Assembly (NCBI GenBank): GCA_947626145.1
Contig: CANQRB010000001.1
Location: 1 to 64,000, forward strand
Source: an uncultured Clostridia bacterium
Lineage (GTDB): Bacteria > Bacillota > Clostridia > UMGS1883
Direction of reading: 5' to 3'
Length of the DNA stretch: 64,000 nt
Shown: positions 1-64,000 of the stretch, piece after piece
How positions within the stretch are numbered: position 1 is the first letter of the stretch
How the letters are laid out: every line of letters starts with the position of its first letter
Translations under genes and position numbers: made by a program
Notes under the pieces: model-generated
Seen by the model: only the letters and a program-made list of their open reading frames with translations
Told to the model about the DNA's origin: nothing
Databases searched by the model: none

Positions 1-1022
1 GAGTTGAAATTTCGACGGACTCCCATCTGAATTTTTATACTCGTGCCGCGCCCCGCATGGGGCGTGTGAGTTGAAATTATTAACGTTAAAGCAGTTACGG
101 TTTTAAACGTTTGCCGCGCCCCGCATGGGGCGTGTGAGTTGAAATTAAGCTTTTCTCGAATCCGCTGTATGTGAGTAGTAAGCCGCGCCCCGCACGGGGC
201 GTGTGAGTTGAAATCAGGAAAACATCCCCCGGCCTCTGTACATTCCTTGCCGCGCCCCGCACGGGGCGTGTGAGTTGAAATATTTTAGCAAGTTAAAAGC
301 ATAATGTTCAAGCATGCCGCGCCCCGCACGGGGCGTGTGAGTTGAAATGCTATTGTGTATTTTTAGCAAGTAGAACATTCAGCCGCGCCCCGCACGGGGC
401 GTGTGAGTTGAAATTTTTTGGTGTGTCCAGGTTGACGGCTTGACGGTCGCCGCGCCCCGCACGGGGCGTGTGAGTTGAAATTTTTAGCAAGAATTAAAGC
501 TAAAGCAGCAAAAAAGCCGCGCCCCGCACGGGGCGTGTGAGTTGAAATCGGGATTGCGAAAAGGGAGAAGATGAGGATGGCGGCCGCGCCCCCACGCGGG
601 GCGTGTGAGTTGAAATGCGGCGACAGCGCTGGCAATCCTCGGTGACGATGGCCGCGCCCCCACGCGGGGCGTGTGAGTTGAAATTTTGCATTGTTGTGAC
701 TGTCAATCCCTCTCATACGCCGCGCCCCCACGCGGGGCGTGTGAGTTGAAATTTGGAAAAGTATCTGAGTCCGACGCAAATTAAAGCCGCGCCCCGCACG
801 GGGCGTGTGAGTTGAAATTATAACGACGACGACGACGACGGACAAGACGACGCCGCGCCCCCACGCGGGGCGTGTGAGTTGAAATTTTAATTTTTCGCGT
901 CGCACAAATGATACTAATGCGCCGCGCCCCGCACGGGGCGTGTGAGTTGAAAAGACTACAAGGCAAGCGAGAGGGACAATGATATTGCGGCCGCTCCCCG
1001 CATTGGGCGTGTGAGTTGAATT
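1..1022 (+). CRISPR. CRISPR array, type I-C-like repeat, trailer end
   Basis: Fifteen complete repeats (starting at 45, 113, 182, 249, 316, 382, 449, 516, 583, 651, 719, 786, 852, 921 and 990) plus the last 10 bases of one more at position 1, separated by 15 spacers of 33-36 bases. Repeats begin GCCGCGCCCC, contain a CGCCCC/GGGGCG stem and end GTGTGAGTTGAAAT, which resembles the type I-C family. Eleven copies are 33 bases; those at 583, 651, 719 and 852 are 34 bases because the hairpin loop differs (CACGC rather than GCAC or GCAT). The copy at 921 has its last base changed and the one at 990 has several changes, so the right end is the trailer and the array is read left to right. The leader, adaptation and effector genes are not in the window. 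All spacers are distinct; one (819-851) is mostly a CGA-type triplet repeat. Confidence 0.97.
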
Positions 1023-1023
1023 A

Positions 1024-1280
1024 GCGTACAGCAAGACCCAGACCCCGGCCAACGCCGGAATGGGCGGCGCTTCGTTTGCGTTCATGGCGAGCCTTCATCA
1101 GCAAATCGCGAAAGCGGCCGGCAGCTGCAACAGCGCTGTTATCGCCGTGATGAAGGAAGTTAAAAAAATTCAAAAAAAGACTTTACTTTTTCTGAAAATA
1201 AGATCATAATTAAAGAGGGATGGAATGAGGACGACCACCCACGGGATGAGCATGGCAGATTTGCCGGTGGTGACATATGA
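1024..1280 (+). pseudogene. frameshifted remnant of a phage head/capsid-associated protein
   Basis: The DNA right after the last CRISPR repeat reads as coding sequence with no start. Frame one (1024-1209) gives a small alanine-rich segment ending KEVKKIQKK; in the run of A bases near 1160-1178 the reading continues better in another frame (from about 1164 to the TGA at 1278-1280), ending GWNEDDHPRDEHGRFAGGD. The DHPRDE-GRF type ending is common at the C-terminus of phage minor head or head-morphogenesis proteins. The simplest reading is a 5'-truncated gene with one indel in an A-tract. The family call rests on this short motif and is tentative. Bases 1281-1414 hold nothing I recognise apart from the ribosome site of the next gene. 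Confidence 0.5.
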
Positions 1281-1414
1281 GGACATATTTTGCCGTTAAT
1301 GTGGAGTGGTGACGACATTCGCAAAGAAAAGAGAAGAACACGGCGAAATTTCCCATAGGTAAGCCTACGGTTTCAGTATGTCATTTTAGAAGATTACGCC
1401 AAGGGGGTAATAAT

Positions 1415-2071
1415 TTGAAAACTCTTATACATATACCTCATGCGTCGCTTGAGGTTCCTGAATGTTTCTATAGCGGACTTCGCATTTCAAGGGCACAGTT
1501 CAGGAGGTACAATTTGGAAATGTCCGATGTTGGAGTAGACGAACTGTTTAAAGATGTGGAAGGAGAGCTGATAAAGGCCAAATATTCAAGGCTTTTTTGT
1601 GACGTTGAGCGGTTTAGAGATGATGCCAGAGAACCTATGGCGAGGTATGGAGAAGGTGTTATTTACACAAAGACATATGACGGCATAGAGTTCCATAGAC
1701 ACGATGAACAATACAGAAAGAGAGTTATGGCGTACTACGACGAATACCATAACGGGCTTGACAGAGCAGCAAAACGTATTCTTGATGAAAGCGGCGAGCT
1801 TTTAATACTCGACTGCCACAGCTTTTCAGACAAAATGGCATCCCACTTTTACAAGCCCCCATTTCCGGATGTGTGTATTGGCGTTGAAAAAAACTATTGC
1901 GATAATGAACTGATTGAAAAAATAATCGCCCATATAAGAGAAAAAGGATATACCTGTATGGTTAACTATCCGTATAGTGGAAGCATGGTTCCAAATTCTG
2001 TTCTTTCCGGAAGCATAAAGGGCAAGGTTACGTCGATTATGATTGAGGTCAACAAAAGGATATATCTTTAA
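1415..2071 (+). CDS. N-formylglutamate amidohydrolase family protein
   Basis: 218-residue protein of the N-formylglutamate amidohydrolase (HutG-like, FGase) family, metal-dependent hydrolases that release formate from N-formylglutamate or act on related N-acyl amino acids. Visible family features are the N-terminal IPHASLEVP segment, the central LDCHSFSD motif with its likely metal-binding residues, and the terminal MIEVNKRIYL segment. It is shorter than classical HutG (about 260 residues) but appears complete. The start is TTG, preceded by AAGGGGG at 1401-1407. No histidine-degradation genes are nearby, so a role in histidine catabolism is not supported. Base composition is clearly more AT-rich than the following genes and it sits next to a phage remnant, suggesting acquisition. 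The true substrate is unknown. Confidence 0.8.
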   Translation: MKTLIHIPHASLEVPECFYSGLRISRAQFRRYNLEMSDVGVDELFKDVEGELIKAKYSRLFCDVERFRDDAREPMARYGEGVIYTKTYDGIEFHRHDEQYRKRVMAYYDEYHNGLDRAAKRILDESGELLILDCHSFSDKMASHFYKPPFPDVCIGVEKNYCDNELIEKIIAHIREKGYTCMVNYPYSGSMVPNSVLSGSIKGKVTSIMIEVNKRIYL

Positions 2072-2162
2072 TAGTATGTGATATATTGGCAATAGCGTAT
2101 TATAGTGTCTGGCGGCTTGGATAATATGGAAAAATGAAAAGCTTATCAACGCATAATAAATA

Positions 2163-2200
2163 CAACAAACAGGCGGCACCAAAATGCCGCCTGTTTGTTG
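2163..2200. terminator. bidirectional hairpin between convergent genes
   Basis: A perfect 16-base-pair stem (CAACAAACAGGCGGCA with its complement) closed by a CCAAAA loop, placed between the ends of the convergent genes at 2071 and 2243. There is no long T-run on either side, but position and stability make a shared terminator the likely role. Confidence 0.75.
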
Positions 2201-2242
2201 TCGATAAATTCGTGTTTATATGTGTCAGTACCGGTTCTAGTC

Positions 2243-4948
2243 TTAGTTATTTGTGCCGGCCTTTTCGTATTTGGCAACCAGCTCGTCGAGATACTTCAGC
2301 GCATACTCAGGGCGCTCATTGAAGAAGTCCTTAAATTTTTGCATTTCTTCATCGTAGTTGCGCCACTTATGGAAGCGCTTGTATGTGTCGGAAATCGCGT
2401 CTTTGCAGAGGGCGGCATATTCGTCCGCCTTTTCGCTGACCCGCTCCGCAGAAAGATTATTCGTGGCGATCTCGACATAGCGCGCATAAAATTCCGTCCG
2501 GAAGTCCTCATTGTTAAGGAGGTTATAGAACAGCGAGAAAAAGCTGGATTCTTCAGCATTCATATTGTTTAGCAAATCGTACTGCGGAGAAGTTTCCTCA
2601 GCAGAATATATGTTTGAAGACATGTCTAAATCGTTCAGCATGAAGCGCCATTTCCCGTCCGAGTACGGATTGCTCTTATCCACCGTATTGGTGCGCCATA
2701 TCTGGTAGTTATGAAGTCCATTTGCGGCAAAATCATTATTATTCACATAGGTCTCGACGGCGATCATATCCATAAGCCCCTCGACGTCTATCGTGTCAAG
2801 GACTTTGGCGTAATTGTCCGCGTTCGTCATGTCGGCGGACGCTCCCCACTCACAGAATTTTCTAAATTCCTTCGAAAGCTCCTCCAAGCCGCTTATATCG
2901 CTGTTTTTCAGGATGGTCAAATTTTTCTTATCCACGTGGTAATGAGATTTAAAATAATTCTCGTCTACTCTCTCACGGATATTATAAAGTCCCCAAAATT
3001 CTCCGTTTATGAATAAAATGCACGGCTCATAGCCCTGTATGCCCGCGGCTCTGTCCTTGCAGAGGTCCTGGATTATCGCGTCACGTATGAAAAGATGGTT
3101 GTTGTCATTGCCGCCATTCCGCAGAATAAGCTTGTCGAAGCTCGCTATCTCGCCGCCGTCCACATCCTCAAGCCCAGGAATAAAGGCATATTCGAGCTTT
3201 GACTCACTTCTTGCATATATGCGCAGACTTTTCTGAAATTTAGCGCGGGTATAATTACCGTTGATACGGACGCCGACACCGGCGGAGTATTCGGCCTTCC
3301 CGTTTTCGAACACCTGTATGTCGGCGGGAATCTCCCACTCGCTGCCGGAACCGTTGTAGTTCGTCGGATTATGGGGACTGTCCTTGCCTAAAGAAGGGTC
3401 ATATTCCGGACTGTTGACCCAATCACGGTACTGCGACCCGACCACATAGATTCCCTTGTCGTCGCCGAATAAATTGTCGCCGTCGGTTGTGAGGGAAATG
3501 ACCTTGAGATTTTTGTAGTAGTCCGCCGTTTTGCCGATAAAGTAGGTGTTGGAAACAACCCGGCCAAACTCGCCGTCCGCACCCTTGGCCGCCGCTCTTA
3601 CGACTATGCCCTTGTCAATGGAGTAGTCCGGTTTTTCATATTCCTTGTCTATTGAAATGTCTGTATAATTGCTCCATACATTGGGGTCGTTTGTGTTGTT
3701 GTAAATAGAAATGCCGCCGCTGTAAGCCATGGCCGTTTTAGAACTGATAGGGTCGCTTCCGTCCAAGGTGTAGAATATCTGTCCATTACCTCCGCTCAGC
3801 TCGAGGGTGAAGTCGTTGTTGTAAAATCCTCCCTCGGTCGAGAATACAGGATCAACCGCATAGGAAAGTTTTTTAGCGTTGTTGTTTGACTCGCCGGGAG
3901 TTGGGCTCAGGAAAGCGGACTGCGCTCCGCCGTCCGTCGTCCTGCCGTAGGAAGTGTCCGTCTGTATACCGGACGGGATTGTTAACGCGTCCAGCCGCCC
4001 GTTGCGGGGATGTGTGAGGTATACGGTCTCCCTCTTTTTTGCGCTTATGTCAAATGGCGCAAGATACTCTCCTGGGGCGGCCTTTACTTTCCCGTCTCCG
4101 TCACAAAGCACCGTGAGATATTCTCCGGCCTTAATGACCGTGCCAACGGGGAAGGTGAACTTCATTGGATTTTTTGTCCCGTCCGAGAGCCCGTACCCGT
4201 CCAAAGGAATATCGGTTTCATAACCGTTATAAATTTCGATCCAGTCGGGGAAAGATCCGTCCCCTGATTTCAGGCCGGTTTTGTTTGAAACGCACACCTC
4301 GTTTATGACCAGCTTTGACGCGTTTAAGGAAAGAGCGTTATAGACCATAACGGCAACGTCGCCCCGTGTCAGGGCTGTTCCCTTGTCGCCTTTTAGATTG
4401 ATGGTTATACCGTTTTCTTTGGCCGTCTCGATATATCCCGCCGCCCAGTCGTCCGGGTCGGTTGACATTTTCTCCAAGCCAAGCGCCGACACAACCATTT
4501 TGATTGCTTCCTCGTATTTTATATCGCCCTCGGGCATGAACGCGCCAGCGCCGTTGCCGCTTATGACTCCATCGTCGTAGGCGGCCTTTATGTAGCCGCT
4601 CGCCCAGTGATTTTCCGGAACGTCGTTAAAGACGGAGGTGCCCGCCGCGCTTTTTGCGGCTTCTTCTCTGCCCGTCATGCGGCATATAACCGTCGCCATT
4701 TCCGCCCTTGTGATGGTGCGTTCGGCGGCGAAGTTGTTGTTGGAATCGCCCTTGAGTATAGACATTGCCGCCAGTGCCTCGGCGGCGTTGGCATAGTATT
4801 CGTCTCCGGATATGTCATTGAAATATTTGTCTCCGGTTCCGTTAATGACGAAATCGCTCATGGCAACGTTGTCCGCCATAGACGGAAGGGCCATGGTGTT
4901 CATCAAAAACAGTCCGGCCGCGATTGACGCGATAACTTTATTTTTCAT
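2243..4948 (-). CDS. SLH-anchored surface protein with lamin-tail and CotH domains
   Basis: 901 residues. In order: a signal peptide (about 1-25), three S-layer homology repeats (about 40-205; each with a TRAEMATVICR-like or related helix) that would bind secondary cell-wall polymer, a lamin-tail domain starting near 211 (LVINEVCVSN), a chitobiase/hexosaminidase C-terminal-like beta domain near 368-430 (FYTLDGSDP), and a CotH domain to the end. CotH proteins in spore-formers are atypical protein kinases of coat proteins; the likely metal-binding segment here is FMLNDLDMSSN. The arrangement suggests a cell-surface enzyme or adhesin, not a spore-coat protein; kinase activity is inference. Start ATG follows GGAGGG. 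It has its own promoter and its own terminator. Confidence 0.85.
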   Translation of the reverse strand: MKNKVIASIAAGLFLMNTMALPSMADNVAMSDFVINGTGDKYFNDISGDEYYANAAEALAAMSILKGDSNNNFAAERTITRAEMATVICRMTGREEAAKSAAGTSVFNDVPENHWASGYIKAAYDDGVISGNGAGAFMPEGDIKYEEAIKMVVSALGLEKMSTDPDDWAAGYIETAKENGITINLKGDKGTALTRGDVAVMVYNALSLNASKLVINEVCVSNKTGLKSGDGSFPDWIEIYNGYETDIPLDGYGLSDGTKNPMKFTFPVGTVIKAGEYLTVLCDGDGKVKAAPGEYLAPFDISAKKRETVYLTHPRNGRLDALTIPSGIQTDTSYGRTTDGGAQSAFLSPTPGESNNNAKKLSYAVDPVFSTEGGFYNNDFTLELSGGNGQIFYTLDGSDPISSKTAMAYSGGISIYNNTNDPNVWSNYTDISIDKEYEKPDYSIDKGIVVRAAAKGADGEFGRVVSNTYFIGKTADYYKNLKVISLTTDGDNLFGDDKGIYVVGSQYRDWVNSPEYDPSLGKDSPHNPTNYNGSGSEWEIPADIQVFENGKAEYSAGVGVRINGNYTRAKFQKSLRIYARSESKLEYAFIPGLEDVDGGEIASFDKLILRNGGNDNNHLFIRDAIIQDLCKDRAAGIQGYEPCILFINGEFWGLYNIRERVDENYFKSHYHVDKKNLTILKNSDISGLEELSKEFRKFCEWGASADMTNADNYAKVLDTIDVEGLMDMIAVETYVNNNDFAANGLHNYQIWRTNTVDKSNPYSDGKWRFMLNDLDMSSNIYSAEETSPQYDLLNNMNAEESSFFSLFYNLLNNEDFRTEFYARYVEIATNNLSAERVSEKADEYAALCKDAISDTYKRFHKWRNYDEEMQKFKDFFNERPEYALKYLDELVAKYEKAGTNN

Positions 4949-5006
4949 ACAAATCCCTCCAAAAGCAGATGTTCATACAGAAAGTCATGCATTTCCTTTT
5001 CCTTTA

Positions 5007-5035
5007 ATTTTATCACACAAATTGTTATATGTCAA
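5007..5035 (-). promoter_or_regulatory. sigma-A-type promoter of the SLH/CotH gene
   Basis: On the minus strand TTGACA (5030-5035) and TAAAAT (5007-5012) are separated by exactly 17 bases, about 58 bases before the ATG at 4948. Confidence 0.8.
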
Positions 5036-5266
5036 TAAAAATTCATAAAAAATGAATAAGGCGGAGCCGTATACTGTGTTAAAATTTTATAGAGTTTCTG
5101 TTGCACTGTACAACCTTTGGCGGTATCAGCGCCTTGTTCTGCGAATGGGCTTTCCCCGTAAAAAATTGCGCAAAAAGAAAAATTATGTTATTTTAGAGGA
5201 TTTTAAGATATTTTGTGGAATAAAATAATGTAATTATTACGAATTTTACCTTGAGGGGATGAAATT
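5036..5266. other. intergenic region before the zinc-ribbon gene
   Basis: The rest of the 318-base gap between divergent genes. It becomes AT-rich from about 5160; I see no convincing -35/-10 pair for the rightward gene, only its ribosome site GAGGGG just before 5260. No RNA gene or repeat was recognised. Confidence 0.5.
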
Positions 5267-5776
5267 ATGATTTGCAGACTTTGCGGGAAAGAGGTTCCGG
5301 ACGACGCAAAATACTGTGACGGCTGCGGAAATTCTCTTACGTCTGAAAATACTGAACCGGCGTCGGAGGAAAAAGCCGTGACGCAAGAGGAGCAGCCGTT
5401 GACCGGACAGACGGACGAGGGACAGGACGAAGCCGAAGCGGCCGCCGTTGAAATGCCGCTGACTGGTGGCGCTGAGGAGCCGGCCCCGGAGCTTAAACCG
5501 GAGAGGCCAACGAAAAAAATCAGCAGCCATATGGTGCTGGCCATTGTGACCACGGTGCTTTTCGGCAACTGGGCTCTTGGCATACCCGCCATTGTGTTCG
5601 CCCGTGAGTGTGAGCTGGCGGCGGAAAAGGAGCAGTGGGATGTGGCGGAGAGGTTTTCCGGCAAGGCTATTGCCTTCGCTCTGATCGGCGTGGGCGTCAA
5701 CCTCGCCATTGGGGCTCTTATCACCCTTATTGTGGTTGTAATTGCCGCCGCGGGCCCCGTTCTGTTTTTCGGATAG
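5267..5776 (+). CDS. zinc-ribbon protein with CD225/dispanin-like membrane domain
   Basis: 169 residues. The N-terminus is a short zinc ribbon with two CxxC pairs (CRLCGK and CDGCGN, residues 3-21). An acidic, proline-containing linker follows (about 25-85), then a C-terminal half with two hydrophobic segments separated by a charged loop (around LAIVTTVLFGNWALGIPAIV and IGVGVNLAIGALITLIVVVI). That layout matches bacterial CD225 (interferon-induced transmembrane/dispanin)-like proteins, whose function is not established. Start ATG follows GAGGGG. The next gene begins 10 bases after the stop, so it may be the first gene of a unit leading into the ABC exporter. Confidence 0.75.
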   Translation: MICRLCGKEVPDDAKYCDGCGNSLTSENTEPASEEKAVTQEEQPLTGQTDEGQDEAEAAAVEMPLTGGAEEPAPELKPERPTKKISSHMVLAIVTTVLFGNWALGIPAIVFARECELAAEKEQWDVAERFSGKAIAFALIGVGVNLAIGALITLIVVVIAAAGPVLFFG

Positions 5777-5786
5777 GCGGTGCGGC

Positions 5787-6242
5787 ATGGAAAATCGAGC
5801 GGAATACGGAAAGGAACTGTTCCTCCAAGGGTACAGCTGCGCTCAGGCGGTAGTCTGCGCCTATGCGGATGTGCTGGGGATAGACGAGTCAAAGCTCCGC
5901 AGGCTTGCGAGTTCCTTTGGCGGGGGAATGGGCCGGCTGCGGGAGGTCTGCGGCACGGTCAGCGGAATGTTTATGGTGGCGGGGCTGCTCTACGGCAGCG
6001 ACGTAGTGGGCGACCGTGAGCTTAAGAGCGCGCACTATAAGCTCATTCAGGAGCTGGCCGCAAAATTCAGAGAGAAAAACGGCTCCATCGTCTGCCGGGA
6101 GCTTTTGGGCCTCACCCGGCCAGAGGGTACTTACGTGCCCGAGGAACGGACGCCGGAGTACTACAAAAAACGGCCCTGCGCCGAATTTGTGCGTCAGGCC
6201 ATAGAGATACTTGAGGAATACGGGGAGGGCAGGAATGTTTAG
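5787..6242 (+). CDS. C_GCAxxG_C_C family protein
   Basis: 151 residues. It belongs to the small cysteine-motif family named for the pattern C-GCAxxG-C-C, seen here as YSCAQAVVC (Cys18, Cys24), FGGGMGRLREVCGTVSG (Cys55) and later CRELLG and CAEF cysteines. Members are thought to bind a metal or redox cofactor; some are predicted redox-active membrane-associated proteins, but biochemical function is unknown. The ATG at 5787 is chosen over upstream in-frame starts because AGGCGG lies just before it and the protein then begins at the usual family N-terminus. It overlaps the following ABC gene by 8 bases, so the two are translationally linked. Confidence 0.85.
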   Translation: MENRAEYGKELFLQGYSCAQAVVCAYADVLGIDESKLRRLASSFGGGMGRLREVCGTVSGMFMVAGLLYGSDVVGDRELKSAHYKLIQELAAKFREKNGSIVCRELLGLTRPEGTYVPEERTPEYYKKRPCAEFVRQAIEILEEYGEGRNV

Positions 6243-7968
6243 GCTGCTTAGATATATGGGGAGCTATAAGAAGGAAACCGTCCTTGCCCCACTTTTCAAA
6301 ATGCTGGAGGCCTTCTTCGAGCTGCTGGTGCCGTTGGTCATGGCCAGCATCATTGACGTTGGTATCGCCAATCGGGATAACGGCCACATTATACGGATGT
6401 GCCTCCTTATGGCGGCGCTGGGGCTTATTGGTCTTGTCTGCTCCATAACCGCCCAGTTCTTTGCGGCACGGGCGGCCACCGGCTTTTCCGCCAAGCTGAA
6501 GCGGGCCCTTTTCGCCCACGTCCAGGGCCTCTCCTACACGGAGCTGGACACGCTTGGCACAGGTCGGCTGATAACCACAATGACCAGCGATATAAATCAG
6601 GTGCAGAACGGAGTAAATCTTGTCCTGCGCCTTTTCCTGCGTTCGCCGGTGGTTGTGTTCGGCGCGATGATAATGGCCTTCACCATAGACGTGCCCTCGG
6701 CCCTGACATTTGTTGTCACTATTCCGGCCCTTTCGATAGTTGTGTTCGGTATAATGCTCATCAGCATACCCTTGTACAAAAAGGTTCAGACCGGTCTTGA
6801 CAGGGTGCTCGTGGCCACAAGGGAAAATCTCACCGGCGCAAGGGTGATCCGTGCTTTCAACAAAGAAGAAAAAGAGACCGCCGACTTTAATGAAAAGAAC
6901 GAGGCCCTCACCGGCCTTCAGAAGTTTGTGGGCCGGATTTCCGGTCTTATGAATCCGGTCACCTATGTTATAGTCAACCTTGCCACGGTCGTGCTGATAC
7001 ACAGGGGCGCCCTTCGGGTGTACGGCGGCCGTATAACTCAGGGCGAGCTGGTGGCGCTGGTGAACTATATGTCACAGATACTTGTGGAGCTGGTCAAGCT
7101 GGCCAACCTGATAATTTCCGTGACAAAGGCTATTGCCTGCGGCAACCGGGTACAGGAGATTTTTAAGGTGGAGTCCTCTCTCTCCGACGACGCAAAGTCT
7201 GTCCCCGACAAAAAGAGCGAGTACGCCGTGGAGTTTCGGGACGTTTCTCTCCGGTACAAAAATGCCGGCGCCGACTCTCTCTCCGGCATCAGCTTCAAGG
7301 TTAAGCCCGGCCAGACCGTGGGCGTGATCGGCGGCACAGGCAGCGGCAAGACCTCTTTGGTGAACCTTATCCCCAGATTTTACGAGGCCACCGGCGGTCA
7401 GGTGCTGATAAACGGCAGCCCGGTAGCGGATTATCCCCTCGCTTACCTGCGGGAGATTATCGGCGTTGTGCCGCAGAAGGCCGTGCTTTTCAAGGGCACG
7501 ATCAGGAGCAACCTACTTTGGGGCAAGCCGGACGCATCAGAAAGCGAACTTGAGCGGGCTTTGGCTACGGCTCAGGCGGCGGACGTTGTGGCCGCCAAGG
7601 AAAACGGCCTTGACAGTCCGGTGGAACAGAACGGAGGCAACTTCTCCGGAGGACAGCGTCAGCGGCTCACCATAGCCCGGGCGTTGGTGCGGCGGCCCGA
7701 AATACTCATTCTTGACGACAGCTCCTCCGCCCTCGACTTCGCTACCGAGGCCCGACTTAGAAAGGCCATAGCCGAGGACTGTGGCTCCACGCTGTTTATT
7801 GTGTCCCAGCGGGCCGCGTCAATCCGGCACGCCGATCTCATAATCGTGCTGGACGACGGCCTTGCCGTCGGCATGGGCGCTCACAGCCAACTCATGAAGA
7901 GCTGTGAGGTATATCGGGAGATATATGAGTCCCAGTTCGGAAAGGGGGAGAAGGCCGATGCCGTCTAA
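6235..7968 (+). CDS. ABC exporter half-transporter, degenerate-site subunit
   Basis: 577 residues: six membrane helices in the first 320 residues, then a nucleotide-binding domain. Walker A is GGTGSGKTSL and the signature is FSGGQRQRL, but the Walker B region reads ILILDDSSSALD, with Asp where the catalytic Glu normally follows, and the switch histidine is replaced by Gln (IVSQRAAS). These are the marks of the non-catalytic site subunit of heterodimeric exporters such as BmrC/YheI. Its partner is the next gene, which overlaps it by 11 bases. The ATG at 6235 has GGGAGGGCAGG upstream. The likely role is ATP-driven export of drugs, lipids or peptides across the membrane; the substrate cannot be told from sequence. 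Confidence 0.93.
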   Translation: MFRLLRYMGSYKKETVLAPLFKMLEAFFELLVPLVMASIIDVGIANRDNGHIIRMCLLMAALGLIGLVCSITAQFFAARAATGFSAKLKRALFAHVQGLSYTELDTLGTGRLITTMTSDINQVQNGVNLVLRLFLRSPVVVFGAMIMAFTIDVPSALTFVVTIPALSIVVFGIMLISIPLYKKVQTGLDRVLVATRENLTGARVIRAFNKEEKETADFNEKNEALTGLQKFVGRISGLMNPVTYVIVNLATVVLIHRGALRVYGGRITQGELVALVNYMSQILVELVKLANLIISVTKAIACGNRVQEIFKVESSLSDDAKSVPDKKSEYAVEFRDVSLRYKNAGADSLSGISFKVKPGQTVGVIGGTGSGKTSLVNLIPRFYEATGGQVLINGSPVADYPLAYLREIIGVVPQKAVLFKGTIRSNLLWGKPDASESELERALATAQAADVVAAKENGLDSPVEQNGGNFSGGQRQRLTIARALVRRPEILILDDSSSALDFATEARLRKAIAEDCGSTLFIVSQRAASIRHADLIIVLDDGLAVGMGAHSQLMKSCEVYREIYESQFGKGEKADAV

Positions 7969-9697
7969 GACTAAGACTTTGAGTAAAATTTTAAAATACA
8001 TAGGTATTTATAAGCTTTACCTTATATTTTCAACGCTTCTGGCGGCGGCCTCGGTGGGACTGACCCTCTATGTACCTATCCTTATCGGCGATGCAGTGGA
8101 TCTCGCGGTTGACAAAGGGCTTGTGGACTTCGAGGGCCTTGGGGTCATACTCCTAAGGATTGCCGTTGTTGTGGCGGTGACCGCCCTTTTGCAGTGGCTT
8201 ATGAACGTCTGCAACAACCGCCTGACCTATAATGTTGTCCGTGATGTCCGTCGGGACGCCTTTGCCAAAATCGAGATTTTACCCTTGAAATACATCGACT
8301 CTCATCCCACGGGCGAGATCGTGAGCCGCGTCATAGCCGACGTGGATCAATTCGCCGATGGCCTGCTCATGGGCTTTACCCAGCTTTTCACCGGCGTGGT
8401 GACCATTTTGGGAACCCTTGGCTTCATGCTCTCTATAAATGTTGGCATCTCTCTCGTCGTCATACTCATAACCCCCGTTTCCCTGTTTGTAGCGGCCTTT
8501 ATCGCGAAGATGACCTTCTCCATGTTCAAGCTCCAGAGCGAAACCCGGGGCGAACAGACCTCCCTTATAGACGAAATGGTGGGCAGCCAGAAGGTGGTGC
8601 AGGCCTTTGGCCGTCAGGCTCAGGTGCAGGAGGAATTTGACGGGATAAACGACAGGCTGGAGAAATGTTCCCTCCGCGCGGTGTTCTATTCTTCAATAAC
8701 CAACCCGGGCACACGGTTTGTCAACAGCCTTGTGTATACCGGAGTGGGTCTCACCGGCGCGATAGCGGCGCTTCGCGGCGGCATCAGCGTGGGCCAGCTG
8801 TCCTGCTTCCTCAGCTACGCCAACCAATATACCAAGCCCTTTAATGAGATTTCGGGCGTGGTGACCGAGCTCCAGAACGCTCTTGCCTGCGCCGCGCGGA
8901 TATTCGAGCTCATCGAGGAGGAACCTCAAATTCCCGAGCCGGAGAACGCCGTTGAACTTGCGGCTCCGGAGGGAAGCGTTGGCCTTGAGCACGTGAATTT
9001 CAGTTACGAGCCGAACCAGCGGCTTATTGAGGATATGAACCTGTCAGTGACCCCCGGCAGCCGTGTGGCCATAGTCGGGCCCACCGGCTGCGGCAAGACT
9101 ACGGTCATAAACCTGCTTATGCGCTTTTATGACCCTGTCAGCGGCAGGATAACCGTTGACGGGAACGATGTGCGGGACATCACCCGGGGCAGCCTTCGCC
9201 GGAGCTACGGCATGGTGCTTCAGGATACATGGCTCCGTGCCGGAACCGTGCGGGATAATATCGCCATGGCAAAGATCGACGCCTCCGAGGAGGAGATAAT
9301 TGCCGCTGCCAAGGCCAGCCATGCACACAGCTTTATCAAGCGGCTGCCCCAAGGCTATGACACCGTTATCGGCGAGGACGGCGGCGGCCTGAGTCAGGGC
9401 CAGAAGCAGCTTTTGTGCATAACGCGGGTCATGCTCTGTCTGCCGCCGATGCTCATACTGGACGAGGCCACATCCTCGATAGACACCAGAACGGAGCTGC
9501 GTATACAACGGGCCTTCGCCAAAATGATGGAGGGCCGCACAAGCTTTATTATAGCTCACCGACTGTCAACCATAATGGATGCGGACACCATACTTGTTAT
9601 GAAAGACGGCCATGTTATCGAGCAGGGCAGACATGACGAGCTGTTGGCAAAGGGCGGATTTTACGCCGACCTTTTTAACAGTCAGTATAATATATGA
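7958..9697 (+). CDS. ABC exporter half-transporter, catalytic-site subunit
   Basis: 579 residues with a six-helix membrane domain followed by an ATPase domain. Walker A is GPTGCGKTTV, Walker B is MLILDEATSSID with the catalytic Glu, and the switch is IIAHRLST with His. Its signature is altered to LSQGQ, so in a heterodimer the degenerate ATP site would be formed by this signature and the upstream partner's Walker motifs, as in BmrCD-type exporters. The ATG at 7958 overlaps the previous gene by 11 bases and follows AAAGGGGGAGAAGG. An upstream in-frame start at 7904 lacks such a site. No regulator gene is adjacent. Confidence 0.93.
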   Translation: MPSKTKTLSKILKYIGIYKLYLIFSTLLAAASVGLTLYVPILIGDAVDLAVDKGLVDFEGLGVILLRIAVVVAVTALLQWLMNVCNNRLTYNVVRDVRRDAFAKIEILPLKYIDSHPTGEIVSRVIADVDQFADGLLMGFTQLFTGVVTILGTLGFMLSINVGISLVVILITPVSLFVAAFIAKMTFSMFKLQSETRGEQTSLIDEMVGSQKVVQAFGRQAQVQEEFDGINDRLEKCSLRAVFYSSITNPGTRFVNSLVYTGVGLTGAIAALRGGISVGQLSCFLSYANQYTKPFNEISGVVTELQNALACAARIFELIEEEPQIPEPENAVELAAPEGSVGLEHVNFSYEPNQRLIEDMNLSVTPGSRVAIVGPTGCGKTTVINLLMRFYDPVSGRITVDGNDVRDITRGSLRRSYGMVLQDTWLRAGTVRDNIAMAKIDASEEEIIAAAKASHAHSFIKRLPQGYDTVIGEDGGGLSQGQKQLLCITRVMLCLPPMLILDEATSSIDTRTELRIQRAFAKMMEGRTSFIIAHRLSTIMDADTILVMKDGHVIEQGRHDELLAKGGFYADLFNSQYNI

Positions 9698-9731
9698 AAA
9701 CCGGGGCTTTTCAAAAAATTAAAAAAAACTC

Positions 9732-9760
9732 TTGACAAAACGAAAAAGCTGTTGTATAAT
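9732..9760 (+). promoter_or_regulatory. consensus sigma-A promoter of the ylxM-ffh operon
   Basis: TTGACA (9732-9737), 17 bases, TATAAT (9755-9760): an exact match to the consensus. Just downstream a 7-bp inverted repeat GTAAAGC/GCTTTAC (9770-9789) lies in the leader and may form a small hairpin before the ribosome site. Confidence 0.95.
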
Positions 9761-9804
9761 AGTCAAGGTGTAAAGCTGATAGGCTTTACAGGCGAGGTGC
9801 CGAG

Positions 9805-10152
9805 ATGGAAAAGGACTTAAAATACGGGATGCTGCTGGATCTGTACGGCGGTCTGCTGACTGAAAAGCAGGTTCTGGCTCTGGATTACTACTATAACAGC
9901 GACTACTCCCTTGCGGAAATTGCCGAGCTCATGGACATAACGCGCCAGGGCGTACGGGATTTTATCAAGAGGGGAGAGACGGTGCTGAACGACGCCGAGG
10001 CACGGCTGGGGCTGTACGGCAGGTTTGCCGGCCTTGAGAACATCCGGCGCTGGGCGGAGGAAATTTTGGAGCTCGGCGGCGGAAATGAGATAAACGTCCT
10101 CGCCGAACGCATAGTTAAGGAAACCGACAGTATCAGGAACGGAGAGAGATAA
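9805..10152 (+). CDS. ylxM: YlxM family DNA-binding/SRP-associated protein
   Basis: 115 residues of the UPF0122/YlxM family: a sigma-70 region 4-like helix-turn-helix (ALDYYYNSDYSLAEIAELMD, then TRQGVRDFIKRGE). YlxM genes almost always precede ffh, and in streptococci the protein associates with the signal recognition particle and modulates Ffh GTPase activity. The C-terminal part is a short helical region. Start ATG follows GAGGTG. Its stop overlaps the ffh start by one base (TAATG), which implies coupled translation. It is the first gene after a consensus promoter. Confidence 0.93.
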   Translation: MEKDLKYGMLLDLYGGLLTEKQVLALDYYYNSDYSLAEIAELMDITRQGVRDFIKRGETVLNDAEARLGLYGRFAGLENIRRWAEEILELGGGNEINVLAERIVKETDSIRNGER

Positions 10153-11483
10153 TGGCTTTTGAATCATTGGGCGAAAAGCTTCAGGAGACCTTCAAGCGGC
10201 TCAAAGGTCAGGGAGTCGTCTCCGAGAAGGATATAAAGGCCGCCATGAGAGAGGTGCGTATGGCTCTGCTTGAAGCCGACGTCAGCTTCAAGGTGGTCAA
10301 GGAATTTGAAAAGCGGGTCTTTGAAAAGGCCACCGGAGCCGAGGTCATGGAGAGCCTTACCCCCGGCCAGCAGATAATTAAAATAGTTCGGGACGAGCTG
10401 ACTTGGCTCATGGGCGGCGCTCAGGCGAAGCTCACCGTGTCGTCCAAGCCTCCGACGGTTTATATGTTGGTTGGGCTTCAAGGCGCGGGCAAGACCACTC
10501 ACGCCGCAAAGCTGGGCGGTCTGTTGAAAAAACAGGGAAAACGGGTGCTCCTTGTGGGCTGCGACGTTTACCGTCCCGCCGCCATAAAGCAGCTCCAGGT
10601 AGTGGGCGAGCAGATGGGTCTGGCGGTATACGCGGACTTTAAAACAAAGAGTCCGGTCAAAATAGCGGAGACGGCTGTGAAAAACTGCGACACTTCGCTT
10701 TATGACACGGTAATTCTCGACACCGCAGGCCGTCTGCATATCGACGAGGCCCTGATGGAAGAGCTTGCACAGATAAAGGAAAAGACTTCCCCCACCGAGA
10801 TACTGCTGGTGGTGGACGCCATGACCGGTCAGGACGCGGTGACGGTGGCCGGTACCTTTGACGATCAGCTTGGCATCGACGGCATAATCATGACCAAGCT
10901 GGACGGCGACACCAGAGGCGGCGCGGCCCTCAGCGTCCGCGCGGCTACAGGTAAGAGCATAAAGTTCGTGGGCGTGGGCGAGAAGCTTGGGGACATCGAG
11001 CCCTTCTACCCCGACCGAATGGCGTCGAGAGTGCTGGGAATGGGCGATATGCTTTCCCTTATCGACAAGGCTCAGGCCGCCATCGACGAAAAGAAGGCCG
11101 CCGAGCTGGAGCAAAAGCTTCGCTCTCAGCGGTTTGACTTTAACGACTATCTGGATCAGCTTAATCAGATGAAGAACATGGGCCCCCTTGAGAACATAAT
11201 GAGCCTGCTTCCCGGCGTCAACGCCAGTGCGCTGAAAAACGTGAAGGTGGATGACCGCCAGCTGGACCGAATACAGGCGATAATAACATCCATGACAAAG
11301 GAGGAGCGCCAGAAGCCGGAGATAATCAACGCCAGCAGGAAAAAGCGTATTGCCGCCGGCAGCGGCACCAGTATTCAGGATGTGAACAATCTCATGCGTC
11401 AGTTCGAGCAGATGCAGAAGATGATAAAGATGTTCTCAAATCCCAAAAAAATAAAAAAGATGAAGCTGCCGTTCAATATTTAG
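10152..11483 (+). CDS. ffh: signal recognition particle protein Ffh
   Basis: 443 residues, full length for SRP54. It binds 4.5S/6S-type SRP RNA and signal peptides of nascent membrane proteins, and delivers ribosomes to FtsY. The N-domain helices occupy about 1-90; the G domain has G1 GLQGAGKT (108-115), the DTAGR motif and TKLDGDTRGG; the methionine-rich M domain fills the last 130 residues (MRQFEQMQKMIKMF) and ends with a lysine-rich tail. It follows ylxM directly and precedes rpsP by 54 bases, the usual Firmicute order. Confidence 0.98.
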   Translation: MAFESLGEKLQETFKRLKGQGVVSEKDIKAAMREVRMALLEADVSFKVVKEFEKRVFEKATGAEVMESLTPGQQIIKIVRDELTWLMGGAQAKLTVSSKPPTVYMLVGLQGAGKTTHAAKLGGLLKKQGKRVLLVGCDVYRPAAIKQLQVVGEQMGLAVYADFKTKSPVKIAETAVKNCDTSLYDTVILDTAGRLHIDEALMEELAQIKEKTSPTEILLVVDAMTGQDAVTVAGTFDDQLGIDGIIMTKLDGDTRGGAALSVRAATGKSIKFVGVGEKLGDIEPFYPDRMASRVLGMGDMLSLIDKAQAAIDEKKAAELEQKLRSQRFDFNDYLDQLNQMKNMGPLENIMSLLPGVNASALKNVKVDDRQLDRIQAIITSMTKEERQKPEIINASRKKRIAAGSGTSIQDVNNLMRQFEQMQKMIKMFSNPKKIKKMKLPFNI

Positions 11484-11537
11484 TTAATAACAGTTAGTTA
11501 TTATATATCACATATCTTATACGGAGGTGTATTTAAC

Positions 11538-11780
11538 ATGGTAAAGATCAGACTTACAAGAATGGGCGCAAAGAAGAACCCCTTCTACAGAGTGGTTGTC
11601 GCGGATTCACGCTATCCCCGTGACGGCAGATTTATTGAGGAAATCGGTACTTATGATCCCCTCGCAAATCCCAGCAGGTTCACCGTTGACCGCGATAAGG
11701 TTAAGCAGTGGATGGCCAGCGGCGCTCAGCCCACCGACACTGTAAAGGCCCTTCTTAAGAAGCATGGCGTCATTGAGTAA
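11538..11780 (+). CDS. rpsP: 30S ribosomal protein S16
   Basis: 80 residues, typical bacterial length. Begins [18 protein letters not shown] and contains the [18 protein letters not shown] segment, both hallmarks of S16, an early-binding protein of the small subunit. A good ribosome site (GGAGGTG) lies 8 bases upstream. It is followed after 18 bases by khpA and shares the operon with ffh, rimM and trmD, tying it to 16S maturation. Confidence 0.98.
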
Positions 11781-11798
11781 TTTGGAAGGAATGGTTAG

Positions 11799-12041
11799 AT
11801 GAAGGAGCTTCTTGAAGCTATAGTTAAGCCTCTTGTGGACAATCCCGATGAGGTGGTCATCACCGAAACCGAGAGTGAGAGCGGAGACGCGGTAGTTTAT
11901 TCCCTTCGGGTAGCTCAAAGCGACATGGGCAAGGTTATCGGCAAACAGGGCCGCATAGCCAAGGCCATAAGAACTGTCATGAAAAGCGCTTCCCGCCGTA
12001 TCGGCGACGGGAAAAAGGTTTCGGTCGACATACTCGACTAA
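11799..12041 (+). CDS. khpA: KH-domain RNA-binding protein KhpA
   Basis: 80-residue single KH domain protein (YlqC/KhpA). The RNA-binding GxxG loop is IGKQGRIAKAIRT. In other Firmicutes KhpA pairs with KhpB (EloR/Jag) and affects cell elongation and sRNA binding. It sits between rpsP and rimM as usual. GGAAGG precedes the ATG. A strong hairpin begins five bases after its stop, so transcription into rimM is probably partly interrupted here. Confidence 0.95.
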   Translation: MKELLEAIVKPLVDNPDEVVITETESESGDAVVYSLRVAQSDMGKVIGKQGRIAKAIRTVMKSASRRIGDGKKVSVDILD

Positions 12042-12046
12042 AGTTT

Positions 12047-12072
12047 AAAGGGCTTGTAAAACAAGCCCTTTT
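12047..12072 (+). terminator. hairpin after khpA
   Basis: Perfect 11-bp stem AAAGGGCTTGT / ACAAGCCCTTT with an AAA loop, ending in TTTT. The short T-tract makes it a moderate intrinsic terminator or attenuator inside the ffh-trmD cluster. Confidence 0.7.
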
Positions 12073-12246
12073 AGCTTGTCGAAAGGGTTCGACAAGCTTC
12101 GCGGGGACACCCCCACGGTTTTCCCCGCGGCGCCCCTTTCCGCGTCGGGCGCTTTCGCTTACGGAATATAATTTTTATTGCGATAAAAATTATATTCCTA
12201 CCCCGACTAAGGTATGAAATTCCGGGTACATGCCCCGGAATTTCAT
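12073..12246. repeat. multi-hairpin palindromic element between khpA and rimM
   Basis: Four inverted repeats stand one after another in about 175 bases: 12073-12098 (11 bp, loop AGGG), 12100-12129 (8 bp, CGCGGGGA arms), 12163-12198 (perfect 16 bp, loop TGCG) and 12214-12246 (13 bp, ATGAAATTCCGGG arms). No plausible gene fits. The pattern looks like a dispersed intergenic palindrome unit rather than a terminator, but only one copy is in the window. From 12247 to 12343 there is an AT-rich stretch with a weak promoter-like TTGACT (12259-12264) and the rimM ribosome site. Confidence 0.65.
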
Positions 12247-12343
12247 GAATTTTACTTTTTGACTGTATAGACCGCATATTTAATTCTTTATAGTCTTAAA
12301 GGACTTGTCTTGCAATTCATAATAGTATTTGTGAGGTGTTCTT

Positions 12344-12847
12344 ATGATATACGTGCTTAAAATCGTCAATACCCATGGGGTGAAGGGCGAGGTAAAGGCC
12401 CTGCATTACACTGACGGCGAAGAATTTTTTGAAAACGTGGACACTCTGTATTCCAAGGACGGCAAAAAAGCGTATGTGATCCAAAATTGGCGCTTCCACA
12501 AGGGAGCTGTGCTACTTAAGCTTGAGGGCGTGGACGATATGGACGCCGCCGAGCTGCTCCGGGGCGTTGAGCTTTACGCCAGGGAGGAGGATCTGCCGGA
12601 GCTCCCAGACGGGCGTTACTATTATTTTCAGCTCATCGGTCTTAACGCCGTGCTGGAAAACGGCGAAGTTGTCGGCCGCGTTGCCGATGTTGTGGAAAGC
12701 GCCGGCCGTGAGCTGTTGGAAATTGCCCTCCCCGGCGGAAAAAAGTGTCTTATTCCCAAGTGCGACGCTTTTGTCGGCCCTGTTGATCTGGAGAAGAAGC
12801 AGGTGTTAATCACCCCCATCGAAGGACTGATAGACGATGAAATTTAG
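12344..12847 (+). CDS. rimM: ribosome maturation factor RimM
   Basis: 167 residues with the RimM N-terminal beta-barrel (IVNTHGVKGEVKALHYTD) and the C-terminal PRC-barrel half (YYYFQLIGLNAV, then KKCLIPKCDAFV and EGLIDDEI at the end). RimM binds S19 and assists maturation of the 30S head and 16S 3' domain. The ATG follows GTGAGGTG. It overlaps trmD by 11 bases, so the pair is coupled. Normal length for the family. Confidence 0.97.
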   Translation: MIYVLKIVNTHGVKGEVKALHYTDGEEFFENVDTLYSKDGKKAYVIQNWRFHKGAVLLKLEGVDDMDAAELLRGVELYAREEDLPELPDGRYYYFQLIGLNAVLENGEVVGRVADVVESAGRELLEIALPGGKKCLIPKCDAFVGPVDLEKKQVLITPIEGLIDDEI

Positions 12848-13550
12848 CGTTCTCACTCTTTTTCCGGAGATGTTTGATATATTAAGGACCTCTGTTCTGG
12901 GTAAAGCCATTGAAAACGGTATAGTGCAGGTGGACTGCGTGAACATACGGGACTTCTCCAAGGACAAGCACCGCCATGTTGACGACTATCCATACGGAGC
13001 CGGAGGCGGAATGGTCATGCAGCCCGGGCCGATTTACGACGCATGGAAGTCCGTGGCCGGAGAGGACAGGCCGTTGGTGGTCTATATGTCGCCCCAGGGC
13101 CGCCCCTTTAATCAAAAGCTGGCCCGTGACCTGAGCCGTGAGGAGCACATCGTGGTGCTCTGCGGCCACTATGAGGGAGTGGATCAGCGAGTTTTAGATG
13201 AAATAGTGGATATGGAAGTTTCCATAGGCGACTATGTGCTTACCGGCGGGGAGCTGCCGGCCATGGTGATGATAGACAGCGTGAGCCGAATGGTGACCGG
13301 AGTGCTGGACAGTCAGGAGACCGCTTCCGAGGAGAGCCATTACAGCGGACTGTTGGAATATCCCCAATATACCCGTCCTCCGGAGTTTATGGGCCGGACT
13401 GTGCCGGAGGTGCTGCTGGGCGGCAACCACAGAGATATACGGCGCTGGCGGCGCGAAAAGTCCCTTGAGGCGACATGGCGCAAACGGCCCGATATGCTGG
13501 AAAGGGCCGTGCTTACGGACAGTGATCGGGAGTTCTTGAAGAAGCTGTGA
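12837..13550 (+). CDS. trmD: tRNA (guanine-N1)-methyltransferase TrmD
   Basis: 237 residues, the usual TrmD length. It methylates G37 of tRNAs read next to a G36, using SAM, and prevents +1 frameshifts. Family motifs visible are FPEMFDILRTSVLGKAIENG at the start, DDYPYGAGGGMVM, the trefoil-knot SAM site (LCGHYEGVDQRV, SIGDYVLTGGELPA) and the C-terminal YTRPPEFMGR and GNHRDIRRWRREKS. In most Firmicutes rplS follows; here it does not, and the operon ends at this gene. Confidence 0.98.
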   Translation: MKFSVLTLFPEMFDILRTSVLGKAIENGIVQVDCVNIRDFSKDKHRHVDDYPYGAGGGMVMQPGPIYDAWKSVAGEDRPLVVYMSPQGRPFNQKLARDLSREEHIVVLCGHYEGVDQRVLDEIVDMEVSIGDYVLTGGELPAMVMIDSVSRMVTGVLDSQETASEESHYSGLLEYPQYTRPPEFMGRTVPEVLLGGNHRDIRRWRREKSLEATWRKRPDMLERAVLTDSDREFLKKL

Positions 13551-13570
13551 AAGAACCTATTATGTTTTTT

Positions 13571-13598
13571 CGGCGGGACGGCGTATGCCGTCCCGCCG
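13571..13598. other. 12-bp hairpin after trmD
   Basis: CGGCGGGACGGC and its complement around a GTAT loop. T bases lie before it and A bases after it on the plus strand, so it lacks the T-tail of an intrinsic terminator for trmD; it may still pause transcription or protect the 3' end. Confidence 0.6.
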
Positions 13599-13622
13599 CC
13601 TGTAAAAAAATAAAAAAAGCTC

Positions 13623-13651
13623 TTGACAAGACTTTCTCACTGTGCTATACT
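13623..13651 (+). promoter_or_regulatory. sigma-A promoter of the GH43 gene
   Basis: TTGACA (13623-13628), 17 bases, TATACT (13646-13651), followed by GGAAGG at 13671 and the ATG at 13686. Confidence 0.9.
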
Positions 13652-13685
13652 TCCCTTAAATTAAAACTACGGAAGGATGATTTTT

Positions 13686-15038
13686 ATGCCTACATATAAA
13701 AACGGTCAGATTGTGACCGATACCGACGGCAACATTATGCACTGCCATGGGGCGGGTATACTGGAGCATGACGGCTGGTACTATTTGTTCGGCGAGGATC
13801 GGCGCGACCGCCGCCGCGTTTCCTGCTACCGCAGCAAGGATCTTGTAAACTGGGAGTTCCGCAATATCTGCCTTACCCTTGACAGCGAGACCGGGCGCCA
13901 CTATGTCCGCACCGACCTTCGTCTTGCGCCCAGGAACAGCGGCCCCATGACTCCCGAGGAGGCCGCCGCCATCAGTATGCAGCCCATCGGCCACCGTGGC
14001 GCAAATATTGAGCGTCCCAAGATTCTCTACTGCGAGGCTACCGGAAAGTTCGTAATGTGGATGCACTTCGAGAACGGCCGCGATTACAACGCAGCCCGCT
14101 GCGCCGTGGCGGTATGCGATACCGTTGACGGAGATTATACATATCTTGGCAGCTTTAACCCTGTGGGCAATATGAGCCGCGACTGTACGCTCTATAAGGA
14201 CGATGACGGAACCGCCTACTTCATTTCTTCTGCCAGAGACAACGCCGACATGATAGTTTACCGCCTCAGCGAGGATTATCTCACCGTGGCGGAGCAGGTA
14301 AAAACTCTTTGGCCCGGCCAGTTCCGTGAGGCCCCCGTGGTTCTGAAGGAGAACGGAAAATACTATATGTTTACCAGCCGCTGCACCGGCTGGAACCCCA
14401 ATCAGGGCGGCTATGCCGTGGCCGACGCCATCGACGGCCGTTGGAGCGCCATTCGCCCCTTCGGTAATGAAACCACCTTCAACACTCAGCCCACGGCGGC
14501 GGTAAAGGTGGGGGAGACCTGGCTCTATATCGGCGACCGCTGGGATCCGTCGGACTATTTGAATTCCACAATAGTTTATCTGCCCCTGAAGTTTGACGGC
14601 GAAAGCTGCTCGGCCGATTGGGCCGACGAGGTGACCATAGAGGACGGCAATGTGACCGCTTCGGCCGGTGCGGACATAAAGGATGTGCGCATAATGCTGC
14701 CGGGGTGCAGCGAATACCTGAGCGGCGACGGCTATAACGTGTTCACCAAAAAGCTGGGCTATGCGGACAAAAACCTCCTCTGGCTCGTGGAGGAAGAGGA
14801 GGACTGTGTTCTTATTAAGCATAAGGAGAGCGGAAAGTATCTCAGCGGCGACGGCATCCTTGACAACTATGTCAAGGGCGAGGAAAGACTGCTGTGGAAG
14901 CTGGAGGACTCCGACGAGGGCAAACTCTTTATCAACCGCCGCACCGGAAAGTCGCTTCTCGTGTTTGGCCGCAGGGTGGTGCTCACTGATAAAAACGACC
15001 GGCATTTTGGCGGATTTACCATTGTAAAAAATTATTAA
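13686..15038 (+). CDS. intracellular family 43 glycosidase with C-terminal trefoil-like region
   Basis: 450 residues without a signal peptide. The first 310 residues form a five-bladed propeller of the GH43 type, closest in motif layout to exo-beta-1,3-galactanase-like members: [47 protein letters not shown] and [19 protein letters not shown], the last holding the probable acid Glu. The final 120 residues contain two related YLSGDG units and could be a beta-trefoil-like binding module. The ATG at 13686 is preferred to 13677, which would lie on the ribosome site. It would cleave short galactan- or arabinan-type oligosaccharides in the cytoplasm; substrate is inference. Its end overlaps the convergent queA end by 4 bases. 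Confidence 0.82.
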
Positions 15039-16063
15039 TCACCGATAAACATGGCGTCGCCGAAGGAAAAGAAACGGTATTTTTCCTCCACTGCGTGACG
15101 GTAGGCGACCAGCACCTGTTCCCGTCCGGCCAGGGCGCTGACAAGCATTATCAGCGTGGATTTCGGCAGGTGGAAATTGGTGATAAGACAGTCTGTCAGC
15201 TTGAATTTGTAGCCGGGATAAATGAATATGTCAGTGCTGCCGCTGCCGGAAAGGAGCTTTCCGTCGACGGCGGCGCTTTCTATTGTGCGGCAGCTGGTGG
15301 TGCCCACACAGATGATCCGCCCTCCGGCGGCCCGTGCGGAGTTGACCGTTTCGGCCGCCTCGGGGGAAACGCTGTAGACCTCGGAGTGCATTTTGTGCTC
15401 CTCCACATTGTCCACCTTTACGGGACGGAAGGTGCCCAGCCCAACGTGCAGGGTGACAAAGGCGATTTTTACGCCCATTTCCCTTATCTCGTCCAGCAGC
15501 TCCTCCGTAAAGTGCAGGCCGGCGGTGGGGGCGGCGGCGCTGCCCCGGTTCACGGAATAGACGGTCTGATAACGCTCTTTATCCTCCAGCTTCTCGGTGA
15601 TATAGGGAGGGAGGGGCATTTCGCCAAGCTCGTCCAGCACATTCTCAAACAGCCCGTCATATTCAAATTTCACTCTTCTGCCGCCGTCGGCGGTTACTTC
15701 CAGTATTTCGGCGGTCAGCTTTCCGTCGCCGAACTCGAACCTCGCCCCCGGCATGGCCTTTCGCCCGGGTCGGAGTATGACTTCCCACTCGTCGCCGGTG
15801 AGGCGCTTCAAAAGCAAAAACTCGATGGCTCCGCCGGTGGGAATTTTTTTGCCGTACAGTCGGGCGGGAATGACCCTTGTGTCGTTGAGCACAAGGCAGT
15901 CGCCCGGGCGGAGATAATTTTTTATGTTCTTAAAGCTGTCGTCTTTAAATTGGCCTGTGTTTTTGTTCAAGACCAGAAGCCGTGAGGCGCTCCTGTCCTC
16001 CAAGGGATGCTGCGCTATAAGCTCCTGCGGCAGGACGTAGTCAAAATCTTCTGTTGAAAGCAT
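15035..16063 (-). CDS. queA: tRNA preQ1(34) S-adenosylmethionine ribosyltransferase-isomerase QueA
   Basis: 342 residues, normal for QueA, which transfers and isomerises the ribosyl group of SAM to preQ1 in the wobble position of Asp, Asn, His and Tyr tRNAs, giving epoxyqueuosine. Diagnostic segments are [20 protein letters not shown] at the start, [30 protein letters not shown] and the C-terminal [18 protein letters not shown]. The start lies 4 bases after the stop of the upstream GH43 gene, so the two are probably co-transcribed. No other queuosine genes are in the window. A preQ1 riboswitch was not seen. Confidence 0.97.
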
Positions 16064-16067
16064 GGGT

Positions 16068-17225
16068 TCAGCCTCCTGTTTTAACGGGCTCCGTAATGCC
16101 CTTTAGTGTCGCGAGTACAGGCTTTATCCTGTTGTTTTTGTCAAATTCCAGCCGGTCAAGGGCCACTTCCCGGTGGCTGCCGGCGTAGAAGCCGCCCCCG
16201 ACATTGACCGTTGTGGGAATGTTGAACCGGTGATAGCAGATGTACCAGTCGTCGGTGCCTGGCACGTTAAGTATGCTGTGGTGGCCGGTGCATTGGATGC
16301 GGCTGTCGTCGGTGAAGTCCTGCGAAAGTATTATGTCGCAGCCCGACGGTCTTTCGGTGGGGGAGTCGGCCACGCCGCAGCGCACACAATAGTCCGGATT
16401 TTCCGTATTGCCCTCGCTCCATGTGAAGTGGTATTTTCCTCCGCGCTTCACCACGAAAATCGCCTCGGTGAAGTGATCGGGGGTTATTTTTTTGATTTCG
16501 CCGTCAAAGGACATCATATCCTCGCCGAGCTTTGCCACATAGAGCTGACCGTTGCCCCAGAACAGGTATGGGGTGCCATCGTCGTCGATGAAAACCTGAG
16601 AGTCTATCATTTGGCCCTCGAGGATGCCGCCGGGCATTAATGGTTCGCCTTTGTCAACAAACGGCCCGTTTGGACTGTCAGCCACCGCCACCGCCAGATC
16701 CTTGTGGCCGTTGACTTTGTTGCCGCTGCTGTAATAGAAGTAATATTTCCCGTTGCGCTGTACCGCGGTGGGGGCCCAGCCGTAAACGCCCAAGCTCCAT
16801 GGCACGTCCTTCAGGTCAAGAATGACGCCCTCATCCTTCCAATGAACCAAATCTTCGGAGGAAAAGGCCTTGAAGTATGTGCTCTTCCAGCCGGAAACTC
16901 CGTCAGTGGTGGGGTATATGTAGTATTTTCCGTCCATTACGGTAATGTTTGGGTCGCCGAAAAGGCCGTACTGCCCCAGCAGGCTGTTGCCCCATTCCAC
17001 GGCCGAGATGGTCCAGTCCTCTCCGCCGAGGTTTACCGTCTCGGGAACGGAAAGGTCAGTCCCGCAGGGGAGTGAAATTCTTTCTCCGCCGTCCAGCTCG
17101 AACACGGGGCGGATTTCTCCGGTATGTCCCGGCACCACCGCCAGTTGAACGGCGTGCTTTTCCGGGTCGATGATGTTGTTGAAGGTCTTGATATATTCGC
17201 CGGTCACGGCCATGATGGTTGACAT
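16068..17225 (-). CDS. intracellular family 43 glycosidase
   Basis: 385 residues, no signal peptide. After an N-terminal beta region of about 85 residues comes the GH43 propeller with its three expected acids: the base Asp in [13 protein letters not shown], the pKa-tuning Asp in [19 protein letters not shown], and the acid Glu in [20 protein letters not shown]. Family members cut arabinan or xylan side chains; the exact substrate is not predictable. ATG 17225 is selected because AGGAGA lies 8 bases upstream; longer in-frame starts would run through a hairpin. It lies between clpX and queA and appears to share a transcript with queA. With the GH43 at 13686 it brackets queA, an accessory insertion among housekeeping genes. 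Confidence 0.85.
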
Positions 17226-17244
17226 AATTATTCTCCTTGTGATA

Positions 17245-17310
17245 AACCCTCCGCCGCCCGGCGGAGGGTTGTTTTTAGGCAATATCGCACAGAGATTGTG
17301 CCAATATTGC
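17245..17310. terminator. two hairpins between clpX and the GH43 gene
   Basis: 17245-17270 is a 12-bp perfect stem (AACCCTCCGCCG arms, loop CC) with GTTTTT on its plus-strand side; 17279-17310 is a second, imperfect one (GCAATAT ... ATATTGC). They follow the end of the minus-strand clpX and probably reduce read-through into the GH43 gene. The T-run faces the plus direction, so leftward termination efficiency is uncertain. Confidence 0.5.
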
Positions 17311-17327
17311 GCCGCTTATTTTTCTCA

Positions 17328-18596
17328 TTAAATCACGTCGGGCAGCTCGGCGTGTATAAACTTCGGCTTTCCGCCGTCAAAGCTGTCACGGTCAAAAACT
17401 ACCCGCACGATGCTCTTGTCGGAGGGAATGTCAAACATGGCGTCGTTCAGGGATTTTTCCATGATGGCCCGAAGTCCTCTGGCTCCGGTTTCGCGCTCGA
17501 TGGCCTTCTTTGCGATGAAGGACAGGGCGTCCTCGGTTATCTCGAACTCCACGTCGTCGATGGCGAAAAGCTTCTTATACTGGCGCACAAGGGCGTTCTT
17601 GGGTTTGGTGAGAATGTCTTTCAACGCCTGTTCGTCAAGGGAGTGAAGGGGTACAAGGATCGGCACACGTCCCACAAATTCGGGAATGAGTCCGTATTTC
17701 ACCAGATCCCGTGGTTCAACCTTGGCCATGGCCTCGTCGGCTGACTTTTCCTTTTTACTCTCTATCTGGGCGCCGAAGCCTATGCCCTGCTTGCCGGTGC
17801 GCTTTTCGATTATTTTGTCCAGTCCGGCGAAGGCTCCTCCGCAGATAAACAGGATATTTGTGGTATCTATCTGATAGAACTCCTGATGGGGGTGCTTGCG
17901 TCCGCCCTGAGGAGGTACGGATGCCACGGTGCCTTCGAGAATTTTCAGCAGGGCCTGTTGAACACCCTCGCCGCTGACGTCACGGGTTATGGATACGTTC
18001 TCGCCCTTTTTGGTGATCTTGTCTATCTCGTCGATATAGACAATGCCGTGCTCCGCCAACGGAATGTCATAATCCGCCGCCTGAATGAGCTTGAGAAGTA
18101 TGTTTTCAACATCCTCGCCCACATAGCCCGCCTCGGTGAGACTGGTGGCGTCGGCGATGGCAAAGGGTACCTGAAGTATTCGGGCCAGCGTCTGGGCCAA
18201 AAAGGTCTTTCCGCTGCCGGTGGGGCCCAGCATGAGAATGTTGCTCTTTTGTATTTCTACCCCGTCGTCGTTGTCAATGTTGGAATTAATGCGCTTGTAG
18301 TGGTTGTATACCGCCACGGCAAGACTCCGCTTGGCATCGTCCTGACCGATCACATAGTCGTCCAGAATGTTCTTGATCTCCTGGGGAGTGGGGACTCCGT
18401 CGAGGGCCGGTATTTCCTCGCCTTCGTAATCCTCGTCCATGTCAAAGCTGTCGGAGATAATGTCATAACAGGCCCGGACACAGTCCTCGCAGATAAAAGC
18501 GTTTATTCCGGCGATGACCTGATGGTTGCCTATCTGGGACTTTGCCCGTCCGCAGAAAGCGCAGTAAACCTGGTCATCGTTTCGGTTGTTAGCCAT
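17328..18596 (-). CDS. clpX: ATP-dependent Clp protease ATPase subunit ClpX
   Basis: 422 residues. ClpX is the hexameric unfoldase that recognises tagged proteins and feeds them to ClpP. The N-terminal C4 zinc-binding domain has Cys12, Cys15, Cys36 and Cys39; Walker A is GPTGSGKT at 124-131, Walker B is [10 protein letters not shown] and the pore loop and sensor regions follow. The ATG at 18596 is preceded by AAGGAA and gives the family's normal N-terminus; an upstream in-frame start would add 24 unrelated residues. It is the third gene of a tig-clpP-clpX cluster on the minus strand. Confidence 0.98.
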
Positions 18597-18670
18597 GTTC
18601 AGTTCCTTGCCTTTCTGCCCGCAGAAAGTATTTGCCGTCCGCCGCGGGCCGGCGGACTCGGGACACAATC

Positions 18671-19270
18671 TTAAACAGCGCTGTGTCCCTCTATCACCTT
18701 GTCGATAAGGCCGTAATCCATAGCCTCCTGAGCGGACATGAAGTTATCCCGCTCGGTGTCGGCGCAGATCTTTTCATAGGTCTGGCCGGTGCGCTGGGCG
18801 AAGATTTCATTCATCTTCTTTTTGGTGCGCACAAGGTGATCGGTATATATCTTGATGTCCGTGGCCTGGCCGCTGAGGCCGCCGCCGGAGATCAAAGGCT
18901 GGTGTATCATTATTTCACTGTTGGGGAGGGCCAAACGCTTACCCTTGGTGCCGCTGCACAACAGGAAGGCGCCCATGCTGGCCGCCATGCCCACGCATAT
19001 TGTGGTCACGTCGCACTTGATATACTGCATGGTGTCATAAATTGCCATGCCGGCAGTGATGCTGCCGCCGGGGCTGTTGATATAGAACATGATGTCCTTG
19101 TCCGGATCCTCGCTCTCCAAAAACAGGAGCTGGGCCACGATAAGGCTGGCGGTGGTGTCATTCACGTCCTCGCTGAGGAAGATGATTCTGTCCTTCAGCA
19201 GGCGGGAATATATGTCGTAGCTCCGCTCGCCCTGACCGGTCTGTTCAATGACATAAGGTACCAAAGCCAT
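18671..19270 (-). CDS. clpP: ATP-dependent Clp protease proteolytic subunit ClpP
   Basis: 199 residues, standard ClpP. Serine peptidase that forms a double heptameric chamber with ClpX or ClpC. Catalytic Ser98 is in [12 protein letters not shown] and His123 in [10 protein letters not shown]; the N-terminal segment [20 protein letters not shown] and the [12 protein letters not shown] stretch are typical. A good ribosome site (GGGAGGAG) precedes the ATG. It lies 52 bases after tig and 75 bases before clpX, so assembly partners are encoded together. Confidence 0.98.
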
Positions 19271-19321
19271 AGTTTAAACTCCTCCCGCAATAAAGATTAT
19301 TTTTTACAGATTACTTTTTAC

Positions 19322-20608
19322 TTATTTCTCAACGGCGCTGTCCACGAGGAACTTCACCGTCTTGCTGACGGCGATGTCGGACTTGAGGTCCTCCACGTTG
19401 GCGGACATGATCTCCTTGACCTTGTCTACCTCCATGCTGTACGCCTCGGCCATCTTGGCGTATTCGGCCTCGACATCCTCATCGGTGGCCTCGATACCTT
19501 CGGCCTTGGCGACAGCTTCAATTACAAGGCTGCGGAGCACGTTGTTCCGGGCGCTCTCCTTCATCTGCTCACGAATGTTGTCCATGGTGAGGCCGGTGTA
19601 AGCCATGTAATTTTCGATGGTAAGCCCCTGGTTTTGCATACGGTAGCTCATATCCTGTATCTGTCGCTCAACCTGCTGGTCTATCATGCACTGAGGCACT
19701 TCAACGGAGGCTCCCTCGACAACAGCGTTGACAACGTTGTCCTCGAACTTGTGGCCCGCCTCGTGCTCTTTGGCGTGGAAAAGGATCTCGGAGGTGTTTT
19801 TGCGCAGCTCCTCGAGGGTGTCGAACTCGCTGACGTCCTTGGCGAACTCATCGTCAAGGGCGGGCAGAATCTTGTGCTCGAAGGAGTGCATTTTACATTT
19901 GAACACGGCGGCCTTGCCTACCAGCTCGGCGGTGTGATAGTCCTCGGGGAAAGTGACGTTCACGTCGATTTCCTTACCGATCTCCTGACCGATGAGCTGA
20001 TCCTCAAAGCCGGGGATAAACTGACCGCTGCCAAGCTCAAGACGGAAGCCCTCGGCCTTGCCGCCCTCAAAGGGTACGCCGTCAACGCTGCCGTCGAAGT
20101 CCAGAACTACTGTGTCGCCCTTTTCGGGACAGCCTTCTTCCCTGGTCTCGATGCTGGCCGCGTTGTCACGCATTTTGGCTATCTCATCATTGATCTCCTC
20201 GTCGGAAACCACAACGGCGGGCTTTTCGGCCTCGATACCCTTGTACTGGCCAAGGGTCACCTCGGGACGGACGGTCACCGTGGCGGAGAACACAAAGGGG
20301 TCGCCCTCCTTGATGGATACAATATCTATTTTCGGCATTTCAACCGGATCTATACCTGTTTCCTTTACGGCCTCTTCATATGCGTCGGGGCAGCAGAAGT
20401 TGATGGCGTCGTCATAGAAAACGGCCTCGCCGTAGAACTTTTCGATTATGTTCTTGGGCACCTTGCCCTTGCGGAAACCGGGGATGGCTATGCCCTTTAC
20501 ATTCTTCCGGTAGCTCTTCATCATGGAATCCTTGAAAACGTCGGCGTCTACTTCGATTTCAAGATACATTCTCTTGTCTTCCTGTTGTTCGGTCTTCAAT
20601 ACTTTCAT
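19322..20608 (-). CDS. tig: trigger factor
   Basis: 428 residues with the three trigger-factor parts: ribosome-binding N-domain with the signature GFRKGKVPKN, the FKBP-type peptidyl-prolyl isomerase domain (GDTVVLDFDGSVDG, LGSGQFIPGFEDQLIG) and the C-terminal chaperone arms. It binds at the ribosomal exit tunnel and shields nascent chains. The start at 20608 follows GGAGGAATATCC; an 11-residue upstream extension is rejected for lack of such a site. First gene of the tig-clpP-clpX cluster with its own promoter at 20648-20676. Confidence 0.97.
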   Translation of the reverse strand: MKVLKTEQQEDKRMYLEIEVDADVFKDSMMKSYRKNVKGIAIPGFRKGKVPKNIIEKFYGEAVFYDDAINFCCPDAYEEAVKETGIDPVEMPKIDIVSIKEGDPFVFSATVTVRPEVTLGQYKGIEAEKPAVVVSDEEINDEIAKMRDNAASIETREEGCPEKGDTVVLDFDGSVDGVPFEGGKAEGFRLELGSGQFIPGFEDQLIGQEIGKEIDVNVTFPEDYHTAELVGKAAVFKCKMHSFEHKILPALDDEFAKDVSEFDTLEELRKNTSEILFHAKEHEAGHKFEDNVVNAVVEGASVEVPQCMIDQQVERQIQDMSYRMQNQGLTIENYMAYTGLTMDNIREQMKESARNNVLRSLVIEAVAKAEGIEATDEDVEAEYAKMAEAYSMEVDKVKEIMSANVEDLKSDIAVSKTVKFLVDSAVEK

Positions 20609-20647
20609 GGATATTCCTCCTAAAGTTTCTTCTACAGTCAAAATATA

Positions 20648-20676
20648 TTTATATCACATTATCCCAAAAAAATCAA
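20648..20676 (-). promoter_or_regulatory. promoter of tig-clpP-clpX
   Basis: Minus strand TTGATT (20671-20676), 17 bases, TATAAA (20648-20653), about 40 bases before the tig ATG. No CIRCE or CtsR-like operator was noticed. Confidence 0.75.
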
Positions 20677-20695
20677 GATGTTTTTTAAAAATTTT

Positions 20696-21367
20696 TCAGT
20701 CTGTTAACTTTTTCGGCTCAAAGCCCAAGTAATCCGCCGAAACAAGATGGCAGTTCAGAGCCTTTGGCCTGTAGCTTCGGGCGGAGCTGCCGTGGAGATG
20801 TCCGAAAACGCACATATAGGCTCGATAGCCGCTGAGCAGGTCGATGAACTCGTCGGCCGGGGGATAGTGGAGGGCGGCGATTATGGGCTTGCCCAGCTTT
20901 TCTCCTTCTTTGAGGGCCATTTCCAGCCGAATCAGCTCCCGTTTATATATGACCATGTCCTGCTCGCCGAAGTCCTTGTCCGAGGGCGTTATCCAGCCTC
21001 GGGAGGCGCAGACCGCATAATCCCCGCAGTCAAAGGCGTTGTTCTGGAGAAAGTGAACGTTGTCAAGGCCAAGCTCCTCCATAAATCTGGAAAATTTCGC
21101 CTTACTTTCCCACCAGAAATCATGATTGCCCTTGCTCATGAGTTTTATACCCGGCAGACTGCCAAGAAATTCAAAATCCTTCCGCGCATCCTCCATGTGC
21201 ATCGCCCATGAAAAGTCTCCGTTCATTATTATGTAGTCGCTGTCCGTGAGCTTTTGCATATTCTGTTGTATTTTTCCCACATAGCCCTCCCAGCCGGGGC
21301 CGAATACGTCCATGGGTTTATCGACGCCCAAGGGGAGGTGCCAGTCGCTCATAGCGTATATTGCCAT
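20696..21367 (-). CDS. calcineurin-like metallophosphoesterase
   Basis: 223 residues. The five metal-binding motifs of the superfamily are present in order: SDWHLPL (D-x-H), NGDFSW (GD), SKGNHDFWW (GNHD), an ALHYPP His motif and FGHLHG near the end. The W-rich context resembles the YkuE/YaeI-like uncharacterised group found in Clostridia. It would hydrolyse a phosphomonoester or diester; substrate unknown. The ATG follows GAGGAATATT. It is transcribed away from the DUF1540 gene and is separated from tig by 87 bases holding the tig promoter, so it is a separate unit. Confidence 0.88.
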   Translation of the reverse strand: MAIYAMSDWHLPLGVDKPMDVFGPGWEGYVGKIQQNMQKLTDSDYIIMNGDFSWAMHMEDARKDFEFLGSLPGIKLMSKGNHDFWWESKAKFSRFMEELGLDNVHFLQNNAFDCGDYAVCASRGWITPSDKDFGEQDMVIYKRELIRLEMALKEGEKLGKPIIAALHYPPADEFIDLLSGYRAYMCVFGHLHGSSARSYRPKALNCHLVSADYLGFEPKKLTD

Positions 21368-21463
21368 AATATTCCTCGCATAAGTTTTTTGTTAACGGAG
21401 ATAATAACTGTGAAGCAAAAATCACGGCGATTTCTGCAATATATGAGAAAAGGGGTTTTATCT

Positions 21464-21652
21464 ATGTCCAAAGCGTATAAGACAGACCGTCCCATCGACG
21501 GCATCCACTGCGAGGTAGCCTCCTGCGACTTCCACGCGCCTGACCACAAGTGTACCGCCGACTGTATCAAGGTCGGCGTAAAGTCCACCGACAGCGGCAG
21601 CCAGTGCGCCGATTGCGAAACCTACACGAAAAAGGAAAGCTGCTGTCAGTAA
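21464..21652 (+). CDS. DUF1540 cysteine-rich small protein
   Basis: 62 residues with eight cysteines (16, 21, 30, 34, 48, 51, 60, 61). The spacing, with IHCEVASCDFH, CTADCIKV and a QCADCETY ending, matches the DUF1540 domain of Clostridia, presumed to bind metal. Function unknown; in spore-formers some are found late in sporulation, which is family context rather than something seen here. The ATG at 21464 has AGGGG before it; an ATG seven codons upstream is possible but less well placed. A clear terminator follows directly, so it is a single-gene unit. Confidence 0.85.
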   Translation: MSKAYKTDRPIDGIHCEVASCDFHAPDHKCTADCIKVGVKSTDSGSQCADCETYTKKESCCQ

Positions 21653-21660
21653 GCTTTTGT

Positions 21661-21688
21661 AAAGGGAAGCCTTGCGGTTTCCCTTTTT
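21661..21688 (+). terminator. terminator of the DUF1540 gene
   Basis: Eleven-pair stem AAAGGGAAGCC / GGTTTCCCTTT (one G-U pair), loop TTGC, ending in a run of five T. Starts 8 bases after the stop codon. Confidence 0.85.
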
Positions 21689-21704
21689 ACATATACAGCA
21701 AGGT

Positions 21705-23201
21705 TTAGCCGAGGAACTCGTTTACTACCGCTTTCATCATGGATTTGGCGCAGACGGTCTCGAAGCGGACCTCCTTGTCCTCCAAGGCGCCGAGGCTGGG
21801 CGGAACTGTCAGGCTGAACCTCTGGGACAGGAGCCTGAGCAGCTCGAACTCGTCCTTGTCCTCCAGCTCCTCGCCGCCAAGAATAGCGGTGAGAACGTCA
21901 TAGTTGAACTTGAAGGGACTGGCGGTGGAGGCGATTATGGTCTTTGTTTCGTCGCCTGTTTGGGCCATATATTCCTCGTGTACTGCCACGGCCACGGAGG
22001 TGTGGGGGTCGATGACATAACCGAACTCGTTCTCGATGCGCCGGATGGTCTCACGGCACTTGTCGTCGCCAGCGTATCCGGCCCGGAAGGTGTCACGCAC
22101 GGCAGCGAAGATGTCCCCGCTTACAGTGTATTTGCCCGTGGCCTTGAGCTCATCCATGTATCCCTGCACCTTTTGGGCGTCTCTGCCGGAGAGAAGATAG
22201 AGCAGCCGCTCCAGATTGGAAGAAATGAGTATGTCCATGGAGGGTGAAATGGTGGTGAAGAAATCTCTGTTCCTGTCGTATGTGCCGGTGTTTATAAAAT
22301 CGGTGAGCACGTTGTTGGCGTTTGACGCGCATATGAGCGTCTTGACCGGCAGTCCCATGCACTTGGCGTAATAGGCCGCCAGAATGTTGCCGAAGTTGCC
22401 GGTAGGCACACAGATGTTGACCTGGTCTCCGGCCTTGATCTCCTCGGCCGCCAGCATATCGCAGTAGGCGGAGAAGTAGTAGACTATTTGAGGCACAAGC
22501 CGGCCCCAGTTGATGGAGTTGGCGCTGGAAAGTGAAATTCCCTTTTCCTCAAGAGCGTCGTTGTATTCCTTGTCGGTGAAAATTTCCTTGACGCCGGTCT
22601 GAGCGTCGTCAAAGTTGCCGTTGACGGCGCTGACAAAGACGTTGCTTCCTTCCTGAGTACACATTTGGAGGCGTTGGATGCCGCTGACGCCGTTTTCGGG
22701 ATAGAACACGATTATCTTTGTGCCCTCCACGTCCCTGAAGCCCTCGAGGGCGGCCTTGCCGGTGTCGCCGCTGGTGGCCACAAGAATGACTATCTCCTTA
22801 TCCATGCCAAGCTTTTTCACCGAGGTGGTGAGCAGGTGGGGCAGTATTTGCAGAGCCATATCCTTAAAAGCGCAGGTGGGCCCGTGCCAGAGCTCGAGGA
22901 CATAGCGATCCTTGTCCAGCTTGTATACGGGGGCGATGGAGCTGGTGCCGAACTTCGCTTTGGTGTAGGCTTTGTTCACGCAGTCCTCTATCTCGCCGGC
23001 CTTGAAGTCGGTGAGGAAGAGCCCGAGGATTTTTTGCGCCCTTTCGGTGTAGCTCATGGGCGCCATTTCCTCGATGGTTTCAAGGCTCACGGCGGGAACG
23101 CCGTCGGGAATGTACAGTCCGCCCTCGCTGCTGAGGCCTTTTACAATGGCTTCGGCCGAGGTAACGGAGACGTTGTTGTCGCGGGTACTGTTATATTTCA
23201 T
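21705..23201 (-). CDS. thrC: threonine synthase
   Basis: 498 residues. PLP enzyme converting O-phosphohomoserine to threonine. The PLP lysine is Lys113 in HGPTCAFKDMALQ; SRGEGGLY-like N-terminus appears as LSSEGGLYIPDG, and VATSGDTGKAALEGF and PTGNFGNILAAYYAKCMG bind the cofactor phosphate. Length fits the longer class of ThrC. The start at 23201 gives the family N-terminus MKYNSTRDNN. It is the last gene of the run that starts at obg, 48 bases after leuS; no T-box or threonine attenuator is seen in that gap. Confidence 0.96.
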   Translation of the reverse strand: MKYNSTRDNNVSVTSAEAIVKGLSSEGGLYIPDGVPAVSLETIEEMAPMSYTERAQKILGLFLTDFKAGEIEDCVNKAYTKAKFGTSSIAPVYKLDKDRYVLELWHGPTCAFKDMALQILPHLLTTSVKKLGMDKEIVILVATSGDTGKAALEGFRDVEGTKIIVFYPENGVSGIQRLQMCTQEGSNVFVSAVNGNFDDAQTGVKEIFTDKEYNDALEEKGISLSSANSINWGRLVPQIVYYFSAYCDMLAAEEIKAGDQVNICVPTGNFGNILAAYYAKCMGLPVKTLICASNANNVLTDFINTGTYDRNRDFFTTISPSMDILISSNLERLLYLLSGRDAQKVQGYMDELKATGKYTVSGDIFAAVRDTFRAGYAGDDKCRETIRRIENEFGYVIDPHTSVAVAVHEEYMAQTGDETKTIIASTASPFKFNYDVLTAILGGEELEDKDEFELLRLLSQRFSLTVPPSLGALEDKEVRFETVCAKSMMKAVVNEFLG

Positions 23202-23249
23202 ATTTAAAGAACTACCTTTCAATAATAGCAATTGGCGGCGGGCCGCGGT

Positions 23250-25652
23250 TTATTTGACTACAAGATTTATCAGTTTATCGGGCACGGCGATGGATTTGAC
23301 CACGGTCTTGCCCTCGGTGAGAGCCTTGACGCGGTCGCTCTCCATGGCCCGGGCGATGAGCTCGTCCTTGCCGAGTCCGGCGGGCACAAGGAGCTTATCC
23401 TTCAGCTTGCCGTTTATCTGAATGACTACGGTTATCTCGTTGTCCACGGTCTTTGCCTCGTCATATTGGGGCCAGGGCTGCTCGTTCAGAATTTTGCCGA
23501 ACAGCACGCTGTAAAGCTCCTCAGTCATGTGGGGGGCGAAGGGATTGAGTATGGACAGAAAAGCCCTGTACTCGGCGTGATTGATGCTGCCTACTTCGTA
23601 TATTGTGTTGGTAAGGGCCATCATGGAGGCGATTGCGGTGTTGAACTTCATGGCCTCGATGTCGCCGGTGACTTTTTTTATCGTCTTATTGAGGGCTACC
23701 TCCAGCTCGGGACGGAAGTCCTCGCCGGGGACAAGCTTGTCGCTGAGGGCCCACACGCGGTCAAGGAAGCGCTTGCAGCCCTTGATTCCGGTCTCGCTCC
23801 AAGGGGCGGCCTGCTCATAGTCGCCCATGAACAGCACGTAGACCCTGAGCACGTCGGCGCCGTAAACGTCCACCACGTCGTTGGGATCCACCACGTTGCC
23901 CTTGGATTTGCTCATTTTGTCGCCGTCCGGCCCGAGGACAAGGCCCTGAGCCGTCCGCTTGGCGTAAGGCTCGGGAGTGGGTACCTCGCCAATGTCGTAG
24001 AGGAACTTGTGCCAGAAGCGGGAATAGATCATGTGGCGGGTAACGTGCTCCATGCCGCCGTTGTACCAGTCAACGGGCATCCAGTATTCAAGAGCCTCTT
24101 TAGAAGCAAAGGCTTCGTTGTTTTTGGGATCGCAATAGCGCAGGAAGTACCATGAGGAACCCGCCCACTGGGGCATGGTGTCAGTTTCACGACGGGCGTC
24201 GCCGCCGCACTTGGGACATTTGCAGTGTACAAAGCTGTCTATCTTGGCAAGGGGACTCTCGCCGTCGGAGCCGGGCTCGTAATTTTCCACGGGAGGCAGC
24301 CGGAGGGGCAGCTCCTCATAGGGCACGGGCACCATGCCGCAGGTGGGGCAGTGTACGATGGGGATTGGCTCGCCCCAATAGCGTTGGCGGTTAAAGGCCC
24401 AGTCCTTCATCTTATACTGTACGCCGGCCTCGCCGCAGCCCTTGGCCTCCAAAACCTTGAGCACCTTGGCGATGGCGTCCTTTTTGTTGGTTATTCCGTT
24501 GAGCTCACCGGAGTTGACCATCTCGCCGTCGCCGGTGTAGGCCTCGACGCTGATGTCGCCGCCCTTGATGACCTCGATGATGTCAATGCCGAATTTCCTG
24601 GCGAACTCGTAGTCGCGGCTGTCGTGGGCGGGCACGGCCATGATGGCGCCGGTGCCGTAACCCATCATTACATAGTCCGAAATATAAATGGGTATCTCCT
24701 TGCCGGTCAGGGGATTTATGGCGGTCAGTCCGTCTATGCGGACGCCGGTTTTGTCCTTGACGAGCTGAGTGCGCTCAAACTCGCTCTTTTTGCCGCACTC
24801 GGCCTTATAGGCGTCAAGGTCGGCGATGTTGGCGATGGAATTTCTGTACTTTTCGATTATGGGATGCTCCGGAGCGATAACCATGAAGGTCACGCCGTAG
24901 AGGGTGTCGGGCCGTGTGGTGTAAATGCGGAGCTTTTCGCCGTTCTCCTTGATGGTGAAGTTCACAAAGGCGCCGGTGGACTTGCCTATCCAGTTTTCCT
25001 GCTGGAGCTTGATGTTGGGCAGATAGTCCACGTCGGCGAGGCCCTGAAGGAGCTTGTCGGCGTACTCGGTTATGCGCAGGTACCACACCTCTTTGGTGCG
25101 CTGAACGACGTCGCTGTGGCATATATCGCACTTGCCGCCCTGAGAATCCTCGTTGGAGAGAACCACCTTGCAGCTGGGGCAGTAATTCACCAGTGTTTTG
25201 TCACGGAAAACAAGGCCGTGCTCGAACATTTTCAGGAATATCCACTGGGTCCACTTATAATAATTTTCGTCGGTGGTGTCGACTACGCGGTCCCAGTCAA
25301 AGGAGAAGCCCACCCGCTTAAGCTGTTGGGTAAACTTCTTTATGTTGTTGTCGGTGACGATACGGGGGTGTACGCCGGTCTTGATGGCGGTGTTTTCGGT
25401 GGGCAGGCCGTAGGCGTCGAAGCCGATGGGGAACAGTACGTTGTAGCCCTCCATGCGGCGCTTTCGGCTGACCACCTCGAGGCCGGAAAAGGCCTTTATG
25501 TGGCCGACGTGCATACCCGCACCGGAGGGGTAGGGAAACTCGATAAGGGCATAAAACTTGGGCTTTTTGCCGCCCTGTTCGGCGCAGAAGGTCTTATGCT
25601 CGTCCCAGTACTTCTGCCACTTGGGCTCTATTGTCTTGAAATCATAGTTCAT
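23250..25652 (-). CDS. leuS: leucyl-tRNA synthetase
   Basis: 800 residues, typical of bacterial LeuRS. Class I synthetase motifs are present: HVGH at residues 48-51 in PYPSGAGMHVGHIKAF and KMSKSKGNVVDP near the C-terminal third. The CP1 editing domain (TTRPDTLYGVTFMVIAPEHP, MAVPAHDSRDYEFA) and a zinc-type segment with CPSCK/CDICH and CPTCG/CPKCG pairs lie between. It charges tRNA-Leu and hydrolyses mischarged products. The gap to rsfS upstream is only 23 bases, so there is no room for a T-box leader and expression must follow the obg operon. Confidence 0.98.
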   Translation of the reverse strand: MNYDFKTIEPKWQKYWDEHKTFCAEQGGKKPKFYALIEFPYPSGAGMHVGHIKAFSGLEVVSRKRRMEGYNVLFPIGFDAYGLPTENTAIKTGVHPRIVTDNNIKKFTQQLKRVGFSFDWDRVVDTTDENYYKWTQWIFLKMFEHGLVFRDKTLVNYCPSCKVVLSNEDSQGGKCDICHSDVVQRTKEVWYLRITEYADKLLQGLADVDYLPNIKLQQENWIGKSTGAFVNFTIKENGEKLRIYTTRPDTLYGVTFMVIAPEHPIIEKYRNSIANIADLDAYKAECGKKSEFERTQLVKDKTGVRIDGLTAINPLTGKEIPIYISDYVMMGYGTGAIMAVPAHDSRDYEFARKFGIDIIEVIKGGDISVEAYTGDGEMVNSGELNGITNKKDAIAKVLKVLEAKGCGEAGVQYKMKDWAFNRQRYWGEPIPIVHCPTCGMVPVPYEELPLRLPPVENYEPGSDGESPLAKIDSFVHCKCPKCGGDARRETDTMPQWAGSSWYFLRYCDPKNNEAFASKEALEYWMPVDWYNGGMEHVTRHMIYSRFWHKFLYDIGEVPTPEPYAKRTAQGLVLGPDGDKMSKSKGNVVDPNDVVDVYGADVLRVYVLFMGDYEQAAPWSETGIKGCKRFLDRVWALSDKLVPGEDFRPELEVALNKTIKKVTGDIEAMKFNTAIASMMALTNTIYEVGSINHAEYRAFLSILNPFAPHMTEELYSVLFGKILNEQPWPQYDEAKTVDNEITVVIQINGKLKDKLLVPAGLGKDELIARAMESDRVKALTEGKTVVKSIAVPDKLINLVVK

Positions 25653-25675
25653 ATTTTATTCGTTCCTTTCATGGG

Positions 25676-26032
25676 TCAGTTTTCGGTAAGAAGGCCGCTT
25701 ATATCCACGGCGGGAGATTCGCTCCACAGCCGTTCGAGGTCGTAAAATTCTCTTGTCTGGGAGGTGAACAGGTGGAGTATAACTCCGCCGAAGTCAATGA
25801 GTATCCAGCCGCCTCCCCGGCCTTCCACCTTAACGGCGGGGCTGCCCTTTTGGGCCATGACGTCCTGGGCCTCATCGGACAGAGCGTTCAGCTGTGTAAG
25901 GCTGCCGCCGGTGGCTATGACGAAATACGTGGCTATTATGGTGCCGGACTCAACGTCGATGGCGGCGATGTCACGGGCCTTTTTTGCGTCAAGTATCCTG
26001 ACCAGCTCGGTCATTTTTTCTTTATCTGTCAA
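25676..26032 (-). CDS. rsfS: ribosome silencing factor RsfS
   Basis: 118 residues of the RsfS/Iojap/YbeB family, which binds L14 on the 50S subunit and blocks joining with 30S in poor nutrients. Typical segments are ILDAKKARDIAAIDV, YFVIATGGSLTQLNALSD, VEGRGGGWILIDFGGVILHL and FYDLERLW near the end. The start overlaps the yqeK stop by 11 bases. Position between yqeK and leuS is common in Clostridia. Confidence 0.96.
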   Translation of the reverse strand: MTDKEKMTELVRILDAKKARDIAAIDVESGTIIATYFVIATGGSLTQLNALSDEAQDVMAQKGSPAVKVEGRGGGWILIDFGGVILHLFTSQTREFYDLERLWSESPAVDISGLLTEN

Positions 26033-26621
26033 GTTCTTTCCTCCTGTTCTCTATAAGGTAATTTCTGGCGAATATGGAATCGGGATGTATCAGGTTGCCC
26101 TTTTTCAAAACATAGGCCAGGGAATAGCCTATGGCGTAGATCAGCGCCTCGTCGATGTCGGTCTCCACAAGACTTTTGAGCCTTTCGGAAACCTCCGGAC
26201 TGCGTCCGGGGTCGTTGTCGCGGCCCGGCTCCGTGAGGTCGGCTATGTAGATCAGCTTTTCCATGGGCGTCATGTCGGGCTTGCCCGTGGTGTGGTAATA
26301 AATGGCGCTGAGGATTTCCGGGTCGTTCACGCCGTAATCCGTCCGCGCAACCGTGGCGCCTAGAAAAGCGTGGATGAGCGCGGGCTCCTTCCGACTGTAT
26401 GGATCGAGGGTGACGCCGTAACGCGCGCAGTAATCCTCGACCTGCTCCGGAGTGAAGTTCTTGGCGCAGTCATGGAGGAGGCCGGCGATATAGGCCTTTT
26501 CCACGTCCACTCCGAACCTTGGGGCCAGCCGTTTAGCCTCGGACGCCACACCGAGGGTGTGGTTGAAGCGCCGTTCCTTGAGGGTTGCCTTTAACCTGAT
26601 TATCATTTCATCCGTCGTCAT
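26022..26621 (-). CDS. yqeK: HD-domain hydrolase YqeK
   Basis: 199 residues. HD-superfamily phosphohydrolase; YqeK proteins are symmetrical diadenosine tetraphosphate (Ap4A) hydrolases with an Fe or other metal centre. Metal ligands appear as RFNHTLGVA (His), AGLLHDCAKN (HD) and later DxxxP-type residues around IYIADLTEPGR. The ATG at 26621 has GAGGTG before it, better than an ATG four codons upstream. It starts 9 bases after nadD and overlaps rsfS, so it is inside the operon. Confidence 0.93.
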   Translation of the reverse strand: MTTDEMIIRLKATLKERRFNHTLGVASEAKRLAPRFGVDVEKAYIAGLLHDCAKNFTPEQVEDYCARYGVTLDPYSRKEPALIHAFLGATVARTDYGVNDPEILSAIYYHTTGKPDMTPMEKLIYIADLTEPGRDNDPGRSPEVSERLKSLVETDIDEALIYAIGYSLAYVLKKGNLIHPDSIFARNYLIENRRKELDR

Positions 26622-26629
26622 ATAGCACC

Positions 26630-27187
26630 TCATTTGTATAGATTGTGTTTAATTATATACTCGTAAACCGCCGGCGGAAGGAAGGGCTCCGGGTTGCCGC
26701 CGGAGCGTATCAGCTCCCGTATTTCGGTGCTGGAAATTTTGATTTTTTCCATTTTTATTTCTATGGCCGGAGGCTTTGCCGTTACATCCATGCCGCCCCG
26801 TGGAAAGACCGCCAATGTCGCCGCCGCCAGTATCCGCTCCGGCTGATACCACTTGTGCAGATCCCGGTATGAGTCGGCCCCTATCAGGAAGAACAGCTCA
26901 TCGTCCGGGAACTCCCGGCGGAAGTGCTCCACCGTGTCGGCGCTGTAGGATATTTCGTCCCGTTCGCCCTCCCAGCGGCTCAGCTCGAAGCTCCGGCACT
27001 TCAGCGCGGCGGCCGTCATGGCGTACCTGTCCTCGAAACCGGCGCCGAAGCCCTCCTTGTGAGGTGCCCGCCCCGTGGGTATTACGATTAGACGGTCAAG
27101 GCCGGCGCTTTTCACCGCCGCGTCGCAGATTGCCAGATGCCCGAGGTGGAAGGGGTCAAAGGCTCCGCCGAACAGTCCGATCTTCAT
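26630..27187 (-). CDS. nadD: nicotinate-nucleotide adenylyltransferase
   Basis: 185 residues. Transfers AMP from ATP to nicotinate mononucleotide in NAD synthesis. The nucleotidyltransferase HxGH motif is in GGAFDPFHLGHLAI near the N-terminus and the ISSTEIR segment near the end binds ATP phosphates. Length is normal. Its ATG overlaps the yhbY stop as ATGA, giving coupled translation. Confidence 0.97.
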   Translation of the reverse strand: MKIGLFGGAFDPFHLGHLAICDAAVKSAGLDRLIVIPTGRAPHKEGFGAGFEDRYAMTAAALKCRSFELSRWEGERDEISYSADTVEHFRREFPDDELFFLIGADSYRDLHKWYQPERILAAATLAVFPRGGMDVTAKPPAIEIKMEKIKISSTEIRELIRSGGNPEPFLPPAVYEYIIKHNLYK

Positions 27188-27480
27188 GGCAGCTCTATTT
27201 TCCTTTTATCCTTGTCCGACGCCTGACGGTAGATAACCAGCTTGTTCCCGATACACTGCACAGGTTCGGCGTTAAGAGCCTCGCACAGCTCATCACAGGC
27301 GGAGCGGGCGCTCATGAGAGCGGTTTCCAGCACAGATATTTTTATGAGCTCCCGGGCTTCGAGAGCGTCATTCAGCTGTTTTATCATATTTTCATTTATG
27401 CCGCCCTTGCCTATCTGAAAAATGGCGGGCTGCACATGGCCAAGTCCCCGAAGGACGGCCCTCTGTTTTGATGTCAGCAT
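27184..27480 (-). CDS. yhbY: CRS1-YhbY domain RNA-binding protein
   Basis: 98 residues, a single CRM (CRS1-YhbY) domain: LTSKQRAVLRGLGHVQPAIF, QIGKGGINENMIKQL and a LIKISVLE-type strand. YhbY associates with pre-50S particles and probably helps ribosome assembly. It lies 12 bases after obg, itself a 50S assembly GTPase, and directly before nadD, a standard order. Confidence 0.96.
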   Translation of the reverse strand: MLTSKQRAVLRGLGHVQPAIFQIGKGGINENMIKQLNDALEARELIKISVLETALMSARSACDELCEALNAEPVQCIGNKLVIYRQASDKDKRKIELP

Positions 27481-27492
27481 AGCGTTACTCCA

Positions 27493-28773
<1,281 letters not shown>

Positions 28774-28797
28774 TCATAATCCTTTTATAGCTATATT

Positions 28798-28826
28798 ATC
28801 TTACTACATTATCGCTCAAAAGTCAA
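28798..28826 (-). promoter_or_regulatory. promoter of the obg operon
   Basis: Minus strand TTGACT (28821-28826), 17 bases, TAAGAT (28798-28803). It stands back to back with the rightward promoter at 28856. Confidence 0.65.
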
Positions 28827-28855
28827 GATAAAAATGGTAACTTTTTTTGCGGGGC

Positions 28856-28884
28856 TTGACTTTTTGGCGGTTTAGTTATATCAT
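28856..28884 (+). promoter_or_regulatory. promoter of the radical SAM gene
   Basis: TTGACT (28856-28861), 17 bases, TATCAT (28879-28884), divergent from the obg promoter with 29 bases between the two -35 hexamers. Confidence 0.65.
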
Positions 28885-28930
28885 TATTATAATGCTTCAA
28901 GAAAATTGTATAAAATCACGAGGTAATGTC

Positions 28931-29809
28931 ATGGACTATAAAAACTGCAATATTTGTCCCCGGCGCTGCGGAATTGACCGCACCGTTCGTCCCGGCCGCT
29001 GCGGGGCCGGAGCCATGCCGAAGGTGGCCCGGGCAGCCCTGCACTACTGGGAGGAGCCCTGTATAAGCGGAAAAAACGGCAGCGGCACGGTATTCTTTTC
29101 CGGCTGCAATCTGGGCTGCGTCTACTGCCAGAACCGGGAAATTTCCCGCTGCGGAGCGGGGAAGGAGGTGTCCGTCCGCCGTTTGGCGGAAATTTTCCGT
29201 GAGCTGGAGGAAAAGGGCGCCCACAACATCAATCTCGTGACCCCGACGCATTTTGTACCGTCAGTAATCGAGACCCTTGATCTCTGCCGTCCGAATATCC
29301 CCATTGTATACAACTGCGGCGGTTACGAGACCATCGAAGCGATTGAAGCCCTTAAGGGCTATGTTGACATTTACCTCACCGATATAAAATACTTTTCCCC
29401 TGAGCTGTCCCAAAAATACAGCGGGGCGGCGGACTATTTCCCTGTGGCGGTTGCCGCCGTAAAGGCGATGATTGAGCAGGTGGGCCCGCCGGAAATTAAA
29501 GACGGCATAATGAAAAGCGGAGTTATAATCCGCCATCTGGTGCTGCCCGGACAGCGGAGGGACAGCATGGCGGTTCTTAATGAACTGGCGAAGCTGCCGG
29601 AGGGGAGCTTTATCCTCAGTCTGATGAGCCAATATACTCCCAACGGCGCTTTGGCCGATTTCCCCGAGATAAACCGCAGAGTTACCACCTTTGAGTACCG
29701 AAGCGTGGTTGATAGGGCCATTGAACTGGGACTGACCAACGGCTACACTCAGGATAGGCGCAGCGCAAAGGAGGAGTACACGCCTCCGTTTGACCTGACG
29801 GGCATTTGA
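28931..29809 (+). CDS. radical SAM protein, PflX-like (COG1313)
   Basis: 292 residues. The [4Fe-4S]-SAM motif is CNLGCVYC (Cys59, Cys63, Cys66). Four more cysteines (6, 9, 13 and 24) at the N-terminus (CNICPRRCG) could hold an additional cluster. Together with CGGYETIEAIEAL and the LVLPGQRRDS segment this fits the PflX-like group of pyruvate-formate-lyase-activase homologues, whose target is unknown; a glycyl-radical partner is not in the window. The ATG at 28931 is used because the protein then begins at the cysteine-rich region and GAGGTAA lies upstream. Confidence 0.85.
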   Translation: MDYKNCNICPRRCGIDRTVRPGRCGAGAMPKVARAALHYWEEPCISGKNGSGTVFFSGCNLGCVYCQNREISRCGAGKEVSVRRLAEIFRELEEKGAHNINLVTPTHFVPSVIETLDLCRPNIPIVYNCGGYETIEAIEALKGYVDIYLTDIKYFSPELSQKYSGAADYFPVAVAAVKAMIEQVGPPEIKDGIMKSGVIIRHLVLPGQRRDSMAVLNELAKLPEGSFILSLMSQYTPNGALADFPEINRRVTTFEYRSVVDRAIELGLTNGYTQDRRSAKEEYTPPFDLTGI

Positions 29810-29855
29810 AATACACATTTTATCGTTAACAAATGTTAAAAGGCGGGTGATACTG

Positions 29856-32129
29856 ATGAAAAAGCTGCTTGCCCTCCGGCCGGAGCTGACAAGGCCGGCG
29901 GTGTGGACGGGCGTGTTCACGCTGGCGGGGCTGGTTTTGTGCGCCATGGGGCTTGAACTGACTTTCGTCATTGTCATTTTGGCGGCGATGGCGCTGGTCT
30001 CGGCGGCGGCTGTCAGAAAAAGCGTCCTGCCGCTCGTAATTGCCCTTGCGGTGTCCTGCGGAGCCGCCGCGCGGTTTGCATATATCGATCGCAGGGCCGG
30101 GGAGCTTCGGCAAAAATACGACGGCGTTGAAGCCGCAGTCGTCGGCAGGGTATATTCGGAGCCCGAGTATAGCGGCAGCGTCTGCGACATGATTATAAAG
30201 ACCAAATTGGGACTTATAGAGCTTCGCTCATACAGGGAACAGGCCGTGGACTGCGAGGTGGGCGACGGCATAGCCGTTCAGGCTAGGCTTTCCGCCCCGG
30301 AGGCACAGAAAAACGATTATGGCTTTGACAATCGGAGTTACCTTCTTAGCCGTGGGATATACCTTATGGCCGAGAATACCGGCGCTCCCAAAATAACCGC
30401 CGGTAAGGCCGGACTCCGCCGTATGGCCGCGAAGGTGCGCGATTACGCCGTTGAGCTGGGCGGACGGCTGCTTCACGGCAGCGCGTGGGAGCTTTATCCG
30501 GCCGTGATCTTCGGCGACGGCTCACGCCTGAGCGGCGGGCTGAAAAACGCCCTTTCCGCCGCCGGACTCAGCCATATAGCCGCCGTGTCGGGTATGCATC
30601 TGGCTGTCGTGGCAGTGATAATAATGTTTCTGCTTATGATTCCCTTTGGCAGGCGGCGCTTTGCACGGCTTTTTGTGATACCGGCTATGGTCTTCTTTGC
30701 GTTCGTCACCGGCTGTGAGCCCAGCGTGGTCAGAGCCTGCGTCATGAACATAATTTTCCAGCTGGCCATGGTGCTTTACAGGGAAAGCGACGGCCTGTCC
30801 TCTCTGGCCGCGGCGTTTGTCCTCATGTGCCTTTACAACCCCATGCTGATTTTTTCCACAGGCTTTCAACTCTCGGCCGCTTCGACGCTTGGCATACTTT
30901 TGTTTTACAAACCCTTTATGGGGCCGGCCGAAAGGCTGCTGAAGCGGGACTTTTTCGACCGTGGACGTATGACGAAAATTTGCGCCCGTTTGCTGAGGGG
31001 TACGGCGTCGGTTATTGCCGTGAGCCTCAGCGCCCAGCTGGCGTCCTTTCCAATTTCGGCACGGACATTCCACTACATATCCGTTTACGCCCTGCCGGCC
31101 AATCTTTTGACAGTGCCGTTGATGACGCCCATAATGGCGGCGGGGCTGGCGCTGGCCGCCTTCGGCAGAATTCCTGTGCTTGGCGGTGCGGTCGGGACGG
31201 TCTGCGGAGCGCTCCTCGATTATGTGGCCTTTGTCGCCCGAAAAATCTCCGCTTTGCCGGGAGCCGTCCTGCCTGTCATGGAGATACCCATTTTATTGGT
31301 GCTGGCCTATTGCGCGCTTGTGCTGGCCTTGTTCGCACTGATGAAAAAACGGCGGTTCATGAGCGGGGCCCTGGGACTGATGTTCGCGGTGTTTGCCGTT
31401 ATCGGCGGAGTACGGGTCTGGACCGGTGAACAAAAAGATGAGCTCAGCTTTATCAATGTGGGCAGGGGAGACAGCACTCTGTTCAGGGTGAACGGAAGGT
31501 CAGTCCTGGTGGACGGCGGCAGGAACGGCCGCACCGTGGCCGACTATTTGGCCGCCCGGGGGCTGTTCAGGCTGGACTGCACCGTTCTTACTTCATCAAG
31601 GCTGGAGCATATTTCCGGACTTATAACACTTGTAGACGAGGGATATGTGGAGCGGCTATTCATCCCCGAGGATCTGGAAATGACCGACCGGCTGGAGACC
31701 CTGCTTATGGCGGCGGAGGACGCCGGAACCGCTGTCACTATGTACGGCTCGGGAGATTCGATAAATTCCGGCGGACTTGTCCTGCGCCAAATCGACTGTG
31801 ACGGCGAGTCGGTTCAGCTTGCGGCGGATTACGGCGGTACAAAAATACTCCTGTGCGGCGACTCTGTCATGGACTGGAAGGACTGTGACATTGTGAAAAT
31901 GCCCTATCACGGCTCAGGCAGCTATAATTACTATCCCGAGCTGCACCGGCACAATCCGGCCTATGCGGTCATGACCGCCGCCGGTATGTCGGCGGCGGAA
32001 AAGTCAAAGGCCATGCCAGTCTTAAAGGATATGGGTATTCCGTGCTATGTCCCAGCCGAGGACGGAACGGTCAACTTTACCTTGGGTGAAGAGATCGAGG
32101 TCAGGACTACGCGGGAAAATGACGAATGA
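29856..32129 (+). CDS. comEC: ComEC/Rec2 family DNA uptake channel protein with degenerate C-terminal motif
   Basis: 757 residues. N-terminal DUF4131-type region, a central Competence domain with many membrane helices (AVIFGDGSRLSGGL, HIAAVSGMHLAVV) and a C-terminal metallo-beta-lactamase-like domain (SFINVGRGDSTLF, VLVDGGRNGRTVADYL, IVKMPYHGSGSYN). ComEC forms the inner-membrane pore for single-stranded DNA, and the C-terminal domain is thought to degrade the other strand. Here the usual HxDxDH stretch after the third strand reads TSSRLEHISGL, with only the last His kept, so nuclease activity is doubtful. Start ATG follows AGGCGG. No comEA or pilus genes are close by. Confidence 0.9.
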   Translation: MKKLLALRPELTRPAVWTGVFTLAGLVLCAMGLELTFVIVILAAMALVSAAAVRKSVLPLVIALAVSCGAAARFAYIDRRAGELRQKYDGVEAAVVGRVYSEPEYSGSVCDMIIKTKLGLIELRSYREQAVDCEVGDGIAVQARLSAPEAQKNDYGFDNRSYLLSRGIYLMAENTGAPKITAGKAGLRRMAAKVRDYAVELGGRLLHGSAWELYPAVIFGDGSRLSGGLKNALSAAGLSHIAAVSGMHLAVVAVIIMFLLMIPFGRRRFARLFVIPAMVFFAFVTGCEPSVVRACVMNIIFQLAMVLYRESDGLSSLAAAFVLMCLYNPMLIFSTGFQLSAASTLGILLFYKPFMGPAERLLKRDFFDRGRMTKICARLLRGTASVIAVSLSAQLASFPISARTFHYISVYALPANLLTVPLMTPIMAAGLALAAFGRIPVLGGAVGTVCGALLDYVAFVARKISALPGAVLPVMEIPILLVLAYCALVLALFALMKKRRFMSGALGLMFAVFAVIGGVRVWTGEQKDELSFINVGRGDSTLFRVNGRSVLVDGGRNGRTVADYLAARGLFRLDCTVLTSSRLEHISGLITLVDEGYVERLFIPEDLEMTDRLETLLMAAEDAGTAVTMYGSGDSINSGGLVLRQIDCDGESVQLAADYGGTKILLCGDSVMDWKDCDIVKMPYHGSGSYNYYPELHRHNPAYAVMTAAGMSAAEKSKAMPVLKDMGIPCYVPAEDGTVNFTLGEEIEVRTTRENDE

Positions 32130-32172
32130 AGTTAATATTAATCCCATGCGAAAGAGTATAGGAGGGAAGAAT

Positions 32173-32817
32173 ATGGGACATTGCGATTGGGCGTTTGCAA
32201 GCGAAACGGATCGATTTTATCACGACCACGAGTGGGGCATTCCGGTGCATGACGACCGTCAGATGTTCGAGCATCTGACGCTGGAATGTCTGCAATGTGG
32301 ACTGAGCTGGGGCCTGATGCTGAAAAAGCGTGAGGTTTTCCGCCGGTGCTTTGAAAATTTTGAGTACGACAAAATCGCCGCCTACGGTGAGGACGACGTG
32401 CGGCGTATAATGAGCACCGAGGGAATGCTGAAATCCGAACGGAAAATTCGGGCTGTTATCAACAATGCCCGGTGCTATCAGAAAATCCGTGGTGAGTTCG
32501 GCAGCTTCTGCGATTATCTGTGGGGCTATACGGGCGGAAAGACTGTTTTGTACGACGGCCACGCGGAAGGCAAGATACCCGTAAGCAACGGCCTTTCGGA
32601 GGATATAAGCCGCGACCTGAAAAAGAGAGGCTTCAAGTTCATCGGCGCGGTCACGATCTACTCCCATTTACAGGCCTGCGGCATTGTCAATGACCACGCG
32701 GGAGATTGCCCGTGTTATAAAAAGATAAACGAGACTAACCCGACGGTGAAAATGAAGCCGGACTGTGAGGTGTGGCAGGCCGGTAATAAAGACGGCCTGA
32801 TAGGAACCGTGTATTGA
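32173..32817 (+). CDS. tag: DNA-3-methyladenine glycosylase I
   Basis: 214 residues, slightly longer than E. coli Tag (187). It excises 3-methyladenine from alkylated DNA. The structural zinc ligands of Tag are visible: Cys4 and His17 at the N-terminus (GHCDWA, FYHDHEWG) and the C-terminal His and Cys in NDHAGDCPCYK. The QCGLSWGLMLKKRE and YLWGYTGGK segments match the helix-hairpin-helix glycosylase core. The ATG at 32173 follows GGAGGGAA. A tail of about 25 residues after the zinc ligands is extra. It lies 43 bases after comEC. Confidence 0.96.
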   Translation: MGHCDWAFASETDRFYHDHEWGIPVHDDRQMFEHLTLECLQCGLSWGLMLKKREVFRRCFENFEYDKIAAYGEDDVRRIMSTEGMLKSERKIRAVINNARCYQKIRGEFGSFCDYLWGYTGGKTVLYDGHAEGKIPVSNGLSEDISRDLKKRGFKFIGAVTIYSHLQACGIVNDHAGDCPCYKKINETNPTVKMKPDCEVWQAGNKDGLIGTVY

Positions 32818-32879
32818 CAGATATGGTGCGTATTGACACTTAACAGGCTTGCGGAGCCCCGCCGAGTTTGTGTAAAAGA

Positions 32880-32942
32880 AATAAAAGACTTCCAACCGGA
32901 AAATGCTCAAAACAGAGAAAACCGTAACGGAAGTCTTTTATT
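32880..32942. terminator. long inverted repeat between tag and the MATE gene
   Basis: Fourteen-bp arms (AATAAAAGACTTCC and complement) with a 35-base spacer that can itself pair weakly (CCGG/CCGT parts). The A- and T-rich outer ends give T-tails in both directions, suiting the convergent genes on each side. Confidence 0.6.
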
Positions 32943-33004
32943 ATGGAAAAAACATCAAAGAAATTTTAAATTTGTATCTTCAACGCCGTTTGGGGAGGCT
33001 CCTC

Positions 33005-34492
33005 CTATGCGGCGGCGGATATCCGTCTCCATTTGCCGGAGCGATACCGGAAGGACATGAGCACCGTCCGCATACACTGGTCGGCCACGAGGGCTATCCA
33101 GGCGCCCCAAAGGCCAAGGTTAAAGACGTTGATAAGCACTGCGCAGATTATTGTCCTGACGCCCAGCACGGTCACCGCCGTAACTATGGCCGCGAAGCGT
33201 GTGTCGCCCGCGCCCCGCAGACCGCCGGCCACAATGAACTGATCGGTCTGGAATGGCTGGCTGGCGGCCAGAAGTATCAGTATGGGTGCGCCCATGGCTA
33301 TGACGTCCTCGGAATCCTTGAAAAGCCAGATTATCTGGCGATTGAACAAAATCATGAGCGCCATCAGTACGAAGGAAACGCCTATTCCCAGATTGCGGGT
33401 TCTGCGCATATAGACCGCCGTCATGTCCAGCCGCCCCTTGCCGATGGATTGGCCAAGAAGGGTAGTGGCCGCGTTGGCAAAGGCCTGGCCGACCATGAAG
33501 GTCATGGCCTGTATGCTCATTACCACCTGATGGGTCGCATAGACAAGATCCCCAAGACCCGTTACCTGTCTGGTATAAATGATTATGCCCGCCCTCATGA
33601 ACAGCTGCTCCAGCATTGACGGAGCGCCGATGCTTATCACCCTCGACATGATCGACCTGTCAAAGACAAATTTTTCGCGGAAGCTTATGTAGACATAGTG
33701 CTTCTTACCGAAGGCGATCGTCATGGCAATCAGGAAGGCCACCGTCTGGCCGATTATCGTCGCCCATGAGGCGCCGGCCACGCCCATCTTCGGCACGCCG
33801 AAATGTCCGTATATCATTACATAGTTAAAGCCCAGATTTATGACGTTGGCAACGGTGTTGTAGATCATGGGCGTTTTTGTGTCGCCTATACCTCTGAGGG
33901 CGGCGGTAACGGTTATGCCCAGACACAGGGGGATAAAGCCGTAGAGCTGAATGTTCAGGTACTGAACGCCGAGACTCAGGGTGGTTTCACTAATGCCGGT
34001 TCCGCCCATAAAGCGAATGAGCTCCTCGCTGAAAATGAGGCCCACTATCATGAAAAGGGCGGAAATTACCAGATTTAGAATCATGGCGTGCTTGAACACC
34101 AGATTGGCCTTGGAGCGGTCCTGTTGGCCTCTGAATCTGGCGATGAGCGCCGTTGCGCCCACGTTAAGCGCCTGTATCATAGTCATAAGCAGGAACTTCG
34201 GCTGGGCCGCAAGTCCGACGGCGGCCAGTGCGTTTATGCCCTCCTGCCCCGGCAGATGGCCGACCATTATCTGATCCGCCATGCTCGTCAGCTGCGTAAG
34301 TACAAACTCCACCAAACTTGGAAGCGCTATCAGGATGATGTCGCGGTAGAGCATATTTTTAGTGACGCCCTCGGGAATGACGGCCTTTCCCACCCGTCCG
34401 TTCAGATCGGCGGCGCACGGAGTGCCGCTGGGGAGGTCGTCCAGAACCGTATGGACGGTTTTAGCCTTGTCGGAGTCGTCTTTGGTTTTCAT
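33005..34492 (-). CDS. MATE family efflux transporter
   Basis: 495 residues, twelve predicted membrane helices in two homologous halves (for example LVEFVLTQLTSMADQIMVGHLPG at the first and SIGAPSMLEQLFMRAGIIIYTRQ-type at the second half). MATE proteins export cationic drugs or metabolites using sodium or proton gradients. The N-terminal 45 residues are hydrophilic. The ATG at 34492 overlaps the MFS stop as ATGA, which sets the start. It is the fourth and last gene of the unit that begins with the DUF2264 protein. Confidence 0.92.
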   Translation of the reverse strand: MKTKDDSDKAKTVHTVLDDLPSGTPCAADLNGRVGKAVIPEGVTKNMLYRDIILIALPSLVEFVLTQLTSMADQIMVGHLPGQEGINALAAVGLAAQPKFLLMTMIQALNVGATALIARFRGQQDRSKANLVFKHAMILNLVISALFMIVGLIFSEELIRFMGGTGISETTLSLGVQYLNIQLYGFIPLCLGITVTAALRGIGDTKTPMIYNTVANVINLGFNYVMIYGHFGVPKMGVAGASWATIIGQTVAFLIAMTIAFGKKHYVYISFREKFVFDRSIMSRVISIGAPSMLEQLFMRAGIIIYTRQVTGLGDLVYATHQVVMSIQAMTFMVGQAFANAATTLLGQSIGKGRLDMTAVYMRRTRNLGIGVSFVLMALMILFNRQIIWLFKDSEDVIAMGAPILILLAASQPFQTDQFIVAGGLRGAGDTRFAAIVTAVTVLGVRTIICAVLINVFNLGLWGAWIALVADQCMRTVLMSFRYRSGKWRRISAAA

Positions 34493-35649
34493 GCTCTCAT
34501 CTCTTTTCGATTTTTCGTCAACCGTAGTAAAATTGTTAATATAATGGGGAAGATGACCGCCAGCGCCAGCCCCGCCCGTATGTCGCCGGCCAAACCCACG
34601 AGGGAAGGCCCGGACGCGCATCCCACGTCACCGGCCAGCGCAAGCAGGGCGAACATGGCCGTTCCGCCGGAGGGCAGATTTTTGGCGGCGCTGCTGAATG
34701 TGCCGGGCCACATTATTCCCACGCTCAGGCCGCAAAGTCCGCAGCACATCAATGCCATGAAGGGGACGCGTATCAGGGCGGCGCCCAGATATGAGGCGGC
34801 GCACAGCAGACCGCAGAGGGTCATAAAGGCGGTAAGGTTGATTTTTTCGCCTTTTTTGCCGTAAAAGGCCCTGCTCGTGCCCATCAGAACGGCGAACATA
34901 CAGGGGCCAAGGAGGTCGCCGGCGGTTTTGCTGACGCCGAGGCCGGTTTCCGCAAAGGCCGAGGCCCACTGGCTCATGCCCTGCTCCGAGGCTCCGGCAC
35001 ACAGCATCAGGGCCATAAACAGCCAAAATCTGCCGCTCCGCAGCAGCTCCCGCCGGGGCATGGAGGGAGCGTTATCCTCAAGCGAGACTATCGGGACTTT
35101 GGTGAACAAAATCAGATTTGCCAGAGGCACCGCCGACCAAAGCAGGGGGAGGAGCTTCCAGTTGTCCACGCCTGCAAGGGTGAAGAACACAGTGGACAGT
35201 ATGACCACCGCCACGTGTCCCCAGCAATAGAAGGAGTGGAGCAGGCTCATGGCGGCGGCCTTGTTTTGCAGGGGCAGGGCTTCCAGAAGCGGACTCACCA
35301 GCACCTCCAGCAGTCCGCCGCCAACGGCGTATAAAAAGGTGGAGATGAGGAGCCCGGCAAAGGGAGGAATTATGCCGGGCAGCAGCGCCAGCCCCCACAG
35401 TCCCGCAATGACGCTTATATGTGCCGCCGCCATCAGCGCGCGGTAACTGAACCTGTCGGAAAATGCCGCGGCAAGGGTGTCTACCGACATTTGTATTATG
35501 AAGTTAATAACGGCAAGGGTGCTTATAAGCCCGAGATTAAGGCCGTATTCCCGGCCAAAGGTCACGTACAGCAGCGGGGCCAGGTTGTTGACTATGGCCT
35601 GAACCACGTAGCCGGTGTAGCATCCCAGCATGGTGTGCCTGTAGGTCAT
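34489..35649 (-). CDS. MFS transporter
   Basis: 386 residues with about twelve hydrophobic helices typical of the major facilitator superfamily. The first helix pair carries YTGYVVQAIVNNLAPLLYV, and the second half starts near RSGRFWLFMALML. The pattern fits sugar or fucose-permease-like small MFS members, but the substrate is not predictable. ATG 35649 has GGAGG 8 bases upstream and overlaps the preceding stop as ATGA. Together with the DUF2264 protein it could import or export the product of glycan breakdown; that is inference from context. Confidence 0.85.
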   Translation of the reverse strand: MTYRHTMLGCYTGYVVQAIVNNLAPLLYVTFGREYGLNLGLISTLAVINFIIQMSVDTLAAAFSDRFSYRALMAAAHISVIAGLWGLALLPGIIPPFAGLLISTFLYAVGGGLLEVLVSPLLEALPLQNKAAAMSLLHSFYCWGHVAVVILSTVFFTLAGVDNWKLLPLLWSAVPLANLILFTKVPIVSLEDNAPSMPRRELLRSGRFWLFMALMLCAGASEQGMSQWASAFAETGLGVSKTAGDLLGPCMFAVLMGTSRAFYGKKGEKINLTAFMTLCGLLCAASYLGAALIRVPFMALMCCGLCGLSVGIMWPGTFSSAAKNLPSGGTAMFALLALAGDVGCASGPSLVGLAGDIRAGLALAVIFPIILTILLRLTKNRKEMRA

Positions 35650-36338
35650 CTGAATTCCTCCGCCGCCCTTTCGAACCAATCCGTTTTTTCGTCGGCGTTG
35701 TTAAGGTTGACGTGCTGTGAATGGTCGATTTTGTAGTCCATACTGTAGGCCATATTGTGAACCTCCCATTCGGCGGCCATGCTGTCGATTGTGCGGTCCC
35801 AATCGGTGGGGTGAGCCGCCTCGTGGTCGAGCAGTATCTGACAGAGCTGGCGGATGAGCGCATCGGAGTTTGCGCGGTAGGAGTCCATGACCACAATTTC
35901 CGGATCGGAGGCTTCGCGGCGGTCCACCGCGAAATAGTCGTTTTCACCGGCGGACTGAGCGCTCATATCGAGGTCCTCGTCCACGACGAATATTTTGCCG
36001 GTCAAAGTTTCGCCGTTGTCGTCGCTTGTGGAGTAGGTGTATGTGTATATCAGGCCGCCGTGAGTGGGATCATATTCGTCTTTAAAAAAGCTGACGCCGG
36101 TGGCGTTCATATTTTCATCAAAGGCGTCATTCATGGCAACATAGTCGCCGGCCGCCTCAGCCTCGAGAAAACGGTCATATAGTGCCTGATCGTAGGACTT
36201 CTCCGGAGTGTCGGTCTCGGTTTCGGCATCGTGGGAGGTAAGGAACTCGGAGTCGCCGGGATCCCAAAGGTCAAGAAAAATGAAGAAAGCCGATGCCAGT
36301 GCGAGAACTATCAAAAGTATAATTAAAAATTTTCTCAT
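35646..36338 (-). CDS. membrane-anchored protein of unknown function
   Basis: 230 residues. An N-terminal hydrophobic helix (LIILLIVLALASAFFIFLDL) after MRKF anchors or exports the protein; no lipobox Cys is present. The rest is acidic and soluble, rich in Asp, Glu and Tyr, with strands around THGGLIYTYTYSTSD and a helical end (ALIRQLCQILLDHEAAHPTD). I do not recognise a family. It lies between the DUF2264 gene and the MFS gene, both joined by ATGA overlaps, so it probably works at the cell surface with them. Confidence 0.75.
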   Translation of the reverse strand: MRKFLIILLIVLALASAFFIFLDLWDPGDSEFLTSHDAETETDTPEKSYDQALYDRFLEAEAAGDYVAMNDAFDENMNATGVSFFKDEYDPTHGGLIYTYTYSTSDDNGETLTGKIFVVDEDLDMSAQSAGENDYFAVDRREASDPEIVVMDSYRANSDALIRQLCQILLDHEAAHPTDWDRTIDSMAAEWEVHNMAYSMDYKIDHSQHVNLNNADEKTDWFERAAEEFR

Positions 36339-38152
36339 AAATCTATAATAACGTCCTTACCCATGATTTTTACCGTAATTTTGTCGTCTGATACGGTGAC
36401 GGAGGGAATGGAATCCTCACCGTGTTTGCCGCAGAGTACGGCGCAGGCCAGCACCGTGCGGCCCTTTTCGATTTTTCCGCCGAGAGCGGGGAGAGAGGTG
36501 CGGGAATAAATCAGGTTGGTGTTGGCCTCCATGCCTTGAATCCAGGCGTTTCTGTCGCCTATCAGGTTCACTATTCCGCCGGTGTAACCGTCAAAGTCGG
36601 CAAACACTCCGCCTTCAATATGGCGGACGGCGGATGTGTGCTCGCTGGGGTAGGCGAAGCCGCCCTCGAAGCCCTCCAGCTCACGGGCCGAATTGATAAT
36701 GTGTACTCTCACGTGCCAGGGCAGAGAGGGGATAATATAGGTGTCGATTTCCACGTCGTTCCACGGCGTCCATTTGGTGTATATGTACTCGTCGGTGACC
36801 TTCCAGCCTTTGTTTTCCCGCTTTACACGGTACACGTTGTCCCTTTCGGACAGGGCGAGAGTGCTGTCAAAGCCTCCGGCCCCGACGCCCCAGTTGGATT
36901 TGCTGACGCTGAAGCCGAAAAGGTTGGAATAAGCGAATTTCTCATACTTTGCGCCGCAGTGGGTGTGGCAGTTCACAAATGGGTGTCCGGCGGCGAAGAG
37001 CACACGGTGTTCCCCATCGGTCTGAGCTATCATGTGGGGATGGGGGAGGGTTCGGCTCTTTTCGGGCTTGGGAAGAGGCAGCTCTTCACATTGCCAGAAG
37101 TGACCGTCCTCCGGCAGAGCCAAAATAAGGAAGGTCTTCATCGCCCAGTAGGGGGAGCCGGGGGCGTTGTATCCCTCGGTCATTATAAGATTGGGATAAC
37201 CGAAGCCTATTGTGAGGGTTCCGTCGTTGTTCCAGATAGGCCGCTTGAACCAGCTGCGCAGGTGGCGGAGGATAATGCCCTTTACGACGCCGTCCTCGAA
37301 GCCGCCCACACCCGCGTATGCGTATGCGCTCCAGAAGGCCGCCTGAGCGAAGCGGTAAGTCATGCTGCGTCCGTAGGGCACGGCGCTGCCGTCATCCGAA
37401 AAGTAATATATGAAGTCGTGGGCAAACTTATCCGCCCGTTCCTTAAAGAGCCTGCTCCTTTCCGGATCGGCCTCCTCCATTTCTTTAGCGTAAATGAGCT
37501 GATAGAAATAGATGGCAAAGGCAACATAGTAGTCGCTGTGGGCGTTGACGCCGTCGGCGTACCAGCCGTCGCCGAGGTAATAGCTCTCGACCGCTTGTAG
37601 GGCCGCCTCGACTACCTCAGTGTCGTAGGGGAGGCCAACCTTCCGGAAGCCCAGATTTACCATTACCGCAAAGAGCCGCCAGTTGCAGTCCCAGGCCTTC
37701 TTGGTGTTGACGAAGCTGAGCCAGCGGTAGAGATTGTCCTTCTCCTTTTGCGAAAGCGGATCCCACAGCTTGTCCGGAGCCAGTATAAGCCCCAGTCCCA
37801 TGGCGGCCATTTCGACTAAAAGCTGATCATAGTCATGCACGTCGCCCCAATATTCGGGGCTTTCGGGATCTGTGCCGCAGGCCAGACCCCGGCGGTACAG
37901 ATCGTAAAAGGATTTGCCCATGCCATTGGCGAATACAGGCGCAAGTCCCCAAAGGGGGCGGGCAAAGGCCTCCACCTCGGCGGTGCTGTCACTGTATCCG
38001 GCGCTGGTATTACCAACGTGGAGCCGGCTTTTTCCCTCGGAGTACAGACCCGCAAGGGGTTCGCACATTTCAAACACGGCGTCCGACACGTCTTTGTAGG
38101 TGCGGAGCGGGTTGTCAGAGAATACATGGGGATTGTCCCGGAAAGAATTCAT
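36335..38152 (-). CDS. DUF2264 family protein, probable carbohydrate-active enzyme
   Basis: 605 residues of the DUF2264 family. The N-terminal half is an all-helical, probably alpha/alpha-toroid domain (YWGDVHDYDQLLVEMAAMGL, DGWYADGVNAHSDYYVAFAI), followed by a beta-rich part with NCHTHCGAKYEKFAYSNLFG. Such toroid-plus-beta proteins are often found in polysaccharide-utilisation regions and some are uronic-acid-acting glycosidases; activity for this one is inference. There is no signal peptide. It has a strong promoter (38195-38223) and heads a four-gene unit with an anchored protein and two transporters. Confidence 0.82.
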   Translation of the reverse strand: MNSFRDNPHVFSDNPLRTYKDVSDAVFEMCEPLAGLYSEGKSRLHVGNTSAGYSDSTAEVEAFARPLWGLAPVFANGMGKSFYDLYRRGLACGTDPESPEYWGDVHDYDQLLVEMAAMGLGLILAPDKLWDPLSQKEKDNLYRWLSFVNTKKAWDCNWRLFAVMVNLGFRKVGLPYDTEVVEAALQAVESYYLGDGWYADGVNAHSDYYVAFAIYFYQLIYAKEMEEADPERSRLFKERADKFAHDFIYYFSDDGSAVPYGRSMTYRFAQAAFWSAYAYAGVGGFEDGVVKGIILRHLRSWFKRPIWNNDGTLTIGFGYPNLIMTEGYNAPGSPYWAMKTFLILALPEDGHFWQCEELPLPKPEKSRTLPHPHMIAQTDGEHRVLFAAGHPFVNCHTHCGAKYEKFAYSNLFGFSVSKSNWGVGAGGFDSTLALSERDNVYRVKRENKGWKVTDEYIYTKWTPWNDVEIDTYIIPSLPWHVRVHIINSARELEGFEGGFAYPSEHTSAVRHIEGGVFADFDGYTGGIVNLIGDRNAWIQGMEANTNLIYSRTSLPALGGKIEKGRTVLACAVLCGKHGEDSIPSVTVSDDKITVKIMGKDVIIDL

Positions 38153-38194
38153 ATGTATACATCCTTTCGCTTTGAATTTTTAACAATTAATTAT

Positions 38195-38223
38195 ATTATA
38201 TGAAGAAATGGGTTCGCCGTCAA
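38195..38223 (-). promoter_or_regulatory. promoter of the DUF2264 operon
   Basis: Minus strand TTGACG (38218-38223), 17 bases, TATAAT (38195-38200), 43 bases before the ATG, with AAAGGATG as the ribosome site. Confidence 0.88.
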
Positions 38224-38331
38224 GTATATTTTTTATTTTAATAGAAGGTTTTTTATCCGACAGAAATGGGCTGTATAAAAACTCGCTATGTAACATGGAG
38301 GCACGGGGGCCGGTCGAAAAAATCGTGCAGA

Positions 38332-38424
38332 ACGGACGAAAATCAGCTCTCGCAGGCGGCTCCTGCCGCTGAGAAAGCCCTCCCGACGGCGTACATAGGT
38401 ACGCCGAGGGTGATTTTCGTTCGT
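38332..38424. repeat. three-way-junction palindromic element
   Basis: An outer 14-pair stem (38332-38345 with 38411-38424, one G-U pair) encloses two hairpins: one at about 38348-38373 (CGGC-TCCT-GCCG core) and one at 38378-38410 (CGGCGTAC / GTACGCCG, loop ATAG, plus outer CCCT/AGGG). It lies in a 443-base gap without a gene, between the terminator of the C39-like gene and the promoter of the DUF2264 operon. It could be a structured RNA or a mobile palindromic repeat. The rest of the gap shows only the two sites listed separately. Confidence 0.65.
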
Positions 38425-38444
38425 AGTTCAAGGGCATAAAAATG

Positions 38445-38474
38445 AGAAAATTCGCTCGTTAGGGCGAATTTTCT
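38445..38474 (-). terminator. terminator of the C39-like peptidase gene
   Basis: Eleven-bp stem AGAAAATTCGC / GCGAATTTTCT with an 8-base loop; on the minus strand it is followed by CATTTTTATG. The same core sequence recurs in the terminator at 56171. Confidence 0.75.
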
Positions 38475-38595
38475 ACATTATGCAATTATTTTATTTTTAT
38501 CGATTGGCTATATAACACTCAAATTTGCCTTAAATTAAGTCATTTAGCCCTTGAACGATCTGCGCGACTTTTTTACGGCCCCGTCCTTATATGCC

Positions 38596-39666
38596 TTATT
38601 TCACGGCAAGTGCCTGTATGAAGGTTATATCCCCGATGCTTATACCGCTGGCTCCGATGCAAGTCTCGTCAAAGGTGACATATTCCTTGGAGCTGTAATC
38701 GGTATAACTGTGAGAAATCTGCATTGGCTCGTTGAAGAATACGGTATCGCCGTCATATCCCACGGCAACCATTGTGTGGGGATAGTCGGCATAGCGTACC
38801 ATAACGCCCGCGGGATTTCTGTCGAGGGCCTCTTTGATGGCCTGAATGGCCTCGTAATCGCTTGAACAGTTAACGAAGGTTCCGCCGGAGTTGGAGTCGC
38901 GGCCGCCGTAGTAGGGGCTGTTGGTGTCCAATGCGGAAACGAAATCTACTCCGAAAGCGCTGGCGATTTTCCAGTGATTGCAATATGAACCGCTGCCGCC
39001 GGCCGCCTCGTTGACGCTGGCGACCTCAACGGGAGTGACGCTGTAGCCAAGAACGTCGGAAAGGAGCATCGCATAGCTCACCGTCCAGCAATAGCCGCTG
39101 CCGTAGTTGGGGAGCTGCCAGCAGGACTGATTTTGGAAGTAAAAGGTATGGCTGCCGCCGTAATACATGGGGTTGATCGCCGGCGCGGCCGCCGCACCGT
39201 ATTCGTAGCCGTTGGTGGAAAGCTTGACCGTGCTGTCGGCGCTGTCCCAGTATATATCCACGCCGAAGGCCTCGGCAACGCTCCTGAGAGGAACATATGC
39301 ACAGCCATCTATTACCATGGGAGCCACGGCAAGCTTGACCTGATTTACGTCGTCGCTTTCCGTAAGATCACTAACCGTCATTACATCGTAGTCCATCTTA
39401 AGCACCGCGCCTATGCCGTCGCCGGTCAGTCTGACGCTCTGCGTATTTGTGGACCATTTTACGTCAAAGCCCATGGCGTTTGCAAGAGGACGGGCCTCGA
39501 CCATCATGACCTCATCGACCATGACGGGCGCGCTGTCGAAGTTAACTCTTCTGCCATTCAGTAAAACATCTATATCGTCATCGGCGGCGAATGCTGCGGA
39601 CGAAACACTGAGAAGAAGCACCGTCATTATCATAGCGAACACTGCCGATAAGGCTTTACTGCGCAT
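38596..39666 (-). CDS. secreted C39-like cysteine peptidase with copper-amine-oxidase N-terminal-like domain
   Basis: 356 residues. A signal peptide (about 1-27, ending SSAAFAA), then a copper amine oxidase N-domain-like module (about 33-155: VLLNGRRVNFDSAPVMVDE, YVPLRSVAEAFGVDIYWDS), a surface-associated repeat common in Firmicutes. The C-terminal half is a papain-like C39-type peptidase: the likely nucleophile Cys in GYCWTVSYAMLL and the His in HTMVAVGYDGD. It has its own promoter and terminator. It is divergent from a secreted protein with the same kind of N-terminal module, so both may act on the envelope. Substrate unknown. Confidence 0.82.
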   Translation of the reverse strand: MRSKALSAVFAMIMTVLLLSVSSAAFAADDDIDVLLNGRRVNFDSAPVMVDEVMMVEARPLANAMGFDVKWSTNTQSVRLTGDGIGAVLKMDYDVMTVSDLTESDDVNQVKLAVAPMVIDGCAYVPLRSVAEAFGVDIYWDSADSTVKLSTNGYEYGAAAAPAINPMYYGGSHTFYFQNQSCWQLPNYGSGYCWTVSYAMLLSDVLGYSVTPVEVASVNEAAGGSGSYCNHWKIASAFGVDFVSALDTNSPYYGGRDSNSGGTFVNCSSDYEAIQAIKEALDRNPAGVMVRYADYPHTMVAVGYDGDTVFFNEPMQISHSYTDYSSKEYVTFDETCIGASGISIGDITFIQALAVK

Positions 39667-39707
39667 CCTGCATCATCCTCTCACTCTTTTTCCAAGATTA
39701 TGAAATG

Positions 39708-39736
39708 ATTATAACACAATTATTTCATTAATGCAA
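39708..39736 (-). promoter_or_regulatory. promoter of the C39-like peptidase gene
   Basis: Minus strand TTGCAT (39731-39736), 17 bases, TATAAT (39708-39713), about 42 bases before the ATG. Confidence 0.8.
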
Positions 39737-39927
39737 GGCTTTTTGTAACATTAATTTAATATTCACAGTTTGTTCACAATTTGAAGCTACCGGAAAAACT
39801 TGGAAAAAAGCGGCTTTTACCGTTAAAAAACGGTTTTTGAGGATGTGTGGACTATTTTTACAGTTCGATTACAGAACAGTCGATTTTGTAATAATTTGCG
39901 GTGTGAGAGATTTTGAACATTTTGCTG

Positions 39928-40096
39928 TTGACTTTGTTGTGAAATGGTGATATAATGTTTGCAGAAAAATTTTTTTAAAAATTTTTCAAAAAAGTGAAAC
40001 TTTTTTGGTTTTGGTTACGTCTAAACTATAAAGACACATGATACCGGTTTTAACAGGGATTGGTATGAGTGTCAAAAAAAGAAAGGAATGAAAAAT
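39928..40096 (+). promoter_or_regulatory. promoter and long leader of the discoidin-like gene
   Basis: TTGACT (39928-39933), 17 bases, TATAAT (39951-39956). About 135 bases of leader follow. It has A/T-rich inverted repeats, an AAAAAAGT-GAA-ACTTTTTT hairpin near 40000, and an imperfect inverted repeat GACAC...ATACC / GGTAT...GTGTC between about 40034 and 40077, possibly an operator or attenuator. From 39737 to 39927 I see only A/T-rich sequence. Confidence 0.7.
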
Positions 40097-40960
40097 ATGA
40101 AAAAAGCACTTATCATCACTCTCTGCGCCGCGCTACTGGCCATGTCGTGCCCGGTCATGGCCTACACGAGCAACAGCCCCTCTGTTTATGTGAACGGTTC
40201 TTTGGTCAAGCTGGACGCGGAACCCGACACCTACTACTATTACAATATGTGGACACTGCCATTGTCAGGTATGTGGAAAGCGTTGAATTTCAGCCTCAAT
40301 ACGTACACAGAGGATGAGACCTTTGTGATAGCTTACGGAAATATGAATATTTTGCTGAGAATGGGTTCCCGGTATGCCTATGTGTTTGACGGAGGAACGG
40401 TCAGCATGAAAACATTGAGCATAGCTCCCTATCTGAAGGGGACTGAAACAATGGTGCCGGATGAAGTTTTTGCACTCGGGCCGAATGATGTTGTGACCCA
40501 TAACACTAATACATATGCAATTGATATAAGGTCCCAGGGACTCAGCGTCAGACAGGATCAGAACAGCGCGGCGGCAAATAACAAGATTCCCATTCTTGGC
40601 GTGACGGCGAAGTATATTCCCGAGAAAGAAAACTATCCGATTCTAGCGTTTGACGGGGATTTAAGTACGAGGTACGCTTCCACGGATTTTGACGCGGTGT
40701 TTGACCTTGGCTCGGTGCGTCAGGTGGACGCCGTTGACCTGGCCTTTTGGTTCAACGAGGTAAGATTAGAGAAATACAGGCTCAGCGTCAACGAGGACGG
40801 CGTGAATTATGTTGAAATTTTTAACGGGGAGAGCACCCTCGGCAACACTTGGGAAACTGTCGATGTACATCAAAACGCCCGATATATCAGAGTCGAGGGC
40901 TTTGGCAACAGCGACAATCTGTGGACGAGCCTGCTTGAAATCGTTGTCCGCGGATGGTAA
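40097..40960 (+). CDS. secreted protein with copper-amine-oxidase-like and discoidin (F5/8 C) domains
   Basis: 287 residues. Signal peptide of about 22 residues (KKALIITLCAALLAMSCPVMA), a degenerate copper amine oxidase N-domain-like region (SVYVNGSLVKLDAEPDTYYY, WTLPLSGMWKALNFSLNTY), then from about 165 a discoidin/CBM32-like domain (ILGVTAKYIPEKENYPIL, FDGDLSTRYASTDFDAVFDL, NARYIRVEGFGNS). Discoidin domains bind glycans or peptides. The ATG at 40097 is favoured over 40088 because the AAAGGA site would otherwise touch the start codon. A Cys near the signal-peptide end is not in a clear lipobox. Confidence 0.8.
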   Translation: MKKALIITLCAALLAMSCPVMAYTSNSPSVYVNGSLVKLDAEPDTYYYYNMWTLPLSGMWKALNFSLNTYTEDETFVIAYGNMNILLRMGSRYAYVFDGGTVSMKTLSIAPYLKGTETMVPDEVFALGPNDVVTHNTNTYAIDIRSQGLSVRQDQNSAAANNKIPILGVTAKYIPEKENYPILAFDGDLSTRYASTDFDAVFDLGSVRQVDAVDLAFWFNEVRLEKYRLSVNEDGVNYVEIFNGESTLGNTWETVDVHQNARYIRVEGFGNSDNLWTSLLEIVVRGW

Positions 40961-40988
40961 AAACGCGGAGCCATTTTTAAAGCCCTTA

Positions 40989-41864
40989 TTATGCGCTTTT
41001 TTTGATTTTAACCTCCGACAGGACTAAAGCTCCGAAAATCAGTGCGAAGCCCAGCGTAAGCCGTAATGTCATTTGATCTCCGGCAAATATTATGGAAAAA
41101 ACAACTCCGAACACCGCCTCAAGGCTCATGAGAAGCGAGGCGGTGGAAGGCGTAGTGTATTTTTGTCCTATGTTCTGGAGCAGCATGGCCGCCGCCGTGC
41201 CCAGCAGTCCAAGATAGAGCAGACAGCTCACCGCTCCGGCGTCAAAGCCGTTGGGGAATGTTTCGAAAAGTCCTCCGCAGACCCATGACAGAGCGGCGGT
41301 CACGGCGAATTGGATCACCGTCAGCACCACTATGTCCCGCCCCTGACTGAAGCGGTTCACCGCCAGAATGTGACAGGCAAAGGCGAAGCCGCTGAGAATA
41401 GTCAGCAGGTCGCCGATGTTGATGCCGCCCTCCGAGGCCGGATTTACCGATATGAGCCACACTCCGGCCATACAGATGAAAGCCGCCGCGACGCTTTGGG
41501 GGCCGGGCCGCTTCTTTGTCACCGCCCAGCCGAGGAAGGGCACAATTATGCAGTATACCGTTGTCAGAAAGGCGTTTTTGCCGGGTGTGGTGTACATCAG
41601 TCCTATGGTTTGCAGGGTATAGGCCATAAACAGAAAAAGCCCCATTATTCCGCCGCCAATCAGATATGAACGGTCAACGGCCCTGAACCTGCGCATAAAA
41701 ATCAGCGCCAGCACCAGTGCACCCATGGTAAAGCGTATCGCCAAAAGGTAAAAGCAGGGCACCGAGTCCAGAGCGTTCTTCATTACCACAAAGCCGGCGC
41801 CCCATATGACCGTAGCCGTCACAAGGGCCAGCTTTGCCAAAGCTGATATGTGCTTACTTGTCAT
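40989..41864 (-). CDS. EamA/DMT superfamily transporter
   Basis: 291 residues, ten hydrophobic helices in two EamA repeats (ATVIWGAGFVVMKNALDSVP, then GLLGTAAAMLLQNIGQKYTT and SLLMSLEAVFGVVFSIIFAG). Members export amino acids or other small metabolites or act as general permeases; substrate not predictable. The ATG at 41864 has GAGGAG just upstream. It overlaps the mscS gene end by 11 bases, so it is the downstream gene of the ybaK-mscS unit. Confidence 0.9.
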   Translation of the reverse strand: MTSKHISALAKLALVTATVIWGAGFVVMKNALDSVPCFYLLAIRFTMGALVLALIFMRRFRAVDRSYLIGGGIMGLFLFMAYTLQTIGLMYTTPGKNAFLTTVYCIIVPFLGWAVTKKRPGPQSVAAAFICMAGVWLISVNPASEGGINIGDLLTILSGFAFACHILAVNRFSQGRDIVVLTVIQFAVTAALSWVCGGLFETFPNGFDAGAVSCLLYLGLLGTAAAMLLQNIGQKYTTPSTASLLMSLEAVFGVVFSIIFAGDQMTLRLTLGFALIFGALVLSEVKIKKSA

Positions 41865-42696
41865 TTTTACTCCTCTTGTCAAACACAACGATGCGATTGT
41901 ACGGAATTTCAATGCCGTTTTCATCAAAGGCGTATTTTATCCGGCGGAGCATTTCCCTTTCCACGTCGTACTGATTGCCGCCCTCGCAGGGCACAAGGCA
42001 GCGGATCGTTACGCCGTGATTCCCAAGGGACACAACGCCCAGCACCTTAAGGTCGCCGGTTATCAGCGGAAATTCCTCGTGAGCCTTTTTGCCGCACTCC
42101 CTGAGAACCTCAAAGGCGGTGTCGATGTCGCTCTCATAGGCGATCTCCACATCTATGGATACGTCGTGGGGGTATTTCTGCCGGTTGAGCACCTTCTCTA
42201 TGGAGCCGTTGGGGACTATGTACAGGTCTCCGATATAGTTTTTTATGGTGGTGCAGCGCAAAGTGATGCTGTCCACTGTGCCGGTGAAGTCGTCGATGGT
42301 TACGATGTCGCCCACTTCGAACTTGCCCTCGAAAATGATGAAAAAGCCGGTGATAACGTCCTTAACGACGCTCTGAGCGCCGAAGGCCACGGCTATGCCA
42401 ACGACCCCCGCCGCCGCCAGCAGCGACATTACGTTTATGCCGAAAAGCTGATTAAGCGCCTGTACAAAGATGAAGAAATAGATAACATAGCGGATTATGC
42501 TGTCAAGTATGGCGCAGATTGTGCCCCTGCGCCGGTTGTCGGGCTGGCTGTCACGGTAGCGCTTCAGCGCCGTGAAGCACAGACGCCAGAGAATAAAGGC
42601 TGCCAGCAGGGTCACGGCGAAGCCCGCCGCCCGAGTGACGAGATCCAGCAAAAATTCGTTGTGTATATAGGGTTTGAGTAAAGCGGTCACGGTCAT
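41854..42696 (-). CDS. mscS: small-conductance mechanosensitive channel, MscS family
   Basis: 280 residues, the length of simple MscS channels that open on membrane tension and release solutes in hypo-osmotic shock. Three membrane helices cover the first 120 residues; the pore-lining helix shows LLAAAGVVGIAVAFGAQSVV, then VKDVITGFFIIFEGKFEVGD and the beta domain (VDSITLRCTTIKNYIGDLYI, VPNGSIEKV). The ATG at 42696 overlaps the ybaK stop as ATGA; a GTG two codons later has better ribosome-site spacing and is an alternative. Confidence 0.93.
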   Translation of the reverse strand: MTVTALLKPYIHNEFLLDLVTRAAGFAVTLLAAFILWRLCFTALKRYRDSQPDNRRRGTICAILDSIIRYVIYFFIFVQALNQLFGINVMSLLAAAGVVGIAVAFGAQSVVKDVITGFFIIFEGKFEVGDIVTIDDFTGTVDSITLRCTTIKNYIGDLYIVPNGSIEKVLNRQKYPHDVSIDVEIAYESDIDTAFEVLRECGKKAHEEFPLITGDLKVLGVVSLGNHGVTIRCLVPCEGGNQYDVEREMLRRIKYAFDENGIEIPYNRIVVFDKRSKNDK

Positions 42697-43169
42697 TCCT
42701 CCCTGCAAAGGTCGGCGGTCTCCGCCTCGGTGAATTTTATCAGAACCGCGGGATCAATGATTATCTGGGCGCCCCGGACGCCGGCGCTGACGGCGATTTT
42801 TTCATGCTCCGCCGCCGTGGCATGGAACCATGTTGGGTATTTCTTTTTCATGCCTACGGGGCTGCACCCGCCGCGGATGTAGCCTGTGAGTCCCAGCAGC
42901 TCCTTGACATGAACCATTTCGATTTTTTTGTCGCCTATGGCCCGGGCCGCTTTCTTTAAGTCTATTTCCAGACCTACGGGGATGCAGAACACAACGATGC
43001 CCCGCTTTTCTCCCCGGGCGACAAGTGTTTTGAATACGGTCTCCGGATCCTGTCTGATTTGCGCCGCCACGTGGACGCCGCTCAGGTCGTTTTCGTCAAC
43101 CTCATATTCCTGAATGTCGTATTTGAGCTTGGCCTTGTCAAGCATACGCATGGCGTTTGTCTTTTGCAT
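42693..43169 (-). CDS. ybaK: Cys-tRNA(Pro)/Cys-tRNA(Cys) deacylase YbaK-like
   Basis: 158 residues of the YbaK/EbsC family, which edits mischarged Cys-tRNA(Pro). Family marks are the KTLVARGEKRGIVVFCIPV core and the GYIRGGCSPVGMKKKYPTW loop with the conserved Gly-Gly-Cys-Ser-Pro, plus SAGVRGAQIIIDP. A functional Lys lies in the ETVFKTL segment. It begins the minus-strand unit ybaK-mscS-EamA and lies about 90 bases after dut. Confidence 0.95.
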   Translation of the reverse strand: MQKTNAMRMLDKAKLKYDIQEYEVDENDLSGVHVAAQIRQDPETVFKTLVARGEKRGIVVFCIPVGLEIDLKKAARAIGDKKIEMVHVKELLGLTGYIRGGCSPVGMKKKYPTWFHATAAEHEKIAVSAGVRGAQIIIDPAVLIKFTEAETADLCREE

Positions 43170-43258
43170 TGGGTCGTCCCTCCATTTAATCAGCAGAACA
43201 GCGGGAATGTTGTCCCCGCTGCTTTTATTTGTAAAGGCCTGATTATTCTGATATCCCG

Positions 43259-43741
43259 TTATTTTGTGGTGCTGCCGAATCCTCCGTCACGGACGGCGTC
43301 GGCCTCGTCGTCAACGGTAATGCCGTACTCGGTGAAGATACCCTGAGCGAAGGCCTCGCCCTTTTTGATGGAAAAGGTCTTGTCGCCGCAGTTGGATATT
43401 TTTATGAAGATATGCCCCTCGTTGGAGCTGCCGTAGTAGTCGCTGTCGATTATGCCAACGGTGTTGTTCAGCCTTAGACGGTACTTGAAGCCCAGCCCGC
43501 TGCGGGGATAAACGGACAGCACCCAGCCCTCGTCAATTTTCGCCCTTATGCCTGTGGGAATTTTTATCTCCTGCCCCGGCTCGAGAGTGAAATCAAGGGT
43601 GGAAAAAAAGTCGTAGCCCGCGCTGCCGCCGGTGGCCCGGCGGGGGAGGATGAGCTCACCGTATACCTCATCGGCGTCGGAACCGAAGTCCTCCCTGAAC
43701 CGATTTAAGGACACTCTTTCAAATTTGGCAATTCGTTTCAT
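43259..43741 (-). CDS. dut: dUTP diphosphatase
   Basis: 160 residues of trimeric dUTPase, which converts dUTP to dUMP. The five motifs can be read: AGYDFFS (I), YPRSGLGFKYRLRL (II), NTVGIIDSDYYG (III), KKGEAFAQGIF (IV) and RDGGFGST (V). The N-terminal 40 residues (SLNRFREDFGSDADEVYGEL) are longer than in the minimal enzyme. It follows the aminotransferase gene with no spacing, so they share a transcript. Confidence 0.96.
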   Translation of the reverse strand: MKRIAKFERVSLNRFREDFGSDADEVYGELILPRRATGGSAGYDFFSTLDFTLEPGQEIKIPTGIRAKIDEGWVLSVYPRSGLGFKYRLRLNNTVGIIDSDYYGSSNEGHIFIKISNCGDKTFSIKKGEAFAQGIFTEYGITVDDEADAVRDGGFGSTTK

Positions 43742-43743
43742 GG

Positions 43744-45027
43744 TTATTTCTCCAGCAGTTTTTCAACGCTCGCCAATTTTACGCAGGTGACAAAAACGTT
43801 CATGGCCGCCTGCAATTCTTCGGCGCTGGGATAGGTGGGAGCTATGCGGATGTTGCTGTCGCGGGGGTCTTTTCCGTAGGGATAGGTGGCGCCCGCGCCG
43901 GTCATCTTTACGCCGGCGTCCGCCGCAAGCTTGACTATTCTTTTGGCACAGCCGTCCAGAGAGTCGAAGCTCACGAAATAGCCGCCCTTGGGGTTGTACC
44001 AGCTTCCGATGCCGAGTCCGCCGAGGCCGCTTTCGAGGGTGTCAATTACCGCCTTGAACTTGGGCCTTATGAGCTGGGCGTGGAGCATCATGTGCTTCTT
44101 TATTCCGTCAAGGTTTTTGAAGTAGCGCACGTGACGGAGCTGGTTCAGCTTGTCGTGGCCTATGGTCTGGACGGAAAGAAGATGAGCGATTTCCTGTATA
44201 TTGGCCTTGGACGCGGCGATGGCGGCGATGCCGCTGCCGGGAAAGCTTATCTTCGAGGTGGAGCTGAACTTGTAGACCATGTCGGGGCTGCCGGCCTTTT
44301 TGCACTCGGCCAGTATCTCCAGCAGGTAGTCCTGGTCGTCCTCATAGAGGTGGTGTACGCAGTAGGCGTTGTCCCAGTAAATGCGGAAATCCGGAGCGGC
44401 GGGTTTGAGCCTCGCAAACCTGCGTACGGTCTCGTCGCTGTAGGTTATGCCCTGAGGATTGGAATACTTAGGCACACACCAGATGCCCTTCACGGCGGGG
44501 TCAGTGTTGACGTACCGCTCCACCATGTCCATGTCGGGACCGGTCTCGCTCATGGGAATGTTTATCATTTCGATGCCGAAGGCCTCGGTTATGGCAAAGT
44601 GACGGTCATAGCCGGGGACTGGGCAGAGGAACTTCACACTGTCCAGCTTGCACCAGGGGGTGTTTCCCATCACGCCGTGGATGTAGCTGCGGGCCACGGT
44701 GTCGAACATGACGTTTAGGCTGGAGTTGCCGTAGATGATTATCTCGTCGGGCTCCACCTCCATCATTTCGCCCAGAAGCCGCTTTGCCTCGCCGATACCG
44801 GTGAGCTCGCCGTAGTTGCGGCAGTCTATGCCCTCCTCGCTCTTAAGCACGGAGTCGCTGTTCAGCACGTCCATGAGACCCATGGACAGATTGAGCTGGT
44901 CAAGGCCGGGCTTGCCCCGTGACATATCCAGCTTGAGATTTTTGGCCTTGTGGCCCTCGTATTCATTGAGAAGCTCCTCACGGAGAGCCACGAGCTCCTC
45001 CTGTGACATTTCAGTGTATGCTTTCAA
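43744..45027 (-). CDS. aspartate aminotransferase, subgroup Ic-like
   Basis: 427 residues, fold-type I PLP aminotransferase of the Asp_aminotransf (subgroup Ic) type found in Firmicutes and actinobacteria. Motifs: LDMSRGKPGLDQLNLSMGL at the N-terminus, the cofactor-binding YGNSSLNVMFDTVARSY, IYWDNAYCVHHL and the PLP lysine in FSSTSKISFPGSGIAA; the C-terminal SNIRIAPTYPS has the substrate Arg. It would interconvert aspartate and oxaloacetate. TTG at 45027 is used because AGGAGG lies 7 bases before it; an ATG six codons later has no such site. Confidence 0.88.
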   Translation of the reverse strand: MKAYTEMSQEELVALREELLNEYEGHKAKNLKLDMSRGKPGLDQLNLSMGLMDVLNSDSVLKSEEGIDCRNYGELTGIGEAKRLLGEMMEVEPDEIIIYGNSSLNVMFDTVARSYIHGVMGNTPWCKLDSVKFLCPVPGYDRHFAITEAFGIEMINIPMSETGPDMDMVERYVNTDPAVKGIWCVPKYSNPQGITYSDETVRRFARLKPAAPDFRIYWDNAYCVHHLYEDDQDYLLEILAECKKAGSPDMVYKFSSTSKISFPGSGIAAIAASKANIQEIAHLLSVQTIGHDKLNQLRHVRYFKNLDGIKKHMMLHAQLIRPKFKAVIDTLESGLGGLGIGSWYNPKGGYFVSFDSLDGCAKRIVKLAADAGVKMTGAGATYPYGKDPRDSNIRIAPTYPSAEELQAAMNVFVTCVKLASVEKLLEK

Positions 45028-45091
45028 AGTAAAACCTCCTAAACGTCGGATGCCGCCGCCGTTGGCGGCAGAAAAAGTTATCATCTTATTA

Positions 45092-45120
45092 ATAATACAA
45101 CTTTGGAGGTTGTAAGTCAA
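45092..45120 (-). promoter_or_regulatory. promoter of the aminotransferase-dut unit
   Basis: Minus strand TTGACT (45115-45120), 17 bases, TATTAT (45092-45097). The spacer contains an inverted repeat ACAAC-N7-GTTGT, placed where a repressor could sit. Confidence 0.82.
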
Positions 45121-45147
45121 TAACGGTTTTTGCCAAAATAGCCCGGG

Positions 45148-46524
45148 TCAATTCTGCTTTTTCAGTAGGTTTTCGCCAATTTTATACACGTCTCCCGCGC
45201 CCATGGTTATGACAAGGTCGCCGGGGCCGGCGCTTTTTGCCAGATAGTCCTCTATGGCCTCAAACGATGGGAGATACAGCGCGCCGGGAATGTCGGCCGC
45301 CAGCTCGGCGGAGCTTACAAGGCCGGTGTCCTTTTCCCGGGCGGCGTAAATATCGGCCAGAACGAGCTTTATCCCCCGTCCGGCGAACACCCTCACAAAG
45401 TCGTTGTAGAGGGTTTTTGTCCGGCTGTAGGTGTGGGGCTGGAACACCACATAGATATTTTTATAGTCCATTTCCAGCGCCGTGGTGAGGGTGGCGTTTA
45501 TCTCCGTGGGGTGGTGAGCGTAGTCGTCCACGATAACCGCCCCGTTGAGTTCGCCCTTACGCTCGAAGCGGCGGTGAGTGCCGGTGTAGTGGCCGAAGAA
45601 TTTTACCGCCTTTATCAGGTCGAGGCCGAAACGGTCCAATACCGCCGTGGCCGCCAGCGAGTTGTATATATTGTGAGAACCGGGGATCCCCAGCTCCACG
45701 CGGCAGATGAACCCGCCTTTCCTGTAAAGGTCATAGGAATACAGGTCGGAGCCGTCGTGAACGATGTTTTCCGCCCGATAGTCCGCATTATTATCCATTC
45801 CGAAGGTTATAATATTACGGTCAAGTCCCTGAAGGGCCAGGCGGACATTTTCACTGTCGGCGTTGGCTATAACACAGCCGTCGTCGGGCACCAGTCCGGC
45901 GAAGTCGCGGAAGGCGCTTCGTATATCGGCTATGTCTTTATAATAGTCCAGATGGTCCTCCTCTATATTGAGGACGACCGCAACTTTGGGATAAAAGCTG
46001 AGGAAGCTCCGGCAGTATTCGCAGGACTCGGCCACAAAGTATTCCCGGCCGCCGATGCGGATATTGCCGCCGATGGAGTCCAGCTCGCCGCCGACCGTGA
46101 CGGTGGGGTCGCAGCCCAGCTCAACGAGGGTTTGAGCGATGAGGCCGGTGGTGGTGGTCTTGCCGTGGGTACCGCTGACGCATATGGGCGTGTTGTAACG
46201 CTTCATCAGCAGTCCCAGCATTTCCGGCCGCTCCACCTCGGGTATTCCAAGCTCCCTTGCCCTGACACGTTCCGGGTTGTCGGGCTTCACGGCGGCGGTA
46301 TAGACCACCAGATCCTGGTCGGTGACGTTTTCCGCCCGCTGTGGGCCGATGAAAATTTCCGCCCCGTCGCGCATGAGCCTGTCGGTCATTACGGAGGCGT
46401 TCCAGTCCGAGCCGGTCACACGGCAGCCCAGATCCATCAGGAGCTCGGCTATGCCGCTCATGCTGACGCCGCCGATGCCGATTAGATGAATTTTCGAATG
46501 TTTGTCAATGATATTAATGTTCAA
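45148..46524 (-). CDS. murC: UDP-N-acetylmuramate--L-alanine ligase
   Basis: 458 residues. Adds L-Ala to UDP-MurNAc in peptidoglycan synthesis. N-terminal Rossmann part IHLIGIGGVSMSGIAELL, the ATP P-loop SGTHGKTTTTGLIAQ, the central NIEEDHLDYYKD and the C-terminal VDDYAHHPTEI are all typical. TTG 46524 is favoured: GGGAG is 9 bases upstream and the protein begins NINIIDKHSKIHLIG. In Firmicutes murC is often isolated from the dcw cluster, as here. It is divergent from spoVG across 163 bases. Confidence 0.97.
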   Translation of the reverse strand: MNINIIDKHSKIHLIGIGGVSMSGIAELLMDLGCRVTGSDWNASVMTDRLMRDGAEIFIGPQRAENVTDQDLVVYTAAVKPDNPERVRARELGIPEVERPEMLGLLMKRYNTPICVSGTHGKTTTTGLIAQTLVELGCDPTVTVGGELDSIGGNIRIGGREYFVAESCEYCRSFLSFYPKVAVVLNIEEDHLDYYKDIADIRSAFRDFAGLVPDDGCVIANADSENVRLALQGLDRNIITFGMDNNADYRAENIVHDGSDLYSYDLYRKGGFICRVELGIPGSHNIYNSLAATAVLDRFGLDLIKAVKFFGHYTGTHRRFERKGELNGAVIVDDYAHHPTEINATLTTALEMDYKNIYVVFQPHTYSRTKTLYNDFVRVFAGRGIKLVLADIYAAREKDTGLVSSAELAADIPGALYLPSFEAIEDYLAKSAGPGDLVITMGAGDVYKIGENLLKKQN

Positions 46525-46588
46525 CCTTAACAACTCCCATAAACGTAAAAAAATTTTTAAAATTTTTAAAAATTTTTGAAAATATGTG

Positions 46589-46617
46589 TTGAAAAATTCT
46601 GTATAATTTGATATTAT
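46589..46617 (+). promoter_or_regulatory. promoter of spoVG-glmU-prs
   Basis: TTGAAA (46589-46594), 17 bases, TATTAT (46612-46617). The 35 bases before it (46548-46583) are phased A and T tracts resembling an UP element. A sigma-H site as in Bacillus subtilis spoVG was not recognised. Confidence 0.72.
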
Positions 46618-46687
46618 AAAAAATGGGTAGAAAAGTCAAGTAGGAAATCAAAAAAATTGAAAATTTTTTAACCAGGAGGAAACAACG

Positions 46688-46972
46688 ATGCGTATTACCG
46701 ACATCCGGATTCGGAAGGTAAGCGTGGATGGCAAAATGAAAGCAGTTGTTTCTGTCACGTTTGACGACGAACTGGTGGTCCACGACATCAAGATAATTGA
46801 GGGTCGTGACAAGCTATTTATAGCTATGCCAAGTAGAAGGACAGCAGAGGGTGAGTTCAAGGATATTGCCCACCCCATTACAGGTACTATGCGTGAAACA
46901 CTGCAAAACGCTATTCTCGCGAAGTACGAAGAGTTCTTAATGCAAGACGCGACATCAGGTTCCAGGGACTGA
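46688..46972 (+). CDS. spoVG: septation/gene regulator SpoVG
   Basis: 94 residues, full-length SpoVG: begins [11 protein letters not shown], has [20 protein letters not shown] and the DNA/RNA-binding [11 protein letters not shown] followed by FKDIAHPI. SpoVG is an RNA- and DNA-binding regulator conserved in Firmicutes, affecting sporulation, septation and virulence genes. AGGAGG lies 9 bases before the ATG. It precedes glmU by 95 bases, the same order as in Bacillus. Confidence 0.97.
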
Positions 46973-47067
46973 CTTTTCCCAGAGGCGGCGGAACGCCGTG
47001 ACCGCCGCTTCGGGCGTACATTAGACGGAAATTTAAGACATAAGCAGTGAAAGGATGGTTGTTTGTT

Positions 47068-48435
47068 ATGGGTGATTTATCACTTATCATCCTGGCCGCG
47101 GGCCAAGGAAAACGAATGAAATCCGATAACAGCAAGGTGATTAACAGGGTTTGCGGTAAGGAAATGATCAACCATGTGCTTGACGCGGCACTGGGGGCGG
47201 GCTGTAATGACGCCACAGTCGTGGTAGGACACAGGAAGGATCAGGTGATCAGGGCAGTAAGCGACAGGGCGGCTGCAGTGGTGCAGGAGCAGCAGCTCGG
47301 CACCGGCCACGCTGTGATGCAGGCCGCAGGGAGTATTGAGAAAAGTGAAAACGTTCTCATCCTTCCGGGCGACACACCTCTGATAACCGCCGAGACCCTC
47401 GCATCGGTAATCAGCAGACACATCAGCGACGACAACGGCGCCACCGTTATCACGGCCAGAGTTGACGACCCGACCGGTTACGGACGGATAGTCCGCCGCG
47501 CCGATTTGACGGTGGAGAAGATAGTCGAGCATAAAGACGCCTCCGATGCGGAGAAAACCATTAATGAGATAAACAGCGGAATGTATTGCTTCAGAAGCGA
47601 GTTCCTGCTTGGCGCACTGAAGAAAATAACCGCTGACAACGCTCAGGGCGAATACTACCTTACCGATGTTTTTGAAATTCTCAGGAACGAGGGCGTAAAA
47701 ATCGGCGCTTTCGAGATTGAGAACAGTGAAGAGATCCTCGGCGTAAATGACCGTGTGCAGCTTTCCGAGGCTGAAAAGATCATGCGCGCCAGGATAAACC
47801 GCAGGCATATGCTTGGCGGAGTTACTCTAATCGATCCCGACAGTACATATATCGGAACCGACGTTCAGATTGGTATGGATACTGTGATCTACCCCGGGAC
47901 GATTATTGAGGGGAGGACAGTTATAGGCGATAATGTCCTTATCGGCCAGAACTGCCGTCTCGTCAACGCCGAAATTGCCGACGGCGTGGATATATGGACA
48001 TCAACAATTATTGACAGCTCCGTGGATGAGGGAACCCATGTGGGCCCCTATGCCTACATCCGTCCCGACACGAGAGTCGGCAAGAATTGTAAGGTGGGAG
48101 ATTTTGTAGAGCTCAAGAAGGCATCTATCGGAGACGGAACCAAGCTCAGCCACCTGACCTACGTGGGCGACGCTCAGGTAGGGCGGAACTGCAACTTCGG
48201 CTGCGGAACCGTGGTGGTCAATTATGACGGAAAGAAAAAATATCAGACAATTATAGGTGACAATGCCTTTATAGGATGCAATTCAAATCTTGTATCTCCC
48301 GTGACGATCAATGACGGTGCCTATATTGCGGCGGGCAGCACGATTACTGACGACGTTCCCAGCGAAAAGCTGGCCATCGCCCGCGCAAGACAGGTCATCA
48401 AGGATCATTGGAGTGACAGGCGCAAGGATGACTGA
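47068..48435 (+). CDS. glmU: bifunctional GlcNAc-1-P uridyltransferase / GlcN-1-P acetyltransferase
   Basis: 455 residues, two domains. The N-terminal pyrophosphorylase has LAAGQGKRMKSDNSKV and QQLGTGHAVMQA; from about 250 a left-handed beta-helix of hexapeptide repeats (IGDNVLIGQNCRLVNAEI, VGDFVELKKASIGDGTKLSH) holds the acetyltransferase. The product UDP-GlcNAc feeds peptidoglycan and wall polymers. ATG 47068 follows AAAGGATGG at 47050 with long spacing; an in-frame GTG at 47047 would add seven residues. Followed by prs after 66 bases. Confidence 0.97.
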   Translation: MGDLSLIILAAGQGKRMKSDNSKVINRVCGKEMINHVLDAALGAGCNDATVVVGHRKDQVIRAVSDRAAAVVQEQQLGTGHAVMQAAGSIEKSENVLILPGDTPLITAETLASVISRHISDDNGATVITARVDDPTGYGRIVRRADLTVEKIVEHKDASDAEKTINEINSGMYCFRSEFLLGALKKITADNAQGEYYLTDVFEILRNEGVKIGAFEIENSEEILGVNDRVQLSEAEKIMRARINRRHMLGGVTLIDPDSTYIGTDVQIGMDTVIYPGTIIEGRTVIGDNVLIGQNCRLVNAEIADGVDIWTSTIIDSSVDEGTHVGPYAYIRPDTRVGKNCKVGDFVELKKASIGDGTKLSHLTYVGDAQVGRNCNFGCGTVVVNYDGKKKYQTIIGDNAFIGCNSNLVSPVTINDGAYIAAGSTITDDVPSEKLAIARARQVIKDHWSDRRKDD

Positions 48436-48501
48436 GCAGACAGCTCAGCCGTCCTTGGCGTCATGTAAACAGTGAGGACAACAACGAGAGGAGACAATCA
48501 T

Positions 48502-49458
48502 ATGATATCACACGGTAAAAATATCAAGCTTTTCGCCGGCAACTCAAACCCCACTCTCGCGGCGGCCATAGCTGACTGCCTTAAGGTTTCGCTTTGCGAC
48601 GCCGTTGTGGGCAAATTCTCGGACGGGGAGGTTTTCGTCAACATTCAGGAAACGGTTCGCGGCAGCGACGTTTTTATTGTCCAGTCCACCGACAACCCTG
48701 TCAACGACAATCTTATGGAGCTGCTCATAATGATTGACGCCTTCAAGCGTGCCAGCGCCGGTCGCATTACGGCGGTCATGCCATATTTCGGCTATGCCCG
48801 TCAGGATCGGAAGGCCAAGGCCCGTGACCCCATCAGCGCCAAGCTTGTGGCGGACATAATTACCAAGGCCGGGGCGGATCGGGTGCTCACTATGGATCTG
48901 CACTGTGCCCAGATACAGGGCTTTTTCGATATTCCCGTTGACCACCTGCTGGGCGTGCCTATTCTCACTCCGTATTATGCCGAAAAATTCAAGGACGATC
49001 TTGAGGACCTTGTAGTAGTATCTCCCGATTTCGGCAGCGTTACCCGTGCCCGGAACGTCGCCCGCCGGTTGGACGTGCCGATCGCCATAATTGATAAGCG
49101 TCGGCCGAAGCCGAACATCAGCGAGGTAATGAACATCATTGGCGATATAAAGGATAAACGGGTAATTCTGGTGGACGACATGATCGATACAGCCGGTACG
49201 ATAACTCACGGCGCCGAGGCCCTTATGGAAAGGGGCGCCAAGGAGGTCTACGCCTGCTGCACCCATCCGGTGCTCAGCGGCCCCGCCATCGAGCGGCTGG
49301 AGGAATGTCCCATCAAGGAGCTTGTCGTGCTGGATACTATCGCTCTCGCTCCCGAAAAGAAGATCGACAAGATAAAGACCCTGAGCGTGGCGCCGGTATT
49401 TGCCGAGGCCATCACCAGGATTTATAAAGAGGTTTCCATAAGCACTTTGTTTATGTGA
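48502..49458 (+). CDS. prs: ribose-phosphate pyrophosphokinase
   Basis: 318 residues, usual class I PRPP synthetase. Makes PRPP from ribose-5-phosphate and ATP for nucleotide, His and Trp synthesis. Motifs: [43 protein letters not shown], the metal-binding [18 protein letters not shown] and the PRPP loop [16 protein letters not shown] 48502 follows GAGAGGAG. In Bacillus ctc/rplY follows; here it is absent and a structured gap leads to pth. Confidence 0.98.
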
Positions 49459-49474
49459 CAATAGATTTGTAATC

Positions 49475-49522
49475 AGGCGGATTTCACTGCAATAATGCAG
49501 ATATATCCGCCTTATTGCAGTG
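49475..49522 (+). promoter_or_regulatory. interleaved inverted repeats between prs and pth
   Basis: Hairpin A pairs AGGCGGAT (49475-49482) with ATCCGCCT (49505-49512) and encloses a CTGCA-ATAA-TGCAG hairpin (49487-49500). A second stem B pairs 49485-49495 with 49512-49522 (11 bp). A and B cannot both form, so this could act as a switch or attenuator, or it may simply be a terminator after prs. A T-tail is lacking. Confidence 0.6.
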
Positions 49523-49623
49523 AGAAATTATGGACGGGAAACATGAAATTTTCGCTTTTTCGCACACTTGTTCCGTGACACCGTCCGTAATCTCCAATTT
49601 GAATGAAAGGAATAATCACGCCT

Positions 49624-50208
49624 ATGTATTTGATCGTCGGTCTCGGCAATCCCGGCAGGGACTACGCCCGAACCCGCCACAATGTGGGCTTCGTGGCACT
49701 GGATTATCTGGCCCAATGTTATAATATTCCCGTTGAGCGCCTTAAGTTCAAAGGAGCTTACGGCGAGGGCCGTATTGCCGGTGAAAAATGTACCCTCCTC
49801 AAGCCCCACACCTATATGAACCTCAGCGGCGAAAGCGTCCGCGACTGTGCGGAATTCTATAAAGTACCGCCGGAGAATATAATAGTAATGTACGACGACG
49901 TTGCTCTGCCGGTGGGCTCGGTGCGTATCCGCCCCGGCGGCAGCGCCGGCGGACATAACGGCATGAAGAGCATAATATATCAGCTGAACAGCGATCAGTT
50001 CCCGCGTGTGCGGTTCGGCGTGGGCGCGCCAGAGCATGACATGGTAAACCACGTGCTTGGCAAATTTTCCTACGAGGACGGTGTAGCCGTTACCTCGGCC
50101 ATAAAAAGCATCGAGAGCATCATACCGGAAATAATAACTAACGGGGTTCAGTCGGCTATGAATAAATACAATAAAACCGTAAAACAAGACGCCGCTGATG
50201 AACCATAA
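49624..50208 (+). CDS. pth: peptidyl-tRNA hydrolase
   Basis: 194 residues. Releases peptides from peptidyl-tRNA dropped off ribosomes. Catalytic His is in YARTRHNVGFVALDYLA; other marks are YLIVGLGNPG at the start, PHTYMNLSGESV, MYDDVALPVGSVRIRPGGSA and GGHNGMKSI. ATG 49624 gives the canonical N-terminus; an in-frame ATG at 49603 would add MKGIITP. It lies between prs and mfd as in Bacillus. Confidence 0.97.
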   Translation: MYLIVGLGNPGRDYARTRHNVGFVALDYLAQCYNIPVERLKFKGAYGEGRIAGEKCTLLKPHTYMNLSGESVRDCAEFYKVPPENIIVMYDDVALPVGSVRIRPGGSAGGHNGMKSIIYQLNSDQFPRVRFGVGAPEHDMVNHVLGKFSYEDGVAVTSAIKSIESIIPEIITNGVQSAMNKYNKTVKQDAADEP

Positions 50209-50222
50209 GGAGGAAAAATCCC

Positions 50223-50480
50223 ATGGAAAAAGTCGAATACAAGTTTGACACCCAGCTCCTCATCGAGGGACACGACCTCGACGAGGATGTTATCAATGAA
50301 CATATAAGGAACAGCATCGAGGGCGACAGCCTTCTGGCGGTAGGCGACGACGAGCTTATTAAAATCCACTATCATACAAACACACCTTGGAAGGTGCTGG
50401 AGTACTGCGCATCTTTGGGTGAGATATATGATGTTGTGGTGGAAAATATGGAGCGTCAGGCCAACGGACTTCAAGGTTAA
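50223..50480 (+). CDS. small stand-alone Dak-phosphatase-like domain protein
   Basis: 85 residues. The segment GDSLLAVGDDELIKIHYHT, with WKVLEYCASLGEIYDVVVEN after it, matches the middle domain of FakA/YloV-type proteins (dihydroxyacetone-kinase-related fatty acid kinases), where KxHxHT-like residues are conserved. Here that domain is on its own, without the Dak kinase part. Function is unknown. It starts 15 bases after pth with AAGGAGG as ribosome site and ends 4 bases before mfd, so it is firmly in the operon, in the place that fin (an anti-sigma factor gene) has in Bacillus subtilis. Confidence 0.72.
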   Translation: MEKVEYKFDTQLLIEGHDLDEDVINEHIRNSIEGDSLLAVGDDELIKIHYHTNTPWKVLEYCASLGEIYDVVVENMERQANGLQG

Positions 50481-50483
50481 GGT

Positions 50484-53400
50484 ATGAAATTAAGCGAAAT
50501 TCTATCTGACAGCACGGAATATAAGGAAATAATGAACTGCGTGGAGGAGGGAGTTTTCCCCCTCAATATCTGCGGGGCGGTGGATGCCCAAAAGGCCCAT
50601 ATTATAAGCGCCGTCTGCGGCAGCGGCAGGCGGGCCATGGTTATCGCTCCCAATGAAACGGCGGCACGGCGGCTGCTGGACGACCTGAGCTTTTTCGTGA
50701 AGGGAAGGTTCGTTTACATTCCGCCCCGGCCGATGCTGCTCCACAAGGTTGACGCCGCCGACCACGACGTGGAAAACCGGCGGATGAGCGCCCTCAAGGC
50801 AGTGGAGGAGGGCGCTTTTGCCGTGCTCTCGATCGAGAGTCTGCTTCAGTTTGTGCCGGGGGTGAAGGCTCTGCGCGACTTGTCCTTTAATATACAGGTC
50901 GGCACGGTGATAGAAACGGGCGCTTTTGCCGAGCGGCTGGCCGCCATGGGCTATGTCCGCATGGACACCGTGGACGGCAAGGGTCAGTTTGCGATAAGAG
51001 GCGGAATAATCGACGTTTTCGGGCCGGATATGACCGTGCCCGTCCGCATGGAGCTTTTCGGCGACGAGGTGGATCTGCTGCGTTCCTTTGATTTGGTCAG
51101 CCAGCTCAGCGTTGACCACGTCGCGCGGGTTGAGATAATACCCGTGACCGCTCCCGAGGAGGACGACAGCCTTTTGAGCTACTTCGGCAAGGAAGATTTG
51201 ATTTTTATTGACGAGCCTCAGCGTGTGGCGGAGGCCGCCAAGGTTGTGGAGTTCGAGCTCGGCGAAAACCTCGACGCTCTTAAGGATGAGGAAAGCATCG
51301 ATCCTGATAAAAAGTACATAAATGACTATCAGGCAATTATAAAGACTTTGAATAAAAGGCGGACGGTATGCCTTTCCGCCCTCAGCCGTAAGACCGGCGA
51401 TATACGTTCGGCTCAGGTCTGCAACATTACCGCCCGAGGGCTGGGCAATTACGGCGGCAACGTGAATTTCCTCATGGAGGACATCGAGCGCTGGCACAGG
51501 GAAAACTGTCGGGTAATAATCCTCGGCGGCAGCACCGGCCGCGCCCAAAAGCTGCGGGAAGCTCTGGACGAGCGGGGGATAAGGGCCTCAATAACCGGCT
51601 TCGACGACGAGCTTATACCCGGAGTGGCGGCCGTTATGCACGGCAGCATCACCAAGGGCTTCGAGTATCCGCTGATAAATACCGTTATCGTCAGCGACCG
51701 TGAAATTTTTGCCGACGAAAAGAAAAAGCGCGCGTCGCGCAGGGGCTCAAACGAGGAGAAAATCAAAAATATCGACAAGCTCCAGGTGGGAGATTACGTC
51801 GTCCATAAGATCCATGGCATAGGCCGCTATCAGGGCATAGTGCGCATGACCGTCAACAAGGTGGTTCGGGACTATATCAAGCTGGAGTACAGGGGAGAGG
51901 ACTGCCTTTTTATCCCCGTGGGCCAGCTGGACAATATCAGCAAGTACGTGGGCGGCGACGAGGGTCGGGCGGTTCGTCTTAACCGTCTGGGCGGCACGGA
52001 ATGGGCCATGACCAAGCGGAAGGTCAAGCAGTCGGTGAAGGATCTGGCCGACAGCCTAATCAAGCTGTATGCCGAGCGTGAAAAAAGTCAGGGCTTCGCC
52101 TTTTCACCCGACACAACCTGGCAGCACCAGTTCGAGAGCGAGTTCCCCTACGAGGAGACCGAAGATCAGCTGCGCAGCATAGACGAGGTAAAAAAGGACA
52201 TGGAGAGCCATCGACCCATGGACAGACTGCTCTGCGGTGATGTGGGCTTCGGTAAGACCGAGGTGGCCATGCGCGGAGCCTTCAAGGCCGTTATGGACGG
52301 CAAACAGGTGGCCTATCTCTGTCCCACGACCATTCTGGCCAGCCAGCACGCCAACAATTTCGCCCAGCGCATGAGCAGCTTTCCCATAACTGTCCGTATG
52401 CTCAGCCGCTTCAGTCGGCCAAAGCAGGCGAAGGAGACGCTGCGTATGCTGGAGACAGGGGAGTGCGACGTCGTTATAGGTACCCACAGATTGCTGCAAA
52501 AAAATGTTCATTTTAAAGATTTGGGACTCCTTATCGTTGATGAGGAGCAGCGCTTCGGCGTGGCCCACAAGGAGAAGATCAAGGAGCTGAAAAAGAACGT
52601 GGACGTGCTGACACTCAGCGCCACGCCAATACCACGAACTCTCCACATGGCCATGATAGGCATAAGGGATATGTCCGTGCTGACACAGCCGCCGGACGAC
52701 CGCTACCCCGTTCAAACTTATGTTATGGAGTACAGCGAGGCCGTGGTGTCCAACGCTATTCACAGGGAGTTGGCCCGAGGCGGGCAGGTGTATTACCTCT
52801 GCAACCGAATAATCGCCCTTGACAGGATAGCCCAGCGGGTACAGAATATGGCCCCCGACGCGAGGGTGGCCGTGGCCCACGGACGTATGGGCGAGGCCGA
52901 GCTGGAGGAAACAATGATGCGGGTCATGGAGGGCGAGATAGACATCCTTATATGCACCACTATCATTGAGACGGGATTGGACATTCCCAATGTGAACACT
53001 ATAATCATTGAAAACGCCGACTGTATGGGCCTGAGCCAGCTGTATCAGCTCCGTGGACGGGTGGGCCGCAGCAACCGCCTTGCCTACGCTTACCTGACAT
53101 ACCGGCGGGATAAGAGCCTTGACGAGGTGGCGGAAAAGCGTCTGCGGGCCATTAAGGAGTTCACCGAGTTCGGCAGCGGCTTTAAAATCGCCATGCGCGA
53201 CCTTGAGATAAGGGGCGCCGGTAATGTTCTTGGCCCCGAACAGCATGGCCACATGGCCGCCGTGGGCTACGATATGTACTGTTCCCTTTTGGAGGAGGCA
53301 GTCAACGAGGCCATGGGTAAGCCAGCAAAGCCCCAAAAGGAGGAAACGCTGGTGGACATCAACGTCAGCGCCTACATCCCTGAAACCTATGTTCCCACCT

Positions 53401-53810
53401 CGGAGCTGCGCATCGAGGCCTACAAGCGTATTGCCGAGATAGGCAGTCAATATGACCGCGACCGGGCGGAGGAGGAGTTTGAGGACCGTTACGGCGAGAT
53501 ACCCGAACCGGTAAAGCTCCTCATGGACATAGCCATGCTGCGGACAAGGGCCGGTGAACTGGGTATAGTCGAGATAAGTCACGGCGAGGCGGGACTGGTG
53601 TTCAGGCTCGGAGCCGCAAATCCTCCGTCGCTGGAGGAAATTGCCGCCCTGGCATCGGAGCACAAGGGCAAAATACTCTACGGCGCGGGGGATAAGCCTT
53701 ATATACTTTACCGCGAAAAAAATCTGGCGGAAAAGGATATAATCGACACCGTTAATCTTGTTTTGAACGGACTCGCAAAGGAAAAAAATACGGGAGATGA
53801 CAATAAGTGA
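50484..53810 (+). CDS. mfd: transcription-repair coupling factor Mfd
   Basis: 1108 residues. Mfd displaces RNA polymerase stalled at lesions and recruits UvrA. The N-terminal part is the UvrB-like module, the RNA polymerase interacting CarD-like domain starts near 425 (LQVGDYVVHKIHGIGRYQGI), and the translocase has Walker A GDVGFGKTEVAM, the DEEQ box VDEEQRFGVAHKEK, and motif VI QLRGRVGRSNRLAYAY. The C-terminal TRCF domain is complete. The stop overlaps the feoAB GTG start by 4 bases, so an iron transporter is coupled to a repair gene. Confidence 0.98.
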   Translation: MKLSEILSDSTEYKEIMNCVEEGVFPLNICGAVDAQKAHIISAVCGSGRRAMVIAPNETAARRLLDDLSFFVKGRFVYIPPRPMLLHKVDAADHDVENRRMSALKAVEEGAFAVLSIESLLQFVPGVKALRDLSFNIQVGTVIETGAFAERLAAMGYVRMDTVDGKGQFAIRGGIIDVFGPDMTVPVRMELFGDEVDLLRSFDLVSQLSVDHVARVEIIPVTAPEEDDSLLSYFGKEDLIFIDEPQRVAEAAKVVEFELGENLDALKDEESIDPDKKYINDYQAIIKTLNKRRTVCLSALSRKTGDIRSAQVCNITARGLGNYGGNVNFLMEDIERWHRENCRVIILGGSTGRAQKLREALDERGIRASITGFDDELIPGVAAVMHGSITKGFEYPLINTVIVSDREIFADEKKKRASRRGSNEEKIKNIDKLQVGDYVVHKIHGIGRYQGIVRMTVNKVVRDYIKLEYRGEDCLFIPVGQLDNISKYVGGDEGRAVRLNRLGGTEWAMTKRKVKQSVKDLADSLIKLYAEREKSQGFAFSPDTTWQHQFESEFPYEETEDQLRSIDEVKKDMESHRPMDRLLCGDVGFGKTEVAMRGAFKAVMDGKQVAYLCPTTILASQHANNFAQRMSSFPITVRMLSRFSRPKQAKETLRMLETGECDVVIGTHRLLQKNVHFKDLGLLIVDEEQRFGVAHKEKIKELKKNVDVLTLSATPIPRTLHMAMIGIRDMSVLTQPPDDRYPVQTYVMEYSEAVVSNAIHRELARGGQVYYLCNRIIALDRIAQRVQNMAPDARVAVAHGRMGEAELEETMMRVMEGEIDILICTTIIETGLDIPNVNTIIIENADCMGLSQLYQLRGRVGRSNRLAYAYLTYRRDKSLDEVAEKRLRAIKEFTEFGSGFKIAMRDLEIRGAGNVLGPEQHGHMAAVGYDMYCSLLEEAVNEAMGKPAKPQKEETLVDINVSAYIPETYVPTSELRIEAYKRIAEIGSQYDRDRAEEEFEDRYGEIPEPVKLLMDIAMLRTRAGELGIVEISHGEAGLVFRLGAANPPSLEEIAALASEHKGKILYGAGDKPYILYREKNLAEKDIIDTVNLVLNGLAKEKNTGDDNK

Positions 53811-56152
53811 CATTAAGAGATTTGGAGATAGGCAAGACGGGCGTCATCACCTCCGTGGGCGGCGAGGGAGCCCTTCGCCAGCACTTTCTGGACATGGGCG
53901 TCATTCCCACCGCCGAGGTGGAGGTAATAAAGTACGCCCCCATGGGCGATCCCATGGAGCTGCGTATCCAAGGCTACCAGCTGACTCTTCGGTTGGCTGA
54001 CGCGGAAAAAATTCAGGTAAAGGAGTCGCCCCGGCGGGAGATCGTCGCTCCGAAGAATACCGTCAGGCGTTATGAGCACGCCCATCCGGGCCTTGGCGAG
54101 GACGGAAGGTACCATGTTAAGGCCGACGAGCACCCCCTTCCCGAGGGAACGGTGCTGACCTTCGCACTGGCCGGCAATCAGAACAGCGGCAAAACCACTC
54201 TGTTCAACCAGCTCACCGGCTCCAACCAGCACGTTGGCAACTTCCCCGGCGTGACCGTAGACCGTAAGAGCGGCGCCATAAAAAATCAGCCCGGCACCGA
54301 GGTGACGGATTTGCCGGGAATTTATTCCCTGTCCCCATACAGCAGCGAGGAGATAGTGTCCCGCCGCTTTATTCTGGACGAGAAGCCCACCGGCATAATC
54401 AACATTGTGGACGCTACCAATATCGAGCGCAACCTCTATCTCACCATGCAGCTCATGGAGCTGGACGTTCCCATGGTGCTGGCCCTGAACATGATGGACG
54501 AGATGAGGGGCAGCGGCGGGAGCGTCAGGATAAATGAGATGGAGGAGCTGCTTGGCATACCCGTGGTTCCGATTTCCGCGGCGAAAAACGAGGGCATAGA
54601 CGAGCTTGTGAGCCACGCCGTACATATAGCCCGTTATCAGGAGCGGCCCGGCCGCACGGATTTTTGCGGCAAGGACGATCTGGGCGGAGCGGTACACCGC
54701 TGTCTCCACGGAATAATGCACCTCATTGAGGATCACGCCGCTCAGGCGGGCATACCGGTGCGCTTTGCCGCCGGAAAGCTGGTGGAGGGGGACGAAATGG
54801 TCACCGAGGCCCTTCGCCTGACCCAGAACGAAAAGGAAATGATAGAGCACATAATCTGTCAGATGGAGGAGGAGCGGGGCCTTGATCGTGCAGCGGCTAT
54901 TGCCGATATGCGGTTCTCCTTTATTCGCCGTCTGTGCGATCAGACCGTAGTCAAACCAAAGGAGAGCAAGGAGCGCCAGCGCAGCCGCCGTCTTGACAAG
55001 GTGCTCACAGGCAAATACACGGCCTTTCCGGCCTTTGTGGGAATTATGGCGCTGGTGTTCTGGCTGACCTTCAACGTTGTGGGAGCCTGGCTCCAGGAGC
55101 TGCTTGAGAGCGGCATCGACCGGCTGTCCGCCCTGTGTGACAGCGGCCTGACCGCCGCCCACGTAAATCCCGTGCTCCATTCGCTGATCATCGACGGTAT
55201 ATTCAGCGGCGTGGGAAGCGTCCTCAGCTTTGTACCCATAATCGTGGTGCTGTTCTTTTTCCTGTCGCTGCTTGAGGACAGCGGATATATGGCCCGGGTG
55301 GCTTTCGTCATGGACAAGCTTCTGCGCAAGATCGGCCTTTCGGGCCGCAGTATCGTGCCTATGCTCATTGGCTTTGGCTGTACTGTGCCCGGCGTCATGG
55401 CGAGCCGCACTCTGCCCTCCCGCAGGGACAGAAAAATGACGATTGTGCTGACCCCGTTCATGAGCTGTACGGCAAAGCTGCCGATTTACGGCTTCTTCAC
55501 GGCGGCGTTTTTCCCCGGCCATGGCGCCCTTGTGATGGTGCTTTTGTATTTTACCGGCATACTGATGGCCATTCTCGTGGCCACACTGTCAAAAAACACC
55601 GTGTTTAAGGGCGAAGCCGTCCCCTTCGTCATGGAGCTTCCCAATTACCGGTTGCCCGGGGCAGTGAATGTGGCACGCCTGCTGTGGGACAAGGCGAAGG
55701 ACTTTTTGCAGCGGGCTTTCACGGTGATCTTCATAGCGACAATAGTGGTATGGTTCTTACAGACCTTTGACTTCGGGCTGAACATCGTCAGCGATTCCCG
55801 TGACAGTATGCTGGCGGTGGCCGCCGGCTTTATCGCGCCGATATTTGCGCCGATGGGCTTTGGTGACTGGCGGATATCCACGGCGCTGATAACCGGATTT
55901 ATGGCCAAGGAGAGCGTCGTTTCTACCCTGACGGTGCTGTTTGCCGGCAGCGCCATCAACAGTGTGCTTACGCCGCTCTCGGCGGCGGCACTGCTGGTGT
56001 TCTGCCTGCTTTACACCCCATGCGTGGCGGCCGTGGCCGCGATACGTCGGGAGCTTGGCCGAAAGTGGGCGCTGGCCATAGTTGTGGTTCAGTGCGTTAT
56101 CGCGTGGATATGTTCGTTCGTCGTAAGCATGGCCGGCAGGTTGTTTTTCTGA
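53807..56152 (+). CDS. feoB: FeoA-FeoB fusion, ferrous iron transporter
   Basis: 781 residues. Residues 1-74 are a FeoA/SH3-like domain (RDLEIGKTGVITSVGGEG); after a linker comes the FeoB G domain with G1 GNQNSGKT (123-130), switch NFPGVTVDRKSG, G3 DLPGIYSLSP and G4 NMMDE. The helical spacer and about ten membrane helices follow, with the Cys-containing IGFGCTVPGVMASR gate. It imports Fe(II) using GTP or ATP hydrolysis. The start is GTG, overlapping mfd, with GGAGA upstream. No separate feoA or FUR-type box was seen. Confidence 0.95.
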   Translation: MTLRDLEIGKTGVITSVGGEGALRQHFLDMGVIPTAEVEVIKYAPMGDPMELRIQGYQLTLRLADAEKIQVKESPRREIVAPKNTVRRYEHAHPGLGEDGRYHVKADEHPLPEGTVLTFALAGNQNSGKTTLFNQLTGSNQHVGNFPGVTVDRKSGAIKNQPGTEVTDLPGIYSLSPYSSEEIVSRRFILDEKPTGIINIVDATNIERNLYLTMQLMELDVPMVLALNMMDEMRGSGGSVRINEMEELLGIPVVPISAAKNEGIDELVSHAVHIARYQERPGRTDFCGKDDLGGAVHRCLHGIMHLIEDHAAQAGIPVRFAAGKLVEGDEMVTEALRLTQNEKEMIEHIICQMEEERGLDRAAAIADMRFSFIRRLCDQTVVKPKESKERQRSRRLDKVLTGKYTAFPAFVGIMALVFWLTFNVVGAWLQELLESGIDRLSALCDSGLTAAHVNPVLHSLIIDGIFSGVGSVLSFVPIIVVLFFFLSLLEDSGYMARVAFVMDKLLRKIGLSGRSIVPMLIGFGCTVPGVMASRTLPSRRDRKMTIVLTPFMSCTAKLPIYGFFTAAFFPGHGALVMVLLYFTGILMAILVATLSKNTVFKGEAVPFVMELPNYRLPGAVNVARLLWDKAKDFLQRAFTVIFIATIVVWFLQTFDFGLNIVSDSRDSMLAVAAGFIAPIFAPMGFGDWRISTALITGFMAKESVVSTLTVLFAGSAINSVLTPLSAAALLVFCLLYTPCVAAVAAIRRELGRKWALAIVVVQCVIAWICSFVVSMAGRLFF

Positions 56153-56170
56153 AAAACGTGAAAGTCCTCA

Positions 56171-56209
56171 ATAAAGAAAATTCGCCCCATAAGGGCGAAT
56201 TTTCTTTAT
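56171..56209. terminator. bidirectional terminator between feoB and the sugar kinase
   Basis: Perfect 17-bp stem (56171-56187 with 56193-56209), loop CATAA. A and T bases at both ends serve both converging genes. The AGAAAATTCGC core also occurs in the terminator at 38445. Confidence 0.92.
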
Positions 56210-56221
56210 CGGGCGGTATTA

Positions 56222-57823
56222 TTATTTAATACATTCAACGGCGGCACGTTCAACGGGAAGGGCCGCGGAGTATCTTTCGATAAACCTGTTGAAGCCTTCA
56301 ACGTCCGCAGGGTCGGGAGAAATGCTGCTTCCCTTGTTTCCGGCAAACACCTTGTTCTCAAGATAGCTTTCCAGACTTTGTCCGGGAGCCTTATTTACCA
56401 TATATGCCGCAAGAAGCGCCATGCCCCAGGCGCCGCCCTCACCGGCGGTTTCCATTACGCTGACCGGAGCGTTCATGGCCGCGGCAACTACCTTCTGTCC
56501 CACACCGACCGTCTTGAAGAAGCCGCCGTGGCCCAGTATGCTGTCCACCTTGACGCCCTCCTTGCCGAGGAGTATGTCAAGACCTATCTTAAGGGCGCCC
56601 ATTGATGTGTACAGATGGGAGCGCATGAAATTTGCCAGATTGAATTTGCTCTCGGGAGTACGTACAAACAGGGGCCGCCCCTCCTCAAAGCCGGTAATAT
56701 GTTCGCCGGAGAAATAGCAGTAGCTCATAAGGCCGCCGCAGTCGGGGTCGCCTTCCATGGCCCTGAAGTACAGCTCGTCGTAAAGCTTTGGCATACTGAT
56801 GTCAACACCAAGAAGCTCGGAAAATTCCTTAAATATGTTCACCCAGGCGTTGATGTCCGAGGTGCAGTTGTTGCAGTGAACCATGGCCACCAGGTCGCCC
56901 ACCGGAGTGGTGACCAGATCGATGGCGTCGTATACGGCGCTGAGCTCTTTCTCCAGCACTATCATGGCGAAAACCGAGGTGCCGGCGGACACGTTGCCCG
57001 TCCGTGGAGCGACGCTGTTTGTGGCGGCCATACCGGTGCCCGCATCGCCCTCGGGAGGACAGAGGGGAACGCCGGGACGCAGGGTGCCGCTGGGGTCGAG
57101 AAGCTTGGCGCCTTCTTCCGTGAGAGCACCGGCCTTGTCCCCGGCCAGAAGCACCTTTGGCAGAATATCGCCCAATTTCCACGGATAGCCCTTATCGGCC
57201 ACGGCCGAATCAAACTTGGCTATCATATCGGTGTTGAAGTTCTTGGTATGTATGTCGATGGGGAACATTCCCGAGGCTTCGCCAACTCCGAGCACTTTTT
57301 CTCCGGTGAGCTTCCAGTGGATATATCCCGCAAGGGTGGTAAAGAAGCGCACCTGGGGCACATGAGGCTCGCCGTTCAGTATGGCCTGATAGAGGTGAGC
57401 TATGCTCCAGCGCTGAGGAATGTGATAGTTGAACAGCTCCGTTAACGCCTCGGAAGCTGGCCCGGTGATGGTGTTGCGCCAGGTGCGGAAGGGCACAAGC
57501 AGCTCCCCGTCCCCGTCAAAGGCCATATAGCCGTGCATCATTGCGCTGAAGCCTATTGAAGCCAGCTTCTCAACCGCCACGCCGTACCTGGACATAACGT
57601 CCGATTTCAGCTTTGCGTAGCAGTCCTGAAGTCCCGTCCAGATGTCGTCCAGCGAATAAGTCCAGATGCCGTTTTCGTAGCGGTTCTCCCAATCGTGGCT
57701 GCCCGACGCTATGGGCGAATTATCCTCGCCTATGAGCACCGCCTTAATTCTGGTGGAACCCAGCTCGATACCCAGCACGGCTCTGCCGCCCGCGATAGTG
57801 TTTTTTACAGATTCAATACTCAT
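56222..57823 (-). CDS. FGGY-family carbohydrate kinase
   Basis: 533 residues. The N-terminal ATPase fold begins [19 protein letters not shown], and the second half has the adenosine-binding [29 protein letters not shown] and [17 protein letters not shown] segments. It phosphorylates a pentose or related sugar; it resembles xylulo/ribulokinase-like members, but the specific sugar cannot be read. ATG 57823 follows AGGAGGG. It is a single-gene unit, convergent with feoB. Together with the GH43 and GH3 genes it suits plant-sugar catabolism, by inference. Confidence 0.85.
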
Positions 57824-57933
57824 TTTGTACCCTCCTGTTTGGTTTCTGATTAAATTATACAATAATTTTCTTATAAATTCAATATTAAATTTAATTATTT
57901 TTTGTCGGGGCAGCGCATGGACAGAATTGACGG

Positions 57934-59220
57934 TCAGTGCGCCGCGTTGGCCAATCCCTCGAGTATTGCGCTGTTGGAAATGGCAAAGGAATAGTTTTCG
58001 ACAATGATGTCGTCAATCTCATGCTCGGCGCAGAACTCCGACACGGAGAGGTGAGCGCTCCGCGGATCGACTACGAATATCTCCTCATAGCTGTTGGTGA
58101 GGAAGGGTACAAGAGCGTTGCCGAAGGAATCCTTGAATATCAGCAGCCGACGGCCGTTCTTGTTCTTCGACACTATCTGCATAAGCGCGTGATCCCCGCC
58201 AAGGAAAACAAGGTATTTGTTGCTCGTTCTGGTCACGTCACTGAGAACGTCGGCCTTGTACTCGCCTGTCATATCGGCGGAATAGAATGCCGTGCTCCAC
58301 TCCACGACCGGCTGGTAGAAAATTTCCACATAGTCGGGATTGTCCTTTAGCATCTTGCTTTTGGTGTAACGGTACAGTGTGCCCACAAAGTCATAGGCGC
58401 AGATGTCGCTGTTGAAGTCGTCTATCGGTATGGGATCTTCGCCGGCGGCCTTGCAGAAGGCGTAATAGCCCTGATAAGCTCCTCTGGCGGTCCAATGGTG
58501 GTCGGTACGGTAATAGATGTACTGATCCGCCGCGGCGGCCAGATAGGTATAAGCGTCAACGGGCTTTATCTCCTCACGGAACAGAGTCTTAAGAGTTGCG
58601 AGAGCCTCCTTTTGCGATCTCATGCCGGTGTGGTACTTGACCGGCGAATAGAATTCCACCGCCGTGGGAACCACAAGGGAGTATACTTTCACGTCGGGCA
58701 CGGCCTCCTGGATGGCGTTCACTTTTTTGGCGTAATTTTCCAGCATATTATAGTAATAGCCGAAGAGCTCCATGGCTCTGTCGCCGGAAATTATTATACC
58801 GCCCCGGTTATAGTCGGCCTCCTCCGCCACTTCCACGTGGGCGGCCTCGGGCAGTTTTTCCTTTGGCTCCTGAGGAGCCTCGGCGCTGTTGAGGTTTTCG
58901 CCCTCGCCCATTTCATCGCTGATGGATCCGGCTATTACCTGAATATCGCCGTCGCCGGATTTGAAAAAATTGTGTTTAAGAACTGAAGTCAGGCCGTCTC
59001 CGGCCGAGATCAGCATATCGCGAAAGGGAAAGTGGTCGTTGAGGTACTCGTTAAGGCCGGAGGTAAAGTCTCCGGAGATCAGGGCTTTCTCACTGAAGCC
59101 CGGCAGATTTGCAAGGCGGCGGTTCTCCGCCTCGGACACCTGACTTTTCGGCATAAGAAAAAGCAGAACGAAGCCCACGGCCAGCAAAGCAACAAATGTG
59201 ATCGGCACTATTTTTTTCAT
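57934..59220 (-). CDS. DHHW-motif, AlgX/AlgJ-like secreted protein
   Basis: 428 residues. One N-terminal membrane helix ([20 protein letters not shown]) anchors the protein outside. The name-giving motif is [20 protein letters not shown]. Other parts fit the SGNH-hydrolase-like AlgX/AlgJ family: [16 protein letters not shown], a Ser-containing [15 protein letters not shown] block and the DPRSAHLS segment. Such proteins O-acetylate extracellular polysaccharides together with an MBOAT protein. No MBOAT gene is adjacent here. It has its own promoter at 59262-59290. Bases 57824-57933 are an AT-rich gap. Confidence 0.85.
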
Positions 59221-59261
59221 TACTGCGTAATCCTCCTGATAACAGGAATATCGTCTTTACT

Positions 59262-59290
59262 ATTATACTCCTCTTTTCGACAAAATTCAA
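59262..59290 (-). promoter_or_regulatory. promoter of the DHHW gene
   Basis: Minus strand TTGAAT (59285-59290), 17 bases, TATAAT (59262-59267), 42 bases before the ATG. Confidence 0.82.
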
Positions 59291-59340
59291 CCCCTGAACA
59301 AATATTTTTAAAAAAATCGCATCAGGGGATAATTTTCATA

Positions 59341-59369
59341 TTGCAATTTTAAGCGGAGCATGATATACT
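59341..59369 (+). promoter_or_regulatory. promoter of the HD-protein gene
   Basis: TTGCAA (59341-59346), 17 bases, TATACT (59364-59369), 45 bases before the TTG start. Confidence 0.75.
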
Positions 59370-59413
59370 GTAATAGATTTGGTATTGTAATTATATTAGC
59401 GGAGGCGACATAG

Positions 59414-59878
59414 TTGAAGGTAAAAAAGCACTATTCCGACTACATGGATCACGTCAGGGACGTGCTCCGTTCTCCAAGCATACAAAGACTGGAGGATTTT
59501 GACCAGCACATGGGGACGACCAGACTCAGGCACAGCTTTAATGTCAGCTACAAAAGCTACGTGCTGGCGAAAAAGCTGGGGTGGGACTCCCGCGCCGTGG
59601 CAAGAGCCGGACTGATGCACGATATGTTCTATTACAACTTTCGGGACACGGATTATACCGCCCGGGAACACTGCCGCATACATCCTCAGATCGCTCTTGA
59701 AAACGCGAGGAGCAATTTCGAGCTTTCCGGCAAGGAGAGCGACATCATCCGCAGTCATATGTGGCTGACGGCCAAGCCCCGTCCGGGTTGCAAGGAGTCG
59801 TACCTTGTTACCATGGTGGACAAATACTGCGCGGCTCAGGAATTCTGCAAGGGCGTCATAACAAAGCTTCACAAATGA
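59414..59878 (+). CDS. HD-domain phosphohydrolase-like protein
   Basis: 154 residues. HD superfamily: TTRLRHSFNVSYKSYVLAKK gives the first His and AGLMHDMFYYN the His-Asp pair; REHCRIHPQIALENA and a later Asp (TMVDKYCAAQE) complete the metal site. It is a short uncharacterised group found in Clostridia; hydrolysis of a nucleotide or phosphodiester is likely. TTG start with GGAGGCG 7 bases upstream; no ATG is better placed. It is 22 bases before the Spx-like gene, likely in one unit. Confidence 0.82.
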   Translation: MKVKKHYSDYMDHVRDVLRSPSIQRLEDFDQHMGTTRLRHSFNVSYKSYVLAKKLGWDSRAVARAGLMHDMFYYNFRDTDYTAREHCRIHPQIALENARSNFELSGKESDIIRSHMWLTAKPRPGCKESYLVTMVDKYCAAQEFCKGVITKLHK

Positions 59879-59900
59879 GCCAACGAAGGAGAAATGTAAA

Positions 59901-60248
59901 ATGTTTGTACTGTCATACCCTAACTGTTCAACCTGTAAGAAAGCCATGAAATGGCTGGACAGCAAGAACGCCGTCTACCATGTCCGCCATATAAAGGAAA
60001 ACCGGCCCACCTATGAAGAGCTGAAAGCGTGGTATGAAAAAAGCGGCCTGCCGCTGAAGCAGTTTTTCAACACCAGCGGAGTGATATACAAGGAAATGGG
60101 TCTTAAGGACAAGCTGGCCTCCATGACCGAGGAGGAGCAGCTGCGGCTGCTGGCCACTGACGGTATGCTTGTCAGGCGGCCGGTTCTCGTCAGCTACAAG
60201 GGCGTATGCCCCGGCTTTAAAGAGGCCGTTTGGGAAAAGCTGCTGTGA
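59901..60248 (+). CDS. Spx/ArsC-like thioredoxin-fold protein
   Basis: 115 residues of the ArsC/Spx/MgsR family. The redox CxxC is CSTC (Cys9, Cys12) in YPNCSTCKKAMKWLDSKNA; GVIYKEMGLKDKLASM and MLVRRPVLVSYKGV match family blocks with the RRP loop. Members are either arsenate reductases or RNA polymerase-binding regulators such as Spx. Length and the conserved RRP fit either; lack of neighbouring ars genes does not favour arsenate reduction. It overlaps the permease start by 4 bases (GTGA). Confidence 0.85.
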   Translation: MFVLSYPNCSTCKKAMKWLDSKNAVYHVRHIKENRPTYEELKAWYEKSGLPLKQFFNTSGVIYKEMGLKDKLASMTEEEQLRLLATDGMLVRRPVLVSYKGVCPGFKEAVWEKLL

Positions 60249-61345
60249 TTTCATTTATAAAAAAAGAGCCCGTACTGACGGCGGCGCTTACGCTGGCTCT
60301 TGTTTCATGCTTTGTCACGCCTCCGGGGCCCGGGCTTTTGGGTTACATAGATTTCCGCACGCTGTCCCTGCTGTTCTGCCTTATGGCGGTGATGAAGGGC
60401 TATCAGGAGACCGGTCTGTTTTCGTTGGCGGCCAGGGCTCTCCTTTCCCGTACAAAAACCTTACGCCAGACGGCGGGGGCTCTTGTTATGCTCTGTTTCT
60501 TTTCAAGTATGCTCATAACCAACGACGTGGCTCTTATAACCTTCGTGCCCTTCACCTTTGAGGTGCTGGGCGCCGCCGGTAAAAAGAACGCCGTACCTTT
60601 GACCGTGGTTCTCCAGACTCTGGCCGCGAACCTTGGCAGCATACTGACTCCTCTCGGCAACCCGCAGAATTTATATTTGTACTCTAAATCCGGAATGCCC
60701 GCGGCCGAAATGCTGCGGCTGATGCTGCCGTACTGGGCGCTGTCGCTGGTTCTTTGCACGTTTGCCCTCCTGCTGTTCAAAAAAGACGGTCTGTCAGCTC
60801 CGGATGGAGAGGCGGAAACGAAAACCGCGCCCCTGCCTCTTATGGTCTATACTGCTCTATTCGTTCTGTGTATGCTCTGCGTGCTCCGGCTCATCGATTA
60901 CGGCCCTGTGCTGGCGGCCGTGCTTATCGTCCTGCTGATATACAACCGTGAGCTGCTGAAGAAGGTGGATTACGCTTTGCTGCTGACCTTCGTGGGCTTC
61001 TTTATATTCATCGGCAACATCAGCGCCGTCCCCGCCGTTGGGGACTGGCTCCGCTCCGTAATAGGCGGACGGGAGGTGTTGGTGGGCGTGCTGTCCAGTC
61101 AGGTGATAAGCAACGTCCCCGCCGCACTGCTGCTTTCGGGCTTTACCAACCGCTTTGACCTGCTGATGGTTGGCACAAATCTGGGCGGTCTCGGCACGCT
61201 GATCGCCTCCATGGCCAGCCTGATTTCATATAAATACATAGCAAACTATGACGGCGGTGTCAAGGGCAGGTATTTCCGGCTCTTTACAGGGCTCAATTTG
61301 GCCTTCCTGGCAATATTGGCGGTATTTGCGTGGCTGATGGCGTAA
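60245..61345 (+). CDS. SLC13/ArsB-NhaD-like anion permease
   Basis: 366 residues, nine to ten hydrophobic helices. Family segments are MLITNDVALITFVPFTFEVL and NLGSILTPLGNPQNLYLYS, with the GNPQNL motif of ArsB/NhaD/CitM-type permeases, and again GTNLGGLGTLIASMASLISY in the second half, which is a repeat of the same element. It could carry arsenite, citrate or other anions. GTG 60245 overlaps the Spx-like stop; a TTG at 60230 is also possible. Because the partner is an ArsC-like protein, a metalloid or anion role is conceivable but unproven. Confidence 0.82.
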   Translation: MISFIKKEPVLTAALTLALVSCFVTPPGPGLLGYIDFRTLSLLFCLMAVMKGYQETGLFSLAARALLSRTKTLRQTAGALVMLCFFSSMLITNDVALITFVPFTFEVLGAAGKKNAVPLTVVLQTLAANLGSILTPLGNPQNLYLYSKSGMPAAEMLRLMLPYWALSLVLCTFALLLFKKDGLSAPDGEAETKTAPLPLMVYTALFVLCMLCVLRLIDYGPVLAAVLIVLLIYNRELLKKVDYALLLTFVGFFIFIGNISAVPAVGDWLRSVIGGREVLVGVLSSQVISNVPAALLLSGFTNRFDLLMVGTNLGGLGTLIASMASLISYKYIANYDGGVKGRYFRLFTGLNLAFLAILAVFAWLMA

Positions 61346-61360
61346 TACTAATCACAACAT

Positions 61361-61400
61361 AAAAAGCAAATTCCGGCTATCCGCCGGAATTTTGCTTTTT
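61361..61400. terminator. bidirectional terminator between the permease and ispF
   Basis: AAAAAGCAAATTCCGG pairs with CCGGAATTTTGCTTTTT with one bulged T, loop of 7 bases. The T-tails serve both converging genes. Confidence 0.9.
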
Positions 61401-61872
61401 AAGTTTCGTTGAGCAGACATACCGCCCTGACTTCTACGCCTTCTTCTCTGCCGGTGAAGCCCATCTTTTCGTTAGTCTTGGCCTTGACGCTGATTTTTTG
61501 AGGGTCAATACCGAGAGCGTCGGCCATTCTTTCCGCCATCGCTTTGATATGAGGAGCCATCTTTGGCTTTTGGGCTATTACCGTGCTGTCAATGTTGACT
61601 ATTTCATACCCTTCGGCCCTGATGAGCCGTCCTGCTTCCCGCAGTAGCTCAATGCTGTCGGCTCCATTATACTTTGGGTCGGTGTCGGGGAAGTGGGAGC
61701 CTATATCGCCAAGGTTCGCCGCGCCAAAAAGTGCGTCAATGACGCTGTGGCAAAGTGCGTCGGCATCGCTGTGGCCCATAAGGCCCTTATCATGCGCTAT
61801 TTCCACTCCGCCAAGAATGAGCTTGCGCCCCTCCACAAGGCGGTGAGTGTCACAGCCGTAACCTATCCTCAT
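61399..61872 (-). CDS. ispF: 2-C-methyl-D-erythritol 2,4-cyclodiphosphate synthase
   Basis: 157 residues. MEP-pathway step forming the cyclodiphosphate. The Zn-binding DxH is in [29 protein letters not shown] and [17 protein letters not shown] are typical, and [15 protein letters not shown] is the C-terminal mark. Its ATG overlaps the ispD stop as ATGA, giving the common ispDF pair. Confidence 0.98.
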
Positions 61873-62570
61873 AGTTTACCTCTCGAAATAAGAATTGATT
61901 TTGCGATAGCCAGGTCGTCGGGAACGGTGAGCTTGAGGTTGAAGTATGTAATGAAAACAAGCTTGCTCCTGCCGCCCATTCGTTCAATAAGAGAACAGTC
62001 GTCCGTGCCGACGAAGCCGTCCTCCAGAGCCTTATTGTGGGCGGCGATTATCAAATCGCGGCGAAAGGTCTGGGGCGTCTGTACCTGTATCGAGGTTTCC
62101 CGGCTTATGGTCGCTATGGCGAAGCCCTCGCTGTCTATCTGCTTAATAGTGTCACGGGACTTTATAGCCACGGCGGCTGCCCCGTACTGCAGGGCGTTTT
62201 CGACGGTTTCCACAACCGTTTCGGGCTTGATAAGCGGACGGGCGCCGTCATGAATGACGATTATGTCCGCGTTTCCCGAACAGGCGTTTATGCCAAGTCT
62301 GACGCTTTCCTGCCGTGTGCTCCCGCCGCGTATTATGCCCGTCACCTTTGAGAACAGCTTGTCTCTGACTATACTGCAATATCTGCTCTTGTTTTCTTCC
62401 GATGAAACTATTACTATCTCATCCACGGCGGCGCAGTTGTCAAAAACCTCTACCGACCGTTCAAAAACCGTCTTGGAGCCAAGATCAAGCAGCATTTTGT
62501 TCATACCCATCCTCGTGGCTCCGCCGGCGGCGACAATTACCGCTGAAACAAATACTTTTCCATTTTCCAT
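61869..62570 (-). CDS. ispD: 2-C-methyl-D-erythritol 4-phosphate cytidylyltransferase
   Basis: 233 residues. Transfers CMP to methylerythritol phosphate in the MEP pathway. CTP-binding loop [38 protein letters not shown] and [16 protein letters not shown] are characteristic, and [13 protein letters not shown] and [10 protein letters not shown] follow. It comes after carD by 22 bases; in many Firmicutes carD-ispD-ispF is the normal order. Confidence 0.98.
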
Positions 62571-62592
62571 ACCGTTGCCTCCCTTTTTATGT

Positions 62593-63087
62593 TCACGCTT
62601 CTTTCAACTGACTGTCTACTATGGAGGACAACTCCTTTTCAATCTCGTCGTTTGTGGCTTTTTTCGCCATCACAAGCTCACTGACAAAAATCTGCTTGGC
62701 GTTTGACAGCATTTTGCGTTCGCTGGTGGAAAGTCCCTTTTGACGGTCACGGACCATCAGGCTTTTAACCACTGAGCCAACCTCATAGATGTTGCCGCTT
62801 TTGATTTTTATCATATTTTCCCGGACGCGCTTGTTCCAGTTGGAATTGACTTTCATATCCGAGCACACGAACTGGCTTATTACCTCGTCCGCCTCGGCGT
62901 CTGAAATTACGTCTCTGACCCCTATTCCCGAAACATTGTTCATGGGCAGCATTACTTTCATATTTCCGTATGAAATATTCATAACATAGTACTTCTGTAC
63001 CTTGCCCAAAACCTCGCGCTCCTCTATGCTTTCAATAACCCCCGCTCCGTGCATAGGATAGACTATCACATCGCCTACGCTGTACAT
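62593..63087 (-). CDS. carD: CarD family transcriptional regulator
   Basis: 164 residues. N-terminal RNA-polymerase-interacting domain with YSVGDVIVYPMHGAGVIESI, similar to the domain in Mfd, and a helical C-terminal half (MLSNAKQIFVSELVMAKKAT) that contacts promoter DNA. CarD/CdnL stabilises open complexes at rRNA promoters. GGGAGGTG precedes the ATG; the promoter at 63134-63162 drives carD-ispD-ispF. Confidence 0.95.
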   Translation of the reverse strand: MYSVGDVIVYPMHGAGVIESIEEREVLGKVQKYYVMNISYGNMKVMLPMNNVSGIGVRDVISDAEADEVISQFVCSDMKVNSNWNKRVRENMIKIKSGNIYEVGSVVKSLMVRDRQKGLSTSERKMLSNAKQIFVSELVMAKKATNDEIEKELSSIVDSQLKEA

Positions 63088-63133
63088 ACCGCAAACACCT
63101 CCCTTGTTTAAATATCCGTAATCTTACTTTACT

Positions 63134-63162
63134 ATTTTACCATAAAAGGCGGAATAAGTCAA
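63134..63162 (-). promoter_or_regulatory. promoter of carD-ispD-ispF
   Basis: Minus strand TTGACT (63157-63162), 17 bases, TAAAAT (63134-63139), 47 bases before the carD ATG. Confidence 0.85.
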
Positions 63163-63446
63163 CACGGAATATTTCACAATATAAGCCTGACTGTTTTTGA
63201 CAAATACACCAATAAATTTAACGATGAATAAATACAGCGCGCAGATAGGCGAGATTTAACGTTATATATACAGGGAAAAAACACGGAAACGACCGGTGTA
63301 TTTCGAGCATTTTTGACGGGGCGTAAGGTAAATTTTACTGTCATGTAAATATGCCGGAACTTGTTCCCGACATATTTATCGGGGCCATGTGTAACACATC
63401 TATTGTAAACCTACACAAAACTTGCTTTTAAAAAACCGAAAAAGGG
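63163..63446. other. intergenic region with one hairpin
   Basis: No gene is seen. An inverted repeat TAAATATG / CATATTTA (63346-63378) with a mismatched CGG/CCG continuation may be an operator or hairpin upstream of the GH3 promoter. The rest is A/T-rich. Confidence 0.5.
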
Positions 63447-63747
63447 TTGACAGCGCACTGCCAAGATGATATAATCATTATATAATGTAATTATTTTTAC
63501 ATAAGTACATAATAATGACAAAACATTTATCGGGAACTCACAATCGCGGCACCGGTTATTTATGATATTGTGCGGCGAGAGAAAATACAATCTCAAAGGG
63601 GGGACAATAGAAAATGAAAGAATGACAACTCTGTTTGTGTGCGTCAATCCCATACCGGCAAAAACCAATTTCGTTTCGAAAAGTTTACCCAAAATTTTAC
63701 ACGCATCAAATGAAAACTTACAACTATTCAAAAAAGGAGCGGACACA
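63447..63747 (+). promoter_or_regulatory. consensus promoter and 270-base leader of the GH3 gene
   Basis: TTGACA (63447-63452), 17 bases, TATAAT (63470-63475): exact consensus. In the long leader, AAGGGGGG at 63597 precedes a three-codon reading frame (ATG AAA GAA TGA, 63614-63625). An overlapping ATG at 63622 is in frame with the GH3 gene for 42 codons, so an extended form is possible. Confidence 0.82.
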
Positions 63748-64000
63748 ATGAAAAAGGTAAAACACAGAGCATTATCGTTACTGGCAGCGGCGGCAATGAT
63801 TTTTTCATGCACACCGTCGTTTTCCTACTATGAACCTGAAACCGACGAGCTTGGCGGCCTCTCGTCCCGTGAAGTTGGCATTCGCGTCGCGGAGGAGGGC
63901 ATGGTTCTTCTCAAGAACGACAATCAGGCTCTTCCCCTTGAGAAAGGCGATACGGTAGCCGTATTCGGCATTAACCAGGTCGATTACATCTATGGTGGCG
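63748..64000 (+). CDS. family 3 glycoside hydrolase, permuted type, 5' part only
   Basis: The first 84 residues; the gene runs off the window. A signal peptide with a possible lipobox is followed directly by VAEEGMVLLKNDNQALPL and VAVFGINQVDYIYGG. That segment normally begins the GH3 C-terminal (alpha/beta sandwich) domain, so the enzyme is probably one of the clostridial permuted GH3 proteins with this domain first. It would act on beta-glucosides or beta-xylosides outside the membrane. The ATG at 63748 is chosen for AAAGGAG 8 bases upstream and the signal peptide that follows. Confidence 0.8.
   Translation, partial: MKKVKHRALSLLAAAAMIFSCTPSFSYYEPETDELGGLSSREVGIRVAEEGMVLLKNDNQALPLEKGDTVAVFGINQVDYIYGG

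Follow-up and report, generated by a model that had tools for sequence, protein, structure and literature searches.

A structured repeat with a three-way junction at its core, probably mobile and non-autonomous, is found in many Clostridia families

Results

A three-way junction is the inner third of a larger folded element

The window (i.e., the whole stretch of 64,000 nucleotides analysed, from an uncultured Clostridia bacterium) holds, between two minus-strand ORFs, a folded element whose stems are referred to as P1 to P5. The features of the locus are as follows, with the type of evidence in brackets.

36335..38152, minus strand: neighbouring ORF of 605 aa, on the other side of the element (a promoter-like site lies outside the element)
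38268..38304, plus strand: lineage-specific left extension, starting with an extra copy of the end motif (GGGCTGT..AAAAA) and ending in GGAGGCAC
38305..38582, plus strand: whole element, bounded by P1 (one folding unit; aligns with 14 further near-full copies from its own genome)
38305..38331, plus strand: 5′ arm of P1 with an A-tract, ending in TGCAGA (fold; printed sequence)
38332..38345, plus strand: 5′ arm of P2, the stem of the three-way junction (fold, inverted repeat, covariation)
38346..38378, plus strand: P3 hairpin, variable in sequence and length (fold, family alignment)
38382..38410, plus strand: P4 hairpin, the most conserved piece, CCCGAMGGCGTAC-NNNN-GTACGYCGAG (fold, alignment; changes on both sides)
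38411..38424, plus strand: 3′ arm of P2 (fold, inverted repeat)
38426..38435, plus strand: 5′ arm of P5, GTTCAAGGGC (inverted repeat)
38445..38474, minus strand: terminator-like hairpin inside P5 (11 pairs, T-rich tail on the minus strand)
38547..38556, plus strand: 3′ arm of P5, GCCCTTGAAC (inverted repeat)
38559..38582, plus strand: 3′ arm of P1 with a T-tract, TCTGCGCGACTTTTTTACGGCCCC (fold; printed sequence)
38596..39666, minus strand: neighbouring ORF of 356 aa, its stop codon 13 bases from the right end of the element

A previous, sequence-only reading of this locus had described a 14-pair stem around two inner hairpins at 38332-38424, and this structure was recovered with exactly these coordinates: the P2 arms (38332-38345 and 38411-38424) form 14 pairs, are 93% complementary and surround two hairpins, and the minimum free energy of the segment (−52.0 kcal/mol) compares with −29.5 ± 3.5 kcal/mol for 200 shuffled versions, none of which folded as well (z-score of −6.4). 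The limits themselves had been drawn too narrowly, since the region 38290-38600 folds as a single unit (−133.5 kcal/mol; z-score of −10.4, with 0 of 100 shuffles as good); its minus strand also folds (z-score of −9.8). The larger element spans about 38305-38582, with the three-way junction at 38332-38424 as its inner third; GGGGGCCGGTCGAAAAAATCGTGCAGA and TCTGCGCGACTTTTTTACGGCCCC form the outer stem P1, and a second arm, P5, is a perfect 10-bp pairing (38426-38435 with 38547-38556) that encloses the hairpin at 38445-38474. The element measures about 280 bases in the window and about 150-290 bp over the family. The left extension (38268..38304) is alike in most of 15 aligned copies from the same genome, with the exception of L013, and extensions of this type are present in same-genus flanks as well (e.g., L052, L053, and L055).

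The hairpin at 38445-38474 was the only terminator-like site, on the minus strand, between 38150 and 38650, a number (one, vs. a mean of 0.6 in shuffled sequences) that alone is not beyond chance. On the minus strand, the predicted P5 hairpin displays the GC stem and subsequent T-tract of an intrinsic terminator, and, judging by this sequence, transcription of the ORF at 38596-39666 could terminate there. A promoter-like site with 11 of 12 matches (38223-38195, minus strand) was located before the ORF at 36335-38152. The junction had earlier been seen as lying between a terminator and a promoter; the promoter-like site is indeed outside the element, but the terminator is probably the hairpin at 38445-38474 and as such a part of it.

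No conserved reading frame was found to run through the junction: the best of six anchored frames (on the minus strand) is open in 71 of 136 elements, and the spacing between P2 and P4 in these 136 elements occurs in all three frames. An 85-aa minus-strand ORF (38180-38437 in the window) spans the junction, and similar short ORFs span several of the copies in the same genome.

Compensatory changes and strand asymmetry point to a maintained plus-strand fold

Covariation, which the sequence-only reading had proposed as a check, proved to be strong. In an alignment of 45 diverse members (A1), 97.8% of the cells pair and both partners have changed in 13 of 24 pairs, with 108 two-sided-change cells vs. 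28 ± 4 in shuffled alignments and at most 45 in slid controls. A1 comprises 45 of 53 representatives, three weak ones having been dropped together with L040, L069, L078, L084, and L109 (irregular, P3-less or mistrimmed); L069 and L109 leave no space for the P3 hairpin. The invariance of P4 in A1 is partly by construction, since P4 was demanded by the pattern used to scan the genome collection. In a second alignment (A2; 28 hand-picked rows, nine of them from 30 loci found with a model of the junction and several chosen for their changed P4), three of the seven P4 pairs change on both sides.

Within A1, G-U cells outnumber A-C cells by 69 to 6 (49 to 6 when P4 is left out), and this count is preferred over a second one of 162 to 15, which came from arms picked with G-T counted as a pair. 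Moreover, the junction is more stable on the plus strand in 118 of 136 elements. From this G-U excess and the greater plus-strand stability, we infer the plus strand to be the one whose folding is maintained. To the extent of covariation and strand asymmetry, the data thus support the option of a small structured RNA, one of two that had been offered for the junction.

The P1 arms are inverted and differ in sequence between lineages, with an element's own arms on average pairing better than foreign ones (mean duplex energy of −26.3 kcal/mol with the own vs. −21.8 kcal/mol with a foreign 3′ side). When longer P1 duplexes were compared, the fraction of foreign 3′ sides that paired at least as well had a median of 0.15 and a mean of 0.27, and the own side was best in 25 of 133 cases; with 11-nt arms there was no discrimination (own 122 of 136, swapped 530 of 677).

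The element is multi-copy in its host and spread over 14 families of the class

A nucleotide search of the host genome (G000; 2.44 Mb in 23 contigs) yielded 61 matches, part of which represent the two strands of one palindrome. Fifteen places matched nearly the full query, at 74-100% identity, and when these copies were aligned in the same orientation, the junction was nearly invariant, the right end was common to them, and the P5 loop was variable and A+T-rich. A covariance model of the junction (R1) found 18 places in this genome at E ≤ 0.1, three of them weak. The genome-wide copy count, likewise proposed beforehand, stands at 15 near-full copies and many partial ones. Three loci (L181, L182, and L190) keep P1 and P5 and lack exactly the P2-P3-P4 junction arm. 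Tandem copies, spaced by about 242, 234 or 154 bp, were found in several genomes.

In a sample of the class, R1 matched 51 of 391 genomes at E ≤ 0.001 (own genus and own genome included), spread over 30 of 220 genera and 14 families, of which one (f53) is included via a weak match only. At least ten copies were found in 30 of these 51 genomes, the per-genome numbers being lower bounds in this search as well as in the nucleotide search of the genus. Each of seven same-genus genomes gave at least 12 nucleotide matches (pieces counted apart), and at least one nucleotide match was present in 22 of 60 genomes, the own genome included. In an even sample of the phylum, R1 matched the own genome only (1 of 398 genomes, at least 14 of which belong to the class), and no R1 match was obtained in G008 and G009, which belong to the same family as the host.

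A pattern scan of the genome collection returned at least 117 stretches; the 80 listed were all titled Clostridia, Clostridiales, Eubacteriales or Oscillospiraceae, and many of these 80 titles name herbivore gut sites. Other lineages display the same architecture with different sequences, sometimes compacted to about 150 nt (L078 and L096). Plasmid and phage collections gave no match to the element. A viral contig collection contained four stretches with the core pattern (L176-L179), three of which (L176, L177, and L179) have common flanks. A number of matches lie within about 60 bases of a contig end (e.g., L065, L077, L087, L090, L128, and L130), and copies of the element probably break assemblies.

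Copies tend to lie beside terminator-like hairpins and at gene ends

The genes around 133 distinct loci, taken as the longest ORFs of at least 100 aa, were convergent in 54 cases, both on the minus strand in 45, both on the plus strand in 20, and divergent in 5, with no left gene called in the remaining 9 (raw counts, that for convergent genes being without a computed background). The right-hand gene ends toward the element in 108 of the 133 loci, and the plus strand is antisense to it there. In the left flank (plus strand), a hairpin of at least 9 bp was present in 47 of the 109 elements (out of 136) that could be bounded, vs. 2 after shuffling that preserved base composition only. For the 91 of 136 elements with both ends bounded, a flank hairpin was found on the left in 36 and on the right in 3, and TTTT occurred within 12 bases of the element in 30 left and 42 right flanks. 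TTTT also follows 2-6 nt past the TCTG/TCCG/TCCA motif in 103 of 136 elements (raw count). A common order is a terminator-like hairpin, a T-rich stretch, the element, and the 3′ end of a gene on the opposite strand. Copies were also seen inside apparent atp and dnaK-dnaJ operons.

Elements L112, L053, and L170, from three lineages and in differing orientation, lie near dnaJ or between dnaK and dnaJ, which suggests that this area is a favoured region. In the printed stretch of L154, the dnaK-dnaJ gap is without an element.

Occupied sites turn over between species of one genus

Several sites could be compared between relatives, with genes (rplQ, accA, truA, atpE, atpF, dnaK, and dnaJ) named as read from the sequence and not from database matches. 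At rplQ, the element starts a few bases after the stop codon in G000 and was absent from all five relatives in which the locus was found (seven searched). The accA locus carries the element in G000 and G007 and a plain hairpin in G002; the truA locus carries the element in G000 and another repeat in G007; and the atpE-atpF site is occupied in L115 and empty in L131. When the 15 own copies were compared with 46 copies from the seven same-genus genomes, both flanks were common only to L012 and L271, and L006 and L015 each had one flank in common with another copy. The mobile repeat that had been named as the other option for the junction is supported by the further copies in the genome, the lineage-specific sites, and the pairs of occupied and empty sites. 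By eye, no target-site duplication was evident in the flanks or the occupied and empty sites, T-rich flanks being ambiguous in this respect.

At two sites common to two species (L155 compared with L227, and L162 with L131), identity is 96% and 94% in the core, 85-86% and 61% in the flanks, and 72% and 68% in the P5 loop. Selection on resident copies, gene conversion or re-insertion at the same spot could each explain this conservation of the core.

The element had also been likened to a repeat at 12073 of the window; both are indeed dispersed and located at gene ends, but no kinship in sequence was apparent by eye. The 12073 repeat (12096-12252 in the window) is itself a dispersed family, with seven distinct places in the host genome, and a member of it was recognised by eye after rplQ in G002, where G000 has the element. 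Further repeats were met in or around individual copies. At accA in G007 (L200 / L271), a repeat-like insert of ~187 bp, whose ends are AAGGCAATACCGCACA and its complement, is contained in the P5 loop. In two genomes (L180 and L207), minisatellite-like units of ATTAGGAATGAGGAATT, tied to another, longer repeat, were seen near gene ends. An apparent direct repeat at L180 (ATTAGAAATGA) was considered and set aside, as it seems to be part of another repeat family.

The element matches no Rfam family and does not follow Y1 transposases or group II maturases

At gathering score, Rfam 15 gave no match in the window. A permissive scan of five element loci yielded matches on the element only at E-values of 0.12 or worse, below gathering scores, and in eight further loci it returned genuine neighbours (6S, TPP, and tRNA) and chance-level matches only; the group II intron families of Rfam did not match. 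Literature searches listed no description recognisable by title or abstract, although the element may be among the 3161 candidate RNAs of PMC8040213.

Among enzymes, a RAYT/Y1 transposase was rejected, given that G000 has no Y1_Tnp match and that the domain occurs in 15 of 24 carriers and 9 of 16 non-carriers, i.e., with no association. The GIIM domain of group II maturases was found in 1 of 24 carriers and 2 of 16 non-carriers, and RVT_1, for reverse transcriptases in general, in 12 of 24 and 5 of 16, respectively, some of the carriers being incomplete MAGs. Among 39 elements with no 5′ or 3′ arm close by, in which the 3′ arm was sought up to 4 kb onward where lacking, no pattern of an ORF-bearing version of the P5 loop was seen.

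Discussion

The three-way junction is, with a probability of about 0.68, the core of a non-autonomous, protein-free mobile repeat that occurs in many families of the Clostridia, depends on an enzyme supplied in trans, and inserts beside terminator hairpins. Such an enzyme would recognise either the folded plus strand (as ssDNA or RNA) or the P1 ends, and insertion would take place at or next to a terminator hairpin. The element's own end, hairpin-like and often followed by T, may then serve as the next target, and this resemblance would account for the tandem arrays. The A/T-tract stem and the P5 hairpin would, moreover, offer a ready terminator to adjoining genes, which may explain why 3′ UTRs and the gaps between convergent genes tolerate insertions; the copy in the window would then act as the 3′ UTR and terminator of the minus-strand ORF at 38596-39666. 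Several observations sit uneasily with this mobile-repeat reading: a target-site duplication was not definable; the mobilising enzyme was not found among Y1_Tnp proteins and group II maturases; 62 of 109 left flanks are without a 9-bp hairpin; the P1 arms vary in sequence by lineage, unlike the ends of ordinary transposons; the core at the two common sites (94-96% identical, vs. 61-86% for the flanks and 68-72% for the P5 loop) has not decayed like an inert insertion; and the termination activity is deduced from sequence.

A more specific proposal, which we regard as rather unlikely but worth stating, is that of a new, structure-guided class of mobile elements, in which the enzyme acting in trans would read the folded plus strand and not the ends, and would insert 3′ of terminator hairpins. 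Resident copies would in that case be partly domesticated as 3′ UTR or terminator RNA, with the junction under selection in many families of gut Clostridia.

Unlikely, too, is a multi-copy functional RNA (a cis-acting 3′ UTR element or an sRNA) selected at each site, with dispersal being secondary. It would explain the strand-specific covariation and the likeness of P4 in 14 families, even though P4 belonged to the search pattern, and it is kept alive mainly by the two sites common to two species, where the core is far more conserved than the flanks and P5 loop. Nevertheless, the sites turn over within one genus, presence is patchy (G008 and G009, from the host's family, gave no match), and at 108 of 133 loci the right-hand gene runs antisense to the plus strand, while a promoter scan of the window copy revealed two weak sites, neither of them inside the element.

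That the element is an ordinary MITE, moved by a DDE transposase via its terminal inverted repeats and structured merely as a by-product of palindromic ends, appears doubtful. The element is short, non-coding, dispersed, and multi-copy, lacks a conserved frame, is rare in divergent regions, and has imperfect inverted ends (GGGGCTGT../..ACAGCCCC), all of which would suit a MITE. The ends, however, differ between lineages with pairing kept on average, the conserved sequence is central (in part by construction), and the flanks displayed no clear target-site duplication by eye.

Very improbable is a SINE-like element copied from RNA by a resident reverse transcriptase, its insertion 3′ of terminators copying the habit of class C group II introns. 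The plus-strand folding and one-sided position downstream of terminator-like hairpins would agree with it, as would the insertion of class C introns downstream of terminators as described in PMC3522654, but GIIM was found in only 1 of 24 carriers and RVT_1 gave no match in 12 of 24, some being incomplete MAGs. Least probable of all is that the element is just a large transcription terminator, active in both directions, which was multiplied by duplication and is not truly mobile; the A/T-tract stem, the terminator-like P5 hairpin, and the convergent genes at 54 of 133 loci would fit, but a three-way junction is not generally understood to be part of an intrinsic terminator and is foreign to this explanation, as are the copies within apparent atp and dnaK-dnaJ operons.

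The junction is kept by compensatory change over 14 families, yet its sites shift between species of the same genus, which makes the element a system in which selection of a mobile element for its shape can be tested. In many gut Clostridia it may be a source of terminators and 3′ UTRs, and, given that no Rfam 15 family matches, it deserves a name and a model. The usual view of small interspersed repeats is that they are young and limited to one species or genus. The element is shorter than class C (IIC) group II introns. Like the element, these introns lie just downstream of Rho-independent terminators and fold as an RNA strand (PMC3522654); the element differs in that no group II intron family of Rfam matches and a maturase domain was not found in 23 of 24 carriers. 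REP/BIME sequences with their RAYT (Y1) transposases (for a survey of REP sequences, see PMC12306157) are intergenic palindromic repeats near gene ends that fold as single strands, as the element does, but the latter is much longer and branched, and G000 is without a Y1_Tnp match. Prokaryotic MITEs, as reviewed in PMC10969869, share with the element a small size, an intergenic location, a predicted stable stem-loop, and the lack of a conserved frame; they differ from it in that its end sequences are not conserved between lineages and neither a target-site duplication (by eye) nor, in the search for Y1_Tnp, a partner transposase was found.

Closest in kind are BOX, RUP, and SPRITE, the small interspersed repeats of the pneumococcus, which PMC3049150 places in S. 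pneumoniae. They are, like the element, non-coding, dispersed, extensively folded, and over-represented between convergent genes, with SPRITE being terminator-like and enriched close to the 3′ ends of genes (PMC3049150). As far as these descriptions go, the element is set apart by its occurrence in 14 families of one class and by its three-way junction with compensatory changes. The element is best read as a new family of non-autonomous, structured mobile repeats that is unusually widespread and resembles BOX, RUP, and SPRITE in kind.
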